From contig NZ_VFSU01000034.1 in NCBI RefSeq assembly GCF_006385875.1, positions 1-64,000 of the forward strand: a DNA stretch of 64,000 bases. Reading direction: 5' to 3'. The notes beneath the pieces were generated by a model. The model searched no databases. It saw nothing but the letters and a program-made list of their open reading frames with translations, and had not been told where the DNA came from. The position numbers and the translations under genes were made by a program. Shown piece by piece: positions 1-64,000 of this stretch (position 1 is its first letter; the number at the start of each line of letters is the position of its first letter). The DNA comes from Sandaracinobacter neustonicus. GTDB taxonomy: Bacteria > Pseudomonadota > Alphaproteobacteria > Sphingomonadales > Sphingomonadaceae.

Positions 1-71
1 TCGTAAAGGACTGCTGCGCGGGAAGCCCGGAACTGTGCGCGCCGCTGATCTCCGAACTCGCCTGCTGCTGA
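1..71 (+). CDS. arsR: ArsR-family arsenic repressor, C-terminal tail (partial)
   Basis: The third forward frame is open from the window edge to a TGA at 69-71 and reads the last 22 residues, ending CAPLISELACC. The tail contains adjacent cysteines, six residues and a further cysteine (CCAGSPELC), plus a terminal CC pair. ArsR repressors of this subgroup bind As(III) through C-terminal cysteines, and the gene lies 11 bases upstream of arsC. It is most probably the autoregulated repressor of the arsenic operon. The DNA-binding winged helix lies outside the window, so the family call rests on the tail and its position. Confidence 0.7.
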   Translation, partial: VKDCCAGSPELCAPLISELACC

Positions 72-82
72 GAGGCTCGCCA

Positions 83-514
83 ATGCCCACCGATATCATC
101 GTCTATCACAACCCGGAGTGCGGAACTTCGCGCAACACGCTCGGCCTCATCCGCAACGCGGGGCTTGAGCCGCATGTCATCGAGTATCTGAAGACGCCGC
201 CGTCGAGGGCGATGCTGGAAAGCCTGATCGAAAGGGCCGGCATTTCGCCCCGCGACCTGCTGCGGGAAAAGGGCACGCCCTATGCCAACCTCAATCTCGG
301 CAACCCAGAGTTGACCAACACGCAGTTGATCGACGCCATGATGGCGCACCCGGTCCTCATCAACCGCCCGCTCGTCGTGTCACCATTGGGCGTCAAGCTC
401 TGCCGTCCGTCCGAGGAAGTGCTCAGCTTGCTGCCAACGGCACAACAGGGCGCATTCACGAAGGAAGACGGCGAGCAGGTCATCGACGCCAGCGGCAAAC
501 GCGTGGGCGCCTGA
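83..514 (+). CDS. arsC: Glutaredoxin-coupled arsenate reductase ArsC
   Basis: This 143-residue protein of the ArsC/Spx thioredoxin-like fold reduces arsenate to arsenite in the cytoplasm with glutathione and glutaredoxin. The N-terminal active-site loop reads YHNPECGTSRNTL, with the catalytic cysteine at residue 13. The expected arginines follow in LLREKGTPY, INRPLVV and LCRPSEE, in the spacing of the plasmid R773 ArsC family. The start at 83 is preferred to an upstream in-frame codon at 35 because it gives the canonical short N-terminus and avoids overlap with the arsR tail. It is followed after 6 bases by acr3, so product and efflux pump are co-transcribed. Confidence 0.95.
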   Translation: MPTDIIVYHNPECGTSRNTLGLIRNAGLEPHVIEYLKTPPSRAMLESLIERAGISPRDLLREKGTPYANLNLGNPELTNTQLIDAMMAHPVLINRPLVVSPLGVKLCRPSEEVLSLLPTAQQGAFTKEDGEQVIDASGKRVGA

Positions 515-520
515 AGACCC

Positions 521-1600
521 ATGAACAGCCCCGCACGCCCACGCCTATCTTTCCTTGATCGATACCTGACGCTCTGGATATTCATCGCGATGGCAATCGG
601 AGTTGGCCTCGGCGCGCTGTTCCCGAGCCTGCCCGCCGCCATCGACAGCTACAGCATCGGCACCACCAACCTGCCTATCGCGGTCGGGCTCATCCTGATG
701 ATGTATCCGCCGCTCGCCCGAGTCCGCTATGAGGAACTGCCTCTGGTGTTCCGCGACAAGCGCATCCTTGCCATCTCGCTCGTGCAGAACTGGATTATCG
801 GTCCGGTGCTGATGTTCGCGCTCGCTGTCATCTTCCTGCGCGACCATCCCGAATACATGACCGGCCTGATCCTCATCGGCCTTGCCCGCTGCATCGCCAT
901 GGTGATCGTCTGGAACCAGCTGGCGAAGGGCGACAACCAGTATGTTGCGGCCTTGGTCGCGTTCAACTCGCTGTTCCAGATCCTGTTCTTCAGCGTCTAC
1001 GCCTGGTTCTTCCTCATGTTCCTTCCGCCGCTGCTGGGGCTGGGAGGCAGCGTAATCAACGTCAGCTTCTGGACCATCGCACAGGCCGTCCTCATCTATC
1101 TCGGCGTCCCGTTTGCGGCAGGCTTCCTCACCCGGCGCCTGCTGGTCGCACGCAAGGGCGCCGACTGGTATGAACAGCGCTTCCTGCCAAAGATCGGCCC
1201 CGTCACTCTGCTGGCGCTGCTGTTTACCATCCTGGCCATGTTCAGCCTGAAGGGGCAGGACATCCTGACGTTGCCGGGCGACGCGATCCGCATCGCCATC
1301 CCGCTCGTCATCTACTTCGTTGTCCAGTTCCTCATCAGCTTCTGGATGGGGAAGCTGATCGAGGCGGATTATCCCCGCACCACGGCGGTGGCGTTCACGG
1401 CAGCCGGCAACAATTTTGAGCTGGCAATTGCCGTTGCCATCGCGGCCTTTGGCCTTGCATCGCCGGTCGCCTTCGCAGCCGTGATTGGCCCGCTGGTCGA
1501 GGTGCCGGTGCTGATCCTGTTGGTGAATGTTGCCTTCTGGCTGGGCCGCCGATGGTTTCCTGCCACCACGCCCAACGTTGCCACCAAGGATAATACATGA
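521..1600 (+). CDS. acr3: ACR3-type arsenite efflux transporter
   Basis: A 359-residue polytopic inner-membrane protein with about ten hydrophobic segments, of the bile acid/arsenite/riboflavin transporter fold. It exports arsenite made by ArsC. The family hallmark residues are visible: a cysteine at 124 in the segment [12 protein letters not shown] and a glutamate at 301 in [12 protein letters not shown], matching the Cys and Glu that are essential in characterised Acr3 pumps. The gene begins 6 bases after arsC, and its stop overlaps the arsH start by 4 bases (ATGA), showing a tight operon. It is not the unrelated ArsB antiporter, which is longer and has a different topology. Confidence 0.95.
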
Positions 1601-2337
1601 GCCGTTTGCGCACTCTTCCAGACCCCGAACATTTTCCGGCGCTGAGGCCCGAGTATCTGCATCGTCTACCTGCGCTGGATCTCGGCGAACTCGACCCGCC
1701 GCCGCGCATCCTGCTGCTCTACGGCTCGTTGCGGGATCGTTCTTTCTCGCGTTTGGCGACGGAGGAGGCTGCAAGGCTGTTGCAGCTGTTTGGTTGCGAG
1801 ACGCGCATCTTCGACCCATCCGATCTCCCGCCGCCCGACCTGTTTCCTTACGACGACCATCCAGCAGTCCATGAACTACGCGAGCACTCGATCTGGTCAG
1901 AAGGGCAGGTTTGGTGCAGCCCTGAAAGGCACGGGCAGATCACCGGCATTATGAAGGCGCAGATCGACCATCTGCCACTGGCCATGAAGGGGGTTCGCCC
2001 AACGCAGGGCCGCACGCTCGCGGTGATGCAGGTCAACGCTGGCTCGCAGTCGTTCAACAGCGTAAACACCTTGCGCATCCTCGGCCGCTGGATGCGGATG
2101 ATCACCATCCCCAACCAGTCCAGCGTCGCCAAGGCCTACGATGAGTTCGACGACAATGGGCGCATGAAACCGTCGAGCTATTACGACCGGATTGTCGATG
2201 TCATGGAGGAGCTGGTGCGGTTCACCGTTTTGCTACGTCCCCACACCGATCAACTGGTCGACCGATACTCCGAGCGCAAGGATCGGAACGAGCCGGTGGA
2301 GACGCCGGTCGAGTTTGCGGGATTGGTTCGTTCGTAG
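1597..2337 (+). CDS. arsH: ArsH, NADPH-dependent FMN reductase / organoarsenical oxidase
   Basis: A 246-residue flavodoxin-like protein. After an N-terminal extension containing [17 protein letters not shown], the FMN phosphate-binding loop [14 protein letters not shown] appears, followed by the ArsH-typical [18 protein letters not shown] region. ArsH proteins reduce FMN with NADPH and, in studied cases, oxidise trivalent methyl- and aromatic arsenicals to less toxic forms. Translation is coupled to acr3 through the ATGA overlap. It closes the arsR-arsC-acr3-arsH operon, an order common in alphaproteobacteria. Confidence 0.95.
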
Positions 2338-2651
2338 CTGTCGCTGACAGTTCGCACCCGGCCAAACATTGCAGCGTCGCCGGTCTGCGATACGATGAAC
2401 GGACGGCAGCTCTCGGGGCATGCGATGAAGGTCGGGAATGTCAGAAATGTCGGCGATTGCCGCCCCAAACGCCAGTTGCGGTAGGTTTGCAAAGCGACAG
2501 ATCGGCCTAGTAACCTGGATTGCACGAGGTGCAGCATCGGAAATTCAAAAGCCATGCACGCCTATGCTGAGCGTTCGCTCTGCACAGTTTACTTGCCCGC
2601 TTTCCTATCGCACGCTCCCAGTTCAGGAATTTGCCAAAACGGGGATGAGTG
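2338..2651. other. Intergenic region between arsH and the S9 peptidase, no gene seen
   Basis: These 314 bases have no convincing coding frame. They open with a short inverted repeat (CTGTC-GCT-GACAG) just after the arsH stop. At about 2395-2460 there is a stretch (GAACGGACGGCAG followed by AATGTCGGCG) that partly resembles the spacer at 11645-11705. A promoter for the downstream peptidase must lie here, but I cannot pick out one reliable hexamer pair. Confidence 0.4.
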
Positions 2652-4547
2652 ATGCGAATGAAGCTGGTGCTGTTGGCCGGACTGTCGTTGATGAGTGTTC
2701 CAGCCATGACTCAGCCGGCCACAGCTGACGGCACGGGCGTTGCCGCGCTCGTCGGCGCGCTGGGCCGGATCAATTCGGCCACTTCCCCAACGCTCTCGCC
2801 CGACGGCAAGCGGCTCGCCTATGTGTCGAACAGCAGCGGCGTGCCGCAGATATGGGTGCAGGATGTCGGTGGCAACGCGCCTGCCCGTCAGATCACCAAC
2901 CTCACCGATCCCGTCGGTTTTGTCATCTGGTCCCCGACGGCAGACGAGCTTGCCTATCAGGTGCTGCCCGGCGGCGGGTTGAACACGCAGATCTGGGTCG
3001 TGAAGCCCGACGGCACCAGTGCCCGAAGGCTGTCTCCGGGCGGCAAGGAAAACAACGGGCTGGACGGCTGGACGCGTGACGGCCGCTACCTGCTGGCAGA
3101 GAACAATGCGCGAAACCCATCGTCCCGCGATGCCGCGCTGATCAACGCCGCCAGCGGGGAATGGCGCTTCCTCACCTCCAACACCGGGCTGAACAGCATC
3201 ACCGACGTGCGCGGCGACCGCGCCATCGTCACTCGTCTGGTCGGCCGGGGCGACAACAACCTCCATCTCATTGACCTGAAATCGGGCAGGGAGCTGCTGC
3301 TGACCCCGCACGACGGGAAGGCGCAGACGGGCTGGGGCGAGCTGTCTCCCGACGGCAGGCGGCTCTGGGTCAGCTCCAATATCGGGCGCGACCGGCAGGC
3401 TTTCGGCTATATCGATATGGCGGCCGACGGCACCCCTTCGCCGATCCGCTATCTCGCTACCCGCGACGATGCCGTGGCCGACAGCGCCTTGCTTAGCGAC
3501 GACGGCAAGACCGCCGCGCTGGTGTGGAACGCCAACGGCCGCAGCAAGCTGGACTGGCTGGACACCGCGAGCGGCGGGATCACGCCCGGGCCGGAGCTGC
3601 CACTGGACATTGTCTCCCCCTATGAGCTGTCGCAGGACGGCAAGACACTCCTGCTCACCGGCTTCTCCGCAAACCGCACGGGTGACATCTACAGCATTGA
3701 TCGCCCAAGCGGCGCGCTGACCCGGCTCACGCAGAGCCGCCATGACGGCGTCGATCTGGGCAAGCTGGTTCGCCCCGAGCTGATCGAATATCAGGCGGCC
3801 GATGGGGTGAAACTGTCTGGCTGGCTGTACCGTCCGCCGGGCGCCAAGGGGCCGCTGCCGCTGGTGTTCAACTATCATGGCGGCCCGGAAGGGCAGGCCC
3901 GCCCCACGATGAACCCCGACGCGCAGGCGCTGGTCGCCAACGGTATCGCGGTGTTCGCACCCAACGTCCGCGGCTCGTCCGGCTTCGGCAAGGCGTTCAT
4001 GGCGATGGACGATGGCGCCAAGCGCGTGGACGGCGTGCAGGACATCAAGGCAACAACCGACGCGCTGGTGCGGATGGGCATTGCCGATCCCAAGCGTCTG
4101 GGCATCATGGGCGGCAGCTATGGCGGCTATATGGTGATGGCCGGCGTCACCGAATTCCCCGACATGTTTGCAGCCGGCGTCAATCTTTTCGGGGTCGTGA
4201 ACTTCGAGAGCTTCTTCCGCGAAACCGAACCCTGGATGGCGGCGATCTCCACCACCGAATATGGCGATCCGAAAACTCAGGCCGAAATGCTGAAGCAGTT
4301 GTCTCCCATCCACAAGCTGGACCGTATCACCACACCGCTGTTCGTGCTGCACGGCGCCAACGACACAAACGTGCCGGTGGTGGAGGCCGAGCAGATCGTC
4401 GCCAGCCTGAAGGCGCGTGGCGTGCCGGTTCGCTACACCCTGTTCCCGGATGAAGGCCATGGCTGGCGCAAGACGGTGAACCGCGTGCGTTCCACCACCG
4501 AGATCGTGGACTTCTTCGTTCAGCATCTGAAGGCGCCGGCAAGCTGA
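2652..4547 (+). CDS. Secreted S9-family prolyl oligopeptidase-like peptidase
   Basis: A 631-residue protein with a signal peptide (MRMKLVLLAGLSLMSVPAMT). An N-terminal seven-bladed propeller of PD40/TolB-like repeats (SPDGKRLAYVS, SPTADELAY, TRDGRYLLA) fills roughly residues 30-365, and a C-terminal alpha/beta-hydrolase domain follows. The catalytic triad is recognisable: Ser489 in GGSYGGY, Asp571 in LHGANDTNVP and His603 in DEGHGW. Such enzymes cleave peptides in the periplasm or outside the cell. The ATG at 2652 sits 5-8 bases after GGGGATG; a GTG at 2649 and an ATG at 2658 are alternatives. It stands alone, with no clear functional link to the arsenic or bufferin genes. Confidence 0.9.
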   Translation: MRMKLVLLAGLSLMSVPAMTQPATADGTGVAALVGALGRINSATSPTLSPDGKRLAYVSNSSGVPQIWVQDVGGNAPARQITNLTDPVGFVIWSPTADELAYQVLPGGGLNTQIWVVKPDGTSARRLSPGGKENNGLDGWTRDGRYLLAENNARNPSSRDAALINAASGEWRFLTSNTGLNSITDVRGDRAIVTRLVGRGDNNLHLIDLKSGRELLLTPHDGKAQTGWGELSPDGRRLWVSSNIGRDRQAFGYIDMAADGTPSPIRYLATRDDAVADSALLSDDGKTAALVWNANGRSKLDWLDTASGGITPGPELPLDIVSPYELSQDGKTLLLTGFSANRTGDIYSIDRPSGALTRLTQSRHDGVDLGKLVRPELIEYQAADGVKLSGWLYRPPGAKGPLPLVFNYHGGPEGQARPTMNPDAQALVANGIAVFAPNVRGSSGFGKAFMAMDDGAKRVDGVQDIKATTDALVRMGIADPKRLGIMGGSYGGYMVMAGVTEFPDMFAAGVNLFGVVNFESFFRETEPWMAAISTTEYGDPKTQAEMLKQLSPIHKLDRITTPLFVLHGANDTNVPVVEAEQIVASLKARGVPVRYTLFPDEGHGWRKTVNRVRSTTEIVDFFVQHLKAPAS

Positions 4548-4669
4548 GCAGTCGGTGACTTCCCAAGCGGCCAAAGAGGTTGGATCAAATCTCGCTGTTT
4601 CGGGTCGTCTGAATGGCAGACCGCTATCGGGCGTTCGACATTTTCGCCGAAGGTCGGATTTGTCGGCGG

Positions 4670-5437
4670 CTACCGAAGTCCGGCAATCAGGCCGTCCATC
4701 GTCCAGCGGCCCAGCCATTGCCCGCAGCGGGCTGCGGCGCCTTCGTGCTCTACTGATTCCGCATGCCTACGGCAGATCTCGCCGAAAGCCACGCCGTTGG
4801 CCGCATCTGCAAGCGCCGCTCCCTCGTCATCGGGGAGTAGGCGGAAGCAGGGCTCAAGCCCCGCCCGCCAGACTGCAACCGTTCCGGGCACCGGTAGGCG
4901 TGCGTTGGGCAAAGGCGGTATGTCCGCGCCGATTGCCGTCCACATGGGCGTGACGTCGTAGAATAGCGGCCTCGTCACCAGTTCGGGCGCGATGACGAGG
5001 CGCATTTCCTCCCAATCCCGTTCGGAAAAACGGGCGGTGGCTTCCGTGAAGCTGCCTGCATCCAGCCGCGCCCCATCCGGTGCGGTGAACAGCCTCGCCA
5101 TCTGCCATTCCAGCCAGCACAATTCGGCAAGCTCGGGGTTGTCGGGAAACAGCTCGGCGAGCGTAGCGTCGAAGCCCGCGCCCAGCGCGTCCAGCGTCCA
5201 GCTGGTCGGTGGCTGGCGGATGCAATGGTGGCTGGCCGCTGCATCAAAGGCAGCGTCTCCGGCCCATGCGCGGCATTTGGGGAAGCTTTCCTGCAGGCAG
5301 CCAATCAGCCGCGCGCGATAGGCGTTGCGATAGACCTGAAGCCCCGCGTGCATCGACGGCGGCCAGCCGCCATCGTCAGGCTCTCCCGCGCTGGAGACGG
5401 TTCCCAGGAAGCCGCGCTGCATCTCGATCAGGCGCAT
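4670..5437 (-). CDS. bufC: BufC-like DUF2063 partner protein of the MNIO enzyme
   Basis: A 255-residue DUF2063 protein. The N-terminal half has the family pattern YRNAYRARLIGCLQESFPKC with an amphipathic helical domain, and the C-terminal half (from about residue 150, PLFYDVTPMWTAI) carries the second domain. DUF2063 proteins accompany DUF692 enzymes and are thought to bind the precursor peptide leader and deliver the core to the active site. Its start overlaps the end of bufB by 10 bases, so the pair is translationally coupled. The older label 'putative DNA-binding domain' for this family is not supported by its context here. Confidence 0.88.
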   Translation of the reverse strand: MRLIEMQRGFLGTVSSAGEPDDGGWPPSMHAGLQVYRNAYRARLIGCLQESFPKCRAWAGDAAFDAAASHHCIRQPPTSWTLDALGAGFDATLAELFPDNPELAELCWLEWQMARLFTAPDGARLDAGSFTEATARFSERDWEEMRLVIAPELVTRPLFYDVTPMWTAIGADIPPLPNARLPVPGTVAVWRAGLEPCFRLLPDDEGAALADAANGVAFGEICRRHAESVEHEGAAARCGQWLGRWTMDGLIAGLR

Positions 5438-6276
5438 CGGGCGAGCCCGCCTGCACCGGCTGCAATCGCGCGGGCGATAGCGAGTTCCGCCAGAATCTCC
5501 GGCAGCGGCGGGATATGATCGTCGCGCTCGATCATCACCGCCACCGGCCCCAGCCGGGGCAGGGTTTCGGCGAGCAGCGCCCAGACCGGATCGGCAACGG
5601 GCGCGTCGTGCGTATCGATCAGCATGTCGGAGCCCTGGCTATGGCCCGCCAGATGCACCTGCCGCACCCGGTCGGCCGGGATTCCTGCCAGCCAGGCGCG
5701 CGGATCGAGGCCATGGTTCGTGCAGCTGACGAACACATTGTTGATGTCCAGCAGCAGGCAACAGCCCGTCCGCGAACAGATTTCCGACAGGAACGCCCAT
5801 TCGGGCATCTCGTCCCCGGGAAACTGCACATAGCTGGAGGGGTTTTCGAACAGCATGGGCCGGCCAAGCGCATCCTGTGCCTGATGGATATTCTCGCAGA
5901 CGATCTCCAGCGCCTGCGCCGTCAGGGGCAGCGGCAGCAGGTCATGGCTGTTGCCGCCATCGACGCCGGTCCAGCACAGATGATCCGAAACCCAGAGCGG
6001 ATCCAGCCGGTCCGCCAGCGCTCGCAGCCGCGCAAGATAGTCGCGGTCGAGCCCGCTCGCCGAGCCGATGTTGAGCGAGACGCCGTGCATGGCGACCGGA
6101 AGCGTCCGGCGCACGGCATCCAGCACAACGAGCGGCCGTCCGCCCTCGACCATGAAATTCTCGGAGATGATCTCCACGAAATCCACATCGGGCATCGGCG
6201 CGTCGAGGAATGCCGCATAATGCTCCCGGCGCAGGCCCAGGCCGAAGCCGGTAAAGGGCGGGATGAGAGGCTGCAT
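5428..6276 (-). CDS. bufB: BufB-like MNIO (DUF692) multinuclear iron oxidative enzyme
   Basis: A 282-residue TIM-barrel protein of the DUF692/MNIO family. Candidate metal ligands occur in the expected order: His in AMHGVSLNIGS, His in VSDHLCWTG, Glu/Asn in ENPSSYV, Asp in LLDINNVFV, two His in QVHLAGHS, His in DTHDAPV and Glu in MIERDDHIPP. Family members use a di- or tri-iron centre and O2 to convert cysteines of ribosomal precursors into heterocycles; bufferin enzymes are reported to make 5-thiooxazoles that bind Cu(I). It follows the six-cysteine precursor gene after a strong hairpin and overlaps bufC. It is the only MNIO gene in the window. Confidence 0.92.
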   Translation of the reverse strand: MQPLIPPFTGFGLGLRREHYAAFLDAPMPDVDFVEIISENFMVEGGRPLVVLDAVRRTLPVAMHGVSLNIGSASGLDRDYLARLRALADRLDPLWVSDHLCWTGVDGGNSHDLLPLPLTAQALEIVCENIHQAQDALGRPMLFENPSSYVQFPGDEMPEWAFLSEICSRTGCCLLLDINNVFVSCTNHGLDPRAWLAGIPADRVRQVHLAGHSQGSDMLIDTHDAPVADPVWALLAETLPRLGPVAVMIERDDHIPPLPEILAELAIARAIAAGAGGLARCA

Positions 6277-6297
6277 GTCAGCTTCTTTCAGCGGTTT

Positions 6298-6333
6298 CGC
6301 CGCCCGGCCGCAGGGGGAAACGGCCGGGCGGCG
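6298..6333 (-). promoter_or_regulatory. 13-bp perfect stem-loop between the bufA2 and bufB reading frames
   Basis: CGCCGCCCGGCCG at 6298-6310 pairs perfectly with 6321-6333 across a 10-base loop. It lies in the 63-base gap between the precursor stop and the enzyme start on the minus strand. No T-run follows on that strand, so it is not a canonical intrinsic terminator. Such a structure could protect the 3' end of a short precursor mRNA or partly attenuate transcription into bufB-bufC. Confidence 0.6.
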
Positions 6334-6339
6334 CGCCTG

Positions 6340-6624
6340 TCAGCCGAGGTCGCCGATGGTGCCGCCAGCCTTCAGGCATTCGCCCGCCTGCATCGCCTTG
6401 AAGCCATGGCCCTTGCAGGCGTTCTGCCCCTTGCAGGCATGTTCCGCCGTCTTGCAGTCGGAATTGCCCTTGCAGCTGTGCAGGCCATAGCAATGCACGG
6501 TGTCGGTGGTGGTGAGCGCGCGGCCATTGCTGCCCTGCGGCGACGGGGCGGCCAGCGCCATGCCGGAAAGGGCGAACAGCGCAGCGGCCGATGCGATGGC
6601 GATACCTGTGGTGTGTTGGGTCAT
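6340..6624 (-). CDS. bufA2: Six-cysteine bufferin precursor (BufA2-like)
   Basis: A 94-residue secreted peptide. A signal peptide runs to about residue 25 (ALFALSGMALA). The mature part has six cysteines in a repetitive pattern: HCYG, SCKG, DCKT, ACKG, ACKG and a final GECLKAGG. The CKG repeats resemble BufA2-type precursors that accompany DUF692/DUF2063 enzymes, and the enzyme pair follows directly on the same strand. The start ATG at 6624 is chosen because it gives a proper signal peptide; a much longer open frame extends upstream without support. The predicted role is a periplasmic, post-translationally modified copper-buffering peptide. Confidence 0.85.
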   Translation of the reverse strand: MTQHTTGIAIASAAALFALSGMALAAPSPQGSNGRALTTTDTVHCYGLHSCKGNSDCKTAEHACKGQNACKGHGFKAMQAGECLKAGGTIGDLG

Positions 6625-6666
6625 GAAATTGCTCCCATCTGATTCAGCCGAAGTGGCTATCCGGGA

Positions 6667-6692
6667 TACGCACGAAGGGTGCGGCTGGTTAC
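6667..6692 (-). promoter_or_regulatory. Putative SigF-dependent promoter for bufA2-bufB-bufC
   Basis: On the minus strand, GTAACC (6687-6692) is followed by exactly 16 bases and CGTA (6667-6670). As I recall it, the Caulobacter SigF consensus is GTAACC-N16-CGAA, so the -35 is perfect and the -10 differs at one base. The -10 lies 43 bases from the bufA2 start. The plus-strand counterpart at 6726-6751 has the same spacing. Confidence 0.72.
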
Positions 6693-6725
6693 ACCGGGCA
6701 ATATCCGACAATCCGCGGACCGCCT

Positions 6726-6751
6726 GTAACTTCCGGGCAGGTGCCATCGAA
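6726..6751 (+). promoter_or_regulatory. Putative SigF-dependent promoter for bufA1-doxX-sigF-nrsF
   Basis: GTAACT (6726-6731), 16 bases, then CGAA (6748-6751): one mismatch in the -35 and a perfect -10 relative to the recalled SigF consensus. The -10 lies 47 bases upstream of the bufA1 start. As sigF is the third gene of this operon, the promoter would give positive autoregulation. The two divergent -35 elements are separated by 33 bases. Confidence 0.75.
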
Positions 6752-6798
6752 CAGGTCAGCAGAGGGCGGCGTTCGGCCGACCCGGAGGGAGACAGGAC

Positions 6799-7071
6799 AT
6801 GCGCAATATCACACGCACAGGCACCCTGCTGGCGGCGGCAGTCGCCGCCGGGATCGCAGGGGCCGCCCACGCCCAGAGCAAGCCGGCCATGGAAAAATGT
6901 TATGGCGTATCGAAGGCCGGGCAGAATGACTGCGCCGCCGGACCCGGAACCAGCTGCGCAGGCACCTCCACGACGGATTATCAGGGCAATGCCTGGAAGC
7001 TGGTTCCGAAAGGCAGCTGCCTGAAGATGCAGACGCCGAAGGGGCCCGGTTCCCTGACCGAGAAGAAGTGA
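6799..7071 (+). CDS. bufA1: Four-cysteine DUF2282 bufferin precursor (BufA1-like)
   Basis: A 90-residue DUF2282 protein. Its signal peptide ends near AGAAHAQS (residues 20-27). The mature peptide begins [15 protein letters not shown] and continues [20 protein letters not shown], giving the four conserved cysteines of the family. A purine-rich Shine-Dalgarno stretch (GGAGGGAGACAGG) lies just upstream. BufA1 peptides are reported to have their central cysteines converted by an MNIO enzyme to thiooxazoles and to sequester copper in the periplasm. No MNIO gene lies in this operon; the nearest is the divergent bufB. It is followed after 7 bases by the DoxX gene. Confidence 0.9.
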
Positions 7072-7078
7072 GGCGGCG

Positions 7079-7540
7079 GTGACGGCGCTCTGGAGACTGG
7101 CGGGCCGGGCGCGTGATGGCGTGAGCAGCGCCTGGCCCGAGGCGCTGGCGCTGCTGCTGGCGCGGCTGTCGCTTGCAGGCGTCTTCTGGCGATCCGGCCG
7201 CGCCAAGATCGCCGACGGCAGCCTGTTCACGATCAGCGACAGCACCTACTATCTGTTCGCCGAGGAATATGGGGGCGTTCCGCTGCCATCGGACCTCGCC
7301 GCCATCCTGGCGACGACGGCCGAGCATGTGTTGCCCGTGCTGCTGGTGCTGGGGCTTGCCACCCGGCTGTCGGCGCTGGGTCTGCTGGGGATGACCATGG
7401 TGATCCAGATCTTCGTCTACCCGCAGGCCTGGTGGCCGGTACATTCGCTGTGGGCGGCGCTGGCGCTGGTGCTGATCGTGCGCGGCGGCGGGCGGCTTTC
7501 GGTAGACCATCTGCTGGCGGCCCGGCTCAGCCCAGCATGA
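7079..7540 (+). CDS. DoxX-family inner-membrane protein
   Basis: A 153-residue DoxX-like protein with four hydrophobic helices, including [23 protein letters not shown] at the start and [13 protein letters not shown] near the end. DoxX proteins are regular members of DUF2282/DUF692 operons (called BufD in some work); their biochemical role is not settled, although a membrane redox or quinone-linked function is often suggested. The start is GTG at 7079. The stop overlaps the sigF start by 4 bases (ATGA), so sigma-factor translation is coupled to this gene. Confidence 0.88.
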
Positions 7541-8067
7541 GGGCCGACGGCGTCACGCTTGGCCGGCTGATGGCCGAAGCCCAGCGTGGCGACCGTCGCG
7601 CCTATGCACAGCTGCTGCAGGAATGCGCCGGCTGGCTGAAGCGCTTCTATGGCCGCCGCGTTCCGCCCTGCCAGATCGATGACCTGATCCAGGAGACGCT
7701 GATGTCGGTGCATGGCAAGCGCGCAACCTATGATCCTGCGCGCCCCTTCCTGCCATGGCTGGCCGCCATCGCCCGCTATCGCTGGGTCGATCAGCTGCGC
7801 CGCAGCTATCGCCGCAACGAGGTGGAAATCGACAGCGACATGGCGGCGCTTCAGGACGACGAGGCCGATGTGGTTGCCCGCATGAGCCTGGACGGGCTGC
7901 TGGCGCATCTGCCGCCGGCGCAGGCGCGCGCCATCGAGCTTGTGAAGATCGAGGGGCTGTCGATTGCGGAAGCCTCGCGCGCCACCGGGCAGAGCGAGCC
8001 GCTGGTAAAGGTGAACATACACAGGGGTTTGCGTAAGCTCTCCCTGATCGTCGAGCAGATGGACTGA
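7537..8067 (+). CDS. sigF: ECF sigma factor, SigF type
   Basis: A 176-residue ECF sigma factor. Region 2 is clear ([17 protein letters not shown], then the -10 recognition segment [18 protein letters not shown]) and region 4 carries the helix-turn-helix ([29 protein letters not shown]). The ATG at 7537 is used because it overlaps the DoxX stop and gives a normal ECF N-terminus. The neighbours match the Caulobacter SigF locus: DUF2282 and DoxX upstream and a DUF1109 anti-sigma factor downstream. In Caulobacter SigF responds to chromate and cadmium stress. Confidence 0.9.
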
Positions 8068-8069
8068 AG

Positions 8070-8711
8070 ATGGCCAAGGATAGCGACACACTGATTGCAG
8101 CGCTGGCGGCAGAACTGACCCCGGTGCGCCCGATGCGCCGCCGAACCGGGCTGGGCTGGCTTGCGGCCGCCGTGCTGGCAACGCTGGCGGTGACGGCCCT
8201 CTGGTTCGGCATCCGCGCCGACCTGATGGCGGGCGCCGCGCCGCCGCTGGTTCCGCTGGCAAGCGGGCTGTGGCTGCTGCTGGGGCTGGCGACGGCCTCC
8301 AGCGCCATTGCGCTGGGCACCCCCGAAGTCGGGCGGCGGTCCTCCGGCTGGCGGTGGACGCTGGCGATGGCGGCGCTGCTGCCGGCCGGCGCGCTTTTGA
8401 CGATCCTGCTCAATGCCCCCGATGGCCGGATTCCATCGGGAACGGTGGAGTGGGCTTGCGTCGGCGATGCGCTCGCCCTCAGCCTGGTGACGGCCGTCCC
8501 GCTGATCCTCTGGCTGAGGCGGGCGGCACCCGTCTCGCCCGAGAGGGCGGGGGCGCTGGTGGGTATCGCATCGGGCAGCATCGGCATCTTCGCCTTTTCG
8601 CTGCATTGCCCGATCGACGGGTTCGCACATCTTGGGCTGGGTCACTCAGTGCCCGTAGTGATCGCCGCCTTGGTCGGCCGGCTGCTGCTGCCACGCTTCT
8701 TGCGCTGGTAG
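8070..8711 (+). CDS. nrsF: NrsF-type DUF1109 membrane anti-sigma factor
   Basis: A 213-residue protein with six hydrophobic segments, a short cytoplasmic N-terminus (MAKDSDTLIAALAAELTPV) and the family N-terminal pattern. It has exactly two cysteines, Cys130 (VEWAC) and Cys180 (SLHCPIDGFAH). In Caulobacter NrsF, two conserved cysteines are needed for metal-triggered release of SigF, so their retention fits a metal-sensing anti-sigma factor. The gene starts 2 bases after sigF, as expected for a coupled sigma/anti-sigma pair. Confidence 0.9.
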   Translation: MAKDSDTLIAALAAELTPVRPMRRRTGLGWLAAAVLATLAVTALWFGIRADLMAGAAPPLVPLASGLWLLLGLATASSAIALGTPEVGRRSSGWRWTLAMAALLPAGALLTILLNAPDGRIPSGTVEWACVGDALALSLVTAVPLILWLRRAAPVSPERAGALVGIASGSIGIFAFSLHCPIDGFAHLGLGHSVPVVIAALVGRLLLPRFLRW

Positions 8712-9043
8712 CTGTCAGCGGCTGATGCGCTTGCAAACTTTGCTGAATGCCCGTTAGTCTAGCGGCTGCTTTCGTGCCTTGAATCGCGATCACGCAATGT
8801 CCGGAAAGTCGGCGGATCATGCCAGGCGCACGCGCAAGCGCGAATGGCTGCTTTTGCGACGAATTCAGTCGTTCAAACGGGTCGCGCAGCTTCCGGAATG
8901 CAGCCCGCTACTCACTCTGGCGTCCGGTTTCTGCTTGTGTCACCACTGCAATCGGGGGTGCATATGAGCCACATCTTCATTTCCTGTTCCATCAGGACCC
9001 GGCGGTCGCCTGTCGGCCGATTGATACGGTGGAGGGTGCCGGC
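8712..9043. other. Intergenic region between nrsF and the secreted hydrolase, no gene seen
   Basis: These 332 bases hold no supportable gene. A frame running into the hydrolase is open from 8819, but it has no Shine-Dalgarno support and would bury the signal peptide. The only distinct element is the 16-base word at 8808-8823, repeated exactly at 10257-10272 on the far side of the hydrolase gene. Confidence 0.4.
8808..8823 (+). repeat. 16-bp direct repeat, left copy
   Basis: GTCGGCGGATCATGCC occurs here and, base for base, at 10257-10272. The two copies bracket the secreted hydrolase gene and about 1.4 kb of DNA. Loose similarity (ATGTC a few bases upstream) extends outside the word. The pair could be a recombination footprint or part of a degenerate dispersed repeat. 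Confidence 0.5.
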
Positions 9044-10129
9044 ATGAGCCGAAACCTGCTTCTGCTTTTCAGCCTGCTTTGCCTCACCGCGGGTCCCGCA
9101 CTGGCGCATACTGATGCCCCGGATGGCACGCTGTTGTCGTCCAAACCCTGTCCGCCCAATCCGAACCGCTCCTACGAGGACGTCGTCCGAATGATGCGCA
9201 CGAACCTCGACAGCGAGGTGGAGGCGGCGCGTGCGGAAAACCTGGTCATGCCGCCGATCAGCGACGCACAGTTGACGGCGGCGCTCTCGGATCGGGCGCG
9301 GGTCGAGGAGGGGCTAGCCTATCGGGGCTTCGAATGCCGGGTCATCAGCTACGCAAGTGGCGGCTTGCGGATCGCCGGCCTCTTGTGGAAGCCTATCGAG
9401 ACCGAAGGCAAGCGCCTGCCGCTGCTGATTGCGCTGCGCGGCGGCAACAACAAGTTCGGCCCGATGCAGCCATGGATGTACCAGGGCTGGTACGCCATTC
9501 TGAAGGCCGGCTATGTGGTGCTTGCCACGCAGTATCGCGGCGGGCCGGGCAGCGACGGCGCTGATGGCTTTGGCAGCCGGGGCGACCTTGACGATGTCCG
9601 GAACCTTGTGCCGCTGGCGCAAGCGCTAGGCTATGTCGATACGTCGCAGACCTTCGTGTTCGGCGGCTCCCGCGGAGGGATGCAGGCCTATATGCTGGCG
9701 CGGGAGGGGTTTCCGATGCGCGCCATGGCCATCCGCGCCGGCGCCGGCAGTGTTCGCGACGCGAACCGGCCGAAGTTGATGCCGATGCAGGCCCGCATGA
9801 TGACGGACTATGCCGCAGACCCGGAGGCCGCGCTCGACCGCCGCTCTGCCATCTTGTGGGCGGATGAGATCAAGGTGCCCACTATCCTGTTTCATGGCAC
9901 TGCCGACTGGCGCGTGCCGGTCAAGGACGCGCTCGACGTGGCGCGGGGGCTGAACAAGGCCGGCACGCCATTTGCGCTCCACATCTACGAGGGCGACACC
10001 CACTCGATGACGCTGAACGCCCCGGACATGATCGTGCGCACGCTCGCCTTCTTCGAACAGTATCGCACCGCAGACGGCGACGGCGCCAAATCGCCCCAAG
10101 CTGAAGCAGCGGACGCTGATCCACGCTGA
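9044..10129 (+). CDS. Secreted alpha/beta hydrolase, prolyl-oligopeptidase-like
   Basis: A 361-residue protein with a signal peptide (LLLLFSLLCLTAGPALA) and one alpha/beta-hydrolase domain from about residue 100. The probable triad is Ser209 in GGSRGGM, Asp288 in HGTADWRVP and His320 in EGDTHSM, the arrangement of S9-like peptidases and dienelactone-type hydrolases. It lacks the N-terminal propeller of full S9 peptidases. The substrate cannot be told from the sequence. The gene is flanked by two copies of a 16-bp repeat and stands apart from its neighbours. Confidence 0.85.
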   Translation: MSRNLLLLFSLLCLTAGPALAHTDAPDGTLLSSKPCPPNPNRSYEDVVRMMRTNLDSEVEAARAENLVMPPISDAQLTAALSDRARVEEGLAYRGFECRVISYASGGLRIAGLLWKPIETEGKRLPLLIALRGGNNKFGPMQPWMYQGWYAILKAGYVVLATQYRGGPGSDGADGFGSRGDLDDVRNLVPLAQALGYVDTSQTFVFGGSRGGMQAYMLAREGFPMRAMAIRAGAGSVRDANRPKLMPMQARMMTDYAADPEAALDRRSAILWADEIKVPTILFHGTADWRVPVKDALDVARGLNKAGTPFALHIYEGDTHSMTLNAPDMIVRTLAFFEQYRTADGDGAKSPQAEAADADPR

Positions 10130-10256
10130 CAGCGAATTCGACAGGTAAGCCAACCACAACCTGCCATTCCGCTTTGGAATCTTTTCCCGCCACGCCAGCA
10201 TGCCTGAACCGCCTTCGGTTATCGGGCACTCGGTCTAGGCCGGGGATGTCGGCTTC

Positions 10257-10272
10257 GTCGGCGGATCATGCC
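10257..10272 (+). repeat. 16-bp direct repeat, right copy
   Basis: This is an exact copy of GTCGGCGGATCATGCC at 8808-8823. It includes the stop codon of the convergent doc gene (10266-10268), so the end of doc lies inside the repeat. Confidence 0.5.
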
Positions 10273-10655
10273 CGTCTTGCGGCGAACCAGGCCGCAACCT
10301 CGTCTTCGGTCAATTCTCCGGCCGCCAGTCGCAGGGCCATTTCGATGGCGTCTTCGGGCCGGAAGGCTAAAGGGACATCATTCAGCGCCAGAAAAAGGCG
10401 AGCCAGCACCCATGCCGTCCGCTTGTTGCCGTCCGTAAACGGATGGTTGCGCGCGATGCCGAAAGCATAGGCGGCCGCAAGCGCACACAGATCGGTCTCT
10501 CCGTAAGCCCATTGGTTGCGCGGGCGGGCGAGCGCCGATTCCAGGGCCGAAGGATCGCGCACACCAACTGGTCCACCGTGCTCAGCCAATTGTCGGTCGT
10601 GAACGGCAAGGGCAAGCTCAAGCTCGAGCCACACCGGCTCGACAGACGCTGTCAT
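10266..10655 (-). CDS. doc: Doc-type toxin of the Fic fold
   Basis: A 129-residue death-on-curing protein. The Fic-family motif HPFTDGNKRTAW begins at His71 and includes the phosphate-binding NKR; the N-terminus has the Doc-typical HGGPVGVRDPSALESALARP. Phage P1 Doc inactivates elongation factor Tu by phosphorylation, and the same activity is likely here but unproven. The start lies 2 bases after the antitoxin stop, the usual antitoxin-first order. The partner is AbrB-like rather than the Phd family paired with P1 Doc. Confidence 0.9.
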   Translation of the reverse strand: MTASVEPVWLELELALAVHDRQLAEHGGPVGVRDPSALESALARPRNQWAYGETDLCALAAAYAFGIARNHPFTDGNKRTAWVLARLFLALNDVPLAFRPEDAIEMALRLAAGELTEDEVAAWFAARRA

Positions 10656-10657
10656 GG

Positions 10658-10885
10658 CTATTTCGCCAGAACGCGCAGGATGTCCCGATCTTCGCGCATG
10701 ATCCGCTCGGCCACAGCCATCTTCTCCGCAAAATCCGGATTGGCGGCAGTGATCCGAATGCCCTCAGGCGTTTCGGACACGTACAGCGTATCGCCGACAC
10801 CTGCGCGCAGCTTTGCCAGCAGCTCCTTTGGCAGAACAACGCCGGCGGAATTGCCAATCTTGGTGATCTTCAGGCTTGCGTTCAT
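10658..10885 (-). CDS. AbrB/MazE-type antitoxin
   Basis: A 75-residue SpoVT/AbrB-fold protein. The swapped-hairpin DNA-binding domain fills the first 50 residues (LKITKIGNSAGVVLPKELL), followed by a short helical tail (FAEKMAVAERIMREDRDILRVL) that probably wraps the Doc toxin. Such antitoxins neutralise the toxin and repress their own promoter, which must lie in the 80 bases between this gene and the divergent recombinase. Confidence 0.9.
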   Translation of the reverse strand: MNASLKITKIGNSAGVVLPKELLAKLRAGVGDTLYVSETPEGIRITAANPDFAEKMAVAERIMREDRDILRVLAK

Positions 10886-10965
10886 ACTGCGGTTCTAACA
10901 CTTCACGCCTGCCATTCAAAGAGCGGTATTTTGCCATTGGCCATTCCGGCCATTGGAGAAGTGTC

Positions 10966-11598
10966 ATGGGACATTCTGATCTGGATCCCGCTGTGCGAGA
11001 GCGTCGTCCGTGGAACGCGGGAACGATTGTCGGCGCGAAACGACCACTGAAGCCCAGAGACGTCTGGGCGATCCGCTTCTACTTGGACGAGCATCGACGA
11101 CTACGGGACAAGGCGATGTTCGACCTCGCGATCGACAGCAAGCTGCGTGGTTGCGACATAGTCAAAATGAAGATCGGTGACATTGCCGTCGGAGGATCCA
11201 TCCGCAACCGCGCCACCATCGTCCAGCAAAAGACTGGCAAGCCAGTGCAGTTCGAACTGATGGCCGATGCACGCAAGAGCCTGCTGGCCTGGCTGGAGCG
11301 TCGAGGCGGTTACACCGACGACTTCGTGTTTCCGAGCCGTGTGGATTATCTCGGGCATCTGAGCACAAGACAGTATGCTCGTCTCGTTGACGAGTGGGTG
11401 ACGGCCGTTGGCCTTGATGTTCGACAGTACGGCACGCATTCGTTGCGGAGAACCAAGGCCTCGATGATCTACAAGGCGACCGGCAACCTGCGAGCTGTGC
11501 AAATCCTTTTGGGCCACAGCAGGATCGAGAACACCGTTCGCTATCTGGGTGTCGATGTCGACGACGCCCTTACGCTCTCCGAGCGAACTGAGATTTAA
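10966..11598 (+). CDS. Small tyrosine recombinase (phage integrase family)
   Basis: A 210-residue protein consisting almost entirely of the catalytic domain. The full active-site set is present: Arg61 (SKLRGCD), Lys89 (QQKTGKP), His158 and Arg161 (THSLRR), His184 (LGHS) and Tyr193 (NTVRYLG). The usual N-terminal core-binding SAM-like domain is reduced to about 45 residues, so it is much shorter than XerC/D or phage integrases (about 300 residues). Start ATG 10966 is used. It may act on local repeats or be an orphan from an integrated element; it supports the view that 1-15 kb is mobile. Confidence 0.88.
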   Translation: MGHSDLDPAVRERRPWNAGTIVGAKRPLKPRDVWAIRFYLDEHRRLRDKAMFDLAIDSKLRGCDIVKMKIGDIAVGGSIRNRATIVQQKTGKPVQFELMADARKSLLAWLERRGGYTDDFVFPSRVDYLGHLSTRQYARLVDEWVTAVGLDVRQYGTHSLRRTKASMIYKATGNLRAVQILLGHSRIENTVRYLGVDVDDALTLSERTEI

Positions 11599-11644
11599 CT
11601 ATCATGGCTCTCCGCTCCGGCGGGGAGCCCCTTTACTCCCGGCA

Positions 11645-11702
11645 AACGAACGGCAGGTTTCAGGATCTTCGTTACGGAAGTCCAACGTCTGGAATGTCGG
11701 CG
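11645..11702 (+). repeat. Degenerate intergenic repeat resembling 2395-2460
   Basis: This spacer contains GAACGGCAG-then-TTTC near its start and AATGTCGGCG near its end, in the same order and rough spacing as the spacer at 2395-2460. The similarity is patchy, so this may be a decayed copy of a dispersed element rather than a functional site. Confidence 0.3.
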
Positions 11703-12338
11703 TTACCGGTCTACCGCGCCCAACACGCTGTCAGCCAAAGGCCGTTGCATCGCCCTGGCATCCGCCCAAGGGGCGGCCATCCAGATGTCCCATTCCATCG
11801 GTTCGGTCAGGATCACCGGCATGGCCTTGGGGTGGACCTGCCGGACAAGATCGTTCGGCTCGGTCGTCAAAAACCCATAGAGATCCACCGTTATTTCGCC
11901 CTCCGCCAGCTTCCGCACTGACGTCCACCTCGTCCATAACCCGGCGAAGAACATGGGCTGATCGGAATCCACTGCCGCAAACCACTGGTTGCGGCTCTTG
12001 CCGTCTGCGGCACGGGCCGGTTCGGTAAAGGCGGTGACGGGAACGAGGCAGCGGTTCTCCACACCCAGCCAGCGCCGCCAGTGCGGGGATGCGGTGTTGC
12101 GGATGTTGGTGACGCCGCGATCGGTCTTCTTGCCCTCCAGCGCGAATGCCGGTGACGGCATACCCCAGCGTGCCATCACCAGTTCCAGATCACCCGCCGA
12201 TCCATTGCGGACGATCGGCGCCTCCTGGTCCGGATAAATTGTCGCCAGGGCAGGCAGGTTGCCGACGCGATCCGCAATCTTCGGAAACAGGCGACGGACA
12301 GCCTCCTGATTGGTGGTGGCGCTATACAAATTGCACAT
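11703..12338 (-). CDS. yedK: SRAP/YedK-HMCES family abasic-site protein
   Basis: A 211-residue SOS response-associated peptidase-fold protein. It starts Met-Cys (MCNLYS), and Cys2 is the residue that forms a thiazolidine link to abasic sites in single-stranded DNA once the methionine is removed. Other family positions are visible: NIRNTAS in place of the usual NARAET, RCLVPVTAFTEP with the glutamate, and VHPKAMPVIL with the histidine. It shields abasic sites at stalled forks. It diverges from the Y-family polymerase across a LexA box, so both are probably DNA-damage induced. Confidence 0.9.
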   Translation of the reverse strand: MCNLYSATTNQEAVRRLFPKIADRVGNLPALATIYPDQEAPIVRNGSAGDLELVMARWGMPSPAFALEGKKTDRGVTNIRNTASPHWRRWLGVENRCLVPVTAFTEPARAADGKSRNQWFAAVDSDQPMFFAGLWTRWTSVRKLAEGEITVDLYGFLTTEPNDLVRQVHPKAMPVILTEPMEWDIWMAAPWADARAMQRPLADSVLGAVDR

Positions 12339-12383
12339 GGCCGCACCCTGCCATCACCAATCTGCGCTGTCATCCAGACTCAT

Positions 12384-12398
12384 GTTCTTTATTTGTTC
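12384..12398. promoter_or_regulatory. LexA (SOS) box, alphaproteobacterial type
   Basis: GTTC-TTTATTT-GTTC is an exact match to the alphaproteobacterial LexA operator GTTC-N7-GTTC. It lies 24 bases upstream of the polymerase ATG (12423) and 45 bases from the divergent SRAP start (12338), so one LexA dimer could control both genes. It also overlaps the TTG at 12393 that would otherwise extend the polymerase frame, arguing against that start. Confidence 0.85.
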
Positions 12399-12422
12399 CG
12401 TTTCGTCCAATATGCTTCGCGC

Positions 12423-13670
12423 ATGCGACGCCCCGACACCATCGAACATATGTATCTGGATTTTGACGGCTTTTTTGCGTCCGTCGAACAGCAGATCGAT
12501 TCGCGGCTGCGTGGGCGGCCGGTGGGGGTCATCCCCTATGTCGGCGGGACGCGCGCGATCCTGATTGCCTGCTCGCGCGAGGCAAAGGCGCGTGGCGTCA
12601 AGAACATCATGCCCGTGGATGAAGCAAAGTCGATCTGCCCCGACCTCATCCTGGTACCGCAGAAGCCGGAGATGTACCGCCGCGCACACAATGCGCTGGT
12701 GGCGGAGATCCACGCCGTAATTCCCATCGATACCGTGAAATCCATCGACGAACTGGCCTGCCGCCTTGGCGCCGACGACATCGCCGACCCCTATACGCTG
12801 GCCCAGCGGATCAAGCGCGCAATCCGCTATGGCATCGGCGCCAGTATCACCTGCTCCATGGGGTTCGCCGCCAATCGGCATCTGGCCAAGATCGCATGCG
12901 CCGTCGGCAAGCCGGACGGCTGCACCGTGTGGCGCCCGCAGGACATGCCCGGGCCGTTGATACGCATCCCGCTGGAGGATGTGCCAGGCGTTGGCCGCCG
13001 CATGGCCCAGCGGCTGGCCATTGCCGGCGTCGAGACAACCGAAGGCCTGTTACGCCTTGCCCCGAAAGAGGCGCGTGCGCTTTGGCGCAATGTGTCGGGC
13101 GAACGGCTTTGGTACGCGCTCCACGGCTATGCCATAGAGGCACCGCCCAGCCAGCGCGGCATGTTCGGCCATATGCGCGTGCTACCACCCGAAGGCCGTA
13201 CCTTGCCAGCCGCGCGGGACATCGCGCGCCTACTGGCCGTGAAGGCAGCCAGACGCATGCGGCGGGAAGGCTACACCAGCAGCCTGCTGATGCTGCATGC
13301 CAGCCTGAAGGATGGCTGGTGGGGCCGGGAACGCGTGATGCGGCAGGTGCAGGATGATGCCGCCGTTCTGCAGTCACTCCTGCTTTTATGGTCAGAACTT
13401 CAGACCACAGCCGGCAAAAGCCGCCAGATCTTCCGCGTAGGCGTCACCCTTGGCGCACTAACCCCGGCAGGCGAGCGCCAGCTGGACCTTCTCGACGATG
13501 ACGACGATGACCGTCAGCGCTGGGAACGGCTGGGGCGTGCCATCGATGGCGCCAATGCGAAGTTTGGGCGCACGCTCGTCAGCGTCGGTCCATGGGATCC
13601 GCCCAAAGGCGGCAATGTCGGCGGAAAGATCAGCTTCACCCGCATTCCGTCTGCCGAGGACTTCGCATGA
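12423..13670 (+). CDS. Y-family DNA polymerase (DinB/UmuC-like)
   Basis: A 415-residue translesion polymerase. The catalytic aspartate block reads YLDFDGFFASVEQ near the N-terminus, and the second acidic motif is SIDELAC, where classical DinB has SIDEA/SLDEA. A helix-hairpin-helix segment (LEDVPGVGRRMAQRLAIAGV) and a little-finger domain follow, ending in an acidic LLDDDDDDRQ stretch. The N-terminus and the tail set it apart from housekeeping DinB. Its stop overlaps the next gene's start by 4 bases. Control by the LexA box upstream is strongly suggested. Confidence 0.88.
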   Translation: MRRPDTIEHMYLDFDGFFASVEQQIDSRLRGRPVGVIPYVGGTRAILIACSREAKARGVKNIMPVDEAKSICPDLILVPQKPEMYRRAHNALVAEIHAVIPIDTVKSIDELACRLGADDIADPYTLAQRIKRAIRYGIGASITCSMGFAANRHLAKIACAVGKPDGCTVWRPQDMPGPLIRIPLEDVPGVGRRMAQRLAIAGVETTEGLLRLAPKEARALWRNVSGERLWYALHGYAIEAPPSQRGMFGHMRVLPPEGRTLPAARDIARLLAVKAARRMRREGYTSSLLMLHASLKDGWWGRERVMRQVQDDAAVLQSLLLLWSELQTTAGKSRQIFRVGVTLGALTPAGERQLDLLDDDDDDRQRWERLGRAIDGANAKFGRTLVSVGPWDPPKGGNVGGKISFTRIPSAEDFA

Positions 13671-13918
13671 GCTGGGCTGACACCCTTCAGGTGCTGGACC
13701 TCGATCCGGGCGATCGGCTGGAAATGACATGCCGCCGCTGCGGTCACCTTCGCTACATCGAGGTCACCAGGCTTCAGGCGCACCCGCTGCACCGGCAGCT
13801 CTATCTCCGCGAGGTGGAAGCCCGTTCCCGCTGCCGCGCCCGGGGATGTCGCGGGCTCATGCGTATGGCCCTGCCACGGCCTCACCAGACCAGCGGATTT
13901 GTGGGAGGCTTAGCCTGA
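13667..13918 (+). CDS. Small zinc-ribbon protein coupled to the Y-family polymerase
   Basis: An 83-residue protein that I do not recognise as a named family. It has CRRCGH at residues 23-28 and SRCRARGC in the middle, a likely four-cysteine zinc ribbon, with an arginine-rich surface and a C-terminal tail. The start codon overlaps the polymerase stop (ATGA), so the two are made together and under the same SOS control. A DNA-binding accessory role to the polymerase is an inference from coupling only. Confidence 0.7.
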   Translation: MSWADTLQVLDLDPGDRLEMTCRRCGHLRYIEVTRLQAHPLHRQLYLREVEARSRCRARGCRGLMRMALPRPHQTSGFVGGLA

Positions 13919-13951
13919 ATGCGTTGCAGGATTTTCAAGGTGCGTGGTTTC

Positions 13952-14836
13952 TCATTCAACCAATTCAGGCCGCATGAGTTCGAGCAATCGGTGAAGGGCT
14001 GGATTCGTATTTCCAGATGACCAGGCCGCGCAGAAGGGCAGCGTTATGGAAGACAGCGGGACATATGCGATACCGGGAACTGAAATCGATGTCGTGGCCT
14101 CGCTCGTTAGCGTCACTCCCATTTCCAGACGCACCAACTGCAGGAGATTGTCCCGGCCCACGCTTTGCTGATGGATATCGGGGTGATGTCCAAGATCGGC
14201 GAGCTGTTGAATGAGAAAGTCATGAATTTCTTCGCCCGGCGGCGCCTCGCTCACCAGAAAGCGTTCGTGGGACAATAGGCCAAGTTCAATCTCCGCTGCC
14301 TCAGCCAGCTTATGTGCGGTGGAAAGGGCAGCGAACACGCGCTCAGTCCATAATTGCCTGCTTTCACAGTCTGCCCACCCCTTTGTGCCGGTAAGAAATG
14401 CAATGTCAGTTGTGTGCTTCCTGATCGCGGCAACGTGCTCCGCAGGGTTGCATTCAATGAAAACAAGGTCGACGCCAGCGTGCCTGGACCGGAACTCGCT
14501 GATCAGACTTGGCAGATAGCCGGAAGCCATCGATGAAAAAATTCCGATGCGTAGTTCACCTTCATTTGCGGCACTGCGTCTGCCAACCACGTTCCTTGCC
14601 AGTTCAATGTGGGATAATGCCCGCCTTGTCCGAGTAACAAAATCTCTTCCCGCAGCGTTCAGGCGAACGCCAGATGGGCTTCGGTCGAAGAGCGGCGCGC
14701 CAAGTGAAAGCTCCAGCTCACGGATTTGCCTGCTGATTGCGGATTCCTGGACACGAAGGACAGCAGCGGCCTTGCGAAAGCTGCCGTTTTCGGCGGCCGC
14801 GATGACAAACTCGATCTGACGCAATTGCATCGACAT
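13952..14836 (-). CDS. LysR-family transcriptional regulator
   Basis: A 294-residue regulator. The N-terminal winged helix reads MQLRQIEFVIAAAENGSFRKAAAVL with the recognition segment QESAISRQIRELE, and the effector-binding domain begins near residue 90 (GELRIGIFSSMASGYLPSL). ATG 14836 gives the standard LysR N-terminus; the frame stays open further upstream without support. No divergent target gene is present: the neighbour is a tRNA, so the regulon is unknown. The gene looks less GC-rich than its surroundings, hinting at recent acquisition. Confidence 0.9.
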   Translation of the reverse strand: MSMQLRQIEFVIAAAENGSFRKAAAVLRVQESAISRQIRELELSLGAPLFDRSPSGVRLNAAGRDFVTRTRRALSHIELARNVVGRRSAANEGELRIGIFSSMASGYLPSLISEFRSRHAGVDLVFIECNPAEHVAAIRKHTTDIAFLTGTKGWADCESRQLWTERVFAALSTAHKLAEAAEIELGLLSHERFLVSEAPPGEEIHDFLIQQLADLGHHPDIHQQSVGRDNLLQLVRLEMGVTLTSEATTSISVPGIAYVPLSSITLPFCAAWSSGNTNPALHRLLELMRPELVE

Positions 14837-15046
14837 TACGCAACACCTGCACCCATCGGGCCGACCCGAATTTAATCTGGAGCAGTGGGAAAAAAGCCTC
14901 AAGCAACATTCTGCACGGCCGCTGCCGAATCTGTCGCGATTAACCATCAATTTTCGATTTGGGGCTGGCTTCTGGCCTCAGAGGAGGCGCCACACCGACG
15001 AATGCACGCCGGAACAGCCGGAATTACGTCCCCGATTGCTTACATT

Positions 15047-15083
15047 ATGCTTACATTTTTCGGAAATTCCAAAATGTAAGCAT
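15047..15083. repeat. 37-bp palindrome with 13-bp perfect arms near the tRNA 3' end
   Basis: ATGCTTACATTTT (15047-15059) is repeated as its exact inverse at 15071-15083 around an 11-base spacer that is itself nearly symmetric (TCGGAAATTCC). The word GCTTACATT also occurs once more in direct orientation just upstream (15038-15046). The AT-rich site lies 51 bases from the 3' end of the tRNA. It could be a recombinase core site, an operator or a terminator; the sequence cannot decide. Confidence 0.6.
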
Positions 15084-15133
15084 GGCAAATTCGGAACCTC
15101 TAATCTCAACTCACTGATTTAACAGTGAAAAAC

Positions 15134-15209
15134 TGGTGCCGCTTAGGTGACTCGAACACCTGACCCCATCATTACGAATGATGTGCTCTACCGGCTGAGC
15201 TAAAGCGGC
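15134..15209 (-). tRNA. tRNA-Thr (anticodon CGU)
   Basis: The minus strand begins GCCGCTTTAGCTCAGC and folds into a complete cloverleaf. The acceptor arm GCCGCTT pairs with AAGCGGC, the D arm contains AGCTCAGCCGGTAGAGC, the anticodon stem-loop is CATCA-TTCGTAA-TGATG with anticodon CGT, and the T arm has GTTCGAGTC. The discriminator is A, followed by an encoded CCA (15134-15136). CGU decodes ACG threonine codons. The 3' end faces the accessory region, making it a plausible island integration site. Confidence 0.95.
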
Positions 15210-15328
15210 GAAACCAGCAGGGGCGCGGCCTTAGCAGCATGATGGCGGGGCTTCAAGGCTCTATCCATATGGCGGTGCAGATGCGGGGGGCACTTCCATT
15301 CGACGCGCGGGCACGCCATCTGGGGCGC

Positions 15329-15781
15329 ATGTCCTTCGAACCCACCCATCTGGGCCAGTCCTCCGGCCTTCCCGCCTCTCCGGATGCGGCCGTGCTGGAT
15401 TATCCGCCCAACCCGCATCCCGATGCGCTTTACCTGATCCGCTTTGTCGCGCCGGAGTTTACCTCTTTGTGCCCGGTTACGGGCCAGCCGGATTTCGCGC
15501 ATCTGGTGATCGATTACGCGCCGGGCGAGACCATCGTCGAATCGAAATCGCTGAAGCTGTTTCTGGGCAGTTTCCGCAACCATGCCGGGTTCCACGAAGC
15601 CTGCACGGTGGGAATCGGCCGGCGGCTGTTCGACGAGATGAAGCCCAAATGGCTGCGCATCGGCGGCTATTGGTATCCGCGCGGCGGCATCCCCATCGAC
15701 GTGTTCTGGCAATCCGGCCCGCCGCCAGAAGGGCTTTGGCTGCCCGATCAGGGCGTGCCGCCCTATCGCGGCAGAGGCTAG
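15329..15781 (+). CDS. queF: NADPH-dependent 7-cyano-7-deazaguanine reductase QueF
   Basis: A 150-residue short-type (T-fold) QueF, which reduces preQ0 to preQ1 in queuosine synthesis. The signature is [21 protein letters not shown], with the nucleophilic Cys48 and Asp55; the later [20 protein letters not shown] segment binds substrate and NADPH. The start at 15329 matches the family N-terminus; an in-frame ATG at 15239 would add 30 unsupported residues. It is a single gene downstream of the tRNA. Confidence 0.95.
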
Positions 15782-15864
15782 CGCACCCCGCCCATCCGTC
15801 AGGTTGATTCCCCCGGCCCGTCGCGCCACGCAACGGGCGAACCGACACTCAGGGAGAGACAATC

Positions 15865-16995
15865 ATGGCAGGGCCGCTTCAGGGCGTTCGCATCATCGAA
15901 ATGGCCGGGATCGGCCCCGGACCCTTCGCGGGCATGATGCTGGCCGATCATGGCGCAGAGGTGATCCGCATCGATCGCCCTGGCGCGCAGGCACCGGAAC
16001 CGGTGCTGGGCCGCAGCCGCAAATCCATCGTGGTGGATCTGAAATCGCCCGAGGGGATCGCCGTGGTGCGCGATCTGGCGAAATCGGCGGACGGCTTCTT
16101 CGAAGGCCTGCGCCCCGGCGTGATGGAACGGCTGGGGCTGGGGCCGGACGTGTTGCTGGCGGACAATCCGAAGCTGGTTTACGGGCGGATGACGGGCTGG
16201 GGGCAGACGGGGCCTTATGCGCCCGCCGCGGGCCACGACATCAACTATATCGCGCTGGCGGGCGCGCTGCACACCTATGGCCGCGCGGGCGAAAAGCCCA
16301 CGCCACCCATCAACATGGTGGGCGATTTCGGCGGCGGCGGCATGATGCTGGCGTTCGGCATGGTCTCCGCCATTCTCAGCGCCCGCGCCACCGGCAAAGG
16401 TCAGGTGATCGATTGCGCCATGACGGAAGGGGCCGCCGTGCTGATGGGCATGATCTGGGGCTTCCGCGGACTGGGTGCCTGGGCCGACGAGCGGGGCGTG
16501 AATATGCTGGATACCGGCGCGCATTTCTATGACACGTTCGAATGCGCCGATGGCAAGTTCGTCTCCATCGGCTCTATCGAGCCGCAATTCTATGCCCTGC
16601 TGCGCAAACTGACGGGGCTGGATGCAGACCCGGAGTTTGACGCGCAGATGGATCAGCGCCAGTGGGGCCCGCTGAAGGCGAAGCTGACCGCGCTGTTCAA
16701 ATCCAAACCGCGCGATCACTGGTGCGAGCTGATGGAAACGACGGACGTCTGCTTCGCGCCGGTGCTCTCCATGGCGGAAGCGCCCGAGCATCCGCACAAC
16801 AAGGCGCGCGGCAGCTTCGCGGAAATCGGCGGCATGACGCAGCCGATGCCCGCGCCGCGCTATTCCGGCACGCCGACCGCCACGCCGGTCGCGCCACCGG
16901 CGAATGGGGCGCACAGCGCCGAACTGCTGGCCGGGCTGGGCTATGATGCGGCGAAGATCGAGGCGCTGAAGGCGGCGGGCGCGTTCGGGCGCTGA
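15865..16995 (+). CDS. CaiB/BaiF family III CoA transferase or acyl-CoA racemase
   Basis: A 376-residue protein with the family N-terminus LQGVRIIEMAGIGPGPFAGMMLADHGAEVIRI and the DLKSPEG segment. The conserved catalytic aspartate region is GAHFYDTFECADGKFVSIGSIEPQFY. The overall sequence is closest in character to alpha-methylacyl-CoA racemase, which epimerises 2-methyl-branched acyl-CoAs during degradation of branched fatty acids and sterol side chains. Start ATG 15865 follows GGGAGAGACA. A CoA-transferase function cannot be excluded. Confidence 0.88.
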   Translation: MAGPLQGVRIIEMAGIGPGPFAGMMLADHGAEVIRIDRPGAQAPEPVLGRSRKSIVVDLKSPEGIAVVRDLAKSADGFFEGLRPGVMERLGLGPDVLLADNPKLVYGRMTGWGQTGPYAPAAGHDINYIALAGALHTYGRAGEKPTPPINMVGDFGGGGMMLAFGMVSAILSARATGKGQVIDCAMTEGAAVLMGMIWGFRGLGAWADERGVNMLDTGAHFYDTFECADGKFVSIGSIEPQFYALLRKLTGLDADPEFDAQMDQRQWGPLKAKLTALFKSKPRDHWCELMETTDVCFAPVLSMAEAPEHPHNKARGSFAEIGGMTQPMPAPRYSGTPTATPVAPPANGAHSAELLAGLGYDAAKIEALKAAGAFGR

Positions 16996-17017
16996 GCGCT
17001 GCAAATGTCGCATTGAC

Positions 17018-17055
17018 GGCCATGGCTGGAGGGAGTCAGAAGGGCAGCCATGGCC
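17018..17055 (+). promoter_or_regulatory. Hairpin enclosing the start codon of the 17050 gene
   Basis: GGCCATGGCTG (17018-17028) is exactly inverted at 17045-17055. The right arm contains the ATG at 17050, and the 16-base loop holds the Shine-Dalgarno-like GGAGGGAG. In mRNA the start codon would be base-paired while the ribosome-binding sequence is exposed in the loop, a possible translational control element. Confidence 0.5.
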
Positions 17056-17913
17056 AACATTGTGACGCGTAGCATGCACACTCTTCTGATCGGCTTGCTG
17101 GCGGCCGGGGCCGCAGCTCCTGCCATCGCGCAGGATCTGGGCCTGATCGAGGATTATCGCGACGAATATGGCCAGGACGGGCCTGAGACGGAGGATGAAG
17201 ATCTTCGCGTCGGCCCGCGCCCGCCCTGGACGTTCCAGATGCGGCTGGCCGGGGACTGGCGCACCAACCGTGATGTGTTCGCCGCGAACAGGCAGCCCGG
17301 CGTGGTGCTGGCACCCGATCTCTCGCTGTGGCGGCGCTGGAACCTCGGCGGGCTGCGCCTGTTCACGGAAGCGGGGGCGATCGCCCCCACCTCCATGTCG
17401 GATGGCGCGCTGGACAGTTCGGCCCTGTTCGCCACCGTAGAGCTGGAGGGCGGCACGCCGGGCGAGGGGCTGGTGCCCTATGCCGCGTGGGAGCCGTGGC
17501 GCGCCTATGGCGGCACCTTCCAGTCCCACATCGTTACGTTCCACACTTTTTCCGCCGGTTTTCGCCGCAGCTGGGGGCCGACCTTCGTCGATCTGTATCT
17601 GCGCAGGCAGGAAGCCACCATCGACATCGCCGAGCGCAGCAGCCTTGGCCTCACGGCGTTCCACAACTTCCCGTTGGGGCAGGGCGTGCTGAACCTGCGC
17701 GGCGAAATCGAGGGCCGCCGCTTCGACTGGCAGCCGGGCGGGCGCGAAAAGCAGCTGCGCACCCGGCTGCGCGCCCGCGCCATCATCCCGCTGGCGAGCG
17801 CCGTGGACATGCAGCTGACGGCGGACCTGCACCGCACCGACAGCAATTTGGAAGGCCACAGCTTCACCAACCTGATCATCGGCCCGACGATTCTCGCCCG
17901 CGTCAGTTTCTGA
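17050..17913 (+). CDS. Predicted outer-membrane beta-barrel protein, first of a tandem pair
   Basis: A 287-residue protein of no family I can name. It has a signal peptide (LLIGLLAAGAAAPAIAQ), an acidic N-terminal segment (YRDEYGQDGPETEDEDLR), then alternating amphipathic strands and a terminal phenylalanine (ARVSF), all typical of outer-membrane barrels. Its end, HSFTNLIIGPTIL, resembles the end of the next gene's product (CFTNFVIGPRLA), so the two are probably diverged paralogues. The gap between them is one base. The transported substance is unknown. Confidence 0.6.
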   Translation: MANIVTRSMHTLLIGLLAAGAAAPAIAQDLGLIEDYRDEYGQDGPETEDEDLRVGPRPPWTFQMRLAGDWRTNRDVFAANRQPGVVLAPDLSLWRRWNLGGLRLFTEAGAIAPTSMSDGALDSSALFATVELEGGTPGEGLVPYAAWEPWRAYGGTFQSHIVTFHTFSAGFRRSWGPTFVDLYLRRQEATIDIAERSSLGLTAFHNFPLGQGVLNLRGEIEGRRFDWQPGGREKQLRTRLRARAIIPLASAVDMQLTADLHRTDSNLEGHSFTNLIIGPTILARVSF

Positions 17914-17914
17914 C

Positions 17915-18757
17915 ATGCGCGGCCTGCCGATCCTTGCGGCCCTGCCGTTGCTGCTGTCCGCCGTGGGCGGCCATGCGCAGGGCGTGTCGTCTGATTCCCG
18001 CACGGATAAGCCGCATGGCTTTCCGCTGGGCGGCGAAGGGGCTGCCGCTTTTGACGCAGGCAAGCCATGGACATTGGGCGTGCTGCTGCCCTTCGTATGG
18101 CAGAGCAACCCGGCGTCTGCCCCGTCCAACCCGCGCACCGGCACCGATCTGGCCCCGGAAGTGGCGCTGGGGCGCGTCTGGCAAGCCGGATCGCTGGAAG
18201 TGGCGGTGGAGGGCGGGCTGTTCCTGTCGGACATGTCACTCAGCGGCTATGACAGCAGCGGCTGGTTCGGCACGGCCACGCTCACGCTGGGCGACGCCAC
18301 GGAGCAGTTTGCGCCATGGCTGCGCTATGATGTTGTCGCCGTCTATCTGGACCGGTTCGACACCCACGACCTCACCCGCCACGGCTTCAGCGTGGGGGTG
18401 TCGCGCAGCTTCGGCGATACCGCGCTGGAAGCCTTCGCCACCCGTTCCCCCACCAGTGGCGGCGTGGCGGATCGCAACGTGATCGGGCTGTCGTTGCAAC
18501 AGGGCTGGCAGGCGGGGCCGGTGGGGATCGTCGTTTCCGGCGATGTGGAACAGCGATTCTATGATTATGATCCCGAATTCGGGCGGCATCGCAGCGTGAA
18601 CCGTGCCCATGTGGCAGCCTCTGCCGAACTGCCGGTGACGAAGGCGCTGACGCTGCAACTGGCCGCGGAGGCCATGCGTTACCGCTCCAACGATCCCGAT
18701 TGGTGCTTCACCAACTTCGTGATCGGCCCGCGCCTCGCCGTTCAGTTCGGATTCTGA
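17915..18757 (+). CDS. Predicted outer-membrane beta-barrel protein, second of a tandem pair
   Basis: A 280-residue protein with a signal peptide (LPILAALPLLLSAVGGHAQ), many short alternating strands and a C-terminal phenylalanine (AVQFGF), the usual barrel-assembly signal. Conserved-looking pieces include LAPEVALGRVW, which parallels LAPDLSLWRRW in the preceding gene. It starts one base after that gene's stop, so the pair is co-transcribed. Function is unknown; a paired or hetero-oligomeric barrel is possible. Confidence 0.6.
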   Translation: MRGLPILAALPLLLSAVGGHAQGVSSDSRTDKPHGFPLGGEGAAAFDAGKPWTLGVLLPFVWQSNPASAPSNPRTGTDLAPEVALGRVWQAGSLEVAVEGGLFLSDMSLSGYDSSGWFGTATLTLGDATEQFAPWLRYDVVAVYLDRFDTHDLTRHGFSVGVSRSFGDTALEAFATRSPTSGGVADRNVIGLSLQQGWQAGPVGIVVSGDVEQRFYDYDPEFGRHRSVNRAHVAASAELPVTKALTLQLAAEAMRYRSNDPDWCFTNFVIGPRLAVQFGF

Positions 18758-18793
18758 TTGACTTGCACGGGCCACGAGGCGACCGCATCCGCC

Positions 18794-19963
18794 ATGCCGC
18801 GCGCGCCCTTCGCCACCGATCCCACCCGGTCGCGCGGGCGCCTGTTCGCCGAGGATGAAAGCCCCATCCGCACGGCGTTTGCGCGCGATCGGGACAGGCT
18901 GATCCACTCCACCGCCTTCCGCCGCCTGCGCTACAAAACGCAAGTATTCGTCGCCCCGGATGGAGATCATTTCCGCGTGCGGCTGACGCACAGCCTGGAA
19001 GTGGCGCAGATTGCCCGCACCATCGCCCGCGTGCTGAAGATCGACGAGGATCTGGCCGAAGTGGTGGCGCTGGGCCATGATCTGGGCCACCCGCCGTTCG
19101 GCCACAGCGGCGAAGACGCGCTGCAACGGGTGATGGCCCCCTATGGCGGCTTCGATCACAATGGCCACGCCATCCGCATCCTGACGCTGCTGGAAAGCCG
19201 CACCCCCGCCTATGACGGGCTGAACCTCAGCTGGGAGGTGCTGGAGGGGCTGGCGAAGCACAATGGCCCGGTTGCGAACCCCGGCTGGGCGCTGGCCGCG
19301 CAGGAGGAGGTCTGGCCGCTGGACCTCTCCAGCTTCGCCGGGCTGGAAGCGCAGGTGGCGGCGCTGGCGGACGACATCGCCTATAACGCGCATGATCTGG
19401 ACGATGGCCTGCGCGCCGGGCTGCTGGAACTGGACGCCGTGTGCGAGGCGGTGCCGCTGGTCGATACGCTGTGGCGCGAAGTGAAGGCGCGCTGGCCCGG
19501 CGAAACCCGGCTGCGGCGGCTGCGACCGCAACTGGTGCGGGACCTGATCGGGGCGATGGTGGACAGCCTGCTCGCCGAAACCCGCGCCAATCTGGCGACC
19601 GTGCAGCCGCAACGCGTGGCGGACGTGCGCGCGGCGGGCCGCCCCATCGCGGGCTTCACCCCGGCGCTGCTGGCCGAACTGGGGCCGCTGCGCGCCTATC
19701 TGATGCGCACCATGTACACCCATGCCTCCGTAAAGCGCATCCGCGCCCCGGCAGAGCAGATGGTGGAGGACTTGTTCGCCGCCTGGCACGCCAGCCCGGG
19801 CGAACTGCCGGAAGGCTGGCGGGACCGATGCAAGACAGAGGAGGAACCATGGCGGGCGCGGATCGTGGGGGATTATGTGGCGGGCATGACGGACAGGTTC
19901 GCCATCCGGCAACACCGGAAGCTGACCGGGCGCGACATCATGCCGGATGGAAGCCTGTTCTAG
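18794..19963 (+). CDS. dgt: Deoxyguanosine triphosphate triphosphohydrolase-like protein
   Basis: A 389-residue HD-domain dNTP triphosphohydrolase of the alphaproteobacterial type. The N-terminus SRGRLFAEDESPIRTAFARDRDRLIHSTAFRRL is typical, and the metal-binding HD signature runs from RLTHSLEVAQ to HDLGHPPFGHSGED. It hydrolyses dNTPs to nucleosides and triphosphate, helping dNTP balance. The ATG at 18794 is preferred; a TTG at 18758, directly after the upstream stop, would add 12 residues. The last 115 bases overlap the next gene in another frame. Confidence 0.93.
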   Translation: MPRAPFATDPTRSRGRLFAEDESPIRTAFARDRDRLIHSTAFRRLRYKTQVFVAPDGDHFRVRLTHSLEVAQIARTIARVLKIDEDLAEVVALGHDLGHPPFGHSGEDALQRVMAPYGGFDHNGHAIRILTLLESRTPAYDGLNLSWEVLEGLAKHNGPVANPGWALAAQEEVWPLDLSSFAGLEAQVAALADDIAYNAHDLDDGLRAGLLELDAVCEAVPLVDTLWREVKARWPGETRLRRLRPQLVRDLIGAMVDSLLAETRANLATVQPQRVADVRAAGRPIAGFTPALLAELGPLRAYLMRTMYTHASVKRIRAPAEQMVEDLFAAWHASPGELPEGWRDRCKTEEEPWRARIVGDYVAGMTDRFAIRQHRKLTGRDIMPDGSLF

Positions 19964-21360
19964 CCGCGCTGACGGCGTTCGCGCTGGCTGCCCCCTCGTT
20001 CGCGCAGGTCGCGCCGAACGCGCGCACGCTGGCGCTCGCGGCGGGCTGGAAGGCAGGGTTCCTCTGCTCCGGCCTGTTCGTCGCCGGGCTGGATGAAGCC
20101 ACTGTGACGGCCAATGATCTGCAGGCCGCCTACACCGATCTCGCGCCGCATATCGCCGGGCTGCCCGCGCGCATCGACCGCACGGCGAAGCGGGTGGAAG
20201 TGGGGGCCGGGGATGCCGCCCCGCCCCGCGTCGCACAGTTCGTGGAAGGGCGTGGCTGCGTGCAATTGCCCATCGGCGCAGGCCTTTCTCAGCCGCCATC
20301 CGGCGGCGGGGCCGGGCAGGTGCCGATGCCGCCCTCGCTGATCGGCGGGCCGGACGTGAAGGCGATGGACGCCCGCATCTGGCCGCAGGGCGACCGGCTG
20401 GCCACCGCCAGCCTGCCCGCCGCAAAACGCCGCGCGCTGGACCTCGCGGTGGCGGATGCCTTCACGGGCACCCGTTTCGGCGCGAACGGCCGCACCTCGG
20501 CGCTGCTGGTGGTGCAGGATGGCAAGATCGTCTCTGAACGCTATGCGCGCGGCATCGGCATGCACACGCCGCAACGCACCTTCTCCGTCGCCAAGTCGCT
20601 CGCCGCCGCGCTGATCGGCCGCGCCGTCGCGCTGGGGGTGATCGACGTGATGGCCCCCGCGCATGTGCCGGAATGGGCCGCCGCCGGAGATCCACGCGCC
20701 GTCATCACCGTCGATCAACTGCTGCGCATGCAATCGGGCCTGTGGACCAACGGCCCCGGCAACCGCACGGATTCGCTCTATTTCGGCGGCTCCACCGTGC
20801 CGGAAACCGCCGGTGCCGCGCCGCTGGAAGTGCGGCCCGCCAGCCGCTTCAACTATGCCAACAACGACACCCTGCTGGCCGCCCGCGCGCTGGATACCGA
20901 TCTGGGCGAAGCCGCGCCCAGCTTCGCCTACACCCACCTGCTCTGGCCGCTGGGCATGACCCGCACCACCATCGAAAGCGACTGGCAGGGCAACCCCATC
21001 CTCTCCTCGCAAGTGTGGATGACCGCGCGCGACATGGCCCGGCTCGCCCTGCTGCACCTGAACAATGGCGCGTGGAACGGGCAGCAGCTGCTGCCCGAGA
21101 ACTGGGTGCGAGAGGCCACCACCCCGACAGGCCCGCAACCCGCCGGGCGCAACGGCGAAGGCTATGGCCGCGCCATCTGGCTGCTCGGCCCGGCGCAGGG
21201 CCTGCCCGAAGGCAGCTACGCCTTCATCGGCAACCAGGGCCAGTTCGCGCTGATCGTGCCGTCGCGCAAACTCGTCATCATCCGCCGCGCCTTCGATCCG
21301 CCGGGCACGGACTTCCAGTTCATGGCGTTGGCGAAAGAGGTGGCGGCAGCGCTGGAGTAG
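19849..21360 (+). CDS. Serine hydrolase of the class C beta-lactamase / penicillin-binding fold
   Basis: A protein of about 503 residues. The catalytic Ser-x-x-Lys is Ser246-Lys249 in TFSVAKSLAAAL and the Tyr-x-Asn is Tyr336-Asn338 in FNYANND. The hydrophobic stretch VLAALTAFALAAPSFAQ looks like a signal sequence. No ATG lies just before it; the only well-supported start is ATG 19849, with AGGAGG 5 bases upstream, inside dgt, giving a 34-residue leader before the hydrophobic core. Family members act as esterases, DD-peptidases or 6-aminohexanoate-type hydrolases; the substrate is unknown here. Confidence 0.8.
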   Translation: MAGADRGGLCGGHDGQVRHPATPEADRARHHAGWKPVLAALTAFALAAPSFAQVAPNARTLALAAGWKAGFLCSGLFVAGLDEATVTANDLQAAYTDLAPHIAGLPARIDRTAKRVEVGAGDAAPPRVAQFVEGRGCVQLPIGAGLSQPPSGGGAGQVPMPPSLIGGPDVKAMDARIWPQGDRLATASLPAAKRRALDLAVADAFTGTRFGANGRTSALLVVQDGKIVSERYARGIGMHTPQRTFSVAKSLAAALIGRAVALGVIDVMAPAHVPEWAAAGDPRAVITVDQLLRMQSGLWTNGPGNRTDSLYFGGSTVPETAGAAPLEVRPASRFNYANNDTLLAARALDTDLGEAAPSFAYTHLLWPLGMTRTTIESDWQGNPILSSQVWMTARDMARLALLHLNNGAWNGQQLLPENWVREATTPTGPQPAGRNGEGYGRAIWLLGPAQGLPEGSYAFIGNQGQFALIVPSRKLVIIRRAFDPPGTDFQFMALAKEVAAALE

Positions 21361-21374
21361 TGGGGGCGGCTGGG

Positions 21375-21583
21375 GTTTTGAGCCTCCGGCGACCAAGGGC
21401 TTTGCCGTTGGAATCCGGCAGTCCGTTTTTTGCCTCCGGCGGGCAGGGAAATGATTTCCCTGCACCCTCAAAGTTGGCGTTGTGCTCAAGCTCCAGCGTC
21501 GTGCGAGTGATCAGATTCGATTGCCTGCGGCGCGACGAAGCCCTCTCCCCCTGCAAGGGGGAGAGATGGAGAGGGGGTGTCAC
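21375..21583 (+). repeat. Dispersed intergenic repeat module A, copy 1
   Basis: This spacer holds GCCTCCGGCG(GGCAG), a GGGAAATGATTTCCC hairpin, a TCAGATTCGATTGCCTGCGGCGC stretch broken here into shorter words (TCAGATTCGATTGCC, then TGCGGCGC), and a CTCTCCCCCTGCAAGGGGGAGAG-like stem, ending GAGGGGGTGTCA. The same order of elements occurs at 42115-42300 and 61601-61761. It contains no coding frame of its own. Confidence 0.8.
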
Positions 21584-21656
21584 CGGTTGGCCTGATCCAC
21601 CACCATCCCCACAAACTCACCCCAAAACCCGCCGTTTACCCCAACCCGCTTTCCAA

Positions 21657-21756
21657 CCCGCTCAGGCTGAGCTTGTCGAAGCCCCCGAAGCAAAAGCGCA
21701 ACGGTTGAGGCCGGGGTCATTCCACATGAGGCTTCGACAAGCTCAGCCTGAGCGGG
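21657..21756. repeat. Dispersed intergenic repeat module B, copy 1 (27-bp inverted repeat)
   Basis: The arm at 21657-21683, containing CAGGCTGAGCTTGTCGAAG, is inverted without mismatch at 21730-21756 around a 46-base loop. The same arms occur at 42359-42457 and 50053-50153. It lies between the serine hydrolase gene and the convergent tilS and could act as a bidirectional terminator or mRNA stabiliser. Confidence 0.85.
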
Positions 21757-21783
21757 GGGGAGGGATATCGGGACAAAATTCCT

Positions 21784-21937
21784 AAGCGCCGCAGGCAATA
21801 AACTCCAACCTCACGCCAAGCGGATGGCCCCCACCCCAACCCCTCCCCTCAAGGGGAGGGGCTAAGAAAAAGTCCGGGGGTGCAGGGGCGTCACGCCCCT
21901 GCCGGGTCTCGGGCAGAGCCCGAGCCGCCGGAGGCCT
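21784..21937 (+). repeat. Dispersed intergenic repeat module C, copy 1
   Basis: The element runs from AGCGCCGCAGGC through GCCAAGCGGATGGCCCCC, a CCCCTCCCCTCAAGGGGAGGGG hairpin given by position only (21838-21861), GGGGCGTCACGCCCC and CTCGGGCAGAGCCCGAG to GCCGCCGGAGGC. Copies lie at 42485-42639 and, shortened, at 29917-30018. It directly precedes the end of tilS. Confidence 0.8.
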
Positions 21938-21951
21938 CCACCCTATCCGCC

Positions 21952-22899
21952 TCAACCCAGCCGCCGCGCAGGCGCAACCTTCAGCGTCCACCGCCCCCCC
22001 GCCCCCCGCGCCTGCACCGCCCCCAGCGTGCCGGAGCCGCCCGCTTCCAGCCGGGCCAGCAGCCGGGCCAGTGCCGGGCCGTCGGCTTCGACGCCGAAGC
22101 TGCGCAAGCCATCGGCCAGCAGGCGGCGGCGGAGTTCGGCGGGGAGACCGTCCGGGTCCAGCAGCAGGGCGTCGCCGCGCGGTTCGCTGCGGGTGGCGAA
22201 GGCGCGGGCGGCGGCCCATGCGAGTGCGGCTTCGGCTTCGGCGAGGTGGGCGGTGCTGGCGGCCAGCCGATCTGGGTTCAGCCATGGCAGAGCGGTGAGC
22301 GCGGCGCGCGCCTGTGTGCGATCGAAGCGGGGGTTGCGGTTGGAGGGGTCGTCTGCGGGCGTCCAGCCCCGCGCCGCCACGAGGGCGGCGAGATCGGCGC
22401 GCCGCCAGCCGAGCAAGGGGCGGATCAGCGTGACCGCATCGCGTTCGCTACGGGCGCGGATGGCGGCCAGCCCGGAGAGGCCGCTGCCGCGCGCGAGCCG
22501 CAACAGCAGGGTTTCGGCCTGATCGTCGGCGTGATGCGCCGTCATCAGCACGCCGATTTGCCGGGCGCGGCACCAGCCGGCAAGCGCTGCATAGCGGGCG
22601 GTTCGCGCGCGGGCCTGCAAGTCTCCGCCGGAGGCAACCGAGACTGTCAGCGTGGCGTGCGGCAACCCCAGCCCGGCGGCGAGGGTGGCGACCATCGCGC
22701 ATTCGCCAGCCGCCTCGCCACGCAGGCCATGATCCACGCTCAGCACATGCGCGCGGGGGCCGAAACTGTCGGCTGCCAGCGCCATCAGCGCCAGCGAATC
22801 CGGCCCGCCGGACACGGCGATGGCGAGGTTCGCCCCAGAGGATTCGGGGGCAAGCCGCAGCACTTCGGCTGCGAAGCTGTCGGCGGTCAGCGGCCCCAT
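21952..22899 (-). CDS. tilS: tRNA(Ile)-lysidine synthase
   Basis: A 315-residue N-type ATP pyrophosphatase. The P-loop SGGPDS is at residues 30-35, and SVDHGLRGEAAGE and TAHHADDQAETLLLRLARGSG follow, all diagnostic. TilS converts the wobble cytidine of tRNA-Ile(CAU) to lysidine so that it reads AUA. The protein is at the short end of the family, as it lacks the long C-terminal domains of the E. coli enzyme. Start 22899 lies 7 bases beyond the cpoB stop, in one operon. Confidence 0.95.
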   Translation of the reverse strand: MGPLTADSFAAEVLRLAPESSGANLAIAVSGGPDSLALMALAADSFGPRAHVLSVDHGLRGEAAGECAMVATLAAGLGLPHATLTVSVASGGDLQARARTARYAALAGWCRARQIGVLMTAHHADDQAETLLLRLARGSGLSGLAAIRARSERDAVTLIRPLLGWRRADLAALVAARGWTPADDPSNRNPRFDRTQARAALTALPWLNPDRLAASTAHLAEAEAALAWAAARAFATRSEPRGDALLLDPDGLPAELRRRLLADGLRSFGVEADGPALARLLARLEAGGSGTLGAVQARGAGGRWTLKVAPARRLG

Positions 22900-22906
22900 C
22901 GGGGCA

Positions 22907-23860
22907 TCAGGGCGTGCATTTCGCCTGCGCGCGGGTGGCGGCGACATCGGCTGCGAACTGGCCGGTCATCCGATCCGGGAAGGATTTCCCCAGCTGGTCC
23001 AGCGTATCGCAGGCGGCCTTCACCGATTTCGGGCCCTTGGTTTCCAGAAGCGATTTCGCCAGCCACAACAAGCTGTTGTGCGCGCGCTGGCCCTTGGGGC
23101 TGTTCTGGTAACCGGCGTAGAAGGTGCGCGCGGCATTGGCCGGATCGCCCTGTTGCAGCTGTGCGCGCCCGGCCCAGAAGGCGGCGTTGGAGGCGCGGGC
23201 GTGTTTCGGATTGGCCTCCACGAAGCTTTTCAGCGCCTTTTCCGCCCCGGCGAAATCGCCCTTTTCATACAGCGCATAGCCCGCCTCATATTGCGCGGTG
23301 AGCGGATCGGCACCGGCGGTTGCAGGCGGCGTGGCGGGCGGGGTCGCGGCGGGCGGCGTTGCCACGGGCGGCTTGGCGGGCGGGGTGGCCGTGGGGGCCT
23401 TCACCACCGGCGGCGGAACCGGCGCGGCGGTTTCGGGCGTTGCGGGGGCCGCGCCCTTGCCTTCCAGCGCATCGAAGCGCGCGATGGTGCCCGCTTCCAG
23501 CTTCTGCATGGCGGATTCCATCTGCCGCAGCTTGAACTGAAGCTCTTCCACCTGCCCTGTCAGCGCGCGCTGCTGGGTTTCCAGCGCCGTGACGCGCTGT
23601 GTCAGGTCGACCAGCGGCGAGGTCGCGGGCGTGCCCGGCGCGGGCGCGGCGGGCTGGGCTTCGGCCACCACTTCGGGCGCGAAGAAGCGCTTGTCACCGC
23701 CGGGGAACACCTGCCGCTGCACCGCGCGCATCTGGCTTTCCAGCACGCCCACGCGCTTGTCGATCTGGCCGACCTGCGCCTGACTTGCGGGTGTGCTCTG
23801 CGCGAGAGCTGGCCCGGCGATCGCCAGCGCCGAAAGGCCCGCGACAAGAGATTTCATCAT
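22907..23860 (-). CDS. cpoB: Tol-Pal system periplasmic protein CpoB/YbgF
   Basis: A 317-residue protein with signal peptide MMKSLVAGLSALAIAGPALA, an N-terminal coiled coil (QVGQIDKRVGVLESQMRAVQ and a second heptad region around LTQRVTALETQQ), a long Pro/Ala/Thr linker, and C-terminal TPR repeats (EAGYALYEKGDFAGAEKAL, NAAFWAGRAQLQQGD). CpoB links outer-membrane constriction to peptidoglycan synthesis at division. The ATG at 23860 has GGAGC a few bases upstream. The tol-pal genes themselves are not in the window; co-location with tilS is common in alphaproteobacteria. Confidence 0.92.
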   Translation of the reverse strand: MMKSLVAGLSALAIAGPALAQSTPASQAQVGQIDKRVGVLESQMRAVQRQVFPGGDKRFFAPEVVAEAQPAAPAPGTPATSPLVDLTQRVTALETQQRALTGQVEELQFKLRQMESAMQKLEAGTIARFDALEGKGAAPATPETAAPVPPPVVKAPTATPPAKPPVATPPAATPPATPPATAGADPLTAQYEAGYALYEKGDFAGAEKALKSFVEANPKHARASNAAFWAGRAQLQQGDPANAARTFYAGYQNSPKGQRAHNSLLWLAKSLLETKGPKSVKAACDTLDQLGKSFPDRMTGQFAADVAATRAQAKCTP

Positions 23861-23926
23861 GTTGCTCCGCGAATCCGTCATCATAGGGGCCGAGAAAAGC
23901 CAGACCGGCCCTTGCGGCAAGCTGAA

Positions 23927-24970
23927 TCAGCCCGCTGGAGCAGGCTGTGCGGCAGGGGGAGACGCCGCGGGCGGCGCGATCCCCGGCCGCAGGGTGGCGG
24001 GCAGGCCCCCGGCGGCGGGCGCGGGCCGGGCCAGCAGATCCGCCGGTTTCAGGGAGAGGTTGCGCACATGGTCCGCAGCGCCGCCGAGCGGCGGGATCGC
24101 GGTGGCACCCACTTTCACGTCCAGCGCGCCGGCGCGGCCGGTGCGCAGCGTCCAGTCCCGGCCTTGCGGCAGGGTCATGGTCTGGCCGGGGCTCATCGTG
24201 CCCATGAAGAAGGTTTCCTGCCCGTCGGAAATGCGCAGCCACACCTCCTCTTTCGCCGTCAGCGTCACCGGGTCCGCCGGGTTGGCGGCGGCGGGGGCGG
24301 CATCAGCCCCGGCGGCTTCATCGGCCTCCGGCTCGGCGGGGGCATCGGCCTGCTCATGCGTTTCCGGCACCGGCGGCGGCGCGGGCGTCAGCCATCCGGC
24401 CCCCCAGGCCCAGAAGCCGCCCAGCAGCAGCAGCAGCAGCGCCACGCTTCCGGCCACCAGCAACGGAGAGGGCAGGCGCTTTTCCTCCAGCGGCTGCAAA
24501 TCCACCATTGTGGGGATCGGATCGCCCTTCTGACTCTCCAGCCGATAGCGTTCGGCGGCGGCGTTCGGGTCCAGCCCCACGGTGCGGGCATAGGCCTTCA
24601 CAAAGCCCAGCGAATAGGTCAGCGCGGGCAGCTTTTCATGATCGTCGGCTTCGATTTCGCCAAGGATTCCGGGGCGCACCTTGGTGCGTTCGGCCACCTG
24701 CGCCAGCGTCAGCCCGGCGGCTTCGCGCGCGCGGCGCAGCGCCTCGCCGATGGTGCGCGGTTCAGCGACAATTTCAACAGGTGCGTCTGCGGCGACTTCG
24801 ACTGTCGTTTCGGCGCTGGCGGCCCGCTTGCGGGCGCGCGCCGTTGCAGGCCGGGCCGGGGTCAGCGCGTCTTCGGGCTGGGACACGTCGTCAGCCGGCC
24901 CGTCATTCAACGGCGGCCCGTCTTGCAGCGGCGGAACGCCGTTCGCGCTGTCCACATTCGCGTCGTCCAC
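23927..24970 (-). CDS. RodZ-like helix-turn-helix membrane protein
   Basis: A 347-residue protein. After an acidic, low-complexity N-terminus, an HTH_25 domain spans about residues 70-135 (IGEALRRAREAAGLTLAQVAERTKV). It is followed by a transmembrane helix (LLVAGSVALLLLLLGGFWAW) and a DUF4115 beta domain (VTLTAKEEVWLRISDGQETFFMG). This is the RodZ architecture, which tethers MreB-based cell-shape machinery, though sphingomonad members are little studied. A proline/alanine tail closes the protein. It lies 66 bases upstream of cpoB. Confidence 0.85.
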   Translation of the reverse strand: MDDANVDSANGVPPLQDGPPLNDGPADDVSQPEDALTPARPATARARKRAASAETTVEVAADAPVEIVAEPRTIGEALRRAREAAGLTLAQVAERTKVRPGILGEIEADDHEKLPALTYSLGFVKAYARTVGLDPNAAAERYRLESQKGDPIPTMVDLQPLEEKRLPSPLLVAGSVALLLLLLGGFWAWGAGWLTPAPPPVPETHEQADAPAEPEADEAAGADAAPAAANPADPVTLTAKEEVWLRISDGQETFFMGTMSPGQTMTLPQGRDWTLRTGRAGALDVKVGATAIPPLGGAADHVRNLSLKPADLLARPAPAAGGLPATLRPGIAPPAASPPAAQPAPAG

Positions 24971-25242
24971 CAGAACGTCCCTTCAGGCCTTTGGCGGGGC
25001 CTGTTTCCCGCGGTGGAGCAAGCCCTTGCCGGGCCGTCACACCTCTTGTTCGACACGGTTAATTCGATAGGCTCCGGCCGCTCGCAAAGTCAACCGCGCC
25101 CTATGCGCGCATCCCCCTAAACCCCCTGTGTGCAGCGGTTTCGGCCTGCCGTGCGGAAGCTTCGGATCGCCGCGCTTGTTGCGGCACAGCATTTCATGTA
25201 TGCGCCGCCGCAACTTCTCCCTCCCGCAATCTGGAACCCCGC

Positions 25243-27066
25243 ATGCAACTCCGCAACGTGGCGATCATCGCCCACGTCGACCATGGCAAGACCACCCTCG
25301 TCGATCAGCTTTTCCGCCAGTCCGGCACCTTCCGGGACAATCAGCGTGTGGAAGAGCGCGCGATGGATTCCAACGATCTGGAAAAGGAACGCGGGATCAC
25401 CATCCTCGCGAAGCCGACGTCGGTGGAATGGAACGGCACCCGCATCAACATCGTCGACACTCCCGGCCACGCCGACTTCGGCGGCGAGGTGGAGCGCATC
25501 CTCTCCATGGTGGATGGCGTGATCCTGCTGGTCGATTCGTCGGAAGGCGCGATGCCGCAGACGAAGTTCGTGACGGGCAAGGCGCTGGCGCTGGGCCTGC
25601 GCCCTATCGTCGTCGTCAACAAGATCGACCGCCCGGACGAGCGGATTCAGGAAGTTCTGGACGAAGTGTTCGACCTGTTCGTGACGCTGGACGCCACCGA
25701 TGAACAGCTCGATTTCCCGGTTCTCTATGCGTCCGGCCGCAATGGCTATGCCAATGAAGACCCCACCAAGCGCGAAGGCACGCTGGAGCCGCTGTTCCAG
25801 AAGATCGTCGATCATGTCCCCGCCCCGGCGCTCGACGTCGATGCGCCGTTCAGCTTCCTCGTGACGCTGCTGGATCGCGACAATTTCCTTGGCCGCATGC
25901 TGACCGGGCGCGTTCAGTCGGGCACGCTGAAGGTCAATCAGGCGATCCACGCCATCGACGCCGACGGCAAGGTGCTGGAAACCGGCCGCGCCTCCAAGGT
26001 GCTGGCGTTCCGCGGCCTCGATCGTGTGCCGGTGGACGAAGCCCGCGCCGGGGACATCATCAGCCTTGCCGGCCTTGCCGTCGCGACCGTGTCGAACACC
26101 ATCGCCGACACCTCGGTGACGGAGCCGATCAAGGCGCAGCCGATTGACCCGCCGACGCTGTCCATGCGCTTTGCAGTGAACGATTCGCCCATGGCCGGCC
26201 GCGAAGGCACCAAGGTGACGAGCCGGATGATCCGCGACCGCCTGATGCGCGAAGCGGAATCCAACGTCGCCATCAAGGTGACGGAAAGCGCCGACAAGGA
26301 CAGCTTCGAAGTCGCCGGGCGCGGCGAACTTCAGCTGGGCGTTCTGATCGAGACGATGCGCCGCGAAGGCTTCGAACTGGGCATCTCGCGCCCGCGCGTG
26401 CTGTTCGGCGAGGATGCGGACGGCAACAAGACCGAACCCTATGAAACCGTCGTCATCGACGTGGACGATGAATTCTCGGGCACGGTCGTCGACAAGATGA
26501 ACATCCGCAAGGCCGAGATGACGGACATGCGGCCCTCGGGCGGCGGCAAGACCCGCATCACCTTCTCCGCGCCGTCGCGCGGGCTGATCGGCTATCATGG
26601 CGAATTCCTGTCCGACACGCGCGGCACCGGCATCATGAACCGGCTGTTCGAGAAATATGGCCCCCACAAGGGTCGGATCGAAGGCCGCAAGAACGGCGTT
26701 CTGATCTCCAACGGCGCGGGCGAAGCCGTGGCCTATGCGCTGGGGCCGCTGGAAGAGCGCGGCATCCTGTTCGTGGGTGTGGGCGAAGCGCTGTATGAAG
26801 GGATGATCATCGGCGAAAACGCCAAGACCGACGATCTTGAAGTCAACCCGATGAAGTCGAAGCAGCTCACCAACTTCCGCGCCAGCGGCAAGGACGACTC
26901 GATCCGCCTGACCCCGCCGAAAATCATGACGCTGGAACAGGCCATCGCCTATATCGAAGACGATGAAATGGTCGAAGTCACGCCCAAGAACATCCGCCTG
27001 CGCAAACGCTATCTGGATCCGAACGAGCGCAAGCGGCTGTCCCGCAATCTGAAGGCGACCGGCTGA
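25243..27066 (+). CDS. typA: Ribosome-associated translational GTPase TypA/BipA
   Basis: A 607-residue EF-G-like GTPase. The motifs are complete: AHVDHGKTT (G1), RGITI (G2), DTPGHADF (G3) and NKID (G4), followed by beta-barrel, EF-G III/V-like domains and the TypA-specific C-terminal domain ([17 protein letters not shown]). TypA assists 50S assembly and stress or cold adaptation. The gene stands alone, with a 272-base upstream spacer shared with the divergent RodZ-like gene; I see no other feature in that spacer. Confidence 0.97.
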
Positions 27067-27113
27067 GGTTCGTTAACTTCTTTTGTCTTGTGTTGCGTCA
27101 ATAACTTTCATAG

Positions 27114-27138
27114 CCTCTCCGTGGGGAAAACGGAGGGG
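27114..27138 (+). promoter_or_regulatory. Hairpin covering the Shine-Dalgarno of the PEP-CTERM gene
   Basis: CCTCTCCGT (27114-27122) pairs with ACGGAGGGG (27130-27138), nine pairs with one G-U, across a 7-base loop. The right arm is the purine-rich Shine-Dalgarno sequence and ends 2 bases before the ATG at 27141. In the mRNA the ribosome site would be closed, so this is a candidate translational switch or terminator for the upstream typA transcript. Confidence 0.5.
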
Positions 27139-27140
27139 TT

Positions 27141-27845
27141 ATGAAAACGATATTTTACTTCGCGCTGGCGGCTGCCAGTTTTGCGACGACACCGGCATTG
27201 GCAGCATCTGTTGTCGATCAGGCGGCTTATCTGCCACAGGATCCGGGCTATCTGCCCGCCGCGTCCACGCTTCGCCGCAACGGCAATTACGAGCGCTGGC
27301 AGGCGATGTCTGTTACCGCCGGGATTTCGGGGCAACTCACGCGAGTCGATCTGCAGGTCGCGCATGTCGTGGGCGATGCCGATCTGGTGCTGCGCATCGG
27401 CCATGGCGAGGTGACGGACAGCGGCTGGACCTCTGCAGGCAGCATCTCCACATCTTACCTGCTGGTGCCGACGGTGGCACAGGCGAACGATGGCGACTAT
27501 CTCAGCGTCGACGTCTCGAGTCTCGGCTTTTTCCAGACCGCCGGCGAGACATTCTCGCTGCTGCTCTCGATCGGCCCGTCGAACTATAACAACACCTACA
27601 ACTGGACGTTCGGCATGACGAACGATGGCGGCGTGACGTCCACCTACATCGACTATCCGGGTGGTGTGAACCGGCTGAGCGAAGACCATGGTCTCAGCTG
27701 GACGCAGGCCGCTGCGGATCGCGGCTTCCGCACATGGGTCGACGCCGGGGCCGTGCCCGAACCAGCCAGCTGGGCGCTGATGATCGCCGGATTCGGCATC
27801 GTCGGCGCGGCAGCCCGCCGCCGGAGGGCGGCTGCACAAGTCTGA
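27141..27845 (+). CDS. PEP-CTERM (PEPxxWA variant) exported protein
   Basis: A 234-residue protein with a signal peptide (FALAAASFATTPALAA) and a C-terminal PEP-CTERM sorting domain: VPEPASWALM, a hydrophobic helix and an arginine cluster (AARRRRAAA). Such domains are processed by an exosortase, which is not in this window. The middle is a beta-rich domain with no named family that I recognise (SSVSTSYLLVPT-like strands). It probably ends on the cell surface or in the exopolysaccharide matrix. Confidence 0.85.
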   Translation: MKTIFYFALAAASFATTPALAASVVDQAAYLPQDPGYLPAASTLRRNGNYERWQAMSVTAGISGQLTRVDLQVAHVVGDADLVLRIGHGEVTDSGWTSAGSISTSYLLVPTVAQANDGDYLSVDVSSLGFFQTAGETFSLLLSIGPSNYNNTYNWTFGMTNDGGVTSTYIDYPGGVNRLSEDHGLSWTQAAADRGFRTWVDAGAVPEPASWALMIAGFGIVGAAARRRRAAAQV

Positions 27846-27935
27846 CGCCGGAGGGCGGCTGTTCAGGCCTGACGCCGGGTAAGCGGAACTCAACGATGTC
27901 GGCGCGGCCCTGAACAGGGCCGCGCCGCCCGTCTT

Positions 27936-29009
27936 TTACCGCGCCGCCCGGGCTTCTTCGAACTGCCGCTTCGCATCCTCCCGCGCCTTGCGAGCGACTT
28001 CGCCGCTCAGAATCTGGTCGTAGGTGCCGCGCGTGCCTTTCAGGCTGGTTTCCATTTGCCCTGCCATGTCCACCAGATTGCCCTGAAAATTGGGCCGGAA
28101 AAACCAGTGGGAGGCCGGTTGCGCGCCATAGAGTTCCCGAAACTTGACCAGCCCGGCGATCTGCGAATCCAGCTTATCTGCCACCTGCTGGATATCGCGC
28201 CGGGAAAAGCCGGGGGCAGAGGCTGCCTCGGGGCGCATCGGGTCCCACCAGCTGAACGGGTAATCGGGGGCCTGCGCCTGCAACCCGGCCACGATTTCCT
28301 GCCTGCGCGCCGGGTCCGTCTCGGCCCGCGCCAGCACCACCGTCAGCGAAGGGTCGCCCGTGCTGGCCGCCAGTTCGCGCAGCTTCGCCAGCGCCTGCGC
28401 CTGCCCCAGCGCCGCAGAGGCCACGTCATAATAGAGCTGCGCCGCATCCAGTTTGCGCGGTGCGGTGCCGGCATACATCGCCTGCGCCTCCGTCCACGCC
28501 GTCTGGCTGTCGCCCCGCAATTGGTGGAACAGGAACGCGTTATGGTAATGGTCCGCCGCCGTTTTCGGCCGCTTGATGGGGATGTTGATCTGCGAAGCGT
28601 CGCGAATATCCCCCACATCTTCGGCCACCACGTCCAGCTTCTGCTCGATGACGCCCAGCCGCTGGCCGATGGCCTCGATCCCCGATCCGCCGCCGCCGAT
28701 CATCCACAGGATGGAAAACACCGCGGCCGAAAGGGTCATGAAATGGCCGATGTCGCAGGGCAGGCACTTGATCTTCTCGTCCAGATCCGGCCCCTCCGCC
28801 ACTGCGGCGGGCTGCACCTGTTTCAGGCAGAAATACAGCGCAACGGCCGCCCCGCCCGCGAACAGCGCTGCCAGCATCCACGCCTGCACGCTGTCCGTCA
28901 CCATGTTGGCCAGATCGCCCGCCACGCCCACGCTGCCCGCGATCGCCTCTGAAACCGGCTTCTGCCCGGGCCGCACCACCTGCCACAGCAGCTTCGCCTG
29001 TCTCGCCAT
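27936..29009 (-). CDS. Unknown two-helix membrane protein with a large soluble domain
   Basis: A 357-residue protein that I do not recognise. Two hydrophobic helices lie at about residues 43-61 and 89-106, separated by a loop with a CLPC motif (IKCLPCDIGHF). A short heptad stretch (IGQRLGVIEQKLDVV) follows, then a helical, TPR-like soluble domain rich in Ala/Gln. A charged tail (ARKAREDAKRQFEEARAAR) ends the protein. ATG 29009 has GGGGGA upstream. No operon partner is evident, so no function is proposed. Confidence 0.65.
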   Translation of the reverse strand: MARQAKLLWQVVRPGQKPVSEAIAGSVGVAGDLANMVTDSVQAWMLAALFAGGAAVALYFCLKQVQPAAVAEGPDLDEKIKCLPCDIGHFMTLSAAVFSILWMIGGGGSGIEAIGQRLGVIEQKLDVVAEDVGDIRDASQINIPIKRPKTAADHYHNAFLFHQLRGDSQTAWTEAQAMYAGTAPRKLDAAQLYYDVASAALGQAQALAKLRELAASTGDPSLTVVLARAETDPARRQEIVAGLQAQAPDYPFSWWDPMRPEAASAPGFSRRDIQQVADKLDSQIAGLVKFRELYGAQPASHWFFRPNFQGNLVDMAGQMETSLKGTRGTYDQILSGEVARKAREDAKRQFEEARAAR

Positions 29010-29122
29010 CCCTGATCCCCCTTCACATTTCAGTGCTGTATAAAAAGCCGCCAGCGCGTGCGAAGGCAAGTGCAGATCAATCCACAATTGCCATTGCGGC
29101 GGCGCGCGCGCAGTTATGGCCC

Positions 29123-29572
29123 ATGCCGTTTCCGCCCAGCCCGCACATGGCCCGCGCCCTCGCGCTTGCGCAGGAAGCCGCCGCGAAAGCGGAAGTTCCT
29201 GTCGGCGCGGTGCTGACCGCGCCCGACGGATCGACCTTGGCCGAAGCGCACAACCTCACCCGAACCCTGCCCGATCCCACCGCCCACGCCGAGATCCTCG
29301 CCATCCGCGATGCCGCCGCCCGGCTGGGCAGCGAGCGGCTGATCGGCTGCACCCTGTGGGTCACGCTGGAGCCATGCCCGATGTGCGCCGCCGCCATCGC
29401 CGAAGCCCGCATCGCCCGGCTGGTCTATGCCGCAGCCGACCCGAAGGGCGGCGGCGTGGAGCATGGCCCGCGCATCTTCGCCCACAGCCGCCACGCACCG
29501 GAAATCATCAGCGGCATCGCCGAAGCCGAAGCCGCCGCTCTGCTGAAGGCCTTCTTCGCCAGCCGCCGCTGA
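29123..29572 (+). CDS. tadA: tRNA-specific adenosine deaminase TadA
   Basis: A 149-residue zinc-dependent deaminase that makes inosine-34 in tRNA-Arg(ACG). The active site is intact: His55-Ala-Glu57 (TAHAEI) and Cys85-Pro-Met-Cys88 (LEPCPMCAAA). The family's GGxxHGPRIF region follows. Start 29123 matches the family N-terminus; a longer in-frame start at 29033 would add an unrelated basic segment. Confidence 0.95.
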   Translation: MPFPPSPHMARALALAQEAAAKAEVPVGAVLTAPDGSTLAEAHNLTRTLPDPTAHAEILAIRDAAARLGSERLIGCTLWVTLEPCPMCAAAIAEARIARLVYAAADPKGGGVEHGPRIFAHSRHAPEIISGIAEAEAAALLKAFFASRR

Positions 29573-29631
29573 CCCCTCTTGGACAGCGCCCGCGCCATCC
29601 CATATCCTCGGCTTACCGAAAGGACAGGCCA

Positions 29632-29895
29632 ATGGCAGGCGGATGGGCGCGCGACGGTGCCGTGCAGGATCAGATTGACGACAGCGTGACAGACGCCGTG
29701 CTGCTGGCTCGCGCCCGCCTCAGCAGCGGCGAAAGCGCTACCCATTGCGCCGATTGCGGCGAACCCATCCCCGAACGCCGCCGCGCCGCCATGCCCGGCG
29801 TGCGAACCTGCGTGACCTGCCAGACAGAAAATGACGGCGCCCGTGCGCTCTCCGCAATCAACCGGCGGGGGAGCAAGGATAGCCAGTTGCGGTAA
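29632..29895 (+). CDS. TraR/DksA-type C4 zinc-finger protein
   Basis: An 87-residue protein. The C-terminal half carries the complete four-cysteine finger HCADCGEPIPERRRAAMPG followed by VRTCVTCQ. An N-terminal helix (AVQDQIDDSVTDAVLLARARL) resembles the short coiled part of TraR proteins. It is too small to be DksA itself; TraR-like proteins bind RNA polymerase through the secondary channel. It lies 59 bases after tadA and ends just before repeat module C. Confidence 0.85.
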   Translation: MAGGWARDGAVQDQIDDSVTDAVLLARARLSSGESATHCADCGEPIPERRRAAMPGVRTCVTCQTENDGARALSAINRRGSKDSQLR

Positions 29896-29916
29896 CGGAG
29901 GCGCGGCTCACCCCAA

Positions 29917-30018
29917 AGCGCCGCAGGCATTCACGCCGACCCTCGCGCCAAGCGGATGGCCCCCACCCTGAAGGGGAGGGTGCCGGGTCCCGGGCAGAGC
30001 CCGGGCCGCCGGAGGCCT
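29917..30018 (+). repeat. Dispersed intergenic repeat module C, shortened copy 3
   Basis: The copy begins AAGCGCCGCAGGC, keeps GCCAAGCGGATGGCCCCC and the CCGGGCAGAGCCCGG hairpin and ends GCCGCCGGAGGC, but lacks the central part present in copies 1 and 2. It fills most of the spacer before pepN. Confidence 0.75.
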
Positions 30019-30074
30019 CCAACATCCCCCGCACCCCGGTTGCACCCGGCCGCGCCGCCCCCTAGGTCTGGCGG

Positions 30075-32639
30075 ATGGACTCGCCCGCACCTGTCGCCCC
30101 GGCCCGCAAGCGTCTGGTGGATTATCGCCCGCCGGACTGGCTGGTGCCCGAAATGGCGCTGCGGTTCGAGCTGGATGCGGAGCGGACACTGGTGCATGCG
30201 CGAATGCGGGTGCGGCGGAACGGCGCGCATGCGTCGGCGCTGCAGCTGGACGGCGAGGAGCTGGAGCTGCTGTCTCTGGCGGTGAATGGCGTGGTTCGGC
30301 CGGTGAATGCCGCGCCGGAGGGGTTGGTGCTGGAGATCGACGGCGACGAAGCGCTGATCGAGACCGTGGTGGCCATTCGCCCGGCCGCGAACAGCCGGTT
30401 GATGGGGCTGTATAGCTCGGGCGGAAACCTGTGCACCCAGTGCGAGGCTGAGGGGTTTCGCCGCATCACCTTCTTCCCCGACCGGCCCGATGTGCTGAGC
30501 CGTTATCAGGTTCGGCTGGAGGCGGATGCTGCGCGCTATCCGGTGCTGCTGGCGAACGGCAATCCCGGGGCGGCCGGGGCGCTGCCGGACGGGCGGCATT
30601 TCGCGGAGTGGGACGATCCCTTCCCCAAGCCCTCCTATCTGTTCGCGCTGGTGGCGGGCGATTTGCAGGCGCTGGAGGATGCGTTCGTCACGCTATCCGG
30701 CCGCACGGTGAAGCTGGGGATCTGGGTCGCCGCGGCCGATGTGCCGCGTTGTCGCCATGCGATGGAGAGCCTGAAGGCCAGCATGGCGTTCGATGAACAG
30801 GTTTATGGCCGCGAATATGATCTGGATGTGTTCAACATCGTCGCGGTGCATGATTTCAACTTCGGCGCGATGGAGAATAAGGGCCTCAATATCTTCAACG
30901 CCAAATATGTGCTGGCGGATCCGGATACCGCGACCGACTGGGACTATGACGCCATCGCGGCGATCGTGGCGCATGAATATTTCCACAACTGGTCCGGCAA
31001 CCGCGTGACCTGCCGGGACTGGTTCCAGCTGAGCCTGAAGGAAGGCTTCACCGTGTTCCGGGATCAGCAGTTTTCTGCCCACATCGGCTCGGCGGCGGTG
31101 AAGCGGATCGAGGGGGTGCGGCAGCTGCGCGCGAGCCAGTTCCCCGAGGATGAGGGGCCGCTGGCGCACGCCGTTCGCCCCGAAAGCTACGCCGAGATCA
31201 GCAATTTCTACACCGCGACCGTGTATGACAAGGGTGCGGAGCTGATCCGCATGATGGCGACGCGGCTGGGGGCGGCGAAATTCCGCGCCGCGACGGATCG
31301 CTATTTCGCCGACAATGACGGCACGGCGGCGACGGTGGAGGATTTTCTGGCCGCCATGCAGTCGCAAGGGCTGGAATCCGAGCTGTTCCGCCGCTGGTAT
31401 GAGCAGCCGGGCACGCCGCGGGTGGCTGTGCAGGCGACGCATGCGGACGGACGGCTGGAGCTGCTGATCCGCCAATCCAACCCGAAGCTGCCCGGTGCTG
31501 CGCCGCTGCCCATTCCGCTGCGCTTCGCGCTGTTCGCAGCGGATGGCCGCAAGCTGCTGGAGCGCGACGATTTGCTGCTGACGGATGCGGAGACGCGGCT
31601 GTCAATCGAGGGGATCGCCGAAGCGCCGATCCTGTCTTTGAACCGGGGGTTTGCGGCCCCGATCCTGATCGAGCCTGCGCCGCGACGCGACGAGTTGCTG
31701 GTGCTGGCCGCGCATGAGGATGACCCGTTCGCCCGTTACGAGGCGGTGCAGCAATTGATGTTGTCTGCCTTGACGGCGTCGGCGGCGGGCGGTGTGGCCA
31801 TCGGCCATGACGAAGTTGTGGAGGCGGCCCGCGCGCTGCTGGCGAAGGCGGGGGACGATCCGGCCTTCGTGGCCGAAACACTGCTGCTGCCCAGCGAGGC
31901 GCTGATCGGCGACCGGATGCCGATCGTGGACCCGGAGGCGATCCATGCCGCGCGCGAGGAATTGCGGTGCAGCCTATTGTCTGCGCTGCGTGAGCCGTTG
32001 TGGGCGGCGTGGCGCGGTTGCGACGCGCCGGAGGGGCAGGCTCCGCGCGCGAAGGGGCTGCGGCGGCTGAAGGGGATTTTGCTCTCCCTGTTGTTGGCGG
32101 ATGACGGGGCGGAGGCGACCGCAGCGGCCTTTGGCCAGTTCAGTGGCGCTGCCAATATGACGGACCGGATGTCGGCGCTGACGGCGCTGTCGCATTCGCA
32201 AGGTGCCGAACGGGACGATGCGTTGCGGCTGTTCGCGGCGCGCTATGACCTGCTGCCCGAGGTGCTGGACAAATGGTTCCTCGCCCAATCCTCCTCCACG
32301 CGCCCCGACACGCGGGCGGTGGTGGAGGCGCTGGCGCAGCATCCGCGGTTCGATGCGCGCAACCCGAACCGGCTGCGCGCGCTGGTGCTGGGCTTCGCCA
32401 TGAACCAGACGCGCTTTCACGATCGCGACGGCGCGGGCTATGCGCTGCTGGCCGGGCATGTGCTGACGGCGGACCGCATCAACCCGCAATCCGCCGCGCG
32501 GCTGGTGCAGCCGCTGGCGCGCTGGCGGCGGCTGGCCGAGCCATGGAGGCCGCTGATGCGGGCCGAGCTGGAGCGCATCGCGCACACGCCCGGCCTTTCA
32601 CGAGACCTGACCGAAGTGGTGACGACGAGCCTGTCATGA
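30075..32639 (+). CDS. pepN: Aminopeptidase N (M1 family)
   Basis: An 854-residue M1 zinc metallopeptidase of the E. coli PepN size class. The substrate-recognition motif GAMENKG is at residues 264-270 and the zinc site HEYFH at 300-304, with the third ligand in the following SLKEGFTVF helix. The long C-terminal helical domain is intact. It removes N-terminal residues from peptides in the cytoplasm. Its stop overlaps the start of the M16 gene (ATGA), pairing two peptidases in one transcript. Confidence 0.95.
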   Translation: MDSPAPVAPARKRLVDYRPPDWLVPEMALRFELDAERTLVHARMRVRRNGAHASALQLDGEELELLSLAVNGVVRPVNAAPEGLVLEIDGDEALIETVVAIRPAANSRLMGLYSSGGNLCTQCEAEGFRRITFFPDRPDVLSRYQVRLEADAARYPVLLANGNPGAAGALPDGRHFAEWDDPFPKPSYLFALVAGDLQALEDAFVTLSGRTVKLGIWVAAADVPRCRHAMESLKASMAFDEQVYGREYDLDVFNIVAVHDFNFGAMENKGLNIFNAKYVLADPDTATDWDYDAIAAIVAHEYFHNWSGNRVTCRDWFQLSLKEGFTVFRDQQFSAHIGSAAVKRIEGVRQLRASQFPEDEGPLAHAVRPESYAEISNFYTATVYDKGAELIRMMATRLGAAKFRAATDRYFADNDGTAATVEDFLAAMQSQGLESELFRRWYEQPGTPRVAVQATHADGRLELLIRQSNPKLPGAAPLPIPLRFALFAADGRKLLERDDLLLTDAETRLSIEGIAEAPILSLNRGFAAPILIEPAPRRDELLVLAAHEDDPFARYEAVQQLMLSALTASAAGGVAIGHDEVVEAARALLAKAGDDPAFVAETLLLPSEALIGDRMPIVDPEAIHAAREELRCSLLSALREPLWAAWRGCDAPEGQAPRAKGLRRLKGILLSLLLADDGAEATAAAFGQFSGAANMTDRMSALTALSHSQGAERDDALRLFAARYDLLPEVLDKWFLAQSSSTRPDTRAVVEALAQHPRFDARNPNRLRALVLGFAMNQTRFHDRDGAGYALLAGHVLTADRINPQSAARLVQPLARWRRLAEPWRPLMRAELERIAHTPGLSRDLTEVVTTSLS

Positions 32640-35488
32640 TGAAAAAGCTGATCCTTGCGGCGCTGCTCGCCGCCACCCCGCTTTCGGCCGTTCCGGCCGT
32701 TGCCGCCACTGCGATTGCTGCGCAGCAAAACCCCGCGCCGCTGAGCGCGCTGGTCGCCAAGGTGGACATTCCTTACGAGCAGTTCACGCTGGCCAACGGG
32801 CTGCGCGTGATCGTGCATACCGACCGCAAGGCACCCATCGTTTCGGTGAATGTGTGGTATCATGTCGGCTCTGTGGACGAGCCGAAGGGCCGGTCCGGTT
32901 TTGCGCATCTGTTCGAGCACATCATGTTCCGGGGTTCCGAACACAGCCGGGTGGATCATTTCAAGCCGCTGGAGGAAGCGGGCGGCAGCCAGTTCAACGG
33001 CACCACCGATTTCAACCGCACCAACTATTTCCAGACGGTGCCGACCCCGGCGCTGGATCTGGCCCTGTTCCTGGAATCCGATCGCATGGGCTGGCTGCTG
33101 CCCGCGCTGGACGAGAAGGTGGTGAGTTCCGAGCGCGAGATCGTGCTGAACGAGAAGCGCGACGGCGAGAACCAGCCGGGCGGGCTGCTGTTCCCGGCGC
33201 TGCTGGCGGCGCTCTATCCGGCGAGCCACCCCTATTCGATCCCCGCCATCGGCCGCGAGCCGGACCTGCGCGCGGCCGGTGTGGAGGATGCGAAAAACTG
33301 GTTCCGGGGCCATTATGGCCCGAACAACGCCGTGCTGGTGCTGGCCGGCGATATCGACGCCAAAACGGCGCGGCCAATGGTTGAGCATTGGTTCGGGCAG
33401 ATTCCGCCCGGGCCGACGCCCGCGCGCTTCGCCAGCCCGGTGCCCGAACGCAGCGCACCCACAAGGCAGACGCTGACGGACAAGGTGGCGACCGTGCAGC
33501 TGATGCGCGCATGGCCGCTGCCCGGCGAGGACACGCCCGGCATGGCGGCGCTGGAAGTGGGGCTGGCGACCTTCGGCAGCGGCCCGACCTCTCTGTTGTA
33601 TGACAGGCTGGTGCGGCGCGAGCGGCTGGCGGTGGGGGTGTCCGCCGATGTGTATGGCTGGGAAGGCGCGAGCATCGCCATGATCGGCGCGGAAGTGCGC
33701 CCCGGCGTGGACCCGGCGCAGGTGGAAAAGCGCATCGACGAGTTGCTGGCGGAATGGAAACAGACCGGCCCCAGCGCCGACGAGCTGAACCGCATCGCCA
33801 CCCGCTCCGTCGCGGGAACGATCCGCGCGTTGGAGCAGGTGGGCGGTTTCGGCGGCAAGGGGCAGACGCTGGCCGAAGGCGCGGTGTTTTCCAATGATCC
33901 GGCTGATTACAAGCGGCAGCTGGCGGAAATCGCCGGAGCCACGCCGGAAACCGTGAAAGCCGCCGCCGCGCGTTGGCTGACGCCCAACGATCACCGCGTG
34001 ACGCTGATGCCCGGCGAGCGCAACCCGACCAGCATCGACGCACCGCAAGCCGAGCGCGTGGTGACGGACGCTGCAAAGCCCGCCACGCCCGGCTTCCAGC
34101 CGCAGGGCACGCCCGCAGACCGCAGCTTGGGTGCGCCCGCCGCCGGGGACATCACGAAACTGACCGCGCCGAAGATCGAGCGCGCCACGCTCTCGAACGG
34201 GATGAAGGTGCAGTTCGTCGCCAATCATGCCGTGCCGGTGGTGCGCATGCAGCTGGCGCTGGACGGCGGAGTTTCGGCTGACAGCAGGGCGAAGCCGGGC
34301 ACGCAACGGTTGATGCTTGGGCTGCTGCGTGAAGGAACCAACGGCGCGCTGGGCGCGCTGGACGGGCCGGAAATCGCCCGGCGGCTGGAGCGGCTGGGCA
34401 GCAGCGTCTCCGCCTCTGCCGCGCTGGATCGCACGCGCATCAACCTGAACACGCTGACGCCGAACCTTGCCCCATCGCTGCAACTGTTCGCCGATATCGT
34501 CAGCCGCCCCGCCTTTCCGGAGGATCAGCTGGAACGGATTCGCGGGCAGGTGCTGGCGGACCTTGCCAATGAAGCCACCGAGCCGGGCGGGGTGGCGATC
34601 CGCGCCGCGCCCGCGCTGATCTATGGGCCGGCGCATCCCTATGGGCAGAGCTTCAACGGCAATGGCACGCCGGATGGCGTGAAGGCGGTGACGCGCGCCG
34701 ATCTGGCGGCCTTCCACGCGGCCTTGCTGCAACCGGCGGACGCGGTGTTGTTCGTGGTGGGCGATACCTCCATGGCCGAAGTTCTGCCGCTGCTGGAGCA
34801 GAGTTTCGGCAAGCTGAAGCCCGCCGCCGCGCCGCTGCCGCTGGCGAAGGCGGCGGTGCCTGCTCCGCAGGCCCCCGGCAAGGTGGTGCTTTATGATCGC
34901 CCCGGTGCGCCGCAGGCCTTCATTCTGGCTGGTGCGCCGCTGCCGCTGACCGGGCGTGACGACATCCTGCCGCTGGGCCTTGCCAATGACGTGTTCGGTG
35001 GGCTGGCGACCAGCCGGTTGAACAAATTGCTGCGCGAGGAAAAGGGCTGGTCTTATGGCGCGTCCTCCTCTGCTGCGCCGACGCGGGGGAACATGCCCTT
35101 TCTGCTGACGGCGCCGGTGGATCGGGCGCGGGCGGGTGAATCCATCGCGGCGATCCGGGGCTTGCTGGACGAATTTCATGGCAAGCGCCCGCCCGAGGCG
35201 GCGGAGGTGGACCGCGCCCGCGCCTCCTCCATCCGCAGCCTGCCTGCCGATTTCGAAACCGGCGGGGCGATGCTGGGGGCGTTGGAGCGCGCGGTGGTGC
35301 TGAACCGGCCTGACGATTATCTGGCGACTCTGCCGGCGCGGATCGAGGCGGTGCCGCTGCAGGCGGTGCGGCAATCGCCCCTGCCCGCCGCCGCCGATCT
35401 GGTGTTCATCGTGGTGGGGGACAAGGCGACTCTGGAGCCGCAGCTGAAGGCGCTGGGCCTGCCCGTCGAATTGCGCAGCCTTCCCTAG
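32636..35488 (+). CDS. Periplasmic double-domain M16 metallopeptidase
   Basis: A 950-residue insulinase-family protein with a signal peptide (MMKKLILAALLAATPLSAVPAVAA). The N-terminal M16 unit has the inverted zinc motif HLFEH at residues 91-95 (GFAHLFEHIMF) and the downstream NEKRDGENQP glutamate region. The second half (from about residue 515, APKIERATLSNGMKVQFV) repeats the fold without the zinc motif, as in pitrilysin-type enzymes. Translation is coupled to pepN. The stop TAG at 35486-35488 is the first trinucleotide of the adjacent inverted-repeat element. Confidence 0.93.
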   Translation: MMKKLILAALLAATPLSAVPAVAATAIAAQQNPAPLSALVAKVDIPYEQFTLANGLRVIVHTDRKAPIVSVNVWYHVGSVDEPKGRSGFAHLFEHIMFRGSEHSRVDHFKPLEEAGGSQFNGTTDFNRTNYFQTVPTPALDLALFLESDRMGWLLPALDEKVVSSEREIVLNEKRDGENQPGGLLFPALLAALYPASHPYSIPAIGREPDLRAAGVEDAKNWFRGHYGPNNAVLVLAGDIDAKTARPMVEHWFGQIPPGPTPARFASPVPERSAPTRQTLTDKVATVQLMRAWPLPGEDTPGMAALEVGLATFGSGPTSLLYDRLVRRERLAVGVSADVYGWEGASIAMIGAEVRPGVDPAQVEKRIDELLAEWKQTGPSADELNRIATRSVAGTIRALEQVGGFGGKGQTLAEGAVFSNDPADYKRQLAEIAGATPETVKAAAARWLTPNDHRVTLMPGERNPTSIDAPQAERVVTDAAKPATPGFQPQGTPADRSLGAPAAGDITKLTAPKIERATLSNGMKVQFVANHAVPVVRMQLALDGGVSADSRAKPGTQRLMLGLLREGTNGALGALDGPEIARRLERLGSSVSASAALDRTRINLNTLTPNLAPSLQLFADIVSRPAFPEDQLERIRGQVLADLANEATEPGGVAIRAAPALIYGPAHPYGQSFNGNGTPDGVKAVTRADLAAFHAALLQPADAVLFVVGDTSMAEVLPLLEQSFGKLKPAAAPLPLAKAAVPAPQAPGKVVLYDRPGAPQAFILAGAPLPLTGRDDILPLGLANDVFGGLATSRLNKLLREEKGWSYGASSSAAPTRGNMPFLLTAPVDRARAGESIAAIRGLLDEFHGKRPPEAAEVDRARASSIRSLPADFETGGAMLGALERAVVLNRPDDYLATLPARIEAVPLQAVRQSPLPAAADLVFIVVGDKATLEPQLKALGLPVELRSLP

Positions 35489-35669
35489 AGCGGCCTCCTG
35501 CCGGTTTGGATCACCGAGACGTGTTTGGGCGGGCCAAGGGGTAGGAGCAAGGAGGGAGCGATGCTTGAGCATCGTGACCGACACGGCGACGCCCCCCTTG
35601 GTTCGCCCAAACACGCCTCCGGTCGCCGAAGGCGATCCCGGTGGTCCAAACCGGCTGGAGACCGCTCTA
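35486..35669. mobile_element. MITE-like 184-bp element with long imperfect terminal inverted repeats
   Basis: The element runs from TAGAGCGG to CCGCTCTA. The outer 30 bases of each end are nearly complementary, with GCCGGTTTGGA and its inverse near each terminus, and CGTGTTTGGGCG and its inverse further in. A perfect hairpin GATGCT-TG-AGCATC sits at the centre. The right arm has about 20 extra bases with their own small hairpin. It encodes nothing and no target duplication is obvious. It supplies the stop codon of the M16 gene. Confidence 0.65.
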
Positions 35670-35729
35670 AAGGCGTAGCTTGTCGCCTCGCGCCTCTGGC
35701 GGTCCAACGGGCCGAAAGAGGAGAGGATC

Positions 35730-37634
35730 ATGACCAAGCTTTCGCGCGCCGATTTCGAAGCGGCGCTCGTCACCACGCATTTGCCGACGCTCGCCCTGTG
35801 CGCGGTGCAGGCCAGCGGCGATGATTCGCTGCTGGACCTTGGCATCCCCGTTTATGATTTCTTCGGCGATGGCATGGGCGATTTCCCGCCCGAGGTGCAG
35901 GCGAAAATCCGTGCCGAGGCGGACCGGGTGCTGTGGCCGATCCTCTCTGGCGAGGCGAAGATGGCCGATGCGCCGTCCGAAGCGCGCATCAGCCGCATGA
36001 TCAGCTGGATCGCGGGCGGCGAAGTGCCCGCGCATTACCTGCCCTTCCTGCAGGAGGAGCTGGCGCTGGACGGGGTGGACCACAAGGCCCCCGCCCCCAT
36101 CGCCGCGCCGCGCAAGCTGACGGCGCTGATCGTGGGCGCGGGCATGTCCGGCCTGCTGGCGGCTTACCGGCTGCGGCAGGCGGGCGTGGAGGTGACCATC
36201 GTTGAGGCGAATTCCGACGTGGGCGGCACATGGTTCCTGAACCGCTACCCCGGCGTGCGGGTGGATACGCCCAACCACCTGTATAGCTATTCGTTCGAGC
36301 CGAACCATGACTGGCCGGAATTCTACAGCCAGGGCGAGGTGCTGCTGGGCTATTTCCAGCGCTTCGCCAGCCAGCATGGCTTGCGTGACCTGATCCGCTT
36401 CAACACAAAGGTGGAGGCGGCGGAATGGGACGGTGCACGCGGCAAATGGCGGGTGCGGACCTCTGCCGGGCCGATGGAAAGCGACATTCTGATCTCTGCC
36501 GTGGGGCAGCTGAACGAGCCGCGTTACCCGGATATTCCCGGCTGCGACAGCTTCGCCGGCCCGGCCTTCCATTCGGCGCGCTGGCGGCCTGACGTGGATT
36601 TGAAGGGCAAGCGGGTTGCGGTGATCGGCACGGGGGCGTCGGCCTTCCAGTTCGTGCCGGAAATCGCGCCAGAGGTGGCGCATATGGACGTGTTCCAGCG
36701 CACCCCGCCATGGCTTGGGCCCACCGACAATTATCACGATCCGGTGCCGGACGCCTTCCAGTGGGCGGTGGAGCATATCCCCAACTACGACAAATGGTAT
36801 CGCTTCTGGCTGTTCTGGATGCTGACGGACGGCATCATTCCCAACGTGACGGCGGAAGAGGGTTGGAATGGCCCCGAGGGCACCATTGGCGCGGCCAATG
36901 CCGAGTTGCGCGCCGCTCTGGTGGAAAAGATCGCCGCGCAGGTGGAGGCGAACCCGCATCTGCTGCCGCATGTGGTGCCGAGCTATCCGTTCGGCGGCAA
37001 GCGTTCGCTGCGCGACAATGGCGTGTGGCTGAAAGCGTTGCAGCGCGACAATGTGGAGCTGGTGACGACCGGGATCGACCATGTGGAGGCCGACGCGGTG
37101 ATCACCACGGACGGCCAGCGCCACCCGGCCGATGTGCTGATCTATGGCACCGGCTTCCACGCATCGGATTTCCTGCGCAGCTTCACGGTGAAGGGGCTGA
37201 GTGGCAAGGATCTGCACGAAAGCTGGGCCGGAGACGCCCGCGCCTATCTGGGAATGATGGTGCCCGGCTTCCCCAATTTCTTCATGATTTATGGGCCGAA
37301 CACCAATATCGTGGTGAACGGATCGATCATCTTCTTCTCGGAATGTGCGGTGAACTACATTACGGAAGCTGCGCGCCTGATCGCGGCGCAAGGCCCCTTC
37401 ACCGTTCGGCAGGACGTGCATGACAGCTTCAACGCCAAGGTGGATGCGGAAAATGCGATGATGGCATGGGGGCAGCAGGGCTTCACCAGCTGGTACAAGA
37501 ACGCCAGCGGTCGCGTCAGCCAGAACTGGCCCTTCGCGCTGGTGCACTATTGGCAGGCGACGCGCAGCCCCAGCCCGGACGATCTGGAGCCGGTGACGCC
37601 AGACAGCGCGCCGCCCGGCCAGGCCGCCGCCTGA
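35730..37634 (+). CDS. Flavin-dependent Baeyer-Villiger monooxygenase
   Basis: A 634-residue protein. After an N-terminal extension of about 125 residues comes the FAD-binding GAGMSG at residue 136, the type I BVMO fingerprint F-x-G-x3-H-x3-W as FAGPAFHSARW at 275-285, and the NADP-binding VIGTGASAFQ. These enzymes insert oxygen next to ketones, giving esters or lactones. The N-terminal extension resembles that of longer BVMOs acting on large or cyclic ketones. It is followed after 4 bases by a VIT1-family gene. A role in terpenoid or steroid catabolism is an inference. Confidence 0.92.
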   Translation: MTKLSRADFEAALVTTHLPTLALCAVQASGDDSLLDLGIPVYDFFGDGMGDFPPEVQAKIRAEADRVLWPILSGEAKMADAPSEARISRMISWIAGGEVPAHYLPFLQEELALDGVDHKAPAPIAAPRKLTALIVGAGMSGLLAAYRLRQAGVEVTIVEANSDVGGTWFLNRYPGVRVDTPNHLYSYSFEPNHDWPEFYSQGEVLLGYFQRFASQHGLRDLIRFNTKVEAAEWDGARGKWRVRTSAGPMESDILISAVGQLNEPRYPDIPGCDSFAGPAFHSARWRPDVDLKGKRVAVIGTGASAFQFVPEIAPEVAHMDVFQRTPPWLGPTDNYHDPVPDAFQWAVEHIPNYDKWYRFWLFWMLTDGIIPNVTAEEGWNGPEGTIGAANAELRAALVEKIAAQVEANPHLLPHVVPSYPFGGKRSLRDNGVWLKALQRDNVELVTTGIDHVEADAVITTDGQRHPADVLIYGTGFHASDFLRSFTVKGLSGKDLHESWAGDARAYLGMMVPGFPNFFMIYGPNTNIVVNGSIIFFSECAVNYITEAARLIAAQGPFTVRQDVHDSFNAKVDAENAMMAWGQQGFTSWYKNASGRVSQNWPFALVHYWQATRSPSPDDLEPVTPDSAPPGQAAA

Positions 37635-37638
37635 GCCG

Positions 37639-38337
37639 ATGCGCCGCGCCGCCCATCCCGAACCGCATGCCGTGGAGCGGATCGGCTGGCTGCGGGCGGC
37701 GGTGCTGGGCGCGAATGACGGCATCCTGTCTACCGCGGGTCTTGTGATCGGCGTGGCGGGCGCCGGAACGGGCCGATCCGACATCCTGCTGGCGGGGATC
37801 GCCGGGATGGCGGCTGGCGCGCTTTCGATGGCGGCGGGGGAATATGTCTCCGTCAGTTCGCAGAAAGATGCGGAAACCGCCGATCTGAAGCGGGAGGCGG
37901 CGGAACTGGCGGCGCAGCCGGAGGTGGAGCTGGCCGAACTGGCCGCCATCTACATGGAGCGGGGGATGGACCGGCCCACCGCCGAGCAGGCCGCGCGGCA
38001 GACGAGCGAGCATGATGCGCTGGCGGCGCATGCGCGGGCCGAACTGGGCATCACGGCGGCCACCGTCGCCCGGCCGTTGCAGGCGGCGCTGGCCTCTGCG
38101 CTGACATTCTCCGCCGGGGCGGCGCTGCCGCTGCTGGCGGTGCGGTTCGCGCCGGAGCCGCAGATCGCCTTTGTGATCGCCGTCACCACCCTGCTCGCGC
38201 TGGCGCTGCTGGGCTGGCTGGGGGCATGGGCGGGCAAGGCCCCGCCCGCGCGGGCGGTTTTGCGCGTGAGCTTCTGGGGTGCGATCGCCATGGCCGTCAC
38301 CTTCGGCATCGGCAAGCTGGTGGGCACCGCCGTCTGA
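37639..38337 (+). CDS. VIT1/CCC1-family membrane protein
   Basis: A 232-residue protein with five predicted membrane helices and the VIT1 hallmark N-terminus (ERIGWLRAAVLGANDGILSTAGLVIGVAGA) plus MAAGEYVSVSSQKDAE. The cytoplasmic helical segment (AELAAIYMERGMDRPTAEQAARQ) separates helices 2 and 3. Family members move Fe2+ or Mn2+ out of the cytoplasm; direction and metal are not shown here. Its position 4 bases after the BVMO gene probably reflects a shared transcript. Confidence 0.9.
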   Translation: MRRAAHPEPHAVERIGWLRAAVLGANDGILSTAGLVIGVAGAGTGRSDILLAGIAGMAAGALSMAAGEYVSVSSQKDAETADLKREAAELAAQPEVELAELAAIYMERGMDRPTAEQAARQTSEHDALAAHARAELGITAATVARPLQAALASALTFSAGAALPLLAVRFAPEPQIAFVIAVTTLLALALLGWLGAWAGKAPPARAVLRVSFWGAIAMAVTFGIGKLVGTAV

Positions 38338-38345
38338 CCAACGAA

Positions 38346-38371
38346 AAAGGGCGGGGTTTCCCCCGCCCTTT
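38346..38371. terminator. Bidirectional intrinsic terminator
   Basis: AAAGGGCGGGG (38346-38356) pairs with CCCCGCCCTTT (38361-38371) across a 4-base loop. The A-tract before the stem and T-tract after it allow function on both strands. It lies between the convergent VIT1 and TonB-receptor genes. Confidence 0.85.
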
Positions 38372-38397
38372 CCGTTTCGTGCCTGAGGCGTTGGCCG

Positions 38398-41058
38398 TCA
38401 GAACTTCGTGCGCAGCGTCAGCCCGAAGGTGCGCGGTTCCGCCATGAAGCTGCCGAACAGCGTGGTGGCAGGCGTGCCGTTGCTGGCCGTCTGCGCGATG
38501 CTGCCGGAGCCTTGCAGCGGCGCGTTGAACACCACTTGCCGATATTGTTCGTTGAACAGATTCTGCGCCCAGGCCTCGATCTGCCACTTGCGATCATTGC
38601 CGTTCAGGCCCAGCCGCGCGTTCACCACCATCACCGGGGCCTGCGCCTTTTCCGGGAACAGGTCAGACCCGGTGTTGATGCCGGATTGCAGCCGGTAATC
38701 GACATAGACCAGCGCGCCGATGTCATCCGTCACCGGCGGGGTCCAGGTGAAGGCCCCCGTCTGCACCAGTTCCGGCGCGTTCGACATCTGCTGCCCCGGC
38801 AGGTTCGCCAGCGCGGACGTCAGCTTGCGGCCGCCCGCGCCCACCAGATTTTCGCGATACTGGCTCTTGGCGTAGGTGAGGCCGAGGTTCACGCTGATGT
38901 TGCGGGCCGGGAAGATCAGGCTTTCCAGTTCCACGCCGGTGGAGGTGACGCCGCCGCGCAGCCGGTCCGGATCGCAGGTGCCGTCGGCTGCCAGAGCGTC
39001 GCGGCAGGACTGGATGTTTTCCACCACATAGGAAGTGCCGTTAAAGGTGTTCAGCTGGAACTGATCATACACGGCGCGGAAGGCCGCGACGTTCAGCTGG
39101 AACGAGCGCAGGTCCAGCTTGGCGCCGATTTCCATGCTCTTCACCTTCTCCGGCTCGAACGCCAGCTGGGACAGATCAGGCGTGGTCGGGTTCAGCGGCG
39201 AACGATCAAGGTTGAAGCCACCGGCCTTATAGCCCAGCGAGTAGCTCGCGTAGGTCATCAGCTGGTCGATCGGCTTCCAGCTGAGCACTGCCGTGCCCGT
39301 CCATTCGCTTTCCGACTTCGACGTGCTGTCGGACAGGTTCAGGATGGGGTTGATGGCGCAGGGTGCCGCCGCCAGCGAGGCGAAGGCCGGGTTGGAGGCG
39401 ATCGCCGTGCAGAGCGTGTTGTCGCCCACGAGATCGACGTCCAGCGTCTTTTTCTCGTTGGTGTAGCGCGCGCCGACGGTCAACTGCAGCGTATCCGGCA
39501 CCAGATCGAACACATTGTGCGTGAAGATGGCGAAGTTGCGGCTGGTCTGGTGGAAACGATCCTCCACGGTGCCACGGCCGTTGATGGTGTCGCCGGGGCG
39601 GCCCACGGCGGCGGCCACCGCGTCATAGCCGTAGAGGCCCGGAATCGCGAGGCCGCTCCACAGCGCGACGGGCGAGCGCAGCGCGGCGGGGATCAGCGGG
39701 TTCGACACGATGGCGGTGGCGACGCTGCGGTTCACGCAACCGTTGGAGCCGGGGGCCAGCAGACCGGCATAGCCGATGGAGGCAGCCGTGGCCGACAGGC
39801 TGTTGGCCACGAGGCAGTTGGTGTAGGTTGTGGCGTCCTTGCCGAAGCGCAGGTCGTCCGTCATGTCCAGCGTTTCATGGGCGAAATAGCCGCCCACCAG
39901 CCAGTCCAGCCGATCATCAAAGGCGCGGCCGTTCAGGCGCAATTCCTGGCTGAAGGTGCGGAAGCGGCGGGTCTGGTTGTCGCGCGCGAGGATGTCCAGA
40001 TTGTTGAAATCCGCATCCTGCCCCATGCCGACCTGCCAGTCGCGGTAGCCGGTGATGGAGGTGAGATCGCCGAAGCCGAGTGACCAGTTCACTTCGGCCG
40101 AAAGACCCCAGTCCTTCACGTCGGAGCGGTAATCGCGGCCCGGGGTGATGGAGGTTTCGCGCGCCGTGGTGTCATCGCTGATCACCGCACCAAGGCCGCG
40201 CAGAATGCCGACGATCGGGTTGTTCTGGGTGACGTTCACATTGCCCTGCGCATCGCGCGTGGCCATCTGGAACGGCTGGTAGCTGGCGGCGCAGCATTCT
40301 TCGTTGCGCTTGGCGTAATCGCCCGTCACGCGGATCTGCAGATCGTCGTTGGGCGTGAACAGCAGCTGGCCGCGCAGCAGCCAGCGGTCGCGATCGTTCA
40401 CGGAACGGCCCGAAATCACGTCCGTCACGAAACCGTCGCGGCGGGTGAACACGCCATCCACACGATAGGCCAGCTTGTCTGCGATCAGCGGGCCGGTCAC
40501 GCCGCCGGCGATGCGCCAGTAATCGAAATTGCCATAGGAGACTTCGGCGGTGCCGCCGGTTTCGAACTCCGGCTTGGCCGTCACGATGTTGATCAGGCCT
40601 GCCGAGGCGTTGCGGCCGAACAGCGTGCCCTGCGGCCCGCGCAGCACTTCGATCCGCTCGATCGCGCCCAGTTCGGTGAGGCCGACGCCCGAGCGCGAGC
40701 GATAGACGCCATCGATGAACACCGCGACCGAGGATTCGAGGCCGGGGTTGTCGCCCACGGTGCCGATGCCGCGAATCCGCGCCACGCCGCCGCCGGATTC
40801 CGACGAGGAGGAGGAGACGAGCAGCGACGGGCTGATCTGGTTCAGCTGGCGGATATCCGACGCACCGGAATTCTGCAGGCTTTCAGCCGTGATCGCGCTG
40901 ACGGCGATCGGCACGTCGCTGAGCGCCTGCGCGCGCTTGGTGGCGGTGATGATGATATCGCCGCCGAAATCGCTTTCGGATTCGACGGCCTGGCTGTCCT
41001 GAGCAGCGACGGGCATAGCGCAAAGCAGCGCCACAGACGCGAGAAGGGTGGAACGCAT
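38398..41058 (-). CDS. TonB-dependent outer-membrane receptor
   Basis: An 886-residue receptor with a signal peptide (STLLASVALLCAMPVAAQ). A plug domain starts at IIITATKRAQALSDVPIAVSAIT, with LLVSSSSSESGGGVARIRGIG inside, and the 22-strand barrel ends with the consensus LTLRTKF. It belongs to the large sphingomonad class often tied to uptake of aromatic, terpenoid or plant-derived compounds; siderophore specificity is not indicated. ATG 41058 gives the signal peptide. It diverges from the SDR gene across a spacer holding a 10-bp palindrome. Confidence 0.95.
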   Translation of the reverse strand: MRSTLLASVALLCAMPVAAQDSQAVESESDFGGDIIITATKRAQALSDVPIAVSAITAESLQNSGASDIRQLNQISPSLLVSSSSSESGGGVARIRGIGTVGDNPGLESSVAVFIDGVYRSRSGVGLTELGAIERIEVLRGPQGTLFGRNASAGLINIVTAKPEFETGGTAEVSYGNFDYWRIAGGVTGPLIADKLAYRVDGVFTRRDGFVTDVISGRSVNDRDRWLLRGQLLFTPNDDLQIRVTGDYAKRNEECCAASYQPFQMATRDAQGNVNVTQNNPIVGILRGLGAVISDDTTARETSITPGRDYRSDVKDWGLSAEVNWSLGFGDLTSITGYRDWQVGMGQDADFNNLDILARDNQTRRFRTFSQELRLNGRAFDDRLDWLVGGYFAHETLDMTDDLRFGKDATTYTNCLVANSLSATAASIGYAGLLAPGSNGCVNRSVATAIVSNPLIPAALRSPVALWSGLAIPGLYGYDAVAAAVGRPGDTINGRGTVEDRFHQTSRNFAIFTHNVFDLVPDTLQLTVGARYTNEKKTLDVDLVGDNTLCTAIASNPAFASLAAAPCAINPILNLSDSTSKSESEWTGTAVLSWKPIDQLMTYASYSLGYKAGGFNLDRSPLNPTTPDLSQLAFEPEKVKSMEIGAKLDLRSFQLNVAAFRAVYDQFQLNTFNGTSYVVENIQSCRDALAADGTCDPDRLRGGVTSTGVELESLIFPARNISVNLGLTYAKSQYRENLVGAGGRKLTSALANLPGQQMSNAPELVQTGAFTWTPPVTDDIGALVYVDYRLQSGINTGSDLFPEKAQAPVMVVNARLGLNGNDRKWQIEAWAQNLFNEQYRQVVFNAPLQGSGSIAQTASNGTPATTLFGSFMAEPRTFGLTLRTKF

Positions 41059-41110
41059 GATGTCTCCCAAGGGTAATGTGAATGCGGCGCCCTCCACAGC
41101 GGCCGCTGAT

Positions 41111-41120
41111 TGACCGGTCA
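41111..41120. promoter_or_regulatory. TGACCGGTCA palindrome, possible repressor operator
   Basis: This perfect 10-bp palindrome lies in the divergent spacer 53 bases upstream of the TonB-receptor start. The shape is typical of TetR-family operators. No regulator gene is adjacent, and a 10-bp palindrome can arise by chance, so support is limited. Confidence 0.35.
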
Positions 41121-41329
41121 GCTAGGCGTCTGGCGCAAGCTGGTCAAGCTTTGCTGCGCCGCACAAGTTCGCTTTGAGACCCTCACTGTTGCAACAGGGC
41201 CACGCTATTCGCGGCGTTTCGCCGCAGTTTCAGACGAAAGTCGCGTTTCCATCCCATTACCCTCCCAGCTTCGAGGCTGGAAGCCTCTGCGGCAATGCAT
41301 TAGCGAGCGGCCAGCAAAGGGAGGACTTT

Positions 41330-42106
41330 ATGGCACGTCTGGAAGGCAAGATCGCGCTCGTCACCGGGGCCGCATCCGGGCTGGGCAAGCGGATGGCGGA
41401 ACGCTTCGCAGGCGAAGGCGCGCGCGTGCTGCTGACGGACCTGAACGGCGAAGGCGCAGTCGCGGCTGCCGCCGCCATCGGCCCCAACGCCGCCGGGTTC
41501 GCGCATGATGTGACGAGCGAAGCGCAATGGATCGCCGCGATCGCCGAAGCCAAACGACTGTTCGGTGGGCTGCACATCCTTGTGAACAACGCCGGAATCG
41601 GCACCCCCGGCAGCGTGGAAGACACCAGCCTGGAGAGCTGGCGGCTGGTGCACGCCATCGATCTGGACGGCGTGTTCCTCGGCTGCAAACACGCCATCCC
41701 GCTGATCCGCGAAACCACCCGCGCGGAAGGGAGCCGCGGCTCCATCCTCAACATTTCGTCCATCGCAGGCGTCATCGCCTCGGGGCGGATGGCGGCCTAT
41801 AACAGCGCCAAGGCCGGGGTGCGCCACCTCACCAAATCCGTCGCACTGCACTGCGCCTCCAAAAAAGACGCCATCACCTGCAACTCCATCCACCCCACCT
41901 TCATGGACACGCCAATCCTCGACAATTTCCAAAGCGCGGGCGTGACCAAAGAGGATGTGAAAGCCAAACTCGGCCGCCAGGTGCCGCTGGGCGTGATCGG
42001 CGAACCCGACGACGTGGCATGGGGGGCTGTCTACCTCTGCTCGGATGAAGCCCGCTTCGTGACCGGAGCGGAGCTGTTCATCGATGGGGGGATTTCGGCG
42101 ATGTGA
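41330..42106 (+). CDS. Short-chain dehydrogenase/reductase
   Basis: A 258-residue classical SDR. The NAD(P)-binding TGAASGLG is at residues 12-19, NNAG at 86-89, and the catalytic Ser143, Tyr157 and Lys161 (YNSAK) are all present. Asp37 after the second strand (LLTDLNG) suggests NAD rather than NADP preference. It is closest in style to alcohol or hydroxysteroid dehydrogenases. It diverges from the TonB receptor and lies near the BVMO; oxidising an alcohol to the ketone substrate of that enzyme is an attractive but unproven link. GGGAGGA precedes the ATG. Confidence 0.92.
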   Translation: MARLEGKIALVTGAASGLGKRMAERFAGEGARVLLTDLNGEGAVAAAAAIGPNAAGFAHDVTSEAQWIAAIAEAKRLFGGLHILVNNAGIGTPGSVEDTSLESWRLVHAIDLDGVFLGCKHAIPLIRETTRAEGSRGSILNISSIAGVIASGRMAAYNSAKAGVRHLTKSVALHCASKKDAITCNSIHPTFMDTPILDNFQSAGVTKEDVKAKLGRQVPLGVIGEPDDVAWGAVYLCSDEARFVTGAELFIDGGISAM

Positions 42107-42114
42107 GTGGGCGG

Positions 42115-42300
42115 GGGTTTCTGCCTCCGGCGGCCAAGGGCTCTGCCCTTGGAACCCGGCAGGGAAATGATTTTCCTGCACCCTCTGACTTTGCGTTGCG
42201 GCCCAGCTCCAACGCTATGTGAGTGATCAGATTCCATTGCCTGCGGCGCTAAGCTTCTCTCTCCCCCTGCAAGGGGGAGAGTTGGAGAGGGGGTGTCACC
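42115..42300 (+). repeat. Dispersed intergenic repeat module A, copy 2
   Basis: This copy has the same elements as 21375-21583: GCCTCCGGCGGCCAAGGGCT, CAGGGAAATGATTTTCCTG, TTGCCTGCGGCGCTAAGC and the CTCCCCCTGCAAGGGGGAG stem, ending GAGGGGGTGTCA. It begins just after the SDR gene and leads into modules B and C. Confidence 0.8.
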
Positions 42301-42358
42301 GCCGGGCCTGAGCCACAACATCCCCTCAAACCCGCTATCATCCCAACCCACTTTCCAA

Positions 42359-42457
42359 CCCGCTCAGGCTGAGCTTGTCGAAGCCCTCAACGCGAAAGCG
42401 CAACGGCTAAGCCCGGGTCACACCAGATGGGGCTTCGACAAGCTCAGCCTGAGCGGG
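42359..42457. repeat. Dispersed intergenic repeat module B, copy 2
   Basis: Arms of 27 bases at 42359-42385 and 42431-42457 are perfect inverses and identical to those at 21657-21756. The loop shares GCGCAACGG with copy 1. It lies between the convergent SDR and amidohydrolase genes. Confidence 0.85.
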
Positions 42458-42484
42458 AGGAGGGGCAATTGGAGACTCCCCCAA

Positions 42485-42639
42485 AAGCGCCGCAGGCCAT
42501 AAACCCCCAACTTCGCGCCAAGCGGATGGCCCCCACCCCAACCCCTCCCCTGAAGGGGAGGGGCTAAATAAAAAAGTCCGGGGGTGCAGGGGCGTCACGC
42601 CCCTGCCGGGTCTCGGGCAGAGCCCGAGCCGCCGGAGGC
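42485..42639 (+). repeat. Dispersed intergenic repeat module C, copy 2
   Basis: This is nearly identical to 21784-21937, including GCCAAGCGGATGGCCCCC, the GGGGCGTCACGCCCC and CTCGGGCAGAGCCCGAG hairpins and the final GCCGCCGGAGGC. It abuts the end of the amidohydrolase gene, as copy 1 abuts tilS. Confidence 0.8.
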
Positions 42640-42659
42640 AAATACCACGCCCCCGCCGC

Positions 42660-43961
42660 TCATTCCCCCCGATACGCCGCGCGGGGATAGGCTCGCCCAC
42701 GTTTCACCACGGTTTCCACGCTGCGGATGTTGGCGATGTCGGCCAGCGGGTCTGCGCGAAGGATCACGAAGTCGGCGAGTTTGCCGGGGGTGAGGGTGCC
42801 GCGCTCTTTCTCTTGCCCGGCGGCGACTGCGCCGAGCCGGGTGGCGGCTTCGATCACGGCCATGGGCGGCATTTTCACGTCTCGGGCGAGGAACAGCAGT
42901 TCTTCATGCACTTCGGGCCATGGCTCGCTGGCGGGGAGGGTGAAGTCGGTGCCGGTGGAGATGGGCACGCCCATGGCGACGGCTTGTTGGGTGAGGGCGA
43001 TCACGGCTTTGCCGGAGCAGCGCAGAGGGTTGGCTTTCGGGTCTGCCTTGCGGCTGGCGTCTTCGCGGACGAACAGGCTGCCGGTTGCGTCGACGAGGAT
43101 ATGCTGGGCGAGGATTCGCCGGAACAGCCCGGCCATCACCGGGTCGTCTGGTTTCAGCAGCCGTTCGTCGACGGGGGTGCGGTCTTCGTAGGAGGGGTGG
43201 ATGTTCGGCTCCACCTGATAGGCGAGGTAGCAGATGTGGCTGACGCTATCGACGCCCGCTTCGATGCCGTCTGCCGGGCGGGTGGGGAAGATGGCGCTGT
43301 GCGCCCACACCATCAGCCCTTGTTTATGCGCTTCGGCCGTCAGCGCGGTGACGAGGTGGGGCGGCAGGTCTGCGTAGATTTTGATGGCGGTGGCCCCGGT
43401 TCCGCGTACCAGCGTCATCGCCTGTTTCAGGTCCGTGCTGTCGTCGATGGCTTGCATCCATGGCGCGGTGCCGGGTTTCCAGCCCCGGCTGGCGGCGGCC
43501 ACGCGCGGGTCTGCGAAGAAATCCGGGCCTGCGGTGATGGCGGCGAAGAAGATGTCGGGCGCGGGGATTTCCGCTTCGCGCGCGGCGCGCGCCAGTTCGG
43601 CGACGGCGCGGTCATCGTCCGCCATGCTGCGCACCATGGTGACGCCGCCATAGAGGTTGCGGCGCAATTTCGCCTCGGCCTCTTGGCGGTTGGGTGGGGT
43701 GGCGAGGTGGACATGGCTGTCCACAAGACCGGGGATGATGGTGCGGCCCGCCACATCCACGCGGGTTGCGCCGCCAGCGTTCAGGCTGCCGCGCGGGCCG
43801 ATGGCGAGGATGCGTTCGCCCGAGACGAGCAGATCCTGATTCAGGCGGGCGGGCGCGCCGGTGCCGTCTATGATGGTGGCGCCGGAGTAGAGGGTGGCGG
43901 GTTCGGCGAGTGCCGGGGCCGACAGTAGGGCGGCGATCAGGGCAGGAAGCAGGCGTTTCAT
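42660..43961 (-). CDS. Exported amidohydrolase (imidazolonepropionase-like)
   Basis: A 433-residue metal-dependent hydrolase with a signal peptide (MKRLLPALIAALLSAPALA). The amidohydrolase signature is complete: GLVDSHVHL (first metal pair), AIKIYADLP (bridging lysine region), VWAHSAIFP, SVSHICYL and STGTDFTLP (final aspartate). A C-terminal GTLTPGKLADFVIL segment closes the composite beta domain. Secreted members hydrolyse dipeptides or cyclic amides. ATG 43961 is used. It is separated from the downstream-facing MFS gene by a strong terminator. Confidence 0.88.
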   Translation of the reverse strand: MKRLLPALIAALLSAPALAEPATLYSGATIIDGTGAPARLNQDLLVSGERILAIGPRGSLNAGGATRVDVAGRTIIPGLVDSHVHLATPPNRQEAEAKLRRNLYGGVTMVRSMADDDRAVAELARAAREAEIPAPDIFFAAITAGPDFFADPRVAAASRGWKPGTAPWMQAIDDSTDLKQAMTLVRGTGATAIKIYADLPPHLVTALTAEAHKQGLMVWAHSAIFPTRPADGIEAGVDSVSHICYLAYQVEPNIHPSYEDRTPVDERLLKPDDPVMAGLFRRILAQHILVDATGSLFVREDASRKADPKANPLRCSGKAVIALTQQAVAMGVPISTGTDFTLPASEPWPEVHEELLFLARDVKMPPMAVIEAATRLGAVAAGQEKERGTLTPGKLADFVILRADPLADIANIRSVETVVKRGRAYPRAAYRGE

Positions 43962-43977
43962 CCGCCCGGAATAGAAA

Positions 43978-44007
43978 GCGGGGGGCCGTTGCACAACGGC
44001 CCCCCGC
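43978..44007 (-). terminator. Intrinsic terminator of the MFS transporter gene
   Basis: GCGGGGGGCCGTT (43978-43990) pairs perfectly with 43995-44007 across the loop GCAC. On the minus strand it is followed by TTTCTATTCC. It lies just after the MFS stop and before the amidohydrolase start. Confidence 0.8.
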
Positions 44008-44020
44008 CTGTTTCCGACCC

Positions 44021-45712
44021 TCAGTTGTCGATGTTGCGCCGGAAGGTTTCCGGCAGGAACACAAGGCCGATCACGAAGGTGAGGCCCGCGACGAGGATCG
44101 GATACCACAGCCCGAAGGTGATATCCCCGGTTGCCGCCACCATGGCGAAGGCGATGGTGGGCAGGAAGCCGCCGAACCAGCCGTTGCCGATGTGATAGGG
44201 CAGGGACATCGCCGAATAGCGGATGCGGGTGGGGAACAATTCCACCAGCAGCGCGGCGATGGGGCCGTAGACCATGGTGACATACAGCACCATGATGAAC
44301 AGGATCAGCACCACCATCGGCTTGTTCATCGCCGCCGGATCGGCCTTGTCCGGATAGCCTGCCGTGGTGAGTGCGGCCTTGGCTTCGTCTGCGAAGGCGC
44401 TGATGGCGGCCTTGCGGTCATCCCCGGCCAGCACCGACGGATCGGCGATGGAGAGCGTCACGCCGCCGATCTGCACGGTTGCGCCCTTGCCGGTGCCCGC
44501 AGTCTCGATGTTGTTGTACGAGATGCCGGCCTTGGCGAGGAAGCTTTTGGCAACGTCGCAGCCGCTGGTGTCATATTTCGTCTTGCCGATCGGATCGAAC
44601 TGCACCGAGCAGCTGGCCGGATCGGCCGACACGGTGACGGGCGCGCTGGCCCGGGCGTGCGACATCGCGGGGTTGGCATAGCGTTCCAGTGCGCTGAACA
44701 GCGGGAAGTAGGTGAGCGCGGCGAGCAGAAGCCCGGTGAGGATGATCGGCTTGCGGCCGATCTTGTCCGACAGCCAGCCGAAGATCACGAAGAAGGGCGT
44801 TGCAAGGGCAAGCGCGATGGCGATCAGGATGTTGGTGGTCGCGCCATCCACGCGCATCATCTTTTCAAGGTAGAACAGCGCATAGAATTGCCCGGTGTAC
44901 CAGATGACGGCCTGCCCCGTGACGGCCCCGAACAGCGCGATCAGCACGACCTTCAGGTTCGCCCACTGGCCGAAGGCTTCCGTCAGCGGCCGCTTGGAGG
45001 TGGTGCCTTCTTCCTTCATCTTCTTGAAGACGGGGCTTTCCTCCAGCTGCATGCGGATCCACAGCGAAACGCCCAGCAGCAGCACCGAAACGAGGAAGGG
45101 AATCCGCCAGCCCCATTCCTTGAAGGCATCCTCGCCGACGATGAAGCGGGTGCCGATCACCACCAGCAGCGCAAGGAACAGGCCCAGCGTGGCGGTGGTC
45201 TGGATGAAGCTGGTGTACAGCCCGCGCTTGTTGTTGGGCGCATGTTCGGCGACATAGGTGGCAGCGCCGCCATATTCGCCGCCCAGCGCAAGGCCCTGCA
45301 GCATCCGCAGCAAAACGAGGATCAGCGGAGCCGCCACGCCGATGGCAGCATAGTTGGGAAGCACGCCGACGCAGAAGGTGGCGACGCCCATCAGCCCCAT
45401 GGTGACGAGGAAGGTGTATTTCCGCCCCACCATGTCGCCCAGACGGCCGAACACCAGCGCGCCGAACGGCCGCACGGCGAAGCCCGCCGCGAACGCGCCC
45501 AGCGCGAAGATGAAGCCGGTGGTTTCGTTCACGCCCGAGAAGAACTGGGCGGTGATGATGGTGGCCAGAAGGCCGTACAGGTAGAAATCATACCATTCGA
45601 AGACCGTGCCGAGCGAGGAGGCGAGGATCACCTTCCGCTCGCTCTGGGTTGGCTCATGATGTTTCGGCAATGCCCCCGGATCGTCGAGAGCGTCTGCGGT
45701 TGGCGGTGTCAT
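44021..45712 (-). CDS. MHS-type major facilitator transporter with a central insertion
   Basis: A 563-residue MFS protein of the metabolite:H+ symporter group. It has SSLGTVFEWYDFYLYG at the N-terminus, GRLGDMVGRKYT after helix 2 and QGLALGGEYGGAATYVAEHAP in the helix 4-5 region. Between helices 8 and 9 there is an extra soluble segment of about 120 residues (345-463) with two cysteines (368 and 385), making it longer than ProP or KgtP (about 430-500). Homologues carry carboxylates, proline or shikimate. It lies 30 bases downstream of the porin gene on the same strand, so a porin-symporter uptake operon is likely. Confidence 0.9.
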   Translation of the reverse strand: MTPPTADALDDPGALPKHHEPTQSERKVILASSLGTVFEWYDFYLYGLLATIITAQFFSGVNETTGFIFALGAFAAGFAVRPFGALVFGRLGDMVGRKYTFLVTMGLMGVATFCVGVLPNYAAIGVAAPLILVLLRMLQGLALGGEYGGAATYVAEHAPNNKRGLYTSFIQTTATLGLFLALLVVIGTRFIVGEDAFKEWGWRIPFLVSVLLLGVSLWIRMQLEESPVFKKMKEEGTTSKRPLTEAFGQWANLKVVLIALFGAVTGQAVIWYTGQFYALFYLEKMMRVDGATTNILIAIALALATPFFVIFGWLSDKIGRKPIILTGLLLAALTYFPLFSALERYANPAMSHARASAPVTVSADPASCSVQFDPIGKTKYDTSGCDVAKSFLAKAGISYNNIETAGTGKGATVQIGGVTLSIADPSVLAGDDRKAAISAFADEAKAALTTAGYPDKADPAAMNKPMVVLILFIMVLYVTMVYGPIAALLVELFPTRIRYSAMSLPYHIGNGWFGGFLPTIAFAMVAATGDITFGLWYPILVAGLTFVIGLVFLPETFRRNIDN

Positions 45713-45742
45713 CTCTCTCTCCCTGTTTTGTGTGACAATTGA

Positions 45743-47119
45743 TCAGAAGCTGTATTTCGCGGCAAGCTCGAAACGATCGAGGCGACCGGTCGCGCCCGAA
45801 ACGATCTCCCGCTCGGCGTGGCGATATTCGATGCCGACATCGAGCGCCTTCACCGGCGTCCAGAACAGGTTGCCCGCCAGGCTCCATGCGGATTTGTTCG
45901 CGGCGGGCGGGATCAGCAGATCGGGGTAATCGACATTCTGAAAGCTCGCCATGAAGGTGGAGCGGACGTTCGCCGTCCAGCCGAACTTCAGGGCGGCGAA
46001 GCCCGCGACCGTTCTTACGGTGGAAAGATCGGTGCCCGCCAGCACGGCGTCGGGTGCGAAGTTCAGGCCGAGATAATGGCCGATGCCCTGCCCGTAGTTC
46101 AGCATGAAACGCAGATCGTGGCGGCCATCCGGGCCGAAGGGGATTTTCCCCGCGCCGGAGATGCCGAAGCCCAGCTTGCTGTCGCCCTCGCCGGACTCGT
46201 TCACCGCGCGAACTTCGTGCAGCAAACCGGCCAGCGAGAACTCGGCCTTGCCGGATTTCACCACCAGCTTGGTCGTGAGGTCTGGCAGGCGATCATCGTC
46301 ATTCTCGATCAGCGCGGCCGAGGTGGTGCTGATGGTGGCGGATTCGGGATTCTCCAGCGCCACCGCGAGCTGCACCTTGGGCGAGAGCGTTGCGGTGTAG
46401 CGAATGAGCGGCTGGCGCACGAACACCGAGCCTTCCGTGGGGCCGATGAAATCGGTGGTTTCCGGCAGCACGCCGACATTCTGGAAGGTGGACCAGTCCT
46501 GCCCGATCAGCAGCTGGCCGGATTTGCCGGTTAGGGTGAAATAGGCCCGGCGCAGCGCCGGATTGTAGCCGTTGGTCGTGCGCTCGGAACCTTGCGAGCC
46601 TTGCGCCGTCTGGAAGTCGATCTCGGTATAGACGCCGACCGTCTGTTCCCCCAGCGGGGTGGAGCCGGAGAGCCAGAAGCGGCTCTGCTTCACATGCATA
46701 TTGCTGTGCGTGGTGGCCTCGCCGCCGATGGGAATCTGCTGCGGCAGATAGAAATCGCGCAGCAACTGGCCGGACGAGGTGGTGCCCGCCGAATAGCGCG
46801 ATACCGCAGACCACAGCTTCACATAGCCGCCGATCTTCAGCGTGGTGTTGCCGGATTTGAAGCCATCCGCTGCGGGTTTCGCGGCCTTTTCCTCCAGCGC
46901 GGCGACACGGGTTTCCAGCGCCGGGGCTGCCGGGGCAGCGGCTACGGCGGCGGGCGTTGCTGCGGCCTTTGCTGCAGCCAGTTCGGCCTTCAGCCGACCG
47001 ATCTCGGCTTCCATCGCAGACAGCCGCTGCTCGATATCGGCAGTGGAACTTTGCGCGGCGGCGGGTGCGCAGAGCGCGGTCGCAGACAGCAGCGCAAGGC
47101 CGATGTGGCGTGGTGACAT
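45743..47119 (-). CDS. DcaP-like outer-membrane porin
   Basis: A 458-residue protein with a signal peptide (IGLALLSATALCAPAAAQ), an N-terminal coiled coil (ADIEQRLSAMEAEIGRLKAELAAAKAAA, here split at AAAK) and a barrel from about residue 90 (TLKIGGYVKLWSAVSRYS) ending FELAAKYSF. The periplasmic coiled coil plus barrel is the DcaP arrangement, trimeric porins favouring negatively charged small substrates such as carboxylates. It precedes the MHS transporter and diverges from acs. Confidence 0.85.
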   Translation of the reverse strand: MSPRHIGLALLSATALCAPAAAQSSTADIEQRLSAMEAEIGRLKAELAAAKAAATPAAVAAAPAAPALETRVAALEEKAAKPAADGFKSGNTTLKIGGYVKLWSAVSRYSAGTTSSGQLLRDFYLPQQIPIGGEATTHSNMHVKQSRFWLSGSTPLGEQTVGVYTEIDFQTAQGSQGSERTTNGYNPALRRAYFTLTGKSGQLLIGQDWSTFQNVGVLPETTDFIGPTEGSVFVRQPLIRYTATLSPKVQLAVALENPESATISTTSAALIENDDDRLPDLTTKLVVKSGKAEFSLAGLLHEVRAVNESGEGDSKLGFGISGAGKIPFGPDGRHDLRFMLNYGQGIGHYLGLNFAPDAVLAGTDLSTVRTVAGFAALKFGWTANVRSTFMASFQNVDYPDLLIPPAANKSAWSLAGNLFWTPVKALDVGIEYRHAEREIVSGATGRLDRFELAAKYSF

Positions 47120-47199
47120 GGCGATTCTCCCCGCCCGTCGCCGCTTCTCCCAAGCGGCTTTCGGGCAGGCTGGATCATCGCGGCTGAACCGGGGGCGGA

Positions 47200-47263
47200 A
47201 ACAGCCCGGCGAAAGTCTTGTGCGACAAAGGTCTTGGGCTGCCTGTGATTCCCGACAAAGGTC
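47200..47263. promoter_or_regulatory. Direct repeats upstream of acs, possible regulator sites
   Basis: GACAAAGGTC occurs at 47224-47233 and again at 47254-47263, exactly 30 bases apart. A weaker version (CGAAAGTCTTG) lies about 20 bases before the first. They sit in the divergent porin/acs spacer, where a response regulator of the CrbR/ErdR kind would be expected to bind. The match to any known site is untested. Confidence 0.4.
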
Positions 47264-47373
47264 GGGGCTTCCCCATCCCGCGCGATTGGCGCTAGCCTGC
47301 GGCCAACATGCCGGGTGCGCGCCGTGGGAGTCGGTGCCCCGTTATCTGGGAATAGCATTGGGGAGAGTTTCGG

Positions 47374-49347
47374 ATGAACGATCATGTCTATCCCGTGCCC
47401 GCGGACTGGGCCGAGCGCGCCAAGATCAACAAGGAGCGCTACGCGGAGCTGTATCGCGAGAGCCTGAGCAATCCGGACGCCTTCTGGCGGCGCGAAGCGC
47501 AGCGGCTGGACTGGCAGAAGCCCTTCACCAAAGTGTCCGAAAGCAGCTTCGACGAAGCGACCTTCGGAATCAGCTGGTTCTCAGACGGGCAGCTGAACGT
47601 CTCCGCCAATTGCATCGATCGGCATCTGGCCGAGCGCGGCGACCAGCCCGCCATCATCTGGGAGCCGGACAGCCCCCCTGAAATGGGTGGGGGCGAAGGC
47701 CGCATCATCACTTATGCGCAGCTGCACGAGGCCGTGTGCCGGTTGGCGAACGGCCTGAAATCGCTGGGTATCCGCAAGGGCGACCGTGTCACCATCTATC
47801 TGCCGATGATCCCTGAGGCCGCCATTTCGATGCTGGCCTGCGCGCGGATCGGTGCCATCCATTCCGTGGTGTTCGGCGGTTTTTCCCCGGATTCCATCGC
47901 CAACCGGGTGCAGGATTGCGATTCGCGGCTGATCATCACCGCAGACGAAGGGCTGCGCGGCGGCAAGGTCGTGCCGCTGAAGGCCAATGTGGATGAAGCG
48001 CTGAAGCTGCTGCACGGCCCCACCGTGGAAAAGGTGGTGGTGGTGACGCGCACCGGCGCGGGCGTGTGGATGGAGGAGGGCCGCGACCTTTCTTACGAGG
48101 AGCTGGTCGCCGCGCAATCGCCCGACTGCCCGGCGGACGTGTTGAACGCGGAAGACCCGCTGTTCATCCTCTATACCTCGGGCTCCACCGGCAAGCCCAA
48201 GGGCGTGCTGCACACCATGGGCGGCTATCTCACCTGGGCTTCGATGACGCATGAATATGTGTTCGATTACCGCCCCGGCGAGATTTTCTGGTGCGCCGCC
48301 GACGTGGGCTGGGTCACGGGCCATTCCTATGTCGTTTATGGTTCGCTGGCGAACGGGGCCACCACGCTGATGTATGAAGGCGTGCCGAACTTCCCCGATT
48401 TCAGCCGCTTCTGGCAGATCATCGACAAGTATCAGGTGCAGATTTTCTATGCCGCGCCCACCGCGCTGCGCGCACTGATGCGCGAAGGTGATGACTGGGT
48501 GACGAAAACCAGCCGCGCTTCGCTGCGCCTGCTGGGTTCGGTGGGCGAACCGATCAACCCGGAAGCGTGGGAATGGTATCACCGCGTGGTGGGCGAGGGC
48601 CGCTGCCCCATCGTCGACACATGGTGGCAGACGGAAACCGGCGCGGCGATGATCACGCCCATGCCCGGCGCGACGGACCTGAAGCCCGGCTCTGCCAGCT
48701 TCCCGATGTTCGGCGTGGAACCGCAACTGGTGGATGGCGACGGCCATGTGCTGGAGGGCGCGACCGAGGGGAACCTCGTGCTCACCCGCAGCTGGCCGGG
48801 GCAGATGCGCACCGTGTGGGGCGATCACCGCCGCTTCTTCGAAACCTATTTCACCACCTATCGCGGCAAATATTTCACCGGAGACGGCTGCCGCCGCGAC
48901 GCGGACGGCTATTACTGGATCACCGGCCGGGTGGATGATGTGATCAACGTGTCTGGCCACCGCATGGGCACGGCGGAGGTGGAAAGCGCGCTGGTGGCGC
49001 ACGCCAAGGTCGCCGAAGCGGCCGTGGTGGGCTATCCGCACGATCTGAAGGGGCAGGGCATTTACGCCTATGTCACGCTGAACGCGAATGACGTGCCGTC
49101 TGAAGCGCTGCGCCGCGATCTGGTGCAGTGGGTGCGAAAAGAGATCGGCCCCATCGCCACGCCGGACGTGATCCAGTTCGCGCCGGGCCTGCCGAAAACG
49201 CGGTCCGGCAAGATCATGCGCCGCATCCTGCGCAAGATTGCGGAGAATGACGTCTCCAGCCTTGGCGACACCAGCACGCTGGCCGATCCCTCTGTTGTGG
49301 CAGACCTTGTTGCCAATCGCGCGGGAGCCTCCGATAAGGCGGCATGA
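47374..49347 (+). CDS. acs: Acetyl-CoA synthetase
   Basis: A 657-residue AMP-forming acyl-CoA synthetase of the Acs size class. The adenylation motif [12 protein letters not shown] is near residue 267, [18 protein letters not shown] is the ATP/acetate pocket, and the C-terminal [11 protein letters not shown] contains Lys613, the lysine acetylated in regulated Acs proteins. It activates acetate to acetyl-CoA for growth on acetate or recapture of overflow acetate. The stop overlaps the regulator start by 4 bases. Confidence 0.97.
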
Positions 49348-49979
49348 CCAATGTCGTCATTGCCGACGACCACCCCATGTTTCGCGCGGCCCTCAGGCTC
49401 GCGGTGCAGGGGGTGGCCCCGTCTGCAGCGATTCGGGAGGCCGGAACGCTGGATCAGGCGCTTGAGGCGGTGCGGGCGGAGCCCGCGCCGGACCTGATTC
49501 TGCTCGATTTACGCATGCCCGGTGCCGAAGGCTGTTCCGGCGTCGCCATGGTGCATGCGGAGCGGCCGGATACGCCGATTCTGGTGATTTCCGCCGCTGA
49601 CGCCCGCGCGGCAGCGCCGCAGGTGCGGGCCTGGGGGGCGATCGGCTTCCTCTCCAAATCCACGGACCTGCCGGAGATCGAAGCCGCCGTCGCCCGGGCG
49701 CTGAACGGAGAGGCGGACCCTGCCCCGCAACCGTCCGACGCACAGGACGCCGAGCTGGAGGATATGGCCGCGCGCATCGCCAGCCTGACGCCGACGCAAC
49801 TGAAGGTGCTGATGGGGGTGCTGAAGGGCAAGCTGAACAAGCAGATCGCCTGGGAACTGGATATCTCCGAAGCGACCGTGAAGGGCCATATGACGGCGCT
49901 GATGCGCAAGATGAACGTGATGAACCGCACGCAGGCCGTGCTGGCGGCGCAGGCGCTGCAACTGGAGCCGCACGTTTGA
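49344..49979 (+). CDS. LuxR-type response regulator, CrbR/ErdR-like
   Basis: A 211-residue protein. The receiver domain carries the acidic pair ADDHPMF and phospho-acceptor aspartate LLDLRMPG; the C-terminal LuxR helix-turn-helix reads [20 protein letters not shown], then [20 protein letters not shown]. This output domain closely resembles the regulators CrbR and ErdR, which control acs with a transporter-fused histidine kinase. Coupling to acs by an ATGA overlap supports that role. The cognate kinase is not in this window. Confidence 0.85.
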
Positions 49980-50052
49980 GGGGCTGATTTCCGGGCGTTT
50001 TTCCAACGCTCCCCCCCCGGGGGCTGTCGGCCTTTGCCGCCTCTCCCCTCCG

Positions 50053-50153
50053 CCCGCTCAGGCTGAGCTTGTCGAAGCCCGTGGAGGATGCCAGCCCCGG
50101 CTCAGCCGTTGCGCTTTGACGTCCGGGGCTTCGACAAGCTCAGCCTGAGCGGG
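50053..50153. repeat. Dispersed intergenic repeat module B, copy 3 (reverse orientation)
   Basis: The same 27-base arms are at 50053-50079 and 50127-50153. The loop reads CCGTTGCGCTTTGACG, the reverse complement of the loop in copies 1 and 2, so this copy is inverted. It lies between the convergent regulator and tamB genes, without modules A or C. Confidence 0.85.
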
Positions 50154-50249
50154 GGAGAGGTCAGCTGGAGCGGGACAGAGGACAGGCTCCAGACAGAGAA
50201 CCGGCAGGCGACGCCTGATCACAGAGCATGCAATCGCCCCAACCTCGCT

Positions 50250-53200
50250 TCACCGCTCCCGCTGATAGCGCAGGTTGACGCTGGATTCACCCAGCGAGCT
50301 GACTTCCAGCAGCACGCTCCAGATTCGGCTCAGCGTTAGTTGCACGGTGGTCAGCGTGTTGCCCTGGCTGTCTGTCAGCACTTCCACATAGACATTGCGG
50401 GACAGCCTTTTGCCGATGGCGATGCCGGTGCCCATGTCGGTCTGGGCGTTGTCGCCCACCAGCCGCAGCCGGTCCACCCCGACCGAGCGGCGGACCTTGC
50501 CCATCGTATCCACGCCGGATTGCAGCCCGGCAATGGCGGTGGCCAGCTGCACCGCCTCTGTCACGCTGAGGTCCGCCACGGAGGAGCCGAACAGCAGGCG
50601 GGAGAGGATTTCATCCTCCGGCAGTGCAGGGGACGAGCTGAAGCGGATGTCCGGCTGGCCCGCCGTGCCGCTGATGGTGACGAAGGCGGTGACTTCCGCT
50701 GCCTGCGTCTGCGCCTGAATGTTGATGGAACTGTCCAGCGGGCGGCCATTGAAGCCGACGCGGCCCGATGTCAGCTCGAAGGTGCTGCTCGCGAAGTTGA
50801 ACTCGCCGCGCACCAGCGTGGCGGTGCCGATGAAGCGCGGATCGGCCACGGAACCACGAATGCGGATGTCGCCGCGCCATGTGCTTTCCAGCCCCATGCC
50901 CTCCACGAGGACGCGGTCGTCCGCGCGGACCCGCACGTCCAGCGCGATGTCCGACATGCGCAGCGTCGGCTCGGCCTCCGGCATGCGCACTTCGCCTGCG
51001 CGGCGCACCTGCAGCTGCGGAATCTCGCTGGTTTCCACCTGCACCAGTTGCACCCGCGCCGAATCGACACGCAGATCGCCGGACAAGGTGATGCGGCGGC
51101 CCTCGCCCGCCAGCCGCAGCGGGCCGGTGAGGGTGAATTCCATGATATCCGAGTTGGCGAGCCGCGCCCGGCTGAGGTCCATCTGCAGATCGACCTGCTG
51201 TTTCAGGCCGAAGCGCACGAAGCCCGAGCCGGAGATGGTGCCGCCGTTGGCGCGGCCGGTGATGCTGTTCAGCTTCAGCAGGTCGCCGGTGAAATCGCCG
51301 TCGAACGCCATGTCGACGATTTCCGTGCCCAGCATGGCGTTGCGATAGACCAGCCCCTTGCCTCGGGCGATGCCGGTGAGCGACGGGTTGGCAGGCGTGC
51401 CCGAGATATCCGCGCCGATGGCGATGGAGCCTTTGAGTTCCTGCCCTTCCATTCCGGCGAGCGCCCACAGCGGTTCCACCGGGCCGTTGTAGCGGATGCC
51501 GCCGGACAGCTGGCCCTGTTCGAACCGCTCCTGCGGGGTTTCGCCCGGACCCGGTTCCAGCTTCAGCACCAGCCGCCCCAGATCGTTGTTCTGGTAGGAC
51601 ATTTTGGCCCCCATTTGCAGGCCGGTGCCATCGGATTTCGCGGACAGTCGCACGTCGATGGGGATGGTGATCCCGGTGACTCCGGCGCGTTGCAGGCCGG
51701 TGATGGTGAGGTTGGCCTCTCCCGCCGGGATACGGGATTTACCGTCGCCCCGGATCGCCAGCTGCCCGTTCACCTTGCCGCCGAAGCCCCAGCGATCCGA
51801 CACAAGATCGAGGATGGAGAGATCAACATCGTGCAGCGCCAGCCGGAGGTCCTGCTGCTGGCCGAAGCTGCCCTCCATATCCACCTGCCCGCGCGGCAGC
51901 AGCAGCCGCGTCGGCATCAGCCGCCAGCCGTCGTCCGTTTTCACCAGCCGCGCCGGGCGCTCCAGCTTCATCGGCAACTGGCCCACCTGACCGTTCATGA
52001 AAAACACATAGCCATCCGCCACGGATTGCACGCGGCCGGTGGCCTTGAACGGCTGGCCGTCGCCGGTTCGGCCGCTGGCGTTCACCGTGGCCACGCCGCT
52101 GGTGCCCGCCAGATTGGCCGCGCCGTTCACCTCCGTCAAAACCAGCGTGCCGCGCCGTACGCCGGTGGCGGCGAAGCTGCCGCGAATCTCGGGCTTGTCC
52201 GGCACCAGCAGGATGGTGGCGCGGGCGGCCCCCTTGCTGATGGCGATCGGCTCTGCCAGCGGGATGCGCGCGTTGATGGCGCGGGCATCCATATCGACTT
52301 GCTGGATCGCGCCCGAGGCAGCGAAATCGAGGGTGGCGTCCAGCCCGTGCCCGTCCACGATCAGCCGGCCGGCAAACGGCCCGGCCGGGGTCTGCACCAG
52401 CCGCCCGCGCGCTTCAAGGCTGGCGATGGCGGCGCGCTCGATATCGAGGCTGAGCGGTTTGCCTTCGCCAAAGCCCACCACCACACGGCCATCCAGCGGG
52501 CCTTGCGGGCTGTCTCCCTTCGCGGTGACGAGCAGGCCGCCGGGCGCGGGGGCGATTTCGGCGACGAGGTTCGTCACGTCGAAGCCGAAACCGGGTTTGG
52601 GCATGGTGAGCGTGGCGTGCGGGGCTTTAGAGGTGCCGGAGGCGACCAGCGTGAACGGACCATAGGCGCGGCTCTGCCCCTTGGCATCCAGCGTGAAGCG
52701 GCCGCTGGCCGGATCATAGCTGGCCTTCGCGCCCGACACGTTCAGATTGGGGCTGCTCAGCGTGGCGTTGCTGACGCGGATCGTGCCATCCGGTGCCAGC
52801 GCGAAGCCGCCACGCATGGCGGGAAGCCCGCCGAGGAAATTCTTCATCGAGGCGTTGGCGAGCCCCAGCGCCCGGCCGTCAAAAGTGCCGGACACGCTGA
52901 GCGCGCCGTTCGCCGGACGCAGCACATTGGCCTGCACCCGCGCCGTGATCGGCCCCACACCGGGAAGTTCGATGCGGGTGACGCCCGCGTTCAGTTGCGC
53001 CGTCGCCCGCCCGTCGGGTGCGAGCGAGCCGCTGCCGCTGGCGTCCACCATGGTCGTCTGCAGCCTGACGTTGGTGGCGGTGATGGTGCCGTTGGCGAAA
53101 CTGGCCGTGCCGGACAGGAGCGGCCGTTCCATCAGCGCGGCGGTTTCCGGCGGCAGGCCCACCAGCCGGGTCGCGCTGGCGGTGAAGGCAATCTGCATCG

Positions 53201-54464
53201 GCCGCGCATCGGTGGCGAGGCGAAGCTGCCCTTCGGCCACCAGCCCGTCCGCGCCCATCGGCCCTTGTTCGCCCGCGAAGCGCAGCGTGTCTGCGGTGGC
53301 GCGCCAGCGGATGTCCGGGTCTGCCACCGGGCCGCTCGCCGTCAGCGTCGCCTGCATGCCCGCGCCGGAAAGGGTGGGTGACACCGTCTGCGGCTGCTTC
53401 AGCACCAGCGTCATCTGTACGCCGTCCAGCAGATTGTCGCTTGTGTTGATGCGGCCGCCACCCGCCAGCGCCAGCGCGGCCGAGTTGGCCATCAGTTTCA
53501 GATCGAACCAGTCGCCGTCGCGGCTTCCGGCGGCGTCGATCGCGATGGCCGGGGCGGCCAGATCGGCCAGCGCGCCCTTGGGCAGCAGCGGCAGCGGGAA
53601 CAGCTGGCCCTGCGCGCGGAAGCGTCCGCCGTCTGCGCTGAGTTTCAGGTCCGCCAGCGCGGTCGCCGCCTCGCCTTCGCCCATGGAGGCGTCGAGCTGG
53701 CCGCGCCATTGCTGCCAGCTGCCCTTGCCGCTCGCCTTCAGCGCCAGCGGCTTGTCGAAGTTGATCGCCGTCGTGACCATGCCGCCCACCGGCGCGCGCA
53801 AATCCGCATCCAGCTGGAACTTGTCGCGATCCGGCTCGGCATCCAGCAGCAGCAGCAGCCGGTCTCCGGCGGCGGCGCTAGCTTGCGTGTCCAGCAGCAA
53901 CCGGCCCGAGCGGATGTCGGCGCGGCCCGTGGCCGCCAGCACTTCTTCGCGCCCCAGCAGCGGCTTTTCCAGCACGATTTTCGGGAAGCTGAAGCGCCCC
54001 ACGCGGATGTCGATATCGGGCAGGATCGGCTCGTCCGGGTCGCGCGGGTTCAGCTTCCACATCCGCAGCAGCCGCACTTCGGGCACGTCCAGCCGGTTGA
54101 TGGAGACGACACGGCGGACAAGGGTGATCGGCTCCCAATCGACATCGGCGCGCGGAATCAGCGCCAGCGGGCCGTCCAGATCATGCACCACCACGTCGAC
54201 CAGCTGGAATTGCGACAGCAGCGAGCCGTCGATCCGCCCCACCTCATAGCGGATGCCCGATTCGGGCTGCAGGCCCGACACCCGGCTGGCGACGAAAGCG
54301 CGGCCGCCCGGCGTTTCCGCCAGCCACCACAGCCCCAGCGGCACGGCGGCGGCGAGCAGCAACACCACCGCCAGCAGCGCGCCCAGCAGCCATGCCCACC
54401 AGCTGCGGCCGGCGCGGTCCTCTGGCTCAGATTCGTCCGGTGCGGGGATCGGCTCGTCCGCCAT
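50250..54464 (-). CDS. tamB: Translocation and assembly module protein TamB
   Basis: A 1404-residue AsmA-like/DUF490 protein. One N-terminal transmembrane helix (WWAWLLGALLAVVLLLAAAVPL) anchors it in the inner membrane. A very long repetitive beta-strand body follows, and the C-terminal DUF490 domain begins near DIRIRGSVADPRFIGTATLVRG and ends in a barrel-like strand (SVNLRYQRER). TamB spans the periplasm, working with TamA in outer-membrane protein insertion and probably in phospholipid transport. Its start overlaps the tamA stop by one base (TGATG). Confidence 0.95.
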   Translation of the reverse strand: MADEPIPAPDESEPEDRAGRSWWAWLLGALLAVVLLLAAAVPLGLWWLAETPGGRAFVASRVSGLQPESGIRYEVGRIDGSLLSQFQLVDVVVHDLDGPLALIPRADVDWEPITLVRRVVSINRLDVPEVRLLRMWKLNPRDPDEPILPDIDIRVGRFSFPKIVLEKPLLGREEVLAATGRADIRSGRLLLDTQASAAAGDRLLLLLDAEPDRDKFQLDADLRAPVGGMVTTAINFDKPLALKASGKGSWQQWRGQLDASMGEGEAATALADLKLSADGGRFRAQGQLFPLPLLPKGALADLAAPAIAIDAAGSRDGDWFDLKLMANSAALALAGGGRINTSDNLLDGVQMTLVLKQPQTVSPTLSGAGMQATLTASGPVADPDIRWRATADTLRFAGEQGPMGADGLVAEGQLRLATDARPMQIAFTASATRLVGLPPETAALMERPLLSGTASFANGTITATNVRLQTTMVDASGSGSLAPDGRATAQLNAGVTRIELPGVGPITARVQANVLRPANGALSVSGTFDGRALGLANASMKNFLGGLPAMRGGFALAPDGTIRVSNATLSSPNLNVSGAKASYDPASGRFTLDAKGQSRAYGPFTLVASGTSKAPHATLTMPKPGFGFDVTNLVAEIAPAPGGLLVTAKGDSPQGPLDGRVVVGFGEGKPLSLDIERAAIASLEARGRLVQTPAGPFAGRLIVDGHGLDATLDFAASGAIQQVDMDARAINARIPLAEPIAISKGAARATILLVPDKPEIRGSFAATGVRRGTLVLTEVNGAANLAGTSGVATVNASGRTGDGQPFKATGRVQSVADGYVFFMNGQVGQLPMKLERPARLVKTDDGWRLMPTRLLLPRGQVDMEGSFGQQQDLRLALHDVDLSILDLVSDRWGFGGKVNGQLAIRGDGKSRIPAGEANLTITGLQRAGVTGITIPIDVRLSAKSDGTGLQMGAKMSYQNNDLGRLVLKLEPGPGETPQERFEQGQLSGGIRYNGPVEPLWALAGMEGQELKGSIAIGADISGTPANPSLTGIARGKGLVYRNAMLGTEIVDMAFDGDFTGDLLKLNSITGRANGGTISGSGFVRFGLKQQVDLQMDLSRARLANSDIMEFTLTGPLRLAGEGRRITLSGDLRVDSARVQLVQVETSEIPQLQVRRAGEVRMPEAEPTLRMSDIALDVRVRADDRVLVEGMGLESTWRGDIRIRGSVADPRFIGTATLVRGEFNFASSTFELTSGRVGFNGRPLDSSINIQAQTQAAEVTAFVTISGTAGQPDIRFSSSPALPEDEILSRLLFGSSVADLSVTEAVQLATAIAGLQSGVDTMGKVRRSVGVDRLRLVGDNAQTDMGTGIAIGKRLSRNVYVEVLTDSQGNTLTTVQLTLSRIWSVLLEVSSLGESSVNLRYQRER

Positions 54465-56485
54465 CAGAAGGCCTGGCCGATGGAGATGTAAAGGGCGAAC
54501 GGCGGATCGAGCTTGCTGCGGTTGATCGCCCGCGCGACGTCGATGCGGATCGGCCCGAAGCTGGTGAAGTAGCGCGCGCCCACACCTGCGCCGAAGCGCA
54601 CGTCGCTGAAGCTGGGGCCGACATCCTTGTTCACGGAACCGGCATCCACGAAGGCGACCGCGCCGAAATCGCCGAAGCGGTGGCGCACTTCCACGCTGGA
54701 TTCGAACAATCCGCGCCCACCCACCGGCAGGCCGTTTACGCCCAGCGAGCCGACCGACTGGAAATCATAGCCGCGCACCGAGCCGCCGCCGCCCGCATAG
54801 AGGCGGCGGGTGGGGGCGATCTTCAACAGGTCCGCCCCGGTGATCGCGCCGACCCGCGCCCGCCCGGCGAGCACGGTGGATTTCGCCACGCCCTGATAGG
54901 CGCTGCCTTCAAGGAACAGGCGGGCATAGGTTTCCACATTGGTGCCTTCGCGGGACACCTCCGGGTTCACATCCACCCGCAGCCGATAGCCCGATGTCGG
55001 GTCCAGCAGATCGTTGGAGCGGTCATAGCCAACCCACAGCGGCAGGCTGGCGAACAGGAAGTCCCGCCGTCCGCTGTCCGGATCGAGATCCAGCGTCACG
55101 CCCTTGCCCCGCTCGCGCGAGATGCCCAGTTCGAAGGCGGCATTCCATGTCCAGCGCTTCTGCCAGATCGGCGTGGAGGCACGGCCGATGCCCACGCCCA
55201 GCGTGAACTGCTGCGCCGAATAGGCAGCCGGATCGAGGTTCGCGAGATCGGCCGAAATATCCAGCGTGCGGTCGCGCTGGCGGAAGTTGCCGAACGAGAG
55301 CGCAGCCGAGGCGCGCTGCTCCTCGGTGCCGAGCACGGCCCGGGTCGTCAGCATGCCTTCCGGCTCGATGAAGTTGCGGTGCCGCCAACTGCCCTCCAGC
55401 CGGAAGCCTTCCTCGGTCGCATAGCCGATCTGGCCTGTGAGCAGCCGCTGCGGGCCGCGATTGCCCAGCACCTGCATTTCCGTCACGGCGCGCCCCTCGG
55501 CGTCGCGGATGCCGGTATCCACCGGACTGACGGTGACGCCGCCGAACTGCTGGGTGGCGATCAGCGCGCGGCGGAAATCATCCACCAGCCGCGCGTCATA
55601 GGGCTGGCCCGGCCGGAAGCGCGCGATCACCTGCGCATGCTGTTCGTTGAACGGGCGATAGCCCGTCAACTTGATGTCGCCGAACACCCCCTGCGGGCCG
55701 ATATCGCCCGTCAGCAGATAGGTGCCGGTGGGCTTGTCGGTATCCAGCACCACGTCGCGCACGCCGATTTCCGCAAAGGGATAGCCGTTGCTGTTCAACT
55801 TCAGCAGCAGCGCGCCTTCGGCTTCTTCCACGGCGACGGCGCGGATCGGGTCGCCCACCTGCAGGCCGAAACCCTGCGCCAGTTCGGGCCGGTTCGCGGG
55901 GATCAGGTCCAGCACGATCTCGCGCCAGCTGTAACGTTCGCCGGGCACCACGATCAGCCGGATGTCCGCTTCGCCCTCCGTCTCGAAATCGGTCTGCACG
56001 GCGACGGTGGCGCTGTACCAGCCTTCGGAAAACAGCAGCCGTTCCATCAACTGCTTGTCTGCATTGGCGCGCGCGGCGAGCTGGGCGGCGGTGGCCGGGC
56101 GGTTCTGCCCGCGATAGAGCGCCGACAGGCGGCGGAAATTCGACTCCAGCCCGGTCGGCTGCAACCCCTCCACCGTCACGCGATAGCGCACGCCGTCGCT
56201 GGCCACGTTGGTGAAGCTGATATCCGTGCGCGGGGCCGGATCGAAGGTGGCGAGCGGCGGCAGCGGCGCGACCAGCGCCGGGTCCATCGCCTCCACCGGG
56301 GGCAGCACCAGCGGTTCCGCCGGTTCCTCGGGCAGCGGCTTGTCGGCATCCGGAATGGGCGGCAGCGGCGCGAACAGATCGTCATCCGCAGGCGGATTTT
56401 GCGCCAGCGCGGGCGAGCCCATAGCCAGCAGCCCCGCCATCATGACGGTCATCCCCCGGGAAACAGGCAGTCGGCTCAGGCTCAC
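54464..56485 (-). CDS. tamA: Outer-membrane assembly factor TamA
   Basis: An Omp85-family protein of about 673 residues with periplasmic POTRA domains (YRVTVEGLQPTGLESNFRRLS and others) and a 16-strand C-terminal barrel with VRGYDFQSVGSLG and the closing FALYISIGQAF. Start choice is uncertain. GTG 56485 gives the best signal peptide (SLSRLPVSRGMTVMMAGLLA); ATG 56533 and ATG 56452 are alternatives, and none has a strong Shine-Dalgarno. A Pro/Asp/Glu-rich linker follows the signal. It forms an operon with tamB. Confidence 0.9.
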   Translation of the reverse strand: MSLSRLPVSRGMTVMMAGLLAMGSPALAQNPPADDDLFAPLPPIPDADKPLPEEPAEPLVLPPVEAMDPALVAPLPPLATFDPAPRTDISFTNVASDGVRYRVTVEGLQPTGLESNFRRLSALYRGQNRPATAAQLAARANADKQLMERLLFSEGWYSATVAVQTDFETEGEADIRLIVVPGERYSWREIVLDLIPANRPELAQGFGLQVGDPIRAVAVEEAEGALLLKLNSNGYPFAEIGVRDVVLDTDKPTGTYLLTGDIGPQGVFGDIKLTGYRPFNEQHAQVIARFRPGQPYDARLVDDFRRALIATQQFGGVTVSPVDTGIRDAEGRAVTEMQVLGNRGPQRLLTGQIGYATEEGFRLEGSWRHRNFIEPEGMLTTRAVLGTEEQRASAALSFGNFRQRDRTLDISADLANLDPAAYSAQQFTLGVGIGRASTPIWQKRWTWNAAFELGISRERGKGVTLDLDPDSGRRDFLFASLPLWVGYDRSNDLLDPTSGYRLRVDVNPEVSREGTNVETYARLFLEGSAYQGVAKSTVLAGRARVGAITGADLLKIAPTRRLYAGGGGSVRGYDFQSVGSLGVNGLPVGGRGLFESSVEVRHRFGDFGAVAFVDAGSVNKDVGPSFSDVRFGAGVGARYFTSFGPIRIDVARAINRSKLDPPFALYISIGQAF

Positions 56486-56619
56486 GCGACCGACAAAGAC
56501 ATGTCCGGCGGCAAAGGCAAGCATTTCAGTCATGAATCGGCTGCGGCTTGCGGCAGGCGGGGCTGGCGAGGGGGCGTTTTGCCGTCTAGGGAGCCGATTC
56601 TGACCTGAAAGGACCGAAG

Positions 56620-57066
56620 ATGCCCGACACGCTGAAGCTCGCCACCGAAACCGGCGAGGTGACGATCAAGCTGCGCCCGGACCTCGCGCCCAACCATGTC
56701 GCGCGGATCGTGGAACTGGCCGACAGCGGCTTCTATGACGGCGTGGTGTTCCACCGCGTAATTCCCGGCTTCATGGCGCAGGGCGGCTGCCCCAACGGGC
56801 GCGGCACCGGCGGATCGAGCCTGCCCGATCTGAAGCAGGAATTTTCTGCCGAGCCGCATGTGCGCGGCACCTGCTCCATGGCGCGCACCTCCAACCCGGA
56901 CAGCGCCAACAGCCAGTTTTTCATTTGCTTCGACGACGCCCGCTTCCTGGACAGGCAATATACCGTGTGGGGCGAAGTGATTGAAGGCATGGAGCATATC
57001 GACGCCCTGCCCAAGGGCGAGCCGCCACGCGCGCCGGGCAAGATCGTGTCTGCCCGCAGCGCGTAA
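56620..57066 (+). CDS. ppiB: Cyclophilin-type peptidyl-prolyl isomerase
   Basis: A 148-residue single-domain cyclophilin with no signal peptide, so cytoplasmic. Active-site pieces include FHRVIPGFMAQGG (the catalytic Arg and Phe), GTCSMARTSNPDSANSQFFI and the FLDRQYTVWGEVIEGM loop. It speeds proline isomerisation during folding. The expected tryptophan near the active site is present in the TVWGEV region. It diverges from tamA with an 86-134 base spacer, depending on the tamA start. Confidence 0.95.
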   Translation: MPDTLKLATETGEVTIKLRPDLAPNHVARIVELADSGFYDGVVFHRVIPGFMAQGGCPNGRGTGGSSLPDLKQEFSAEPHVRGTCSMARTSNPDSANSQFFICFDDARFLDRQYTVWGEVIEGMEHIDALPKGEPPRAPGKIVSARSA

Positions 57067-57084
57067 AGGGTTGCGCGTCGCACG

Positions 57085-57782
57085 TCAGGCGAAGGCGAGC
57101 AGCGCGTCTGCGGTTTCATCGACAGCGGTCACCATCAGCATGTGGCCGCTGTCGATTTCCGGCATCGGCCAGCCATTGTCCCGCGCTTCGGCCGCGCCCT
57201 TGCGCGGCGCGGCGAGGCTGTTGCCCAGCGCCAGCACATAGGCTTTCGGCAGCGTGTGGAAGCGGGGCGGCAGCGTCGGCTGCGCTTCGGCAAAGCAAGC
57301 CCATGGCATCGGCGTCTGGCGACGGTTGACCCACTCGAAGCCGGAGTGATCGGCCGGAACGCCGAGGATGTCGGCCGTATAAGGAAGCTGTGCCTTCGCG
57401 CCCACATACACGGCTGACGCCTCTGCCGCCTCCATCGCCCGCGGTGGCGCGCCATCGAACAGCGCCGTGCCTTCCCCCATCGCCACGCCATCCAGCGAGA
57501 CCCATTGCCGCACGGCGGGGTGCGCCGTCGCCAGCGCGGTGGGACGTGCGCCATAGCTGTGGCCAACGAGGACGACATCCGTCAGCTCCTCGCAATCCAT
57601 GAGCGCCAGAAGGTCCGTGGCGTGGGTTTTCACGCCCGTTTCCGGCGTCAGCAGATGCGCGCGTTCACCAAGGCCCGTCAGCGTGGGGGTGAATACGCGA
57701 TGGCCGTGCGCGCGCAGCAAATCCGCCACCGGCCGCCAGCACCAGCCACCCTGCCATGCGCCATGAACGAGAACGAACTGGG

Positions 57783-57786
<4 letters not shown>
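57085..57786 (-). CDS. Small alpha/beta hydrolase
   Basis: A 233-residue alpha/beta-hydrolase of the plant-esterase/hydroxynitrile lyase-like type. The oxyanion motif is LVHGAWQGGWCW, the nucleophile Ser77 lies in GHSYGA, and His215 in DSGHMLM completes the likely triad. The lid region is short. No signal peptide is present. The substrate is unknown; esters or lactones are typical. Its start overlaps the stop of the upstream repeat-tailed protein by 4 bases. Confidence 0.88.
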
Positions 57787-60678
<2,892 letters not shown>

Positions 60679-60682
<4 letters not shown>

Positions 60683-61590
60683 GTCTTCCCCGCACCCTCA
60701 GCCGTATCAGCGGCCCGCGTGACGCCCAGCCGCTGGGGCCGCTGGACCCGCGCGAACATGCCTGGCGCGACGATCTGGCTGACATCGCGCTGGCGGGGCG
60801 AGTCGCGGTTCCGCACTATGCCCGGCCGGTGGAGTTTCGCGCCCTGCGCCAGACTCCGGTGCTCAGCGCAGACCGCAGCAGCGCCGTCGCCGTGTCCGAG
60901 CTGCTCCCCGGAGAGCGCTTCGCCGTGCTGGACAGCGGCCATGGCCACGCATGGGGCTTTTCCGTCGCCGATCATTATGTCGGCCATGTCGCGCTGGACG
61001 CGCTGGGGCCGGTGGATAGCAGCACCGCCACCGAAGGGCTGATCGGCCCGGGCGACGCGCTGCTGTTCCGCGAACCGGGCATCAAGGCCGAAGTCGCCGC
61101 CACCCTGCCGCTGGGATCGCGGCTGCACTGGCAAGAGTATGATGAGCGCTTCGTGCGCATCGTCGGCGGGGCAATGGATGGGCTGTTTCTGCACCGCCGC
61201 CACCTGCTCCCCGCCGATGGCGACCCCACGCTGGACTGGGTGGAGGTGGCGCTGCGCTTTGTCGGTGCGCCCTACCGCTGGGGCGGGCGCAGCCGCAGCG
61301 GCATCGATTGCTCAGGGCTGGTGCAGGTCTCCCGCCAACTCGCCGGGCTGCCCTGCCGCCGCGACACCGACATGCAGTTCGCCGGCCTGACTGAAGACGT
61401 GCCGCAAGGCGAAGCCCGACGCGGCGACCTCGCCTGGTGGCCCGGCCATATCGGCATCCTGCTGGACCGCGACACCCTGCTGCACGCCAACGCCCACTGG
61501 ATGGCCTGCCGAATCGAACCGCTGGCCGACGTCGTCGCCCGCGCCGGTGCAGGCGGCGGCCCGGCAGAACCGCGCGTGCGGCGACCCTGA
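60679..61590 (+). CDS. NlpC/P60 family peptidase
   Basis: A 303-residue protein. Two SH3-like segments fill residues 40-180 (VPHYARPVEFRALRQTPVLS and PGDALLFREPGIKAEVAATL). The NlpC/P60 domain follows: Cys211 in GIDCSGLVQ and His257 in WWPGHIGILLD, with the third polar residue near NAHW. Such enzymes cut peptide stems in peptidoglycan fragments. There is no signal peptide, so it may act on recycled muropeptides in the cytoplasm, next to an aminopeptidase. Confidence 0.9.
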
Positions 61591-61600
61591 GGTCGGGGGC

Positions 61601-61761
61601 CGTTTTTTTGCCTCCGGCGGGCAGGGAAATGATTTCCCTGCACCCTCTAAGTTGGCGTTGTACGCGAGCTCCACTGTCGTTCGTGTGATGGGATTCGATT
61701 GCCTGCGGCGCTACGAAGCCCTCTCCCCCTGCAAGGGGGAGAGATGGAGAGGGGGTGTCAA
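61601..61761 (+). repeat. Dispersed intergenic repeat module A, copy 3
   Basis: This copy has TTTTTTTGCCTCCGGCGGGC, the GGGAAATGATTTCCC hairpin, GATTCGATTGCCTGCGGCGC and the CTCCCCCTGCAAGGGGGAG stem, ending GAGGGGGTGTCA, like copies 1 and 2. Module B is missing. A faint remnant of module C (AAAAGCGCCGC then ACCATAAAC) lies at about 61799-61825. Confidence 0.8.
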
Positions 61762-62082
61762 CGCCGGGCCTGATCCGCTGACATCACAACATGCGCAACG
61801 AAAAGCGCCGCCGACCATAAACCCAACCCTCCGCCACCCCCCACTGAGTCCCCCGGGTCACGCTTCGTGAATTTTCGTCGCATCTGAATTGCTTCGCCTT
61901 GCCGGGCCGATATGGCTGGGCTAAGGCGCGCCCACGAAGCGACCGGGAGAACGGCCGATGACCATTCACCCCGGATTCTTCGGGTGACCGCAGATAAAAG
62001 GACAGCCTTCGAAGCTGCCGAGCGGTCAGGCGCCCTGGGGAGGGCAGGTGAACGGGCTGCGGGCGGCGAGGAGATTGCTGGC
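61762..62082. other. Spacer between repeat A3 and dksA
   Basis: Apart from the module C remnant near 61800, this 321-base spacer shows a hairpin around 61968-61987 (CACCCCGG and its near inverse ending TTCGGGTG). The dksA frame is open from 61912, but the stretch before the chosen GTG at 62083 does not resemble the family. The dksA promoter must lie here; I cannot place it precisely. Confidence 0.4.
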
Positions 62083-62568
62083 GTGTCGAATGTGCAATCG
62101 AAACGGGATGAAGCGACGGTGTTCGGGCATGACGGTCTGGTTGCCGAGCTCGAACGGCTGGAGCTTCCCAAAGATTACCGGCCCACGGACGACGAGCCGT
62201 TCATGAACGAACGGCAGCTGGCCTATTTCCGGGCTAAGCTGTTGCGCTGGAAGGCGGATATCTCGGCAGAGGCGAAGGCCACGCTGGAGACGCTGAAGGA
62301 AGGCCCTATTCAGGAGCCCGACCAGACAGACCGCGCCTCGTCCGAAACCGACTGGGCGCTGGAACTGCGCACGCGGGACCGGCAGCGCAAGCTGATTTCC
62401 AAGATCGATTCGGCGCTGCGGCGGATCGACGCCGGGGATTATGGCTATTGCGAGATCACCGGAGAGCCGATTTCGCTGCAGCGGCTGGAAGCCCGGCCCA
62501 TCGCCACCATGACGCTCGAGGCGCAGGAGCGCCACGAGCGCGAGGAGCGGGTGAGCCGGGACGACTAG
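62083..62568 (+). CDS. dksA: RNA polymerase-binding transcription factor DksA
   Basis: A 161-residue DksA. The N-terminal piece DYRPTDDEPFMNERQLAYFR leads into the coiled coil with RKLISKIDSALRRIDAGDYG, and the C-terminal finger reads YGYCEITGEPISLQRLEARP. Only one of the four zinc cysteines remains, the normal state in alphaproteobacterial DksA. With ppGpp it mediates the stringent response. The GTG at 62083, with GAGGAG 9 bases upstream, best fits the family length; the frame is open further upstream. Confidence 0.9.
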   Translation: MSNVQSKRDEATVFGHDGLVAELERLELPKDYRPTDDEPFMNERQLAYFRAKLLRWKADISAEAKATLETLKEGPIQEPDQTDRASSETDWALELRTRDRQRKLISKIDSALRRIDAGDYGYCEITGEPISLQRLEARPIATMTLEAQERHEREERVSRDD

Positions 62569-62594
62569 GCCCGTCTGGTTCGGATGCGCGAGCC

Positions 62595-62756
62595 TCAGTG
62601 AGGCTGGCGCTGCATTTCCTCTTTCAGCTTCAGCTTCTGCCGTTTCAGCTTGCTGAGCATGGTGAGGTCTGGAAGCGGACGATTCATTTCTGCGGCAATC
62701 AGCCCGTCAATCTGTTCATGACGGGCGTTCAGAGCCTGCAGATGCGCGGTAGCCAT
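62595..62756 (-). CDS. DUF465 (YdcH-like) small protein
   Basis: A 53-residue helical protein ending MLSKLKRQKLKLKEEMQRQ, the DUF465 signature in which a basic L-K-x-x-K-L-x-L-K-E helix follows a short H-x-x-L helix (LNARHEQIDGLI). It is convergent with dksA, 26 bases away. The biological role of DUF465 proteins is not established. A second member lies at 63035. Confidence 0.85.
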   Translation of the reverse strand: MATAHLQALNARHEQIDGLIAAEMNRPLPDLTMLSKLKRQKLKLKEEMQRQPH

Positions 62757-63034
62757 AGAGCCTATCCTTTCGCTGTCCGTTCGGCCCGGACCATCCGGGC
62801 CGGACAAGCAGTAAATCACGGCTTGGCGCGCATGGGAACGGCTGTTTCACATATGCCATATTTGACTGGATATGGTGTGGCGATTCCGGGGCGAAGCCCC
62901 AGATGTGGGCGAATCCGCCCGCCCACTGCACCGTGGCGGGCGCGAATCGGCAGCGGCGTTGACGGGGTGGCGCGAAGCCGCCAATGGCGGCGGGTGCACT
63001 GACGCATTTACGGATGGCCTGGCAGGGAGCGGCG

Positions 63035-63232
63035 ATGGACGAAGCGGAGCTGAAGGCCAGGCTGAACGCGCTGACGCAGGAGCATCGCGACCTTGATGCC
63101 GCGATCGAAGCGCTCGCCCGCTCTACCACGGCGGACATGCTGCAGATCGCCCGGCTGAAGAAGCGCAAGCTGCGGCTGAAAGATGAAATCGCGCTGATTC
63201 AGGACTTGCTGATTCCCGACATCATCGCCTGA
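63035..63232 (+). CDS. DUF465 (YdcH-like) small protein
   Basis: A 65-residue protein with the same design as the 62595 gene product: [15 protein letters not shown] followed by [20 protein letters not shown] and a short hydrophobic end (LLIPDIIA). It has a GGGAGC stretch before the ATG at 63035. It runs in the opposite direction to its relative. Its last 34 bases overlap the end of the convergent Rieske oxygenase gene. Confidence 0.85.
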
Positions 63233-64000
63233 TCTAACCCGCAATAGTGCGCCACCACCTCGTGGAAGCGCTTGATGCCCTGTTCCAGCCCGCCCAGTTC
63301 CAGTTCGGCGATTGCCCCTGATTCCAGCCCGCGCTGCCCGGCTTCGGCGGCACCAAAATCCTCCACGCCGAACACCTGTCCGTCAAGCAGCGCCCAGCTG
63401 CGTTGCCAGTGCGCCTCTGCCTTCTCTGTCTGCGGCTTTTCCGGGATCAGCATGAAATCCTCGACCAGCGTTTCCCCCACCGCCTGCGGCATCAGCACCA
63501 TCAGATTCACATAATCCGGGCTGGCGACCAGCACGGTGCCGGGGAACAGCTGATAGGCATAGGTGAGGATGCGGCGCAGCGCCGGCCAGTCCGCGAAATC
63601 CACGCCGTCCAGCCCGCCCAGCCGCGCCACGGCGGAACGGGCGTGCGGACCGACGGTGTCGCCCGCCGTCAGCCCGTCCTCGAAGAATTTGGCGATGCTG
63701 TTCTGGTGCAGCCGCTGCACATGATAGCTTTCCAGAAACGCATCCATGATGAGCTTCCAGTTGGACCTGACCCGGTGCGTGCGCCGGGCATAAAGATGCA
63801 TCTCTGCCAGCCCCAGCGCATCGAAATCGGCGGCGAGCGGGCCGGTCGCGAGATCGAAGCTGGCCGTTGCGGCCCGTTGCGGCGCGGCCCAGATCAGCCC
63901 GCCCGCCTCTGCACAGGGAACCGGCACCAGCCCGGTTTCGCGCTTGTTGAGGCCGGGGAAGGTTTCCGGGCGCGGCAGGCCCTTCAGCTGCCCATCCAGC
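63199..64000 (-). CDS. Rieske non-heme iron oxygenase large subunit, C-terminal part
   Basis: The minus-strand frame is open from the window edge to a TGA at 63199-63201, about 266 residues. The mononuclear iron site is visible: [20 protein letters not shown], with the two histidines and the preceding acidic residue of the ring-hydroxylating oxygenase catalytic domain. The Rieske [2Fe-2S] domain would lie upstream, outside the window. Such proteins hydroxylate or demethylate aromatic and alicyclic compounds; the substrate cannot be told. The gene end overlaps the convergent DUF465 gene by 34 bases. Confidence 0.85.

What the first reader, a model, noticed from the sequence alone, without database searches (positions are those of the whole stretch)
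4670..8711. A mixed bufferin locus: two unrelated cysteine-rich precursors and one MNIO enzyme pair under local SigF/NrsF control
Seen: a six-cysteine CKG-repeat precursor with DUF692 and DUF2063 genes on one strand, and a four-cysteine DUF2282 precursor with DoxX, an ECF sigma factor and a DUF1109 anti-sigma factor on the other. Established: DUF2282 and CKG-type precursors are normally each found with their own DUF692/DUF2063 pair (the Buf1 and Buf2 systems of Caulobacter), and Caulobacter SigF/NrsF controls such genes. Inferred: here one BufB-BufC pair either serves both precursors, or the DUF2282 peptide is modified by an enzyme elsewhere or not at all. A dual-precursor, single-enzyme arrangement would be an unusual form of RiPP-based metal buffering.
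Basis: partly seen in the sequence, partly recalled or inferred. Interest (0 to 1): 0.82.

Follow-up and report, generated by a model that had tools for sequence, protein, structure and literature searches.

The report
One enzyme pair, two copper peptides
This bacterium carries two related cysteine-rich periplasmic peptides of the copper-buffering kind but only one enzyme pair to mature them, and the same sharing arrangement recurs in many related genera, which makes it possible to test whether one enzyme serves both peptides.

Summary
In detail: BufA2, an MNIO (BufB) and a DUF2063 partner (BufC) on one strand; a DUF2282 (Buf1) precursor, DoxX, an ECF sigma factor and NrsF on the other. The 99.4%-complete genome holds one MNIO, DUF2063, DUF2282 and BufA2 gene each. 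'Unrelated' and 'unusual' fail: the precursors are homologous (profile score 39, shuffles at most 18.5), and the mixed locus occurs in 32 of 199 family genomes, 21 genera. BufB and BufC belong to the Buf2 clade; both precursors have sigma-F-type promoter motifs.

Comparison favours one Buf2-type pair maturing both peptides. All four Cys are kept in 49 of 49 distinct mixed-locus DUF2282 peptides. A clade including Erythrobacter longus lacks BufA2 but keeps this enzyme and the DUF2282 operon. In G192 a Buf2-clade enzyme follows two DUF2282 genes. Two genomes of one genus with DUF2282 and no MNIO lost exactly the two central Cys; a weak homologue elsewhere (G552) keeps its Cys without an MNIO, a counterexample. 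Chemistry is untested, and a 2025 paper already raises one MNIO serving several precursors as an open question. New variant of a known kind.

The parts
4670..5437 (-). BufC: DUF2063 partner protein (PME type 1), Buf2-type
   Evidence: PF09836 61.7 bits; falls on the Buf2 side of the DUF2063 tree, branch SH-aLRT 99; only copy found in the genome
5428..6276 (-). BufB: MNIO (DUF692) enzyme, Buf2-clade; Asp directly after the conserved Asp of the ERD motif (ERDDHIPP)
   Evidence: NF050167 366 bits; Buf2 clade, branch SH-aLRT 100; only copy found in the genome; sequence similar to solved DUF692/MbnB chains, best 3bww
6340..6624 (-). BufA2 precursor: Sec-type signal peptide (by eye), six Cys, three CKG
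   Evidence: NF050166 106.7 bits, cut-off 60
6667..6692 (-). sigma-F-type promoter motif GTAACC-N16-CGTA, beginning 68 bp before the BufA2 start
   Evidence: one mismatch to the published motif; comparable sites before BufA2 in 45 of 52 mixed loci (42 of 49 distinct), 141 of 5200 control stretches
6726..6751 (+). sigma-F-type promoter motif GTAACT-N16-CGAA, beginning 73 bp before the DUF2282 start
   Evidence: one mismatch to the published motif; comparable sites before DUF2282 in 35 of 52 mixed loci (34 of 49 distinct) and 9 of 9 DIV1 loci
6799..7071 (+). BufA1: DUF2282 (Buf1) precursor, four Cys
   Evidence: PF10048 92.2 bits; all four Cys kept in 49 of 49 distinct mixed-locus sequences, window included
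7079..7540 (+). DoxX-family membrane protein (GTG start)
   Evidence: PF07681 62.3 bits
7537..8067 (+). ECF sigma factor, SigF-like by context
   Evidence: PF04542/PF08281; 4-bp overlap with doxX
8070..8711 (+). NrsF-type (DUF1109) anti-sigma factor with Cys130 and Cys180
   Evidence: PF06532 129 bits; the two Cys are kept in 97 of 97 aligned rows with profile score over 160 (91 distinct rows)

Best explanation
This is a two-precursor bufferin locus in which one Buf2-type BufB-BufC complex most likely matures both BufA2 and the DUF2282 (Buf1) peptide. Proposed mechanism: metal or thiol stress is sensed through the paired cysteines of NrsF (Cys130/Cys180); the ECF sigma factor is released and fires two back-to-back promoters; BufA2-BufB-BufC and BufA1-DoxX-Sigma-NrsF are made together. 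BufB-BufC acts in the cytoplasm on core cysteines common to both precursors and turns them into thiooxazoles, and Sec exports both peptides to the periplasm, where they bind copper. The likely origin is loss of the Buf1 system's own enzyme pair from a two-system neighbourhood (DUF2282-[BufB1-BufC1]-DoxX-Sigma-NrsF beside BufA2-BufB2-BufC2). Shown here: gene content, single enzyme pair, clade of BufB and BufC, homology of the precursors, paired promoter motifs, conservation across genera. Inferred: that the DUF2282 peptide is a substrate, the chemistry, the signal, export, copper binding and the order of evolutionary events.
For: (1) One MNIO, one DUF2063, one DUF2282 and one BufA2 found in the own genome. 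(2) BufB lies in the Buf2 enzyme clade, separated from Buf1-operon enzymes by a branch with SH-aLRT 100 in a tree of 82 of 166 distinct sequences; all 48 distinct mixed-locus enzymes fall in that clade in the FastTree of 166. BufC likewise, SH-aLRT 99, 80 rows. The residue after the ERD Asp is Asp in 45 of 48 mixed-locus enzymes against 1 of 40 Buf1-operon enzymes outside the clade; PMC13097082 names Asp here as typical of Cys-Lys (Buf2) MNIOs (section 14). (3) Among 199 family genomes, 36 have a Buf2-clade MNIO and no Buf1-clade MNIO; 33 of these have DUF2282 (G018, whose split MNIO was too short for the tree, is counted by its neighbours), against 2 of 130 genomes without an MNIO match. (4) Four Cys kept in 49 of 49 mixed-locus and 9 of 9 DIV1 DUF2282 sequences. 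(5) DIV1 clade (9 loci; one clade SH-aLRT 100, inside a mixed+DIV1 group SH-aLRT 97): no BufA2 beside the enzyme, but MNIO-DUF2063 and DUF2282-DoxX-Sigma-NrsF present; no ORF of 25 aa or more in the gap is shared by more than 4 of 9 loci; the strict motif faces DUF2282 in 9 of 9, and motif-like sites face the MNIO. The 3 family members of this clade have one MNIO, two DUF2282 and no BufA2 match in the genome. (6) G192: a Buf2-clade MNIO with two DUF2282 genes directly before it on the same strand, no BufA2 over its cut-off in the genome, Asn at the selectivity site. (7) In G051 and G128, DUF2282 present and MNIO absent, the two central Cys are lost and the outer two kept. The central Cys are the modified ones in Buf1 (PMC12452194 figure legend). 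(8) DUF2282 and BufA2 cores align (hhalign probability 93, score 39; 100 column shuffles max 18.5; 100 Cys-preserving shuffles max 17.7).
Against: No biochemical or mass data. G051 and G128 are one genus, so one event. G552, outside the family, has a weak DUF2282 homologue (28 bits) that keeps CYG and the central-type Cys (five Cys in the core) with no MNIO match, so Cys can persist without an enzyme. G366 also has DUF2282 and no MNIO match, but its gene starts at base 22 of a contig. Neighbouring genes are inherited together, so co-occurrence counts are not independent. Three genomes with a Buf2-clade but no Buf1-clade MNIO lack DUF2282 (G025, G135, G174). In PMC12452194 areas of the MNIO network correspond to specific precursor families, which argues for specificity. 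Seven of 9 DIV1 enzymes still have the Buf2-type Asp, so no retuning towards DUF2282 is visible there. Before the DIV1 MNIO genes only 2 of 9 loci have the strict motif; in the other 7 the best site departs from it at the sixth base, and 3 of the 9 best sites do not exceed the highest of 200 shuffles. The 34-contig assembly could hide a second enzyme.
Confidence: 0.7

Rival explanations
1. Only BufA2 is modified. The DUF2282 peptide works unmodified, for example as a periplasmic thiol or metal carrier or as an input to NrsF or DoxX, using its four plain cysteines.
For: It sits in the DoxX-Sigma-NrsF operon, away from the enzyme. PMC12452194 names this possibility for precursors without their own enzyme. 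G552 keeps its Cys in a weak homologue without an MNIO match.
Against: In the DIV1 loci and in G192 the Buf2-type enzyme has no BufA2 beside it, only DUF2282. G051/G128 lost the two central Cys where no MNIO is present. DUF2282 occurs in 2 of 130 MNIO-less family genomes.
Confidence: 0.2
2. The DUF2282 gene is a decaying remnant of a Buf1 system that lost its enzymes, with no present role.
For: Gene order equals the canonical Buf1 operon with sigma and NrsF minus its MNIO-DUF2063 pair (compare L222, L225 with the window).
Against: Four Cys and the core are conserved in 49 of 49 distinct sequences, the layout recurs in 21 genera, and promoter motifs are kept.
Confidence: 0.03
3. A second, undetected enzyme elsewhere (assembly gap, or a maturase unlike PF05114) modifies the DUF2282 peptide.
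For: The genome is a 34-contig draft, 99.4% complete.
Against: The state repeats: 30 family genomes, the window's included, have DUF2282 and only Buf2-clade MNIO genes. All would need the same gap.
Confidence: 0.07

Closest known systems
Buf2 (BufA2-BufB2-BufC2) bufferin system, Caulobacter CC2907-CC2905
   Same: BufA2-type precursor, Buf2-clade MNIO and DUF2063 in the same order, sigma-F-type promoter (PMC3511200 passages; that CC2907 is the Buf2 precursor is recalled, as that paper labels it DUF2282).
   Different: Here a DUF2282 operon without its own enzymes is divergent from it, and the sigma/NrsF genes are local. PMC12452194 states that sigma/NrsF genes are found in Buf1 but not Buf2 BGCs.
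Buf1 (DUF2282-MNIO-DUF2063-DoxX) bufferin system, Caulobacter CC3254-CC3257 next to sigF-nrsF (CC3253, CC3252)
   Same: DUF2282 precursor, DoxX, ECF sigma, NrsF with two Cys, sigma-F-type promoter.
   Different: The MNIO-DUF2063 pair is missing from this operon; the only pair found in the genome is of the Buf2 clade.
Genomes with several bufferin-like precursors but one MNIO-PME1 pair (PMC12452194 Discussion, passage seen)
   Same: Same situation: more precursors than enzyme pairs, with shared modification suggested.
   Different: The passages and sections I saw describe no fixed Buf1+Buf2 divergent locus, no clade of its enzyme and no BufA2-less lineage. Figures and supplements of that paper were not available.
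Captophorins (PMC13097082)
   Same: MNIO plus PME1 acting on Cys of precursors; DUF2282 and Cys-Lys precursors are both among its groups (passages).
   Different: Cross-class use of one enzyme was not described in the passages and the one section seen.

Membership tests
Buf2 bufferin system | BufA2-type precursor with six Cys and CKG motifs | tested here: met
   NF050166 106.7 bits, cut-off 60; six Cys by reading
Buf2 bufferin system | MNIO of the Buf2 clade directly downstream, then DUF2063 | tested here: met
Buf2 bufferin system | Cys-derived modification and copper binding | not testable with these tools
   needs expression and mass spectrometry; [quoted passage not shown]
Buf1 bufferin system | DUF2282 precursor with four conserved Cys | tested here: met
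   PF10048 92.2 bits; Cys
Buf1 bufferin system | own Buf1-clade MNIO and DUF2063 downstream of the precursor (bufABC) | tested here: not met
   no MNIO or DUF2063 in that operon and none found elsewhere in the genome; so this half is not filed as a complete Buf1 system
Sigma-F/NrsF regulon | promoters of the form GTAACC-N16-CGAA before the target operons | tested here: met
   both sites, each with one mismatch; motif from PMC3511200 passages
Sigma-F/NrsF regulon | NrsF with two conserved Cys | tested here: met
   Cys130 and Cys180, kept in 97 of 97 aligned rows; Caulobacter C131/C181 in PMC3511200
Sigma-F/NrsF regulon | orthology of this sigma factor to Caulobacter SigF | not tested
   no tree of sigma factors was built; the NCBIfam AntiSigF_NrsF equivalog model for the partner is below its cut-off (48 of 300)
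Sigma-F/NrsF regulon | induction by metal stress | not testable with these tools
   needs expression data

The most novel reading that the evidence does not exclude
A Buf2-type MNIO-DUF2063 complex is the shared maturase of two bufferin families across Sphingomonadaceae and perhaps some gamma- and betaproteobacteria, and in one lineage that includes Erythrobacter it has been wholly taken over by DUF2282 after loss of BufA2. MNIO substrate range would then be set by the shared bufferin core rather than by precursor family.
Probability: 0.6. Interest if true: 0.65.

Novelty: new variant of a known kind. Interest (0 to 1): 0.55.

Why it matters
How MNIO-partner complexes choose substrates is open, and PMC12452194 leaves undecided whether precursors without their own enzyme are modified. 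This locus type gives a clean test with natural controls: mixed loci (one enzyme, two precursors), BufA2-less loci (same enzyme lineage, DUF2282 only), double-system loci (both enzyme pairs), and a genus with DUF2282 but no enzyme and no central Cys. If one enzyme serves both families, predicting products from gene neighbourhood alone will miss real substrates.

Tried and rejected
Rejected: 'unrelated precursors'. Rejected as far as the assembly allows: 'second enzyme pair elsewhere'. Tested and weak: a Lys after the first central Cys of DUF2282, which would mimic the Cys-Lys motif, is commoner in mixed loci (16 of 49) than in MNIO-operon peptides (7 of 48) and absent in DIV1 (0 of 9); relatedness was not corrected for, so it is not used. 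Inconclusive: further sigma-F targets in the own genome. The pattern GTAACY-N16-CGWA has 9 matches against 12 for the reversed control, so it is not enriched genome-wide; two of the 9 are in this locus, and the open frames behind the other seven were not identified. Class-level extension (387 genomes): DUF2282 and MNIO co-occur in 140, DUF2282 alone in 2 (G366, G552), MNIO alone in 15. G552 is a counterexample to the Cys-loss control; G366's gene lies at the edge of its contig and cannot be judged. Divergent loci with BufA2-like peptides also appear in other families: L287/G207 (profile score 32, under my threshold of 60) and L289/G500 (peptide seen in an ORF list).

Data handling. The MNIO tree used 173 of 179 detected hits (score at least 250 and length at least 220), 166 distinct; the second tree used 82 of these, chosen by taking every second or third row of the large classes. 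The 52 mixed loci hold some loci fetched twice from the named and unnamed collections (L004/L185, L005/L192, L021/L202); without repeats the counts are 42 of 49 before BufA2 and 34 of 49 before DUF2282. The motif used there is looser than the published one (GTAAC[CT], spacing 15-17, CG[AT][AT]). The 32-genome count uses the unnamed family set only; one of the 32, G167, is probably a double system cut by contig ends (L206, L248). G018's MNIO is split between two contigs. For the profile comparison 124 of 125 DUF2282 and 93 of 101 BufA2 rows held the anchor used for trimming; the rest were dropped. The 97 NrsF rows hold 91 distinct sequences, with the window in twice. The five gamma- and betaproteobacterial mixed loci were not checked for further MNIO genes in their genomes.

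Not run: structure prediction and complex modelling (only single chains are offered).
Full report
WHAT IS THERE. Seven genes in two divergent blocks. Minus strand, in order of transcription: BufA2 (6340-6624), BufB/MNIO (5428-6276), BufC/DUF2063 (4670-5437; its start overlaps the end of BufB). Plus strand: DUF2282 precursor (6799-7071), DoxX (7079-7540), ECF sigma (7537-8067), NrsF (8070-8711). Curated models assign BufA2 (NF050166, 106.7 bits, cut-off 60), BufB (NF050167, 366, cut-off 310), DUF2282 (PF10048, 92.2, cut-off 22.4), DoxX, DUF2063 and NrsF. In the genome (34 contigs, 99.4% complete) one MNIO, one DUF2282, one DUF2063 and one BufA2 were found.

REGULATION. Caulobacter sigma-F uses GTAACC-N16-CGAA and controls both the CC2907-05 and the CC3254-57 operons; substitution of NrsF C131 and C181 raises the regulon (PMC3511200, passages seen). 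In the window the motif occurs twice with one mismatch, back to back with 33 bases between, one before each precursor (6667-6692 minus, 6726-6751 plus). At up to two mismatches the 64-kb window has 38 matches against 27.5 expected, so the weaker matches mean nothing; these two are the only ones with one mismatch. With a slightly looser motif, a site lies within 320 bp before BufA2 in 45 of 52 mixed loci and before DUF2282 in 35 of 52 (42 and 34 of 49 distinct); random 320-base stretches of the same loci have one in 141 of 5200. NrsF Cys130 and Cys180 are kept in 97 of 97 aligned rows.

THE ARRANGEMENT IS COMMON. In 199 family genomes, MNIO occurs in 69, DUF2282 in 65 and BufA2 over its cut-off in 41. 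Fetching the MNIO regions and scanning them with profiles built from the window proteins gave 32 genomes in 21 genera with DUF2282 beside BufA2-MNIO and without an MNIO of its own; one of them (G167) is probably a double system cut by contig ends. Of 46 family loci whose MNIO was placed in the Buf2 clade, 32 are mixed. Nineteen genomes have exactly the window's layout. Nine loci plus one (G076) have DoxX-DUF2282 divergent from Sigma-NrsF-BufA2-MNIO-DUF2063, which puts sigma and NrsF inside a Buf2 operon; [quoted passage not shown] Mixed same-strand loci appear in Pseudomonas fuscovaginae, Duganella, Dyella, Massilia and a Burkholderiales MAG (L014, L024, L029, L035, L011). Loci with both enzyme pairs exist too (G020/L215, Asticcacaulis L030/L031, and Luteibacter L025, L032, L038, L042). 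Two same-genus genomes in the sample (G101, G163) lack MNIO, DUF2282 and BufA2 altogether, so the locus is not fixed in the window's own genus.

WHICH ENZYME. In a tree of 82 MNIOs, Buf1-operon enzymes and Buf2-type enzymes are split by a branch with SH-aLRT 100; the window and the other mixed-locus enzymes in it lie on the Buf2 side. In the FastTree of 166 distinct sequences all 48 distinct mixed-locus enzymes are in the Buf2 clade. The DUF2063 proteins split the same way (80 rows, SH-aLRT 99). PMC13097082 (section 14) reports Asp next to the catalytic Asp as typical of Cys-Lys (Buf2) MNIOs. Mixed-locus enzymes have Asp in 45 of 48 distinct sequences, Buf1-operon enzymes outside the clade in 1 of 40. 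So the only enzyme found in this genome is of the Buf2 type, and the DUF2282 peptide has no enzyme of its own kind.

IS DUF2282 A SUBSTRATE? Five comparative lines say probably yes. (a) All four Cys are present in 49 of 49 distinct mixed-locus sequences and 9 of 9 DIV1 sequences. (b) In the DIV1 clade (Erythrobacter longus, five loci from uncultured Erythrobacter, G041, G121, G180), which sits inside a group of mixed loci, BufA2 is absent from the locus while MNIO-DUF2063 and DUF2282-DoxX-Sigma-NrsF are present. The 388-546-base intervals hold no ORF shared by more than 4 of 9 loci. The strict motif faces DUF2282 in 9 of 9 and the MNIO in 2 of 9; scored with a weight matrix, the best site facing the MNIO, 122-263 bases before its match start, is above the 95% shuffle level in 9 of 9 and above the highest of 200 shuffles in 6 of 9. 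(c) In G192 a Buf2-clade MNIO is preceded on its strand by two DUF2282 genes, with no BufA2 over its cut-off in the genome, and has Asn at the selectivity site. (d) Family genomes with a Buf2-clade and no Buf1-clade MNIO have DUF2282 in 33 of 36; MNIO-less genomes in 2 of 130. (e) Those two (G051, G128, one genus) have lost exactly the two central Cys and kept the outer pair. In Buf1 the central Cys carry the modification and the outer ones form a disulphide (PMC12452194 figure legend). Against: G552, outside the family, has a weak DUF2282 homologue that keeps its Cys, with no MNIO match; three genomes with only the Buf2-type enzyme lack DUF2282; and linked genes are not independent data.

WHY SHARING IS PLAUSIBLE. 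DUF2282 and BufA2 are not unrelated. Alignments of their mature cores match with probability 93 and score 39; 100 column shuffles reach at most 18.5, and 100 shuffles that keep the Cys columns at most 17.7. The alignment pairs CYG with CYG, NDC with SDC, SCAG with ACKG and the last Cys with the last Cys, so by this alignment BufA2 looks like the DUF2282 core with two further CKG cysteines. PMC12452194 notes that structural models of the two are related and suggests that their enzymes are isofunctional, and PMC13097082 found most active-site variants of a related enzyme, FonB, still active.

PRIOR ART. PMC12452194 already reports genomes with several bufferin-like precursors and a single MNIO-PME1 pair, and says that one complex may modify several precursors or that some are unmodified (Discussion passage). 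So the idea is not new. I did not find the conserved Buf1+Buf2 divergent locus, its enzyme clade or the BufA2-less lineage in the abstract, sections and passages I saw of PMC12452194 and PMC13097082 or in the titles and abstract starts listed by searches for 'bufferins', 'DUF692/DUF2063/DUF2282/MNIO', 'captophorin' and 'DUF2282/Sphingo/DUF692/single MNIO/bufferins'. Figures and supplements were not available; the original bufferin paper did not appear in the listing and I did not try to fetch it by id.

VERDICT. Observation confirmed. Interpretation partly right: a dual-precursor, single-enzyme locus, but with homologous precursors and a widespread layout. Best reading: one Buf2-type BufB-BufC pair matures both peptides (0.7). 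New variant of a known kind; interest 0.55 because it makes an open specificity question testable with natural controls.

Noticed in passing
L172, L189, L195, L198, L200, L213 (+) and L171, L173, L203, L214 (-): Sigma and NrsF genes lie just upstream of BufA2-MNIO on the same strand, against the published statement that they are absent from Buf2 gene clusters.
   Followed up: partly
L006, L007, L009, L012, L016, L018, L027: An NrsF-type gene followed by a Buf2-clade MNIO-DUF2063 pair with no BufA2 or DUF2282 match in between; the substrate must be elsewhere.
   Followed up: partly
L255 (G051) and L256 (G128): DUF2282-family genes lacking exactly the two central cysteines, in genomes without an MNIO match.
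   Followed up: yes
L285 (G552): Weak DUF2282 homologue that keeps its Cys in a 1.1-Mb genome with no MNIO match.
   Followed up: partly
window 35-2337: Arsenic-type operon (ArsC family, SBF-family transporter, FMN reductase) upstream of the locus on the same contig.
   Followed up: no
window 10266-11598: Fic/Doc and MazE-type pair on the minus strand, overlapping the start of a phage-type integrase gene; a possible mobile-element boundary.
   Followed up: no
L260-L264 (G041, G121, G180, G120, G037): Second, stand-alone DUF2282 genes with all four Cys, with no MNIO within the fetched stretch, in genomes with one Buf2-clade MNIO (G120 also has another, distant MNIO).
   Followed up: partly
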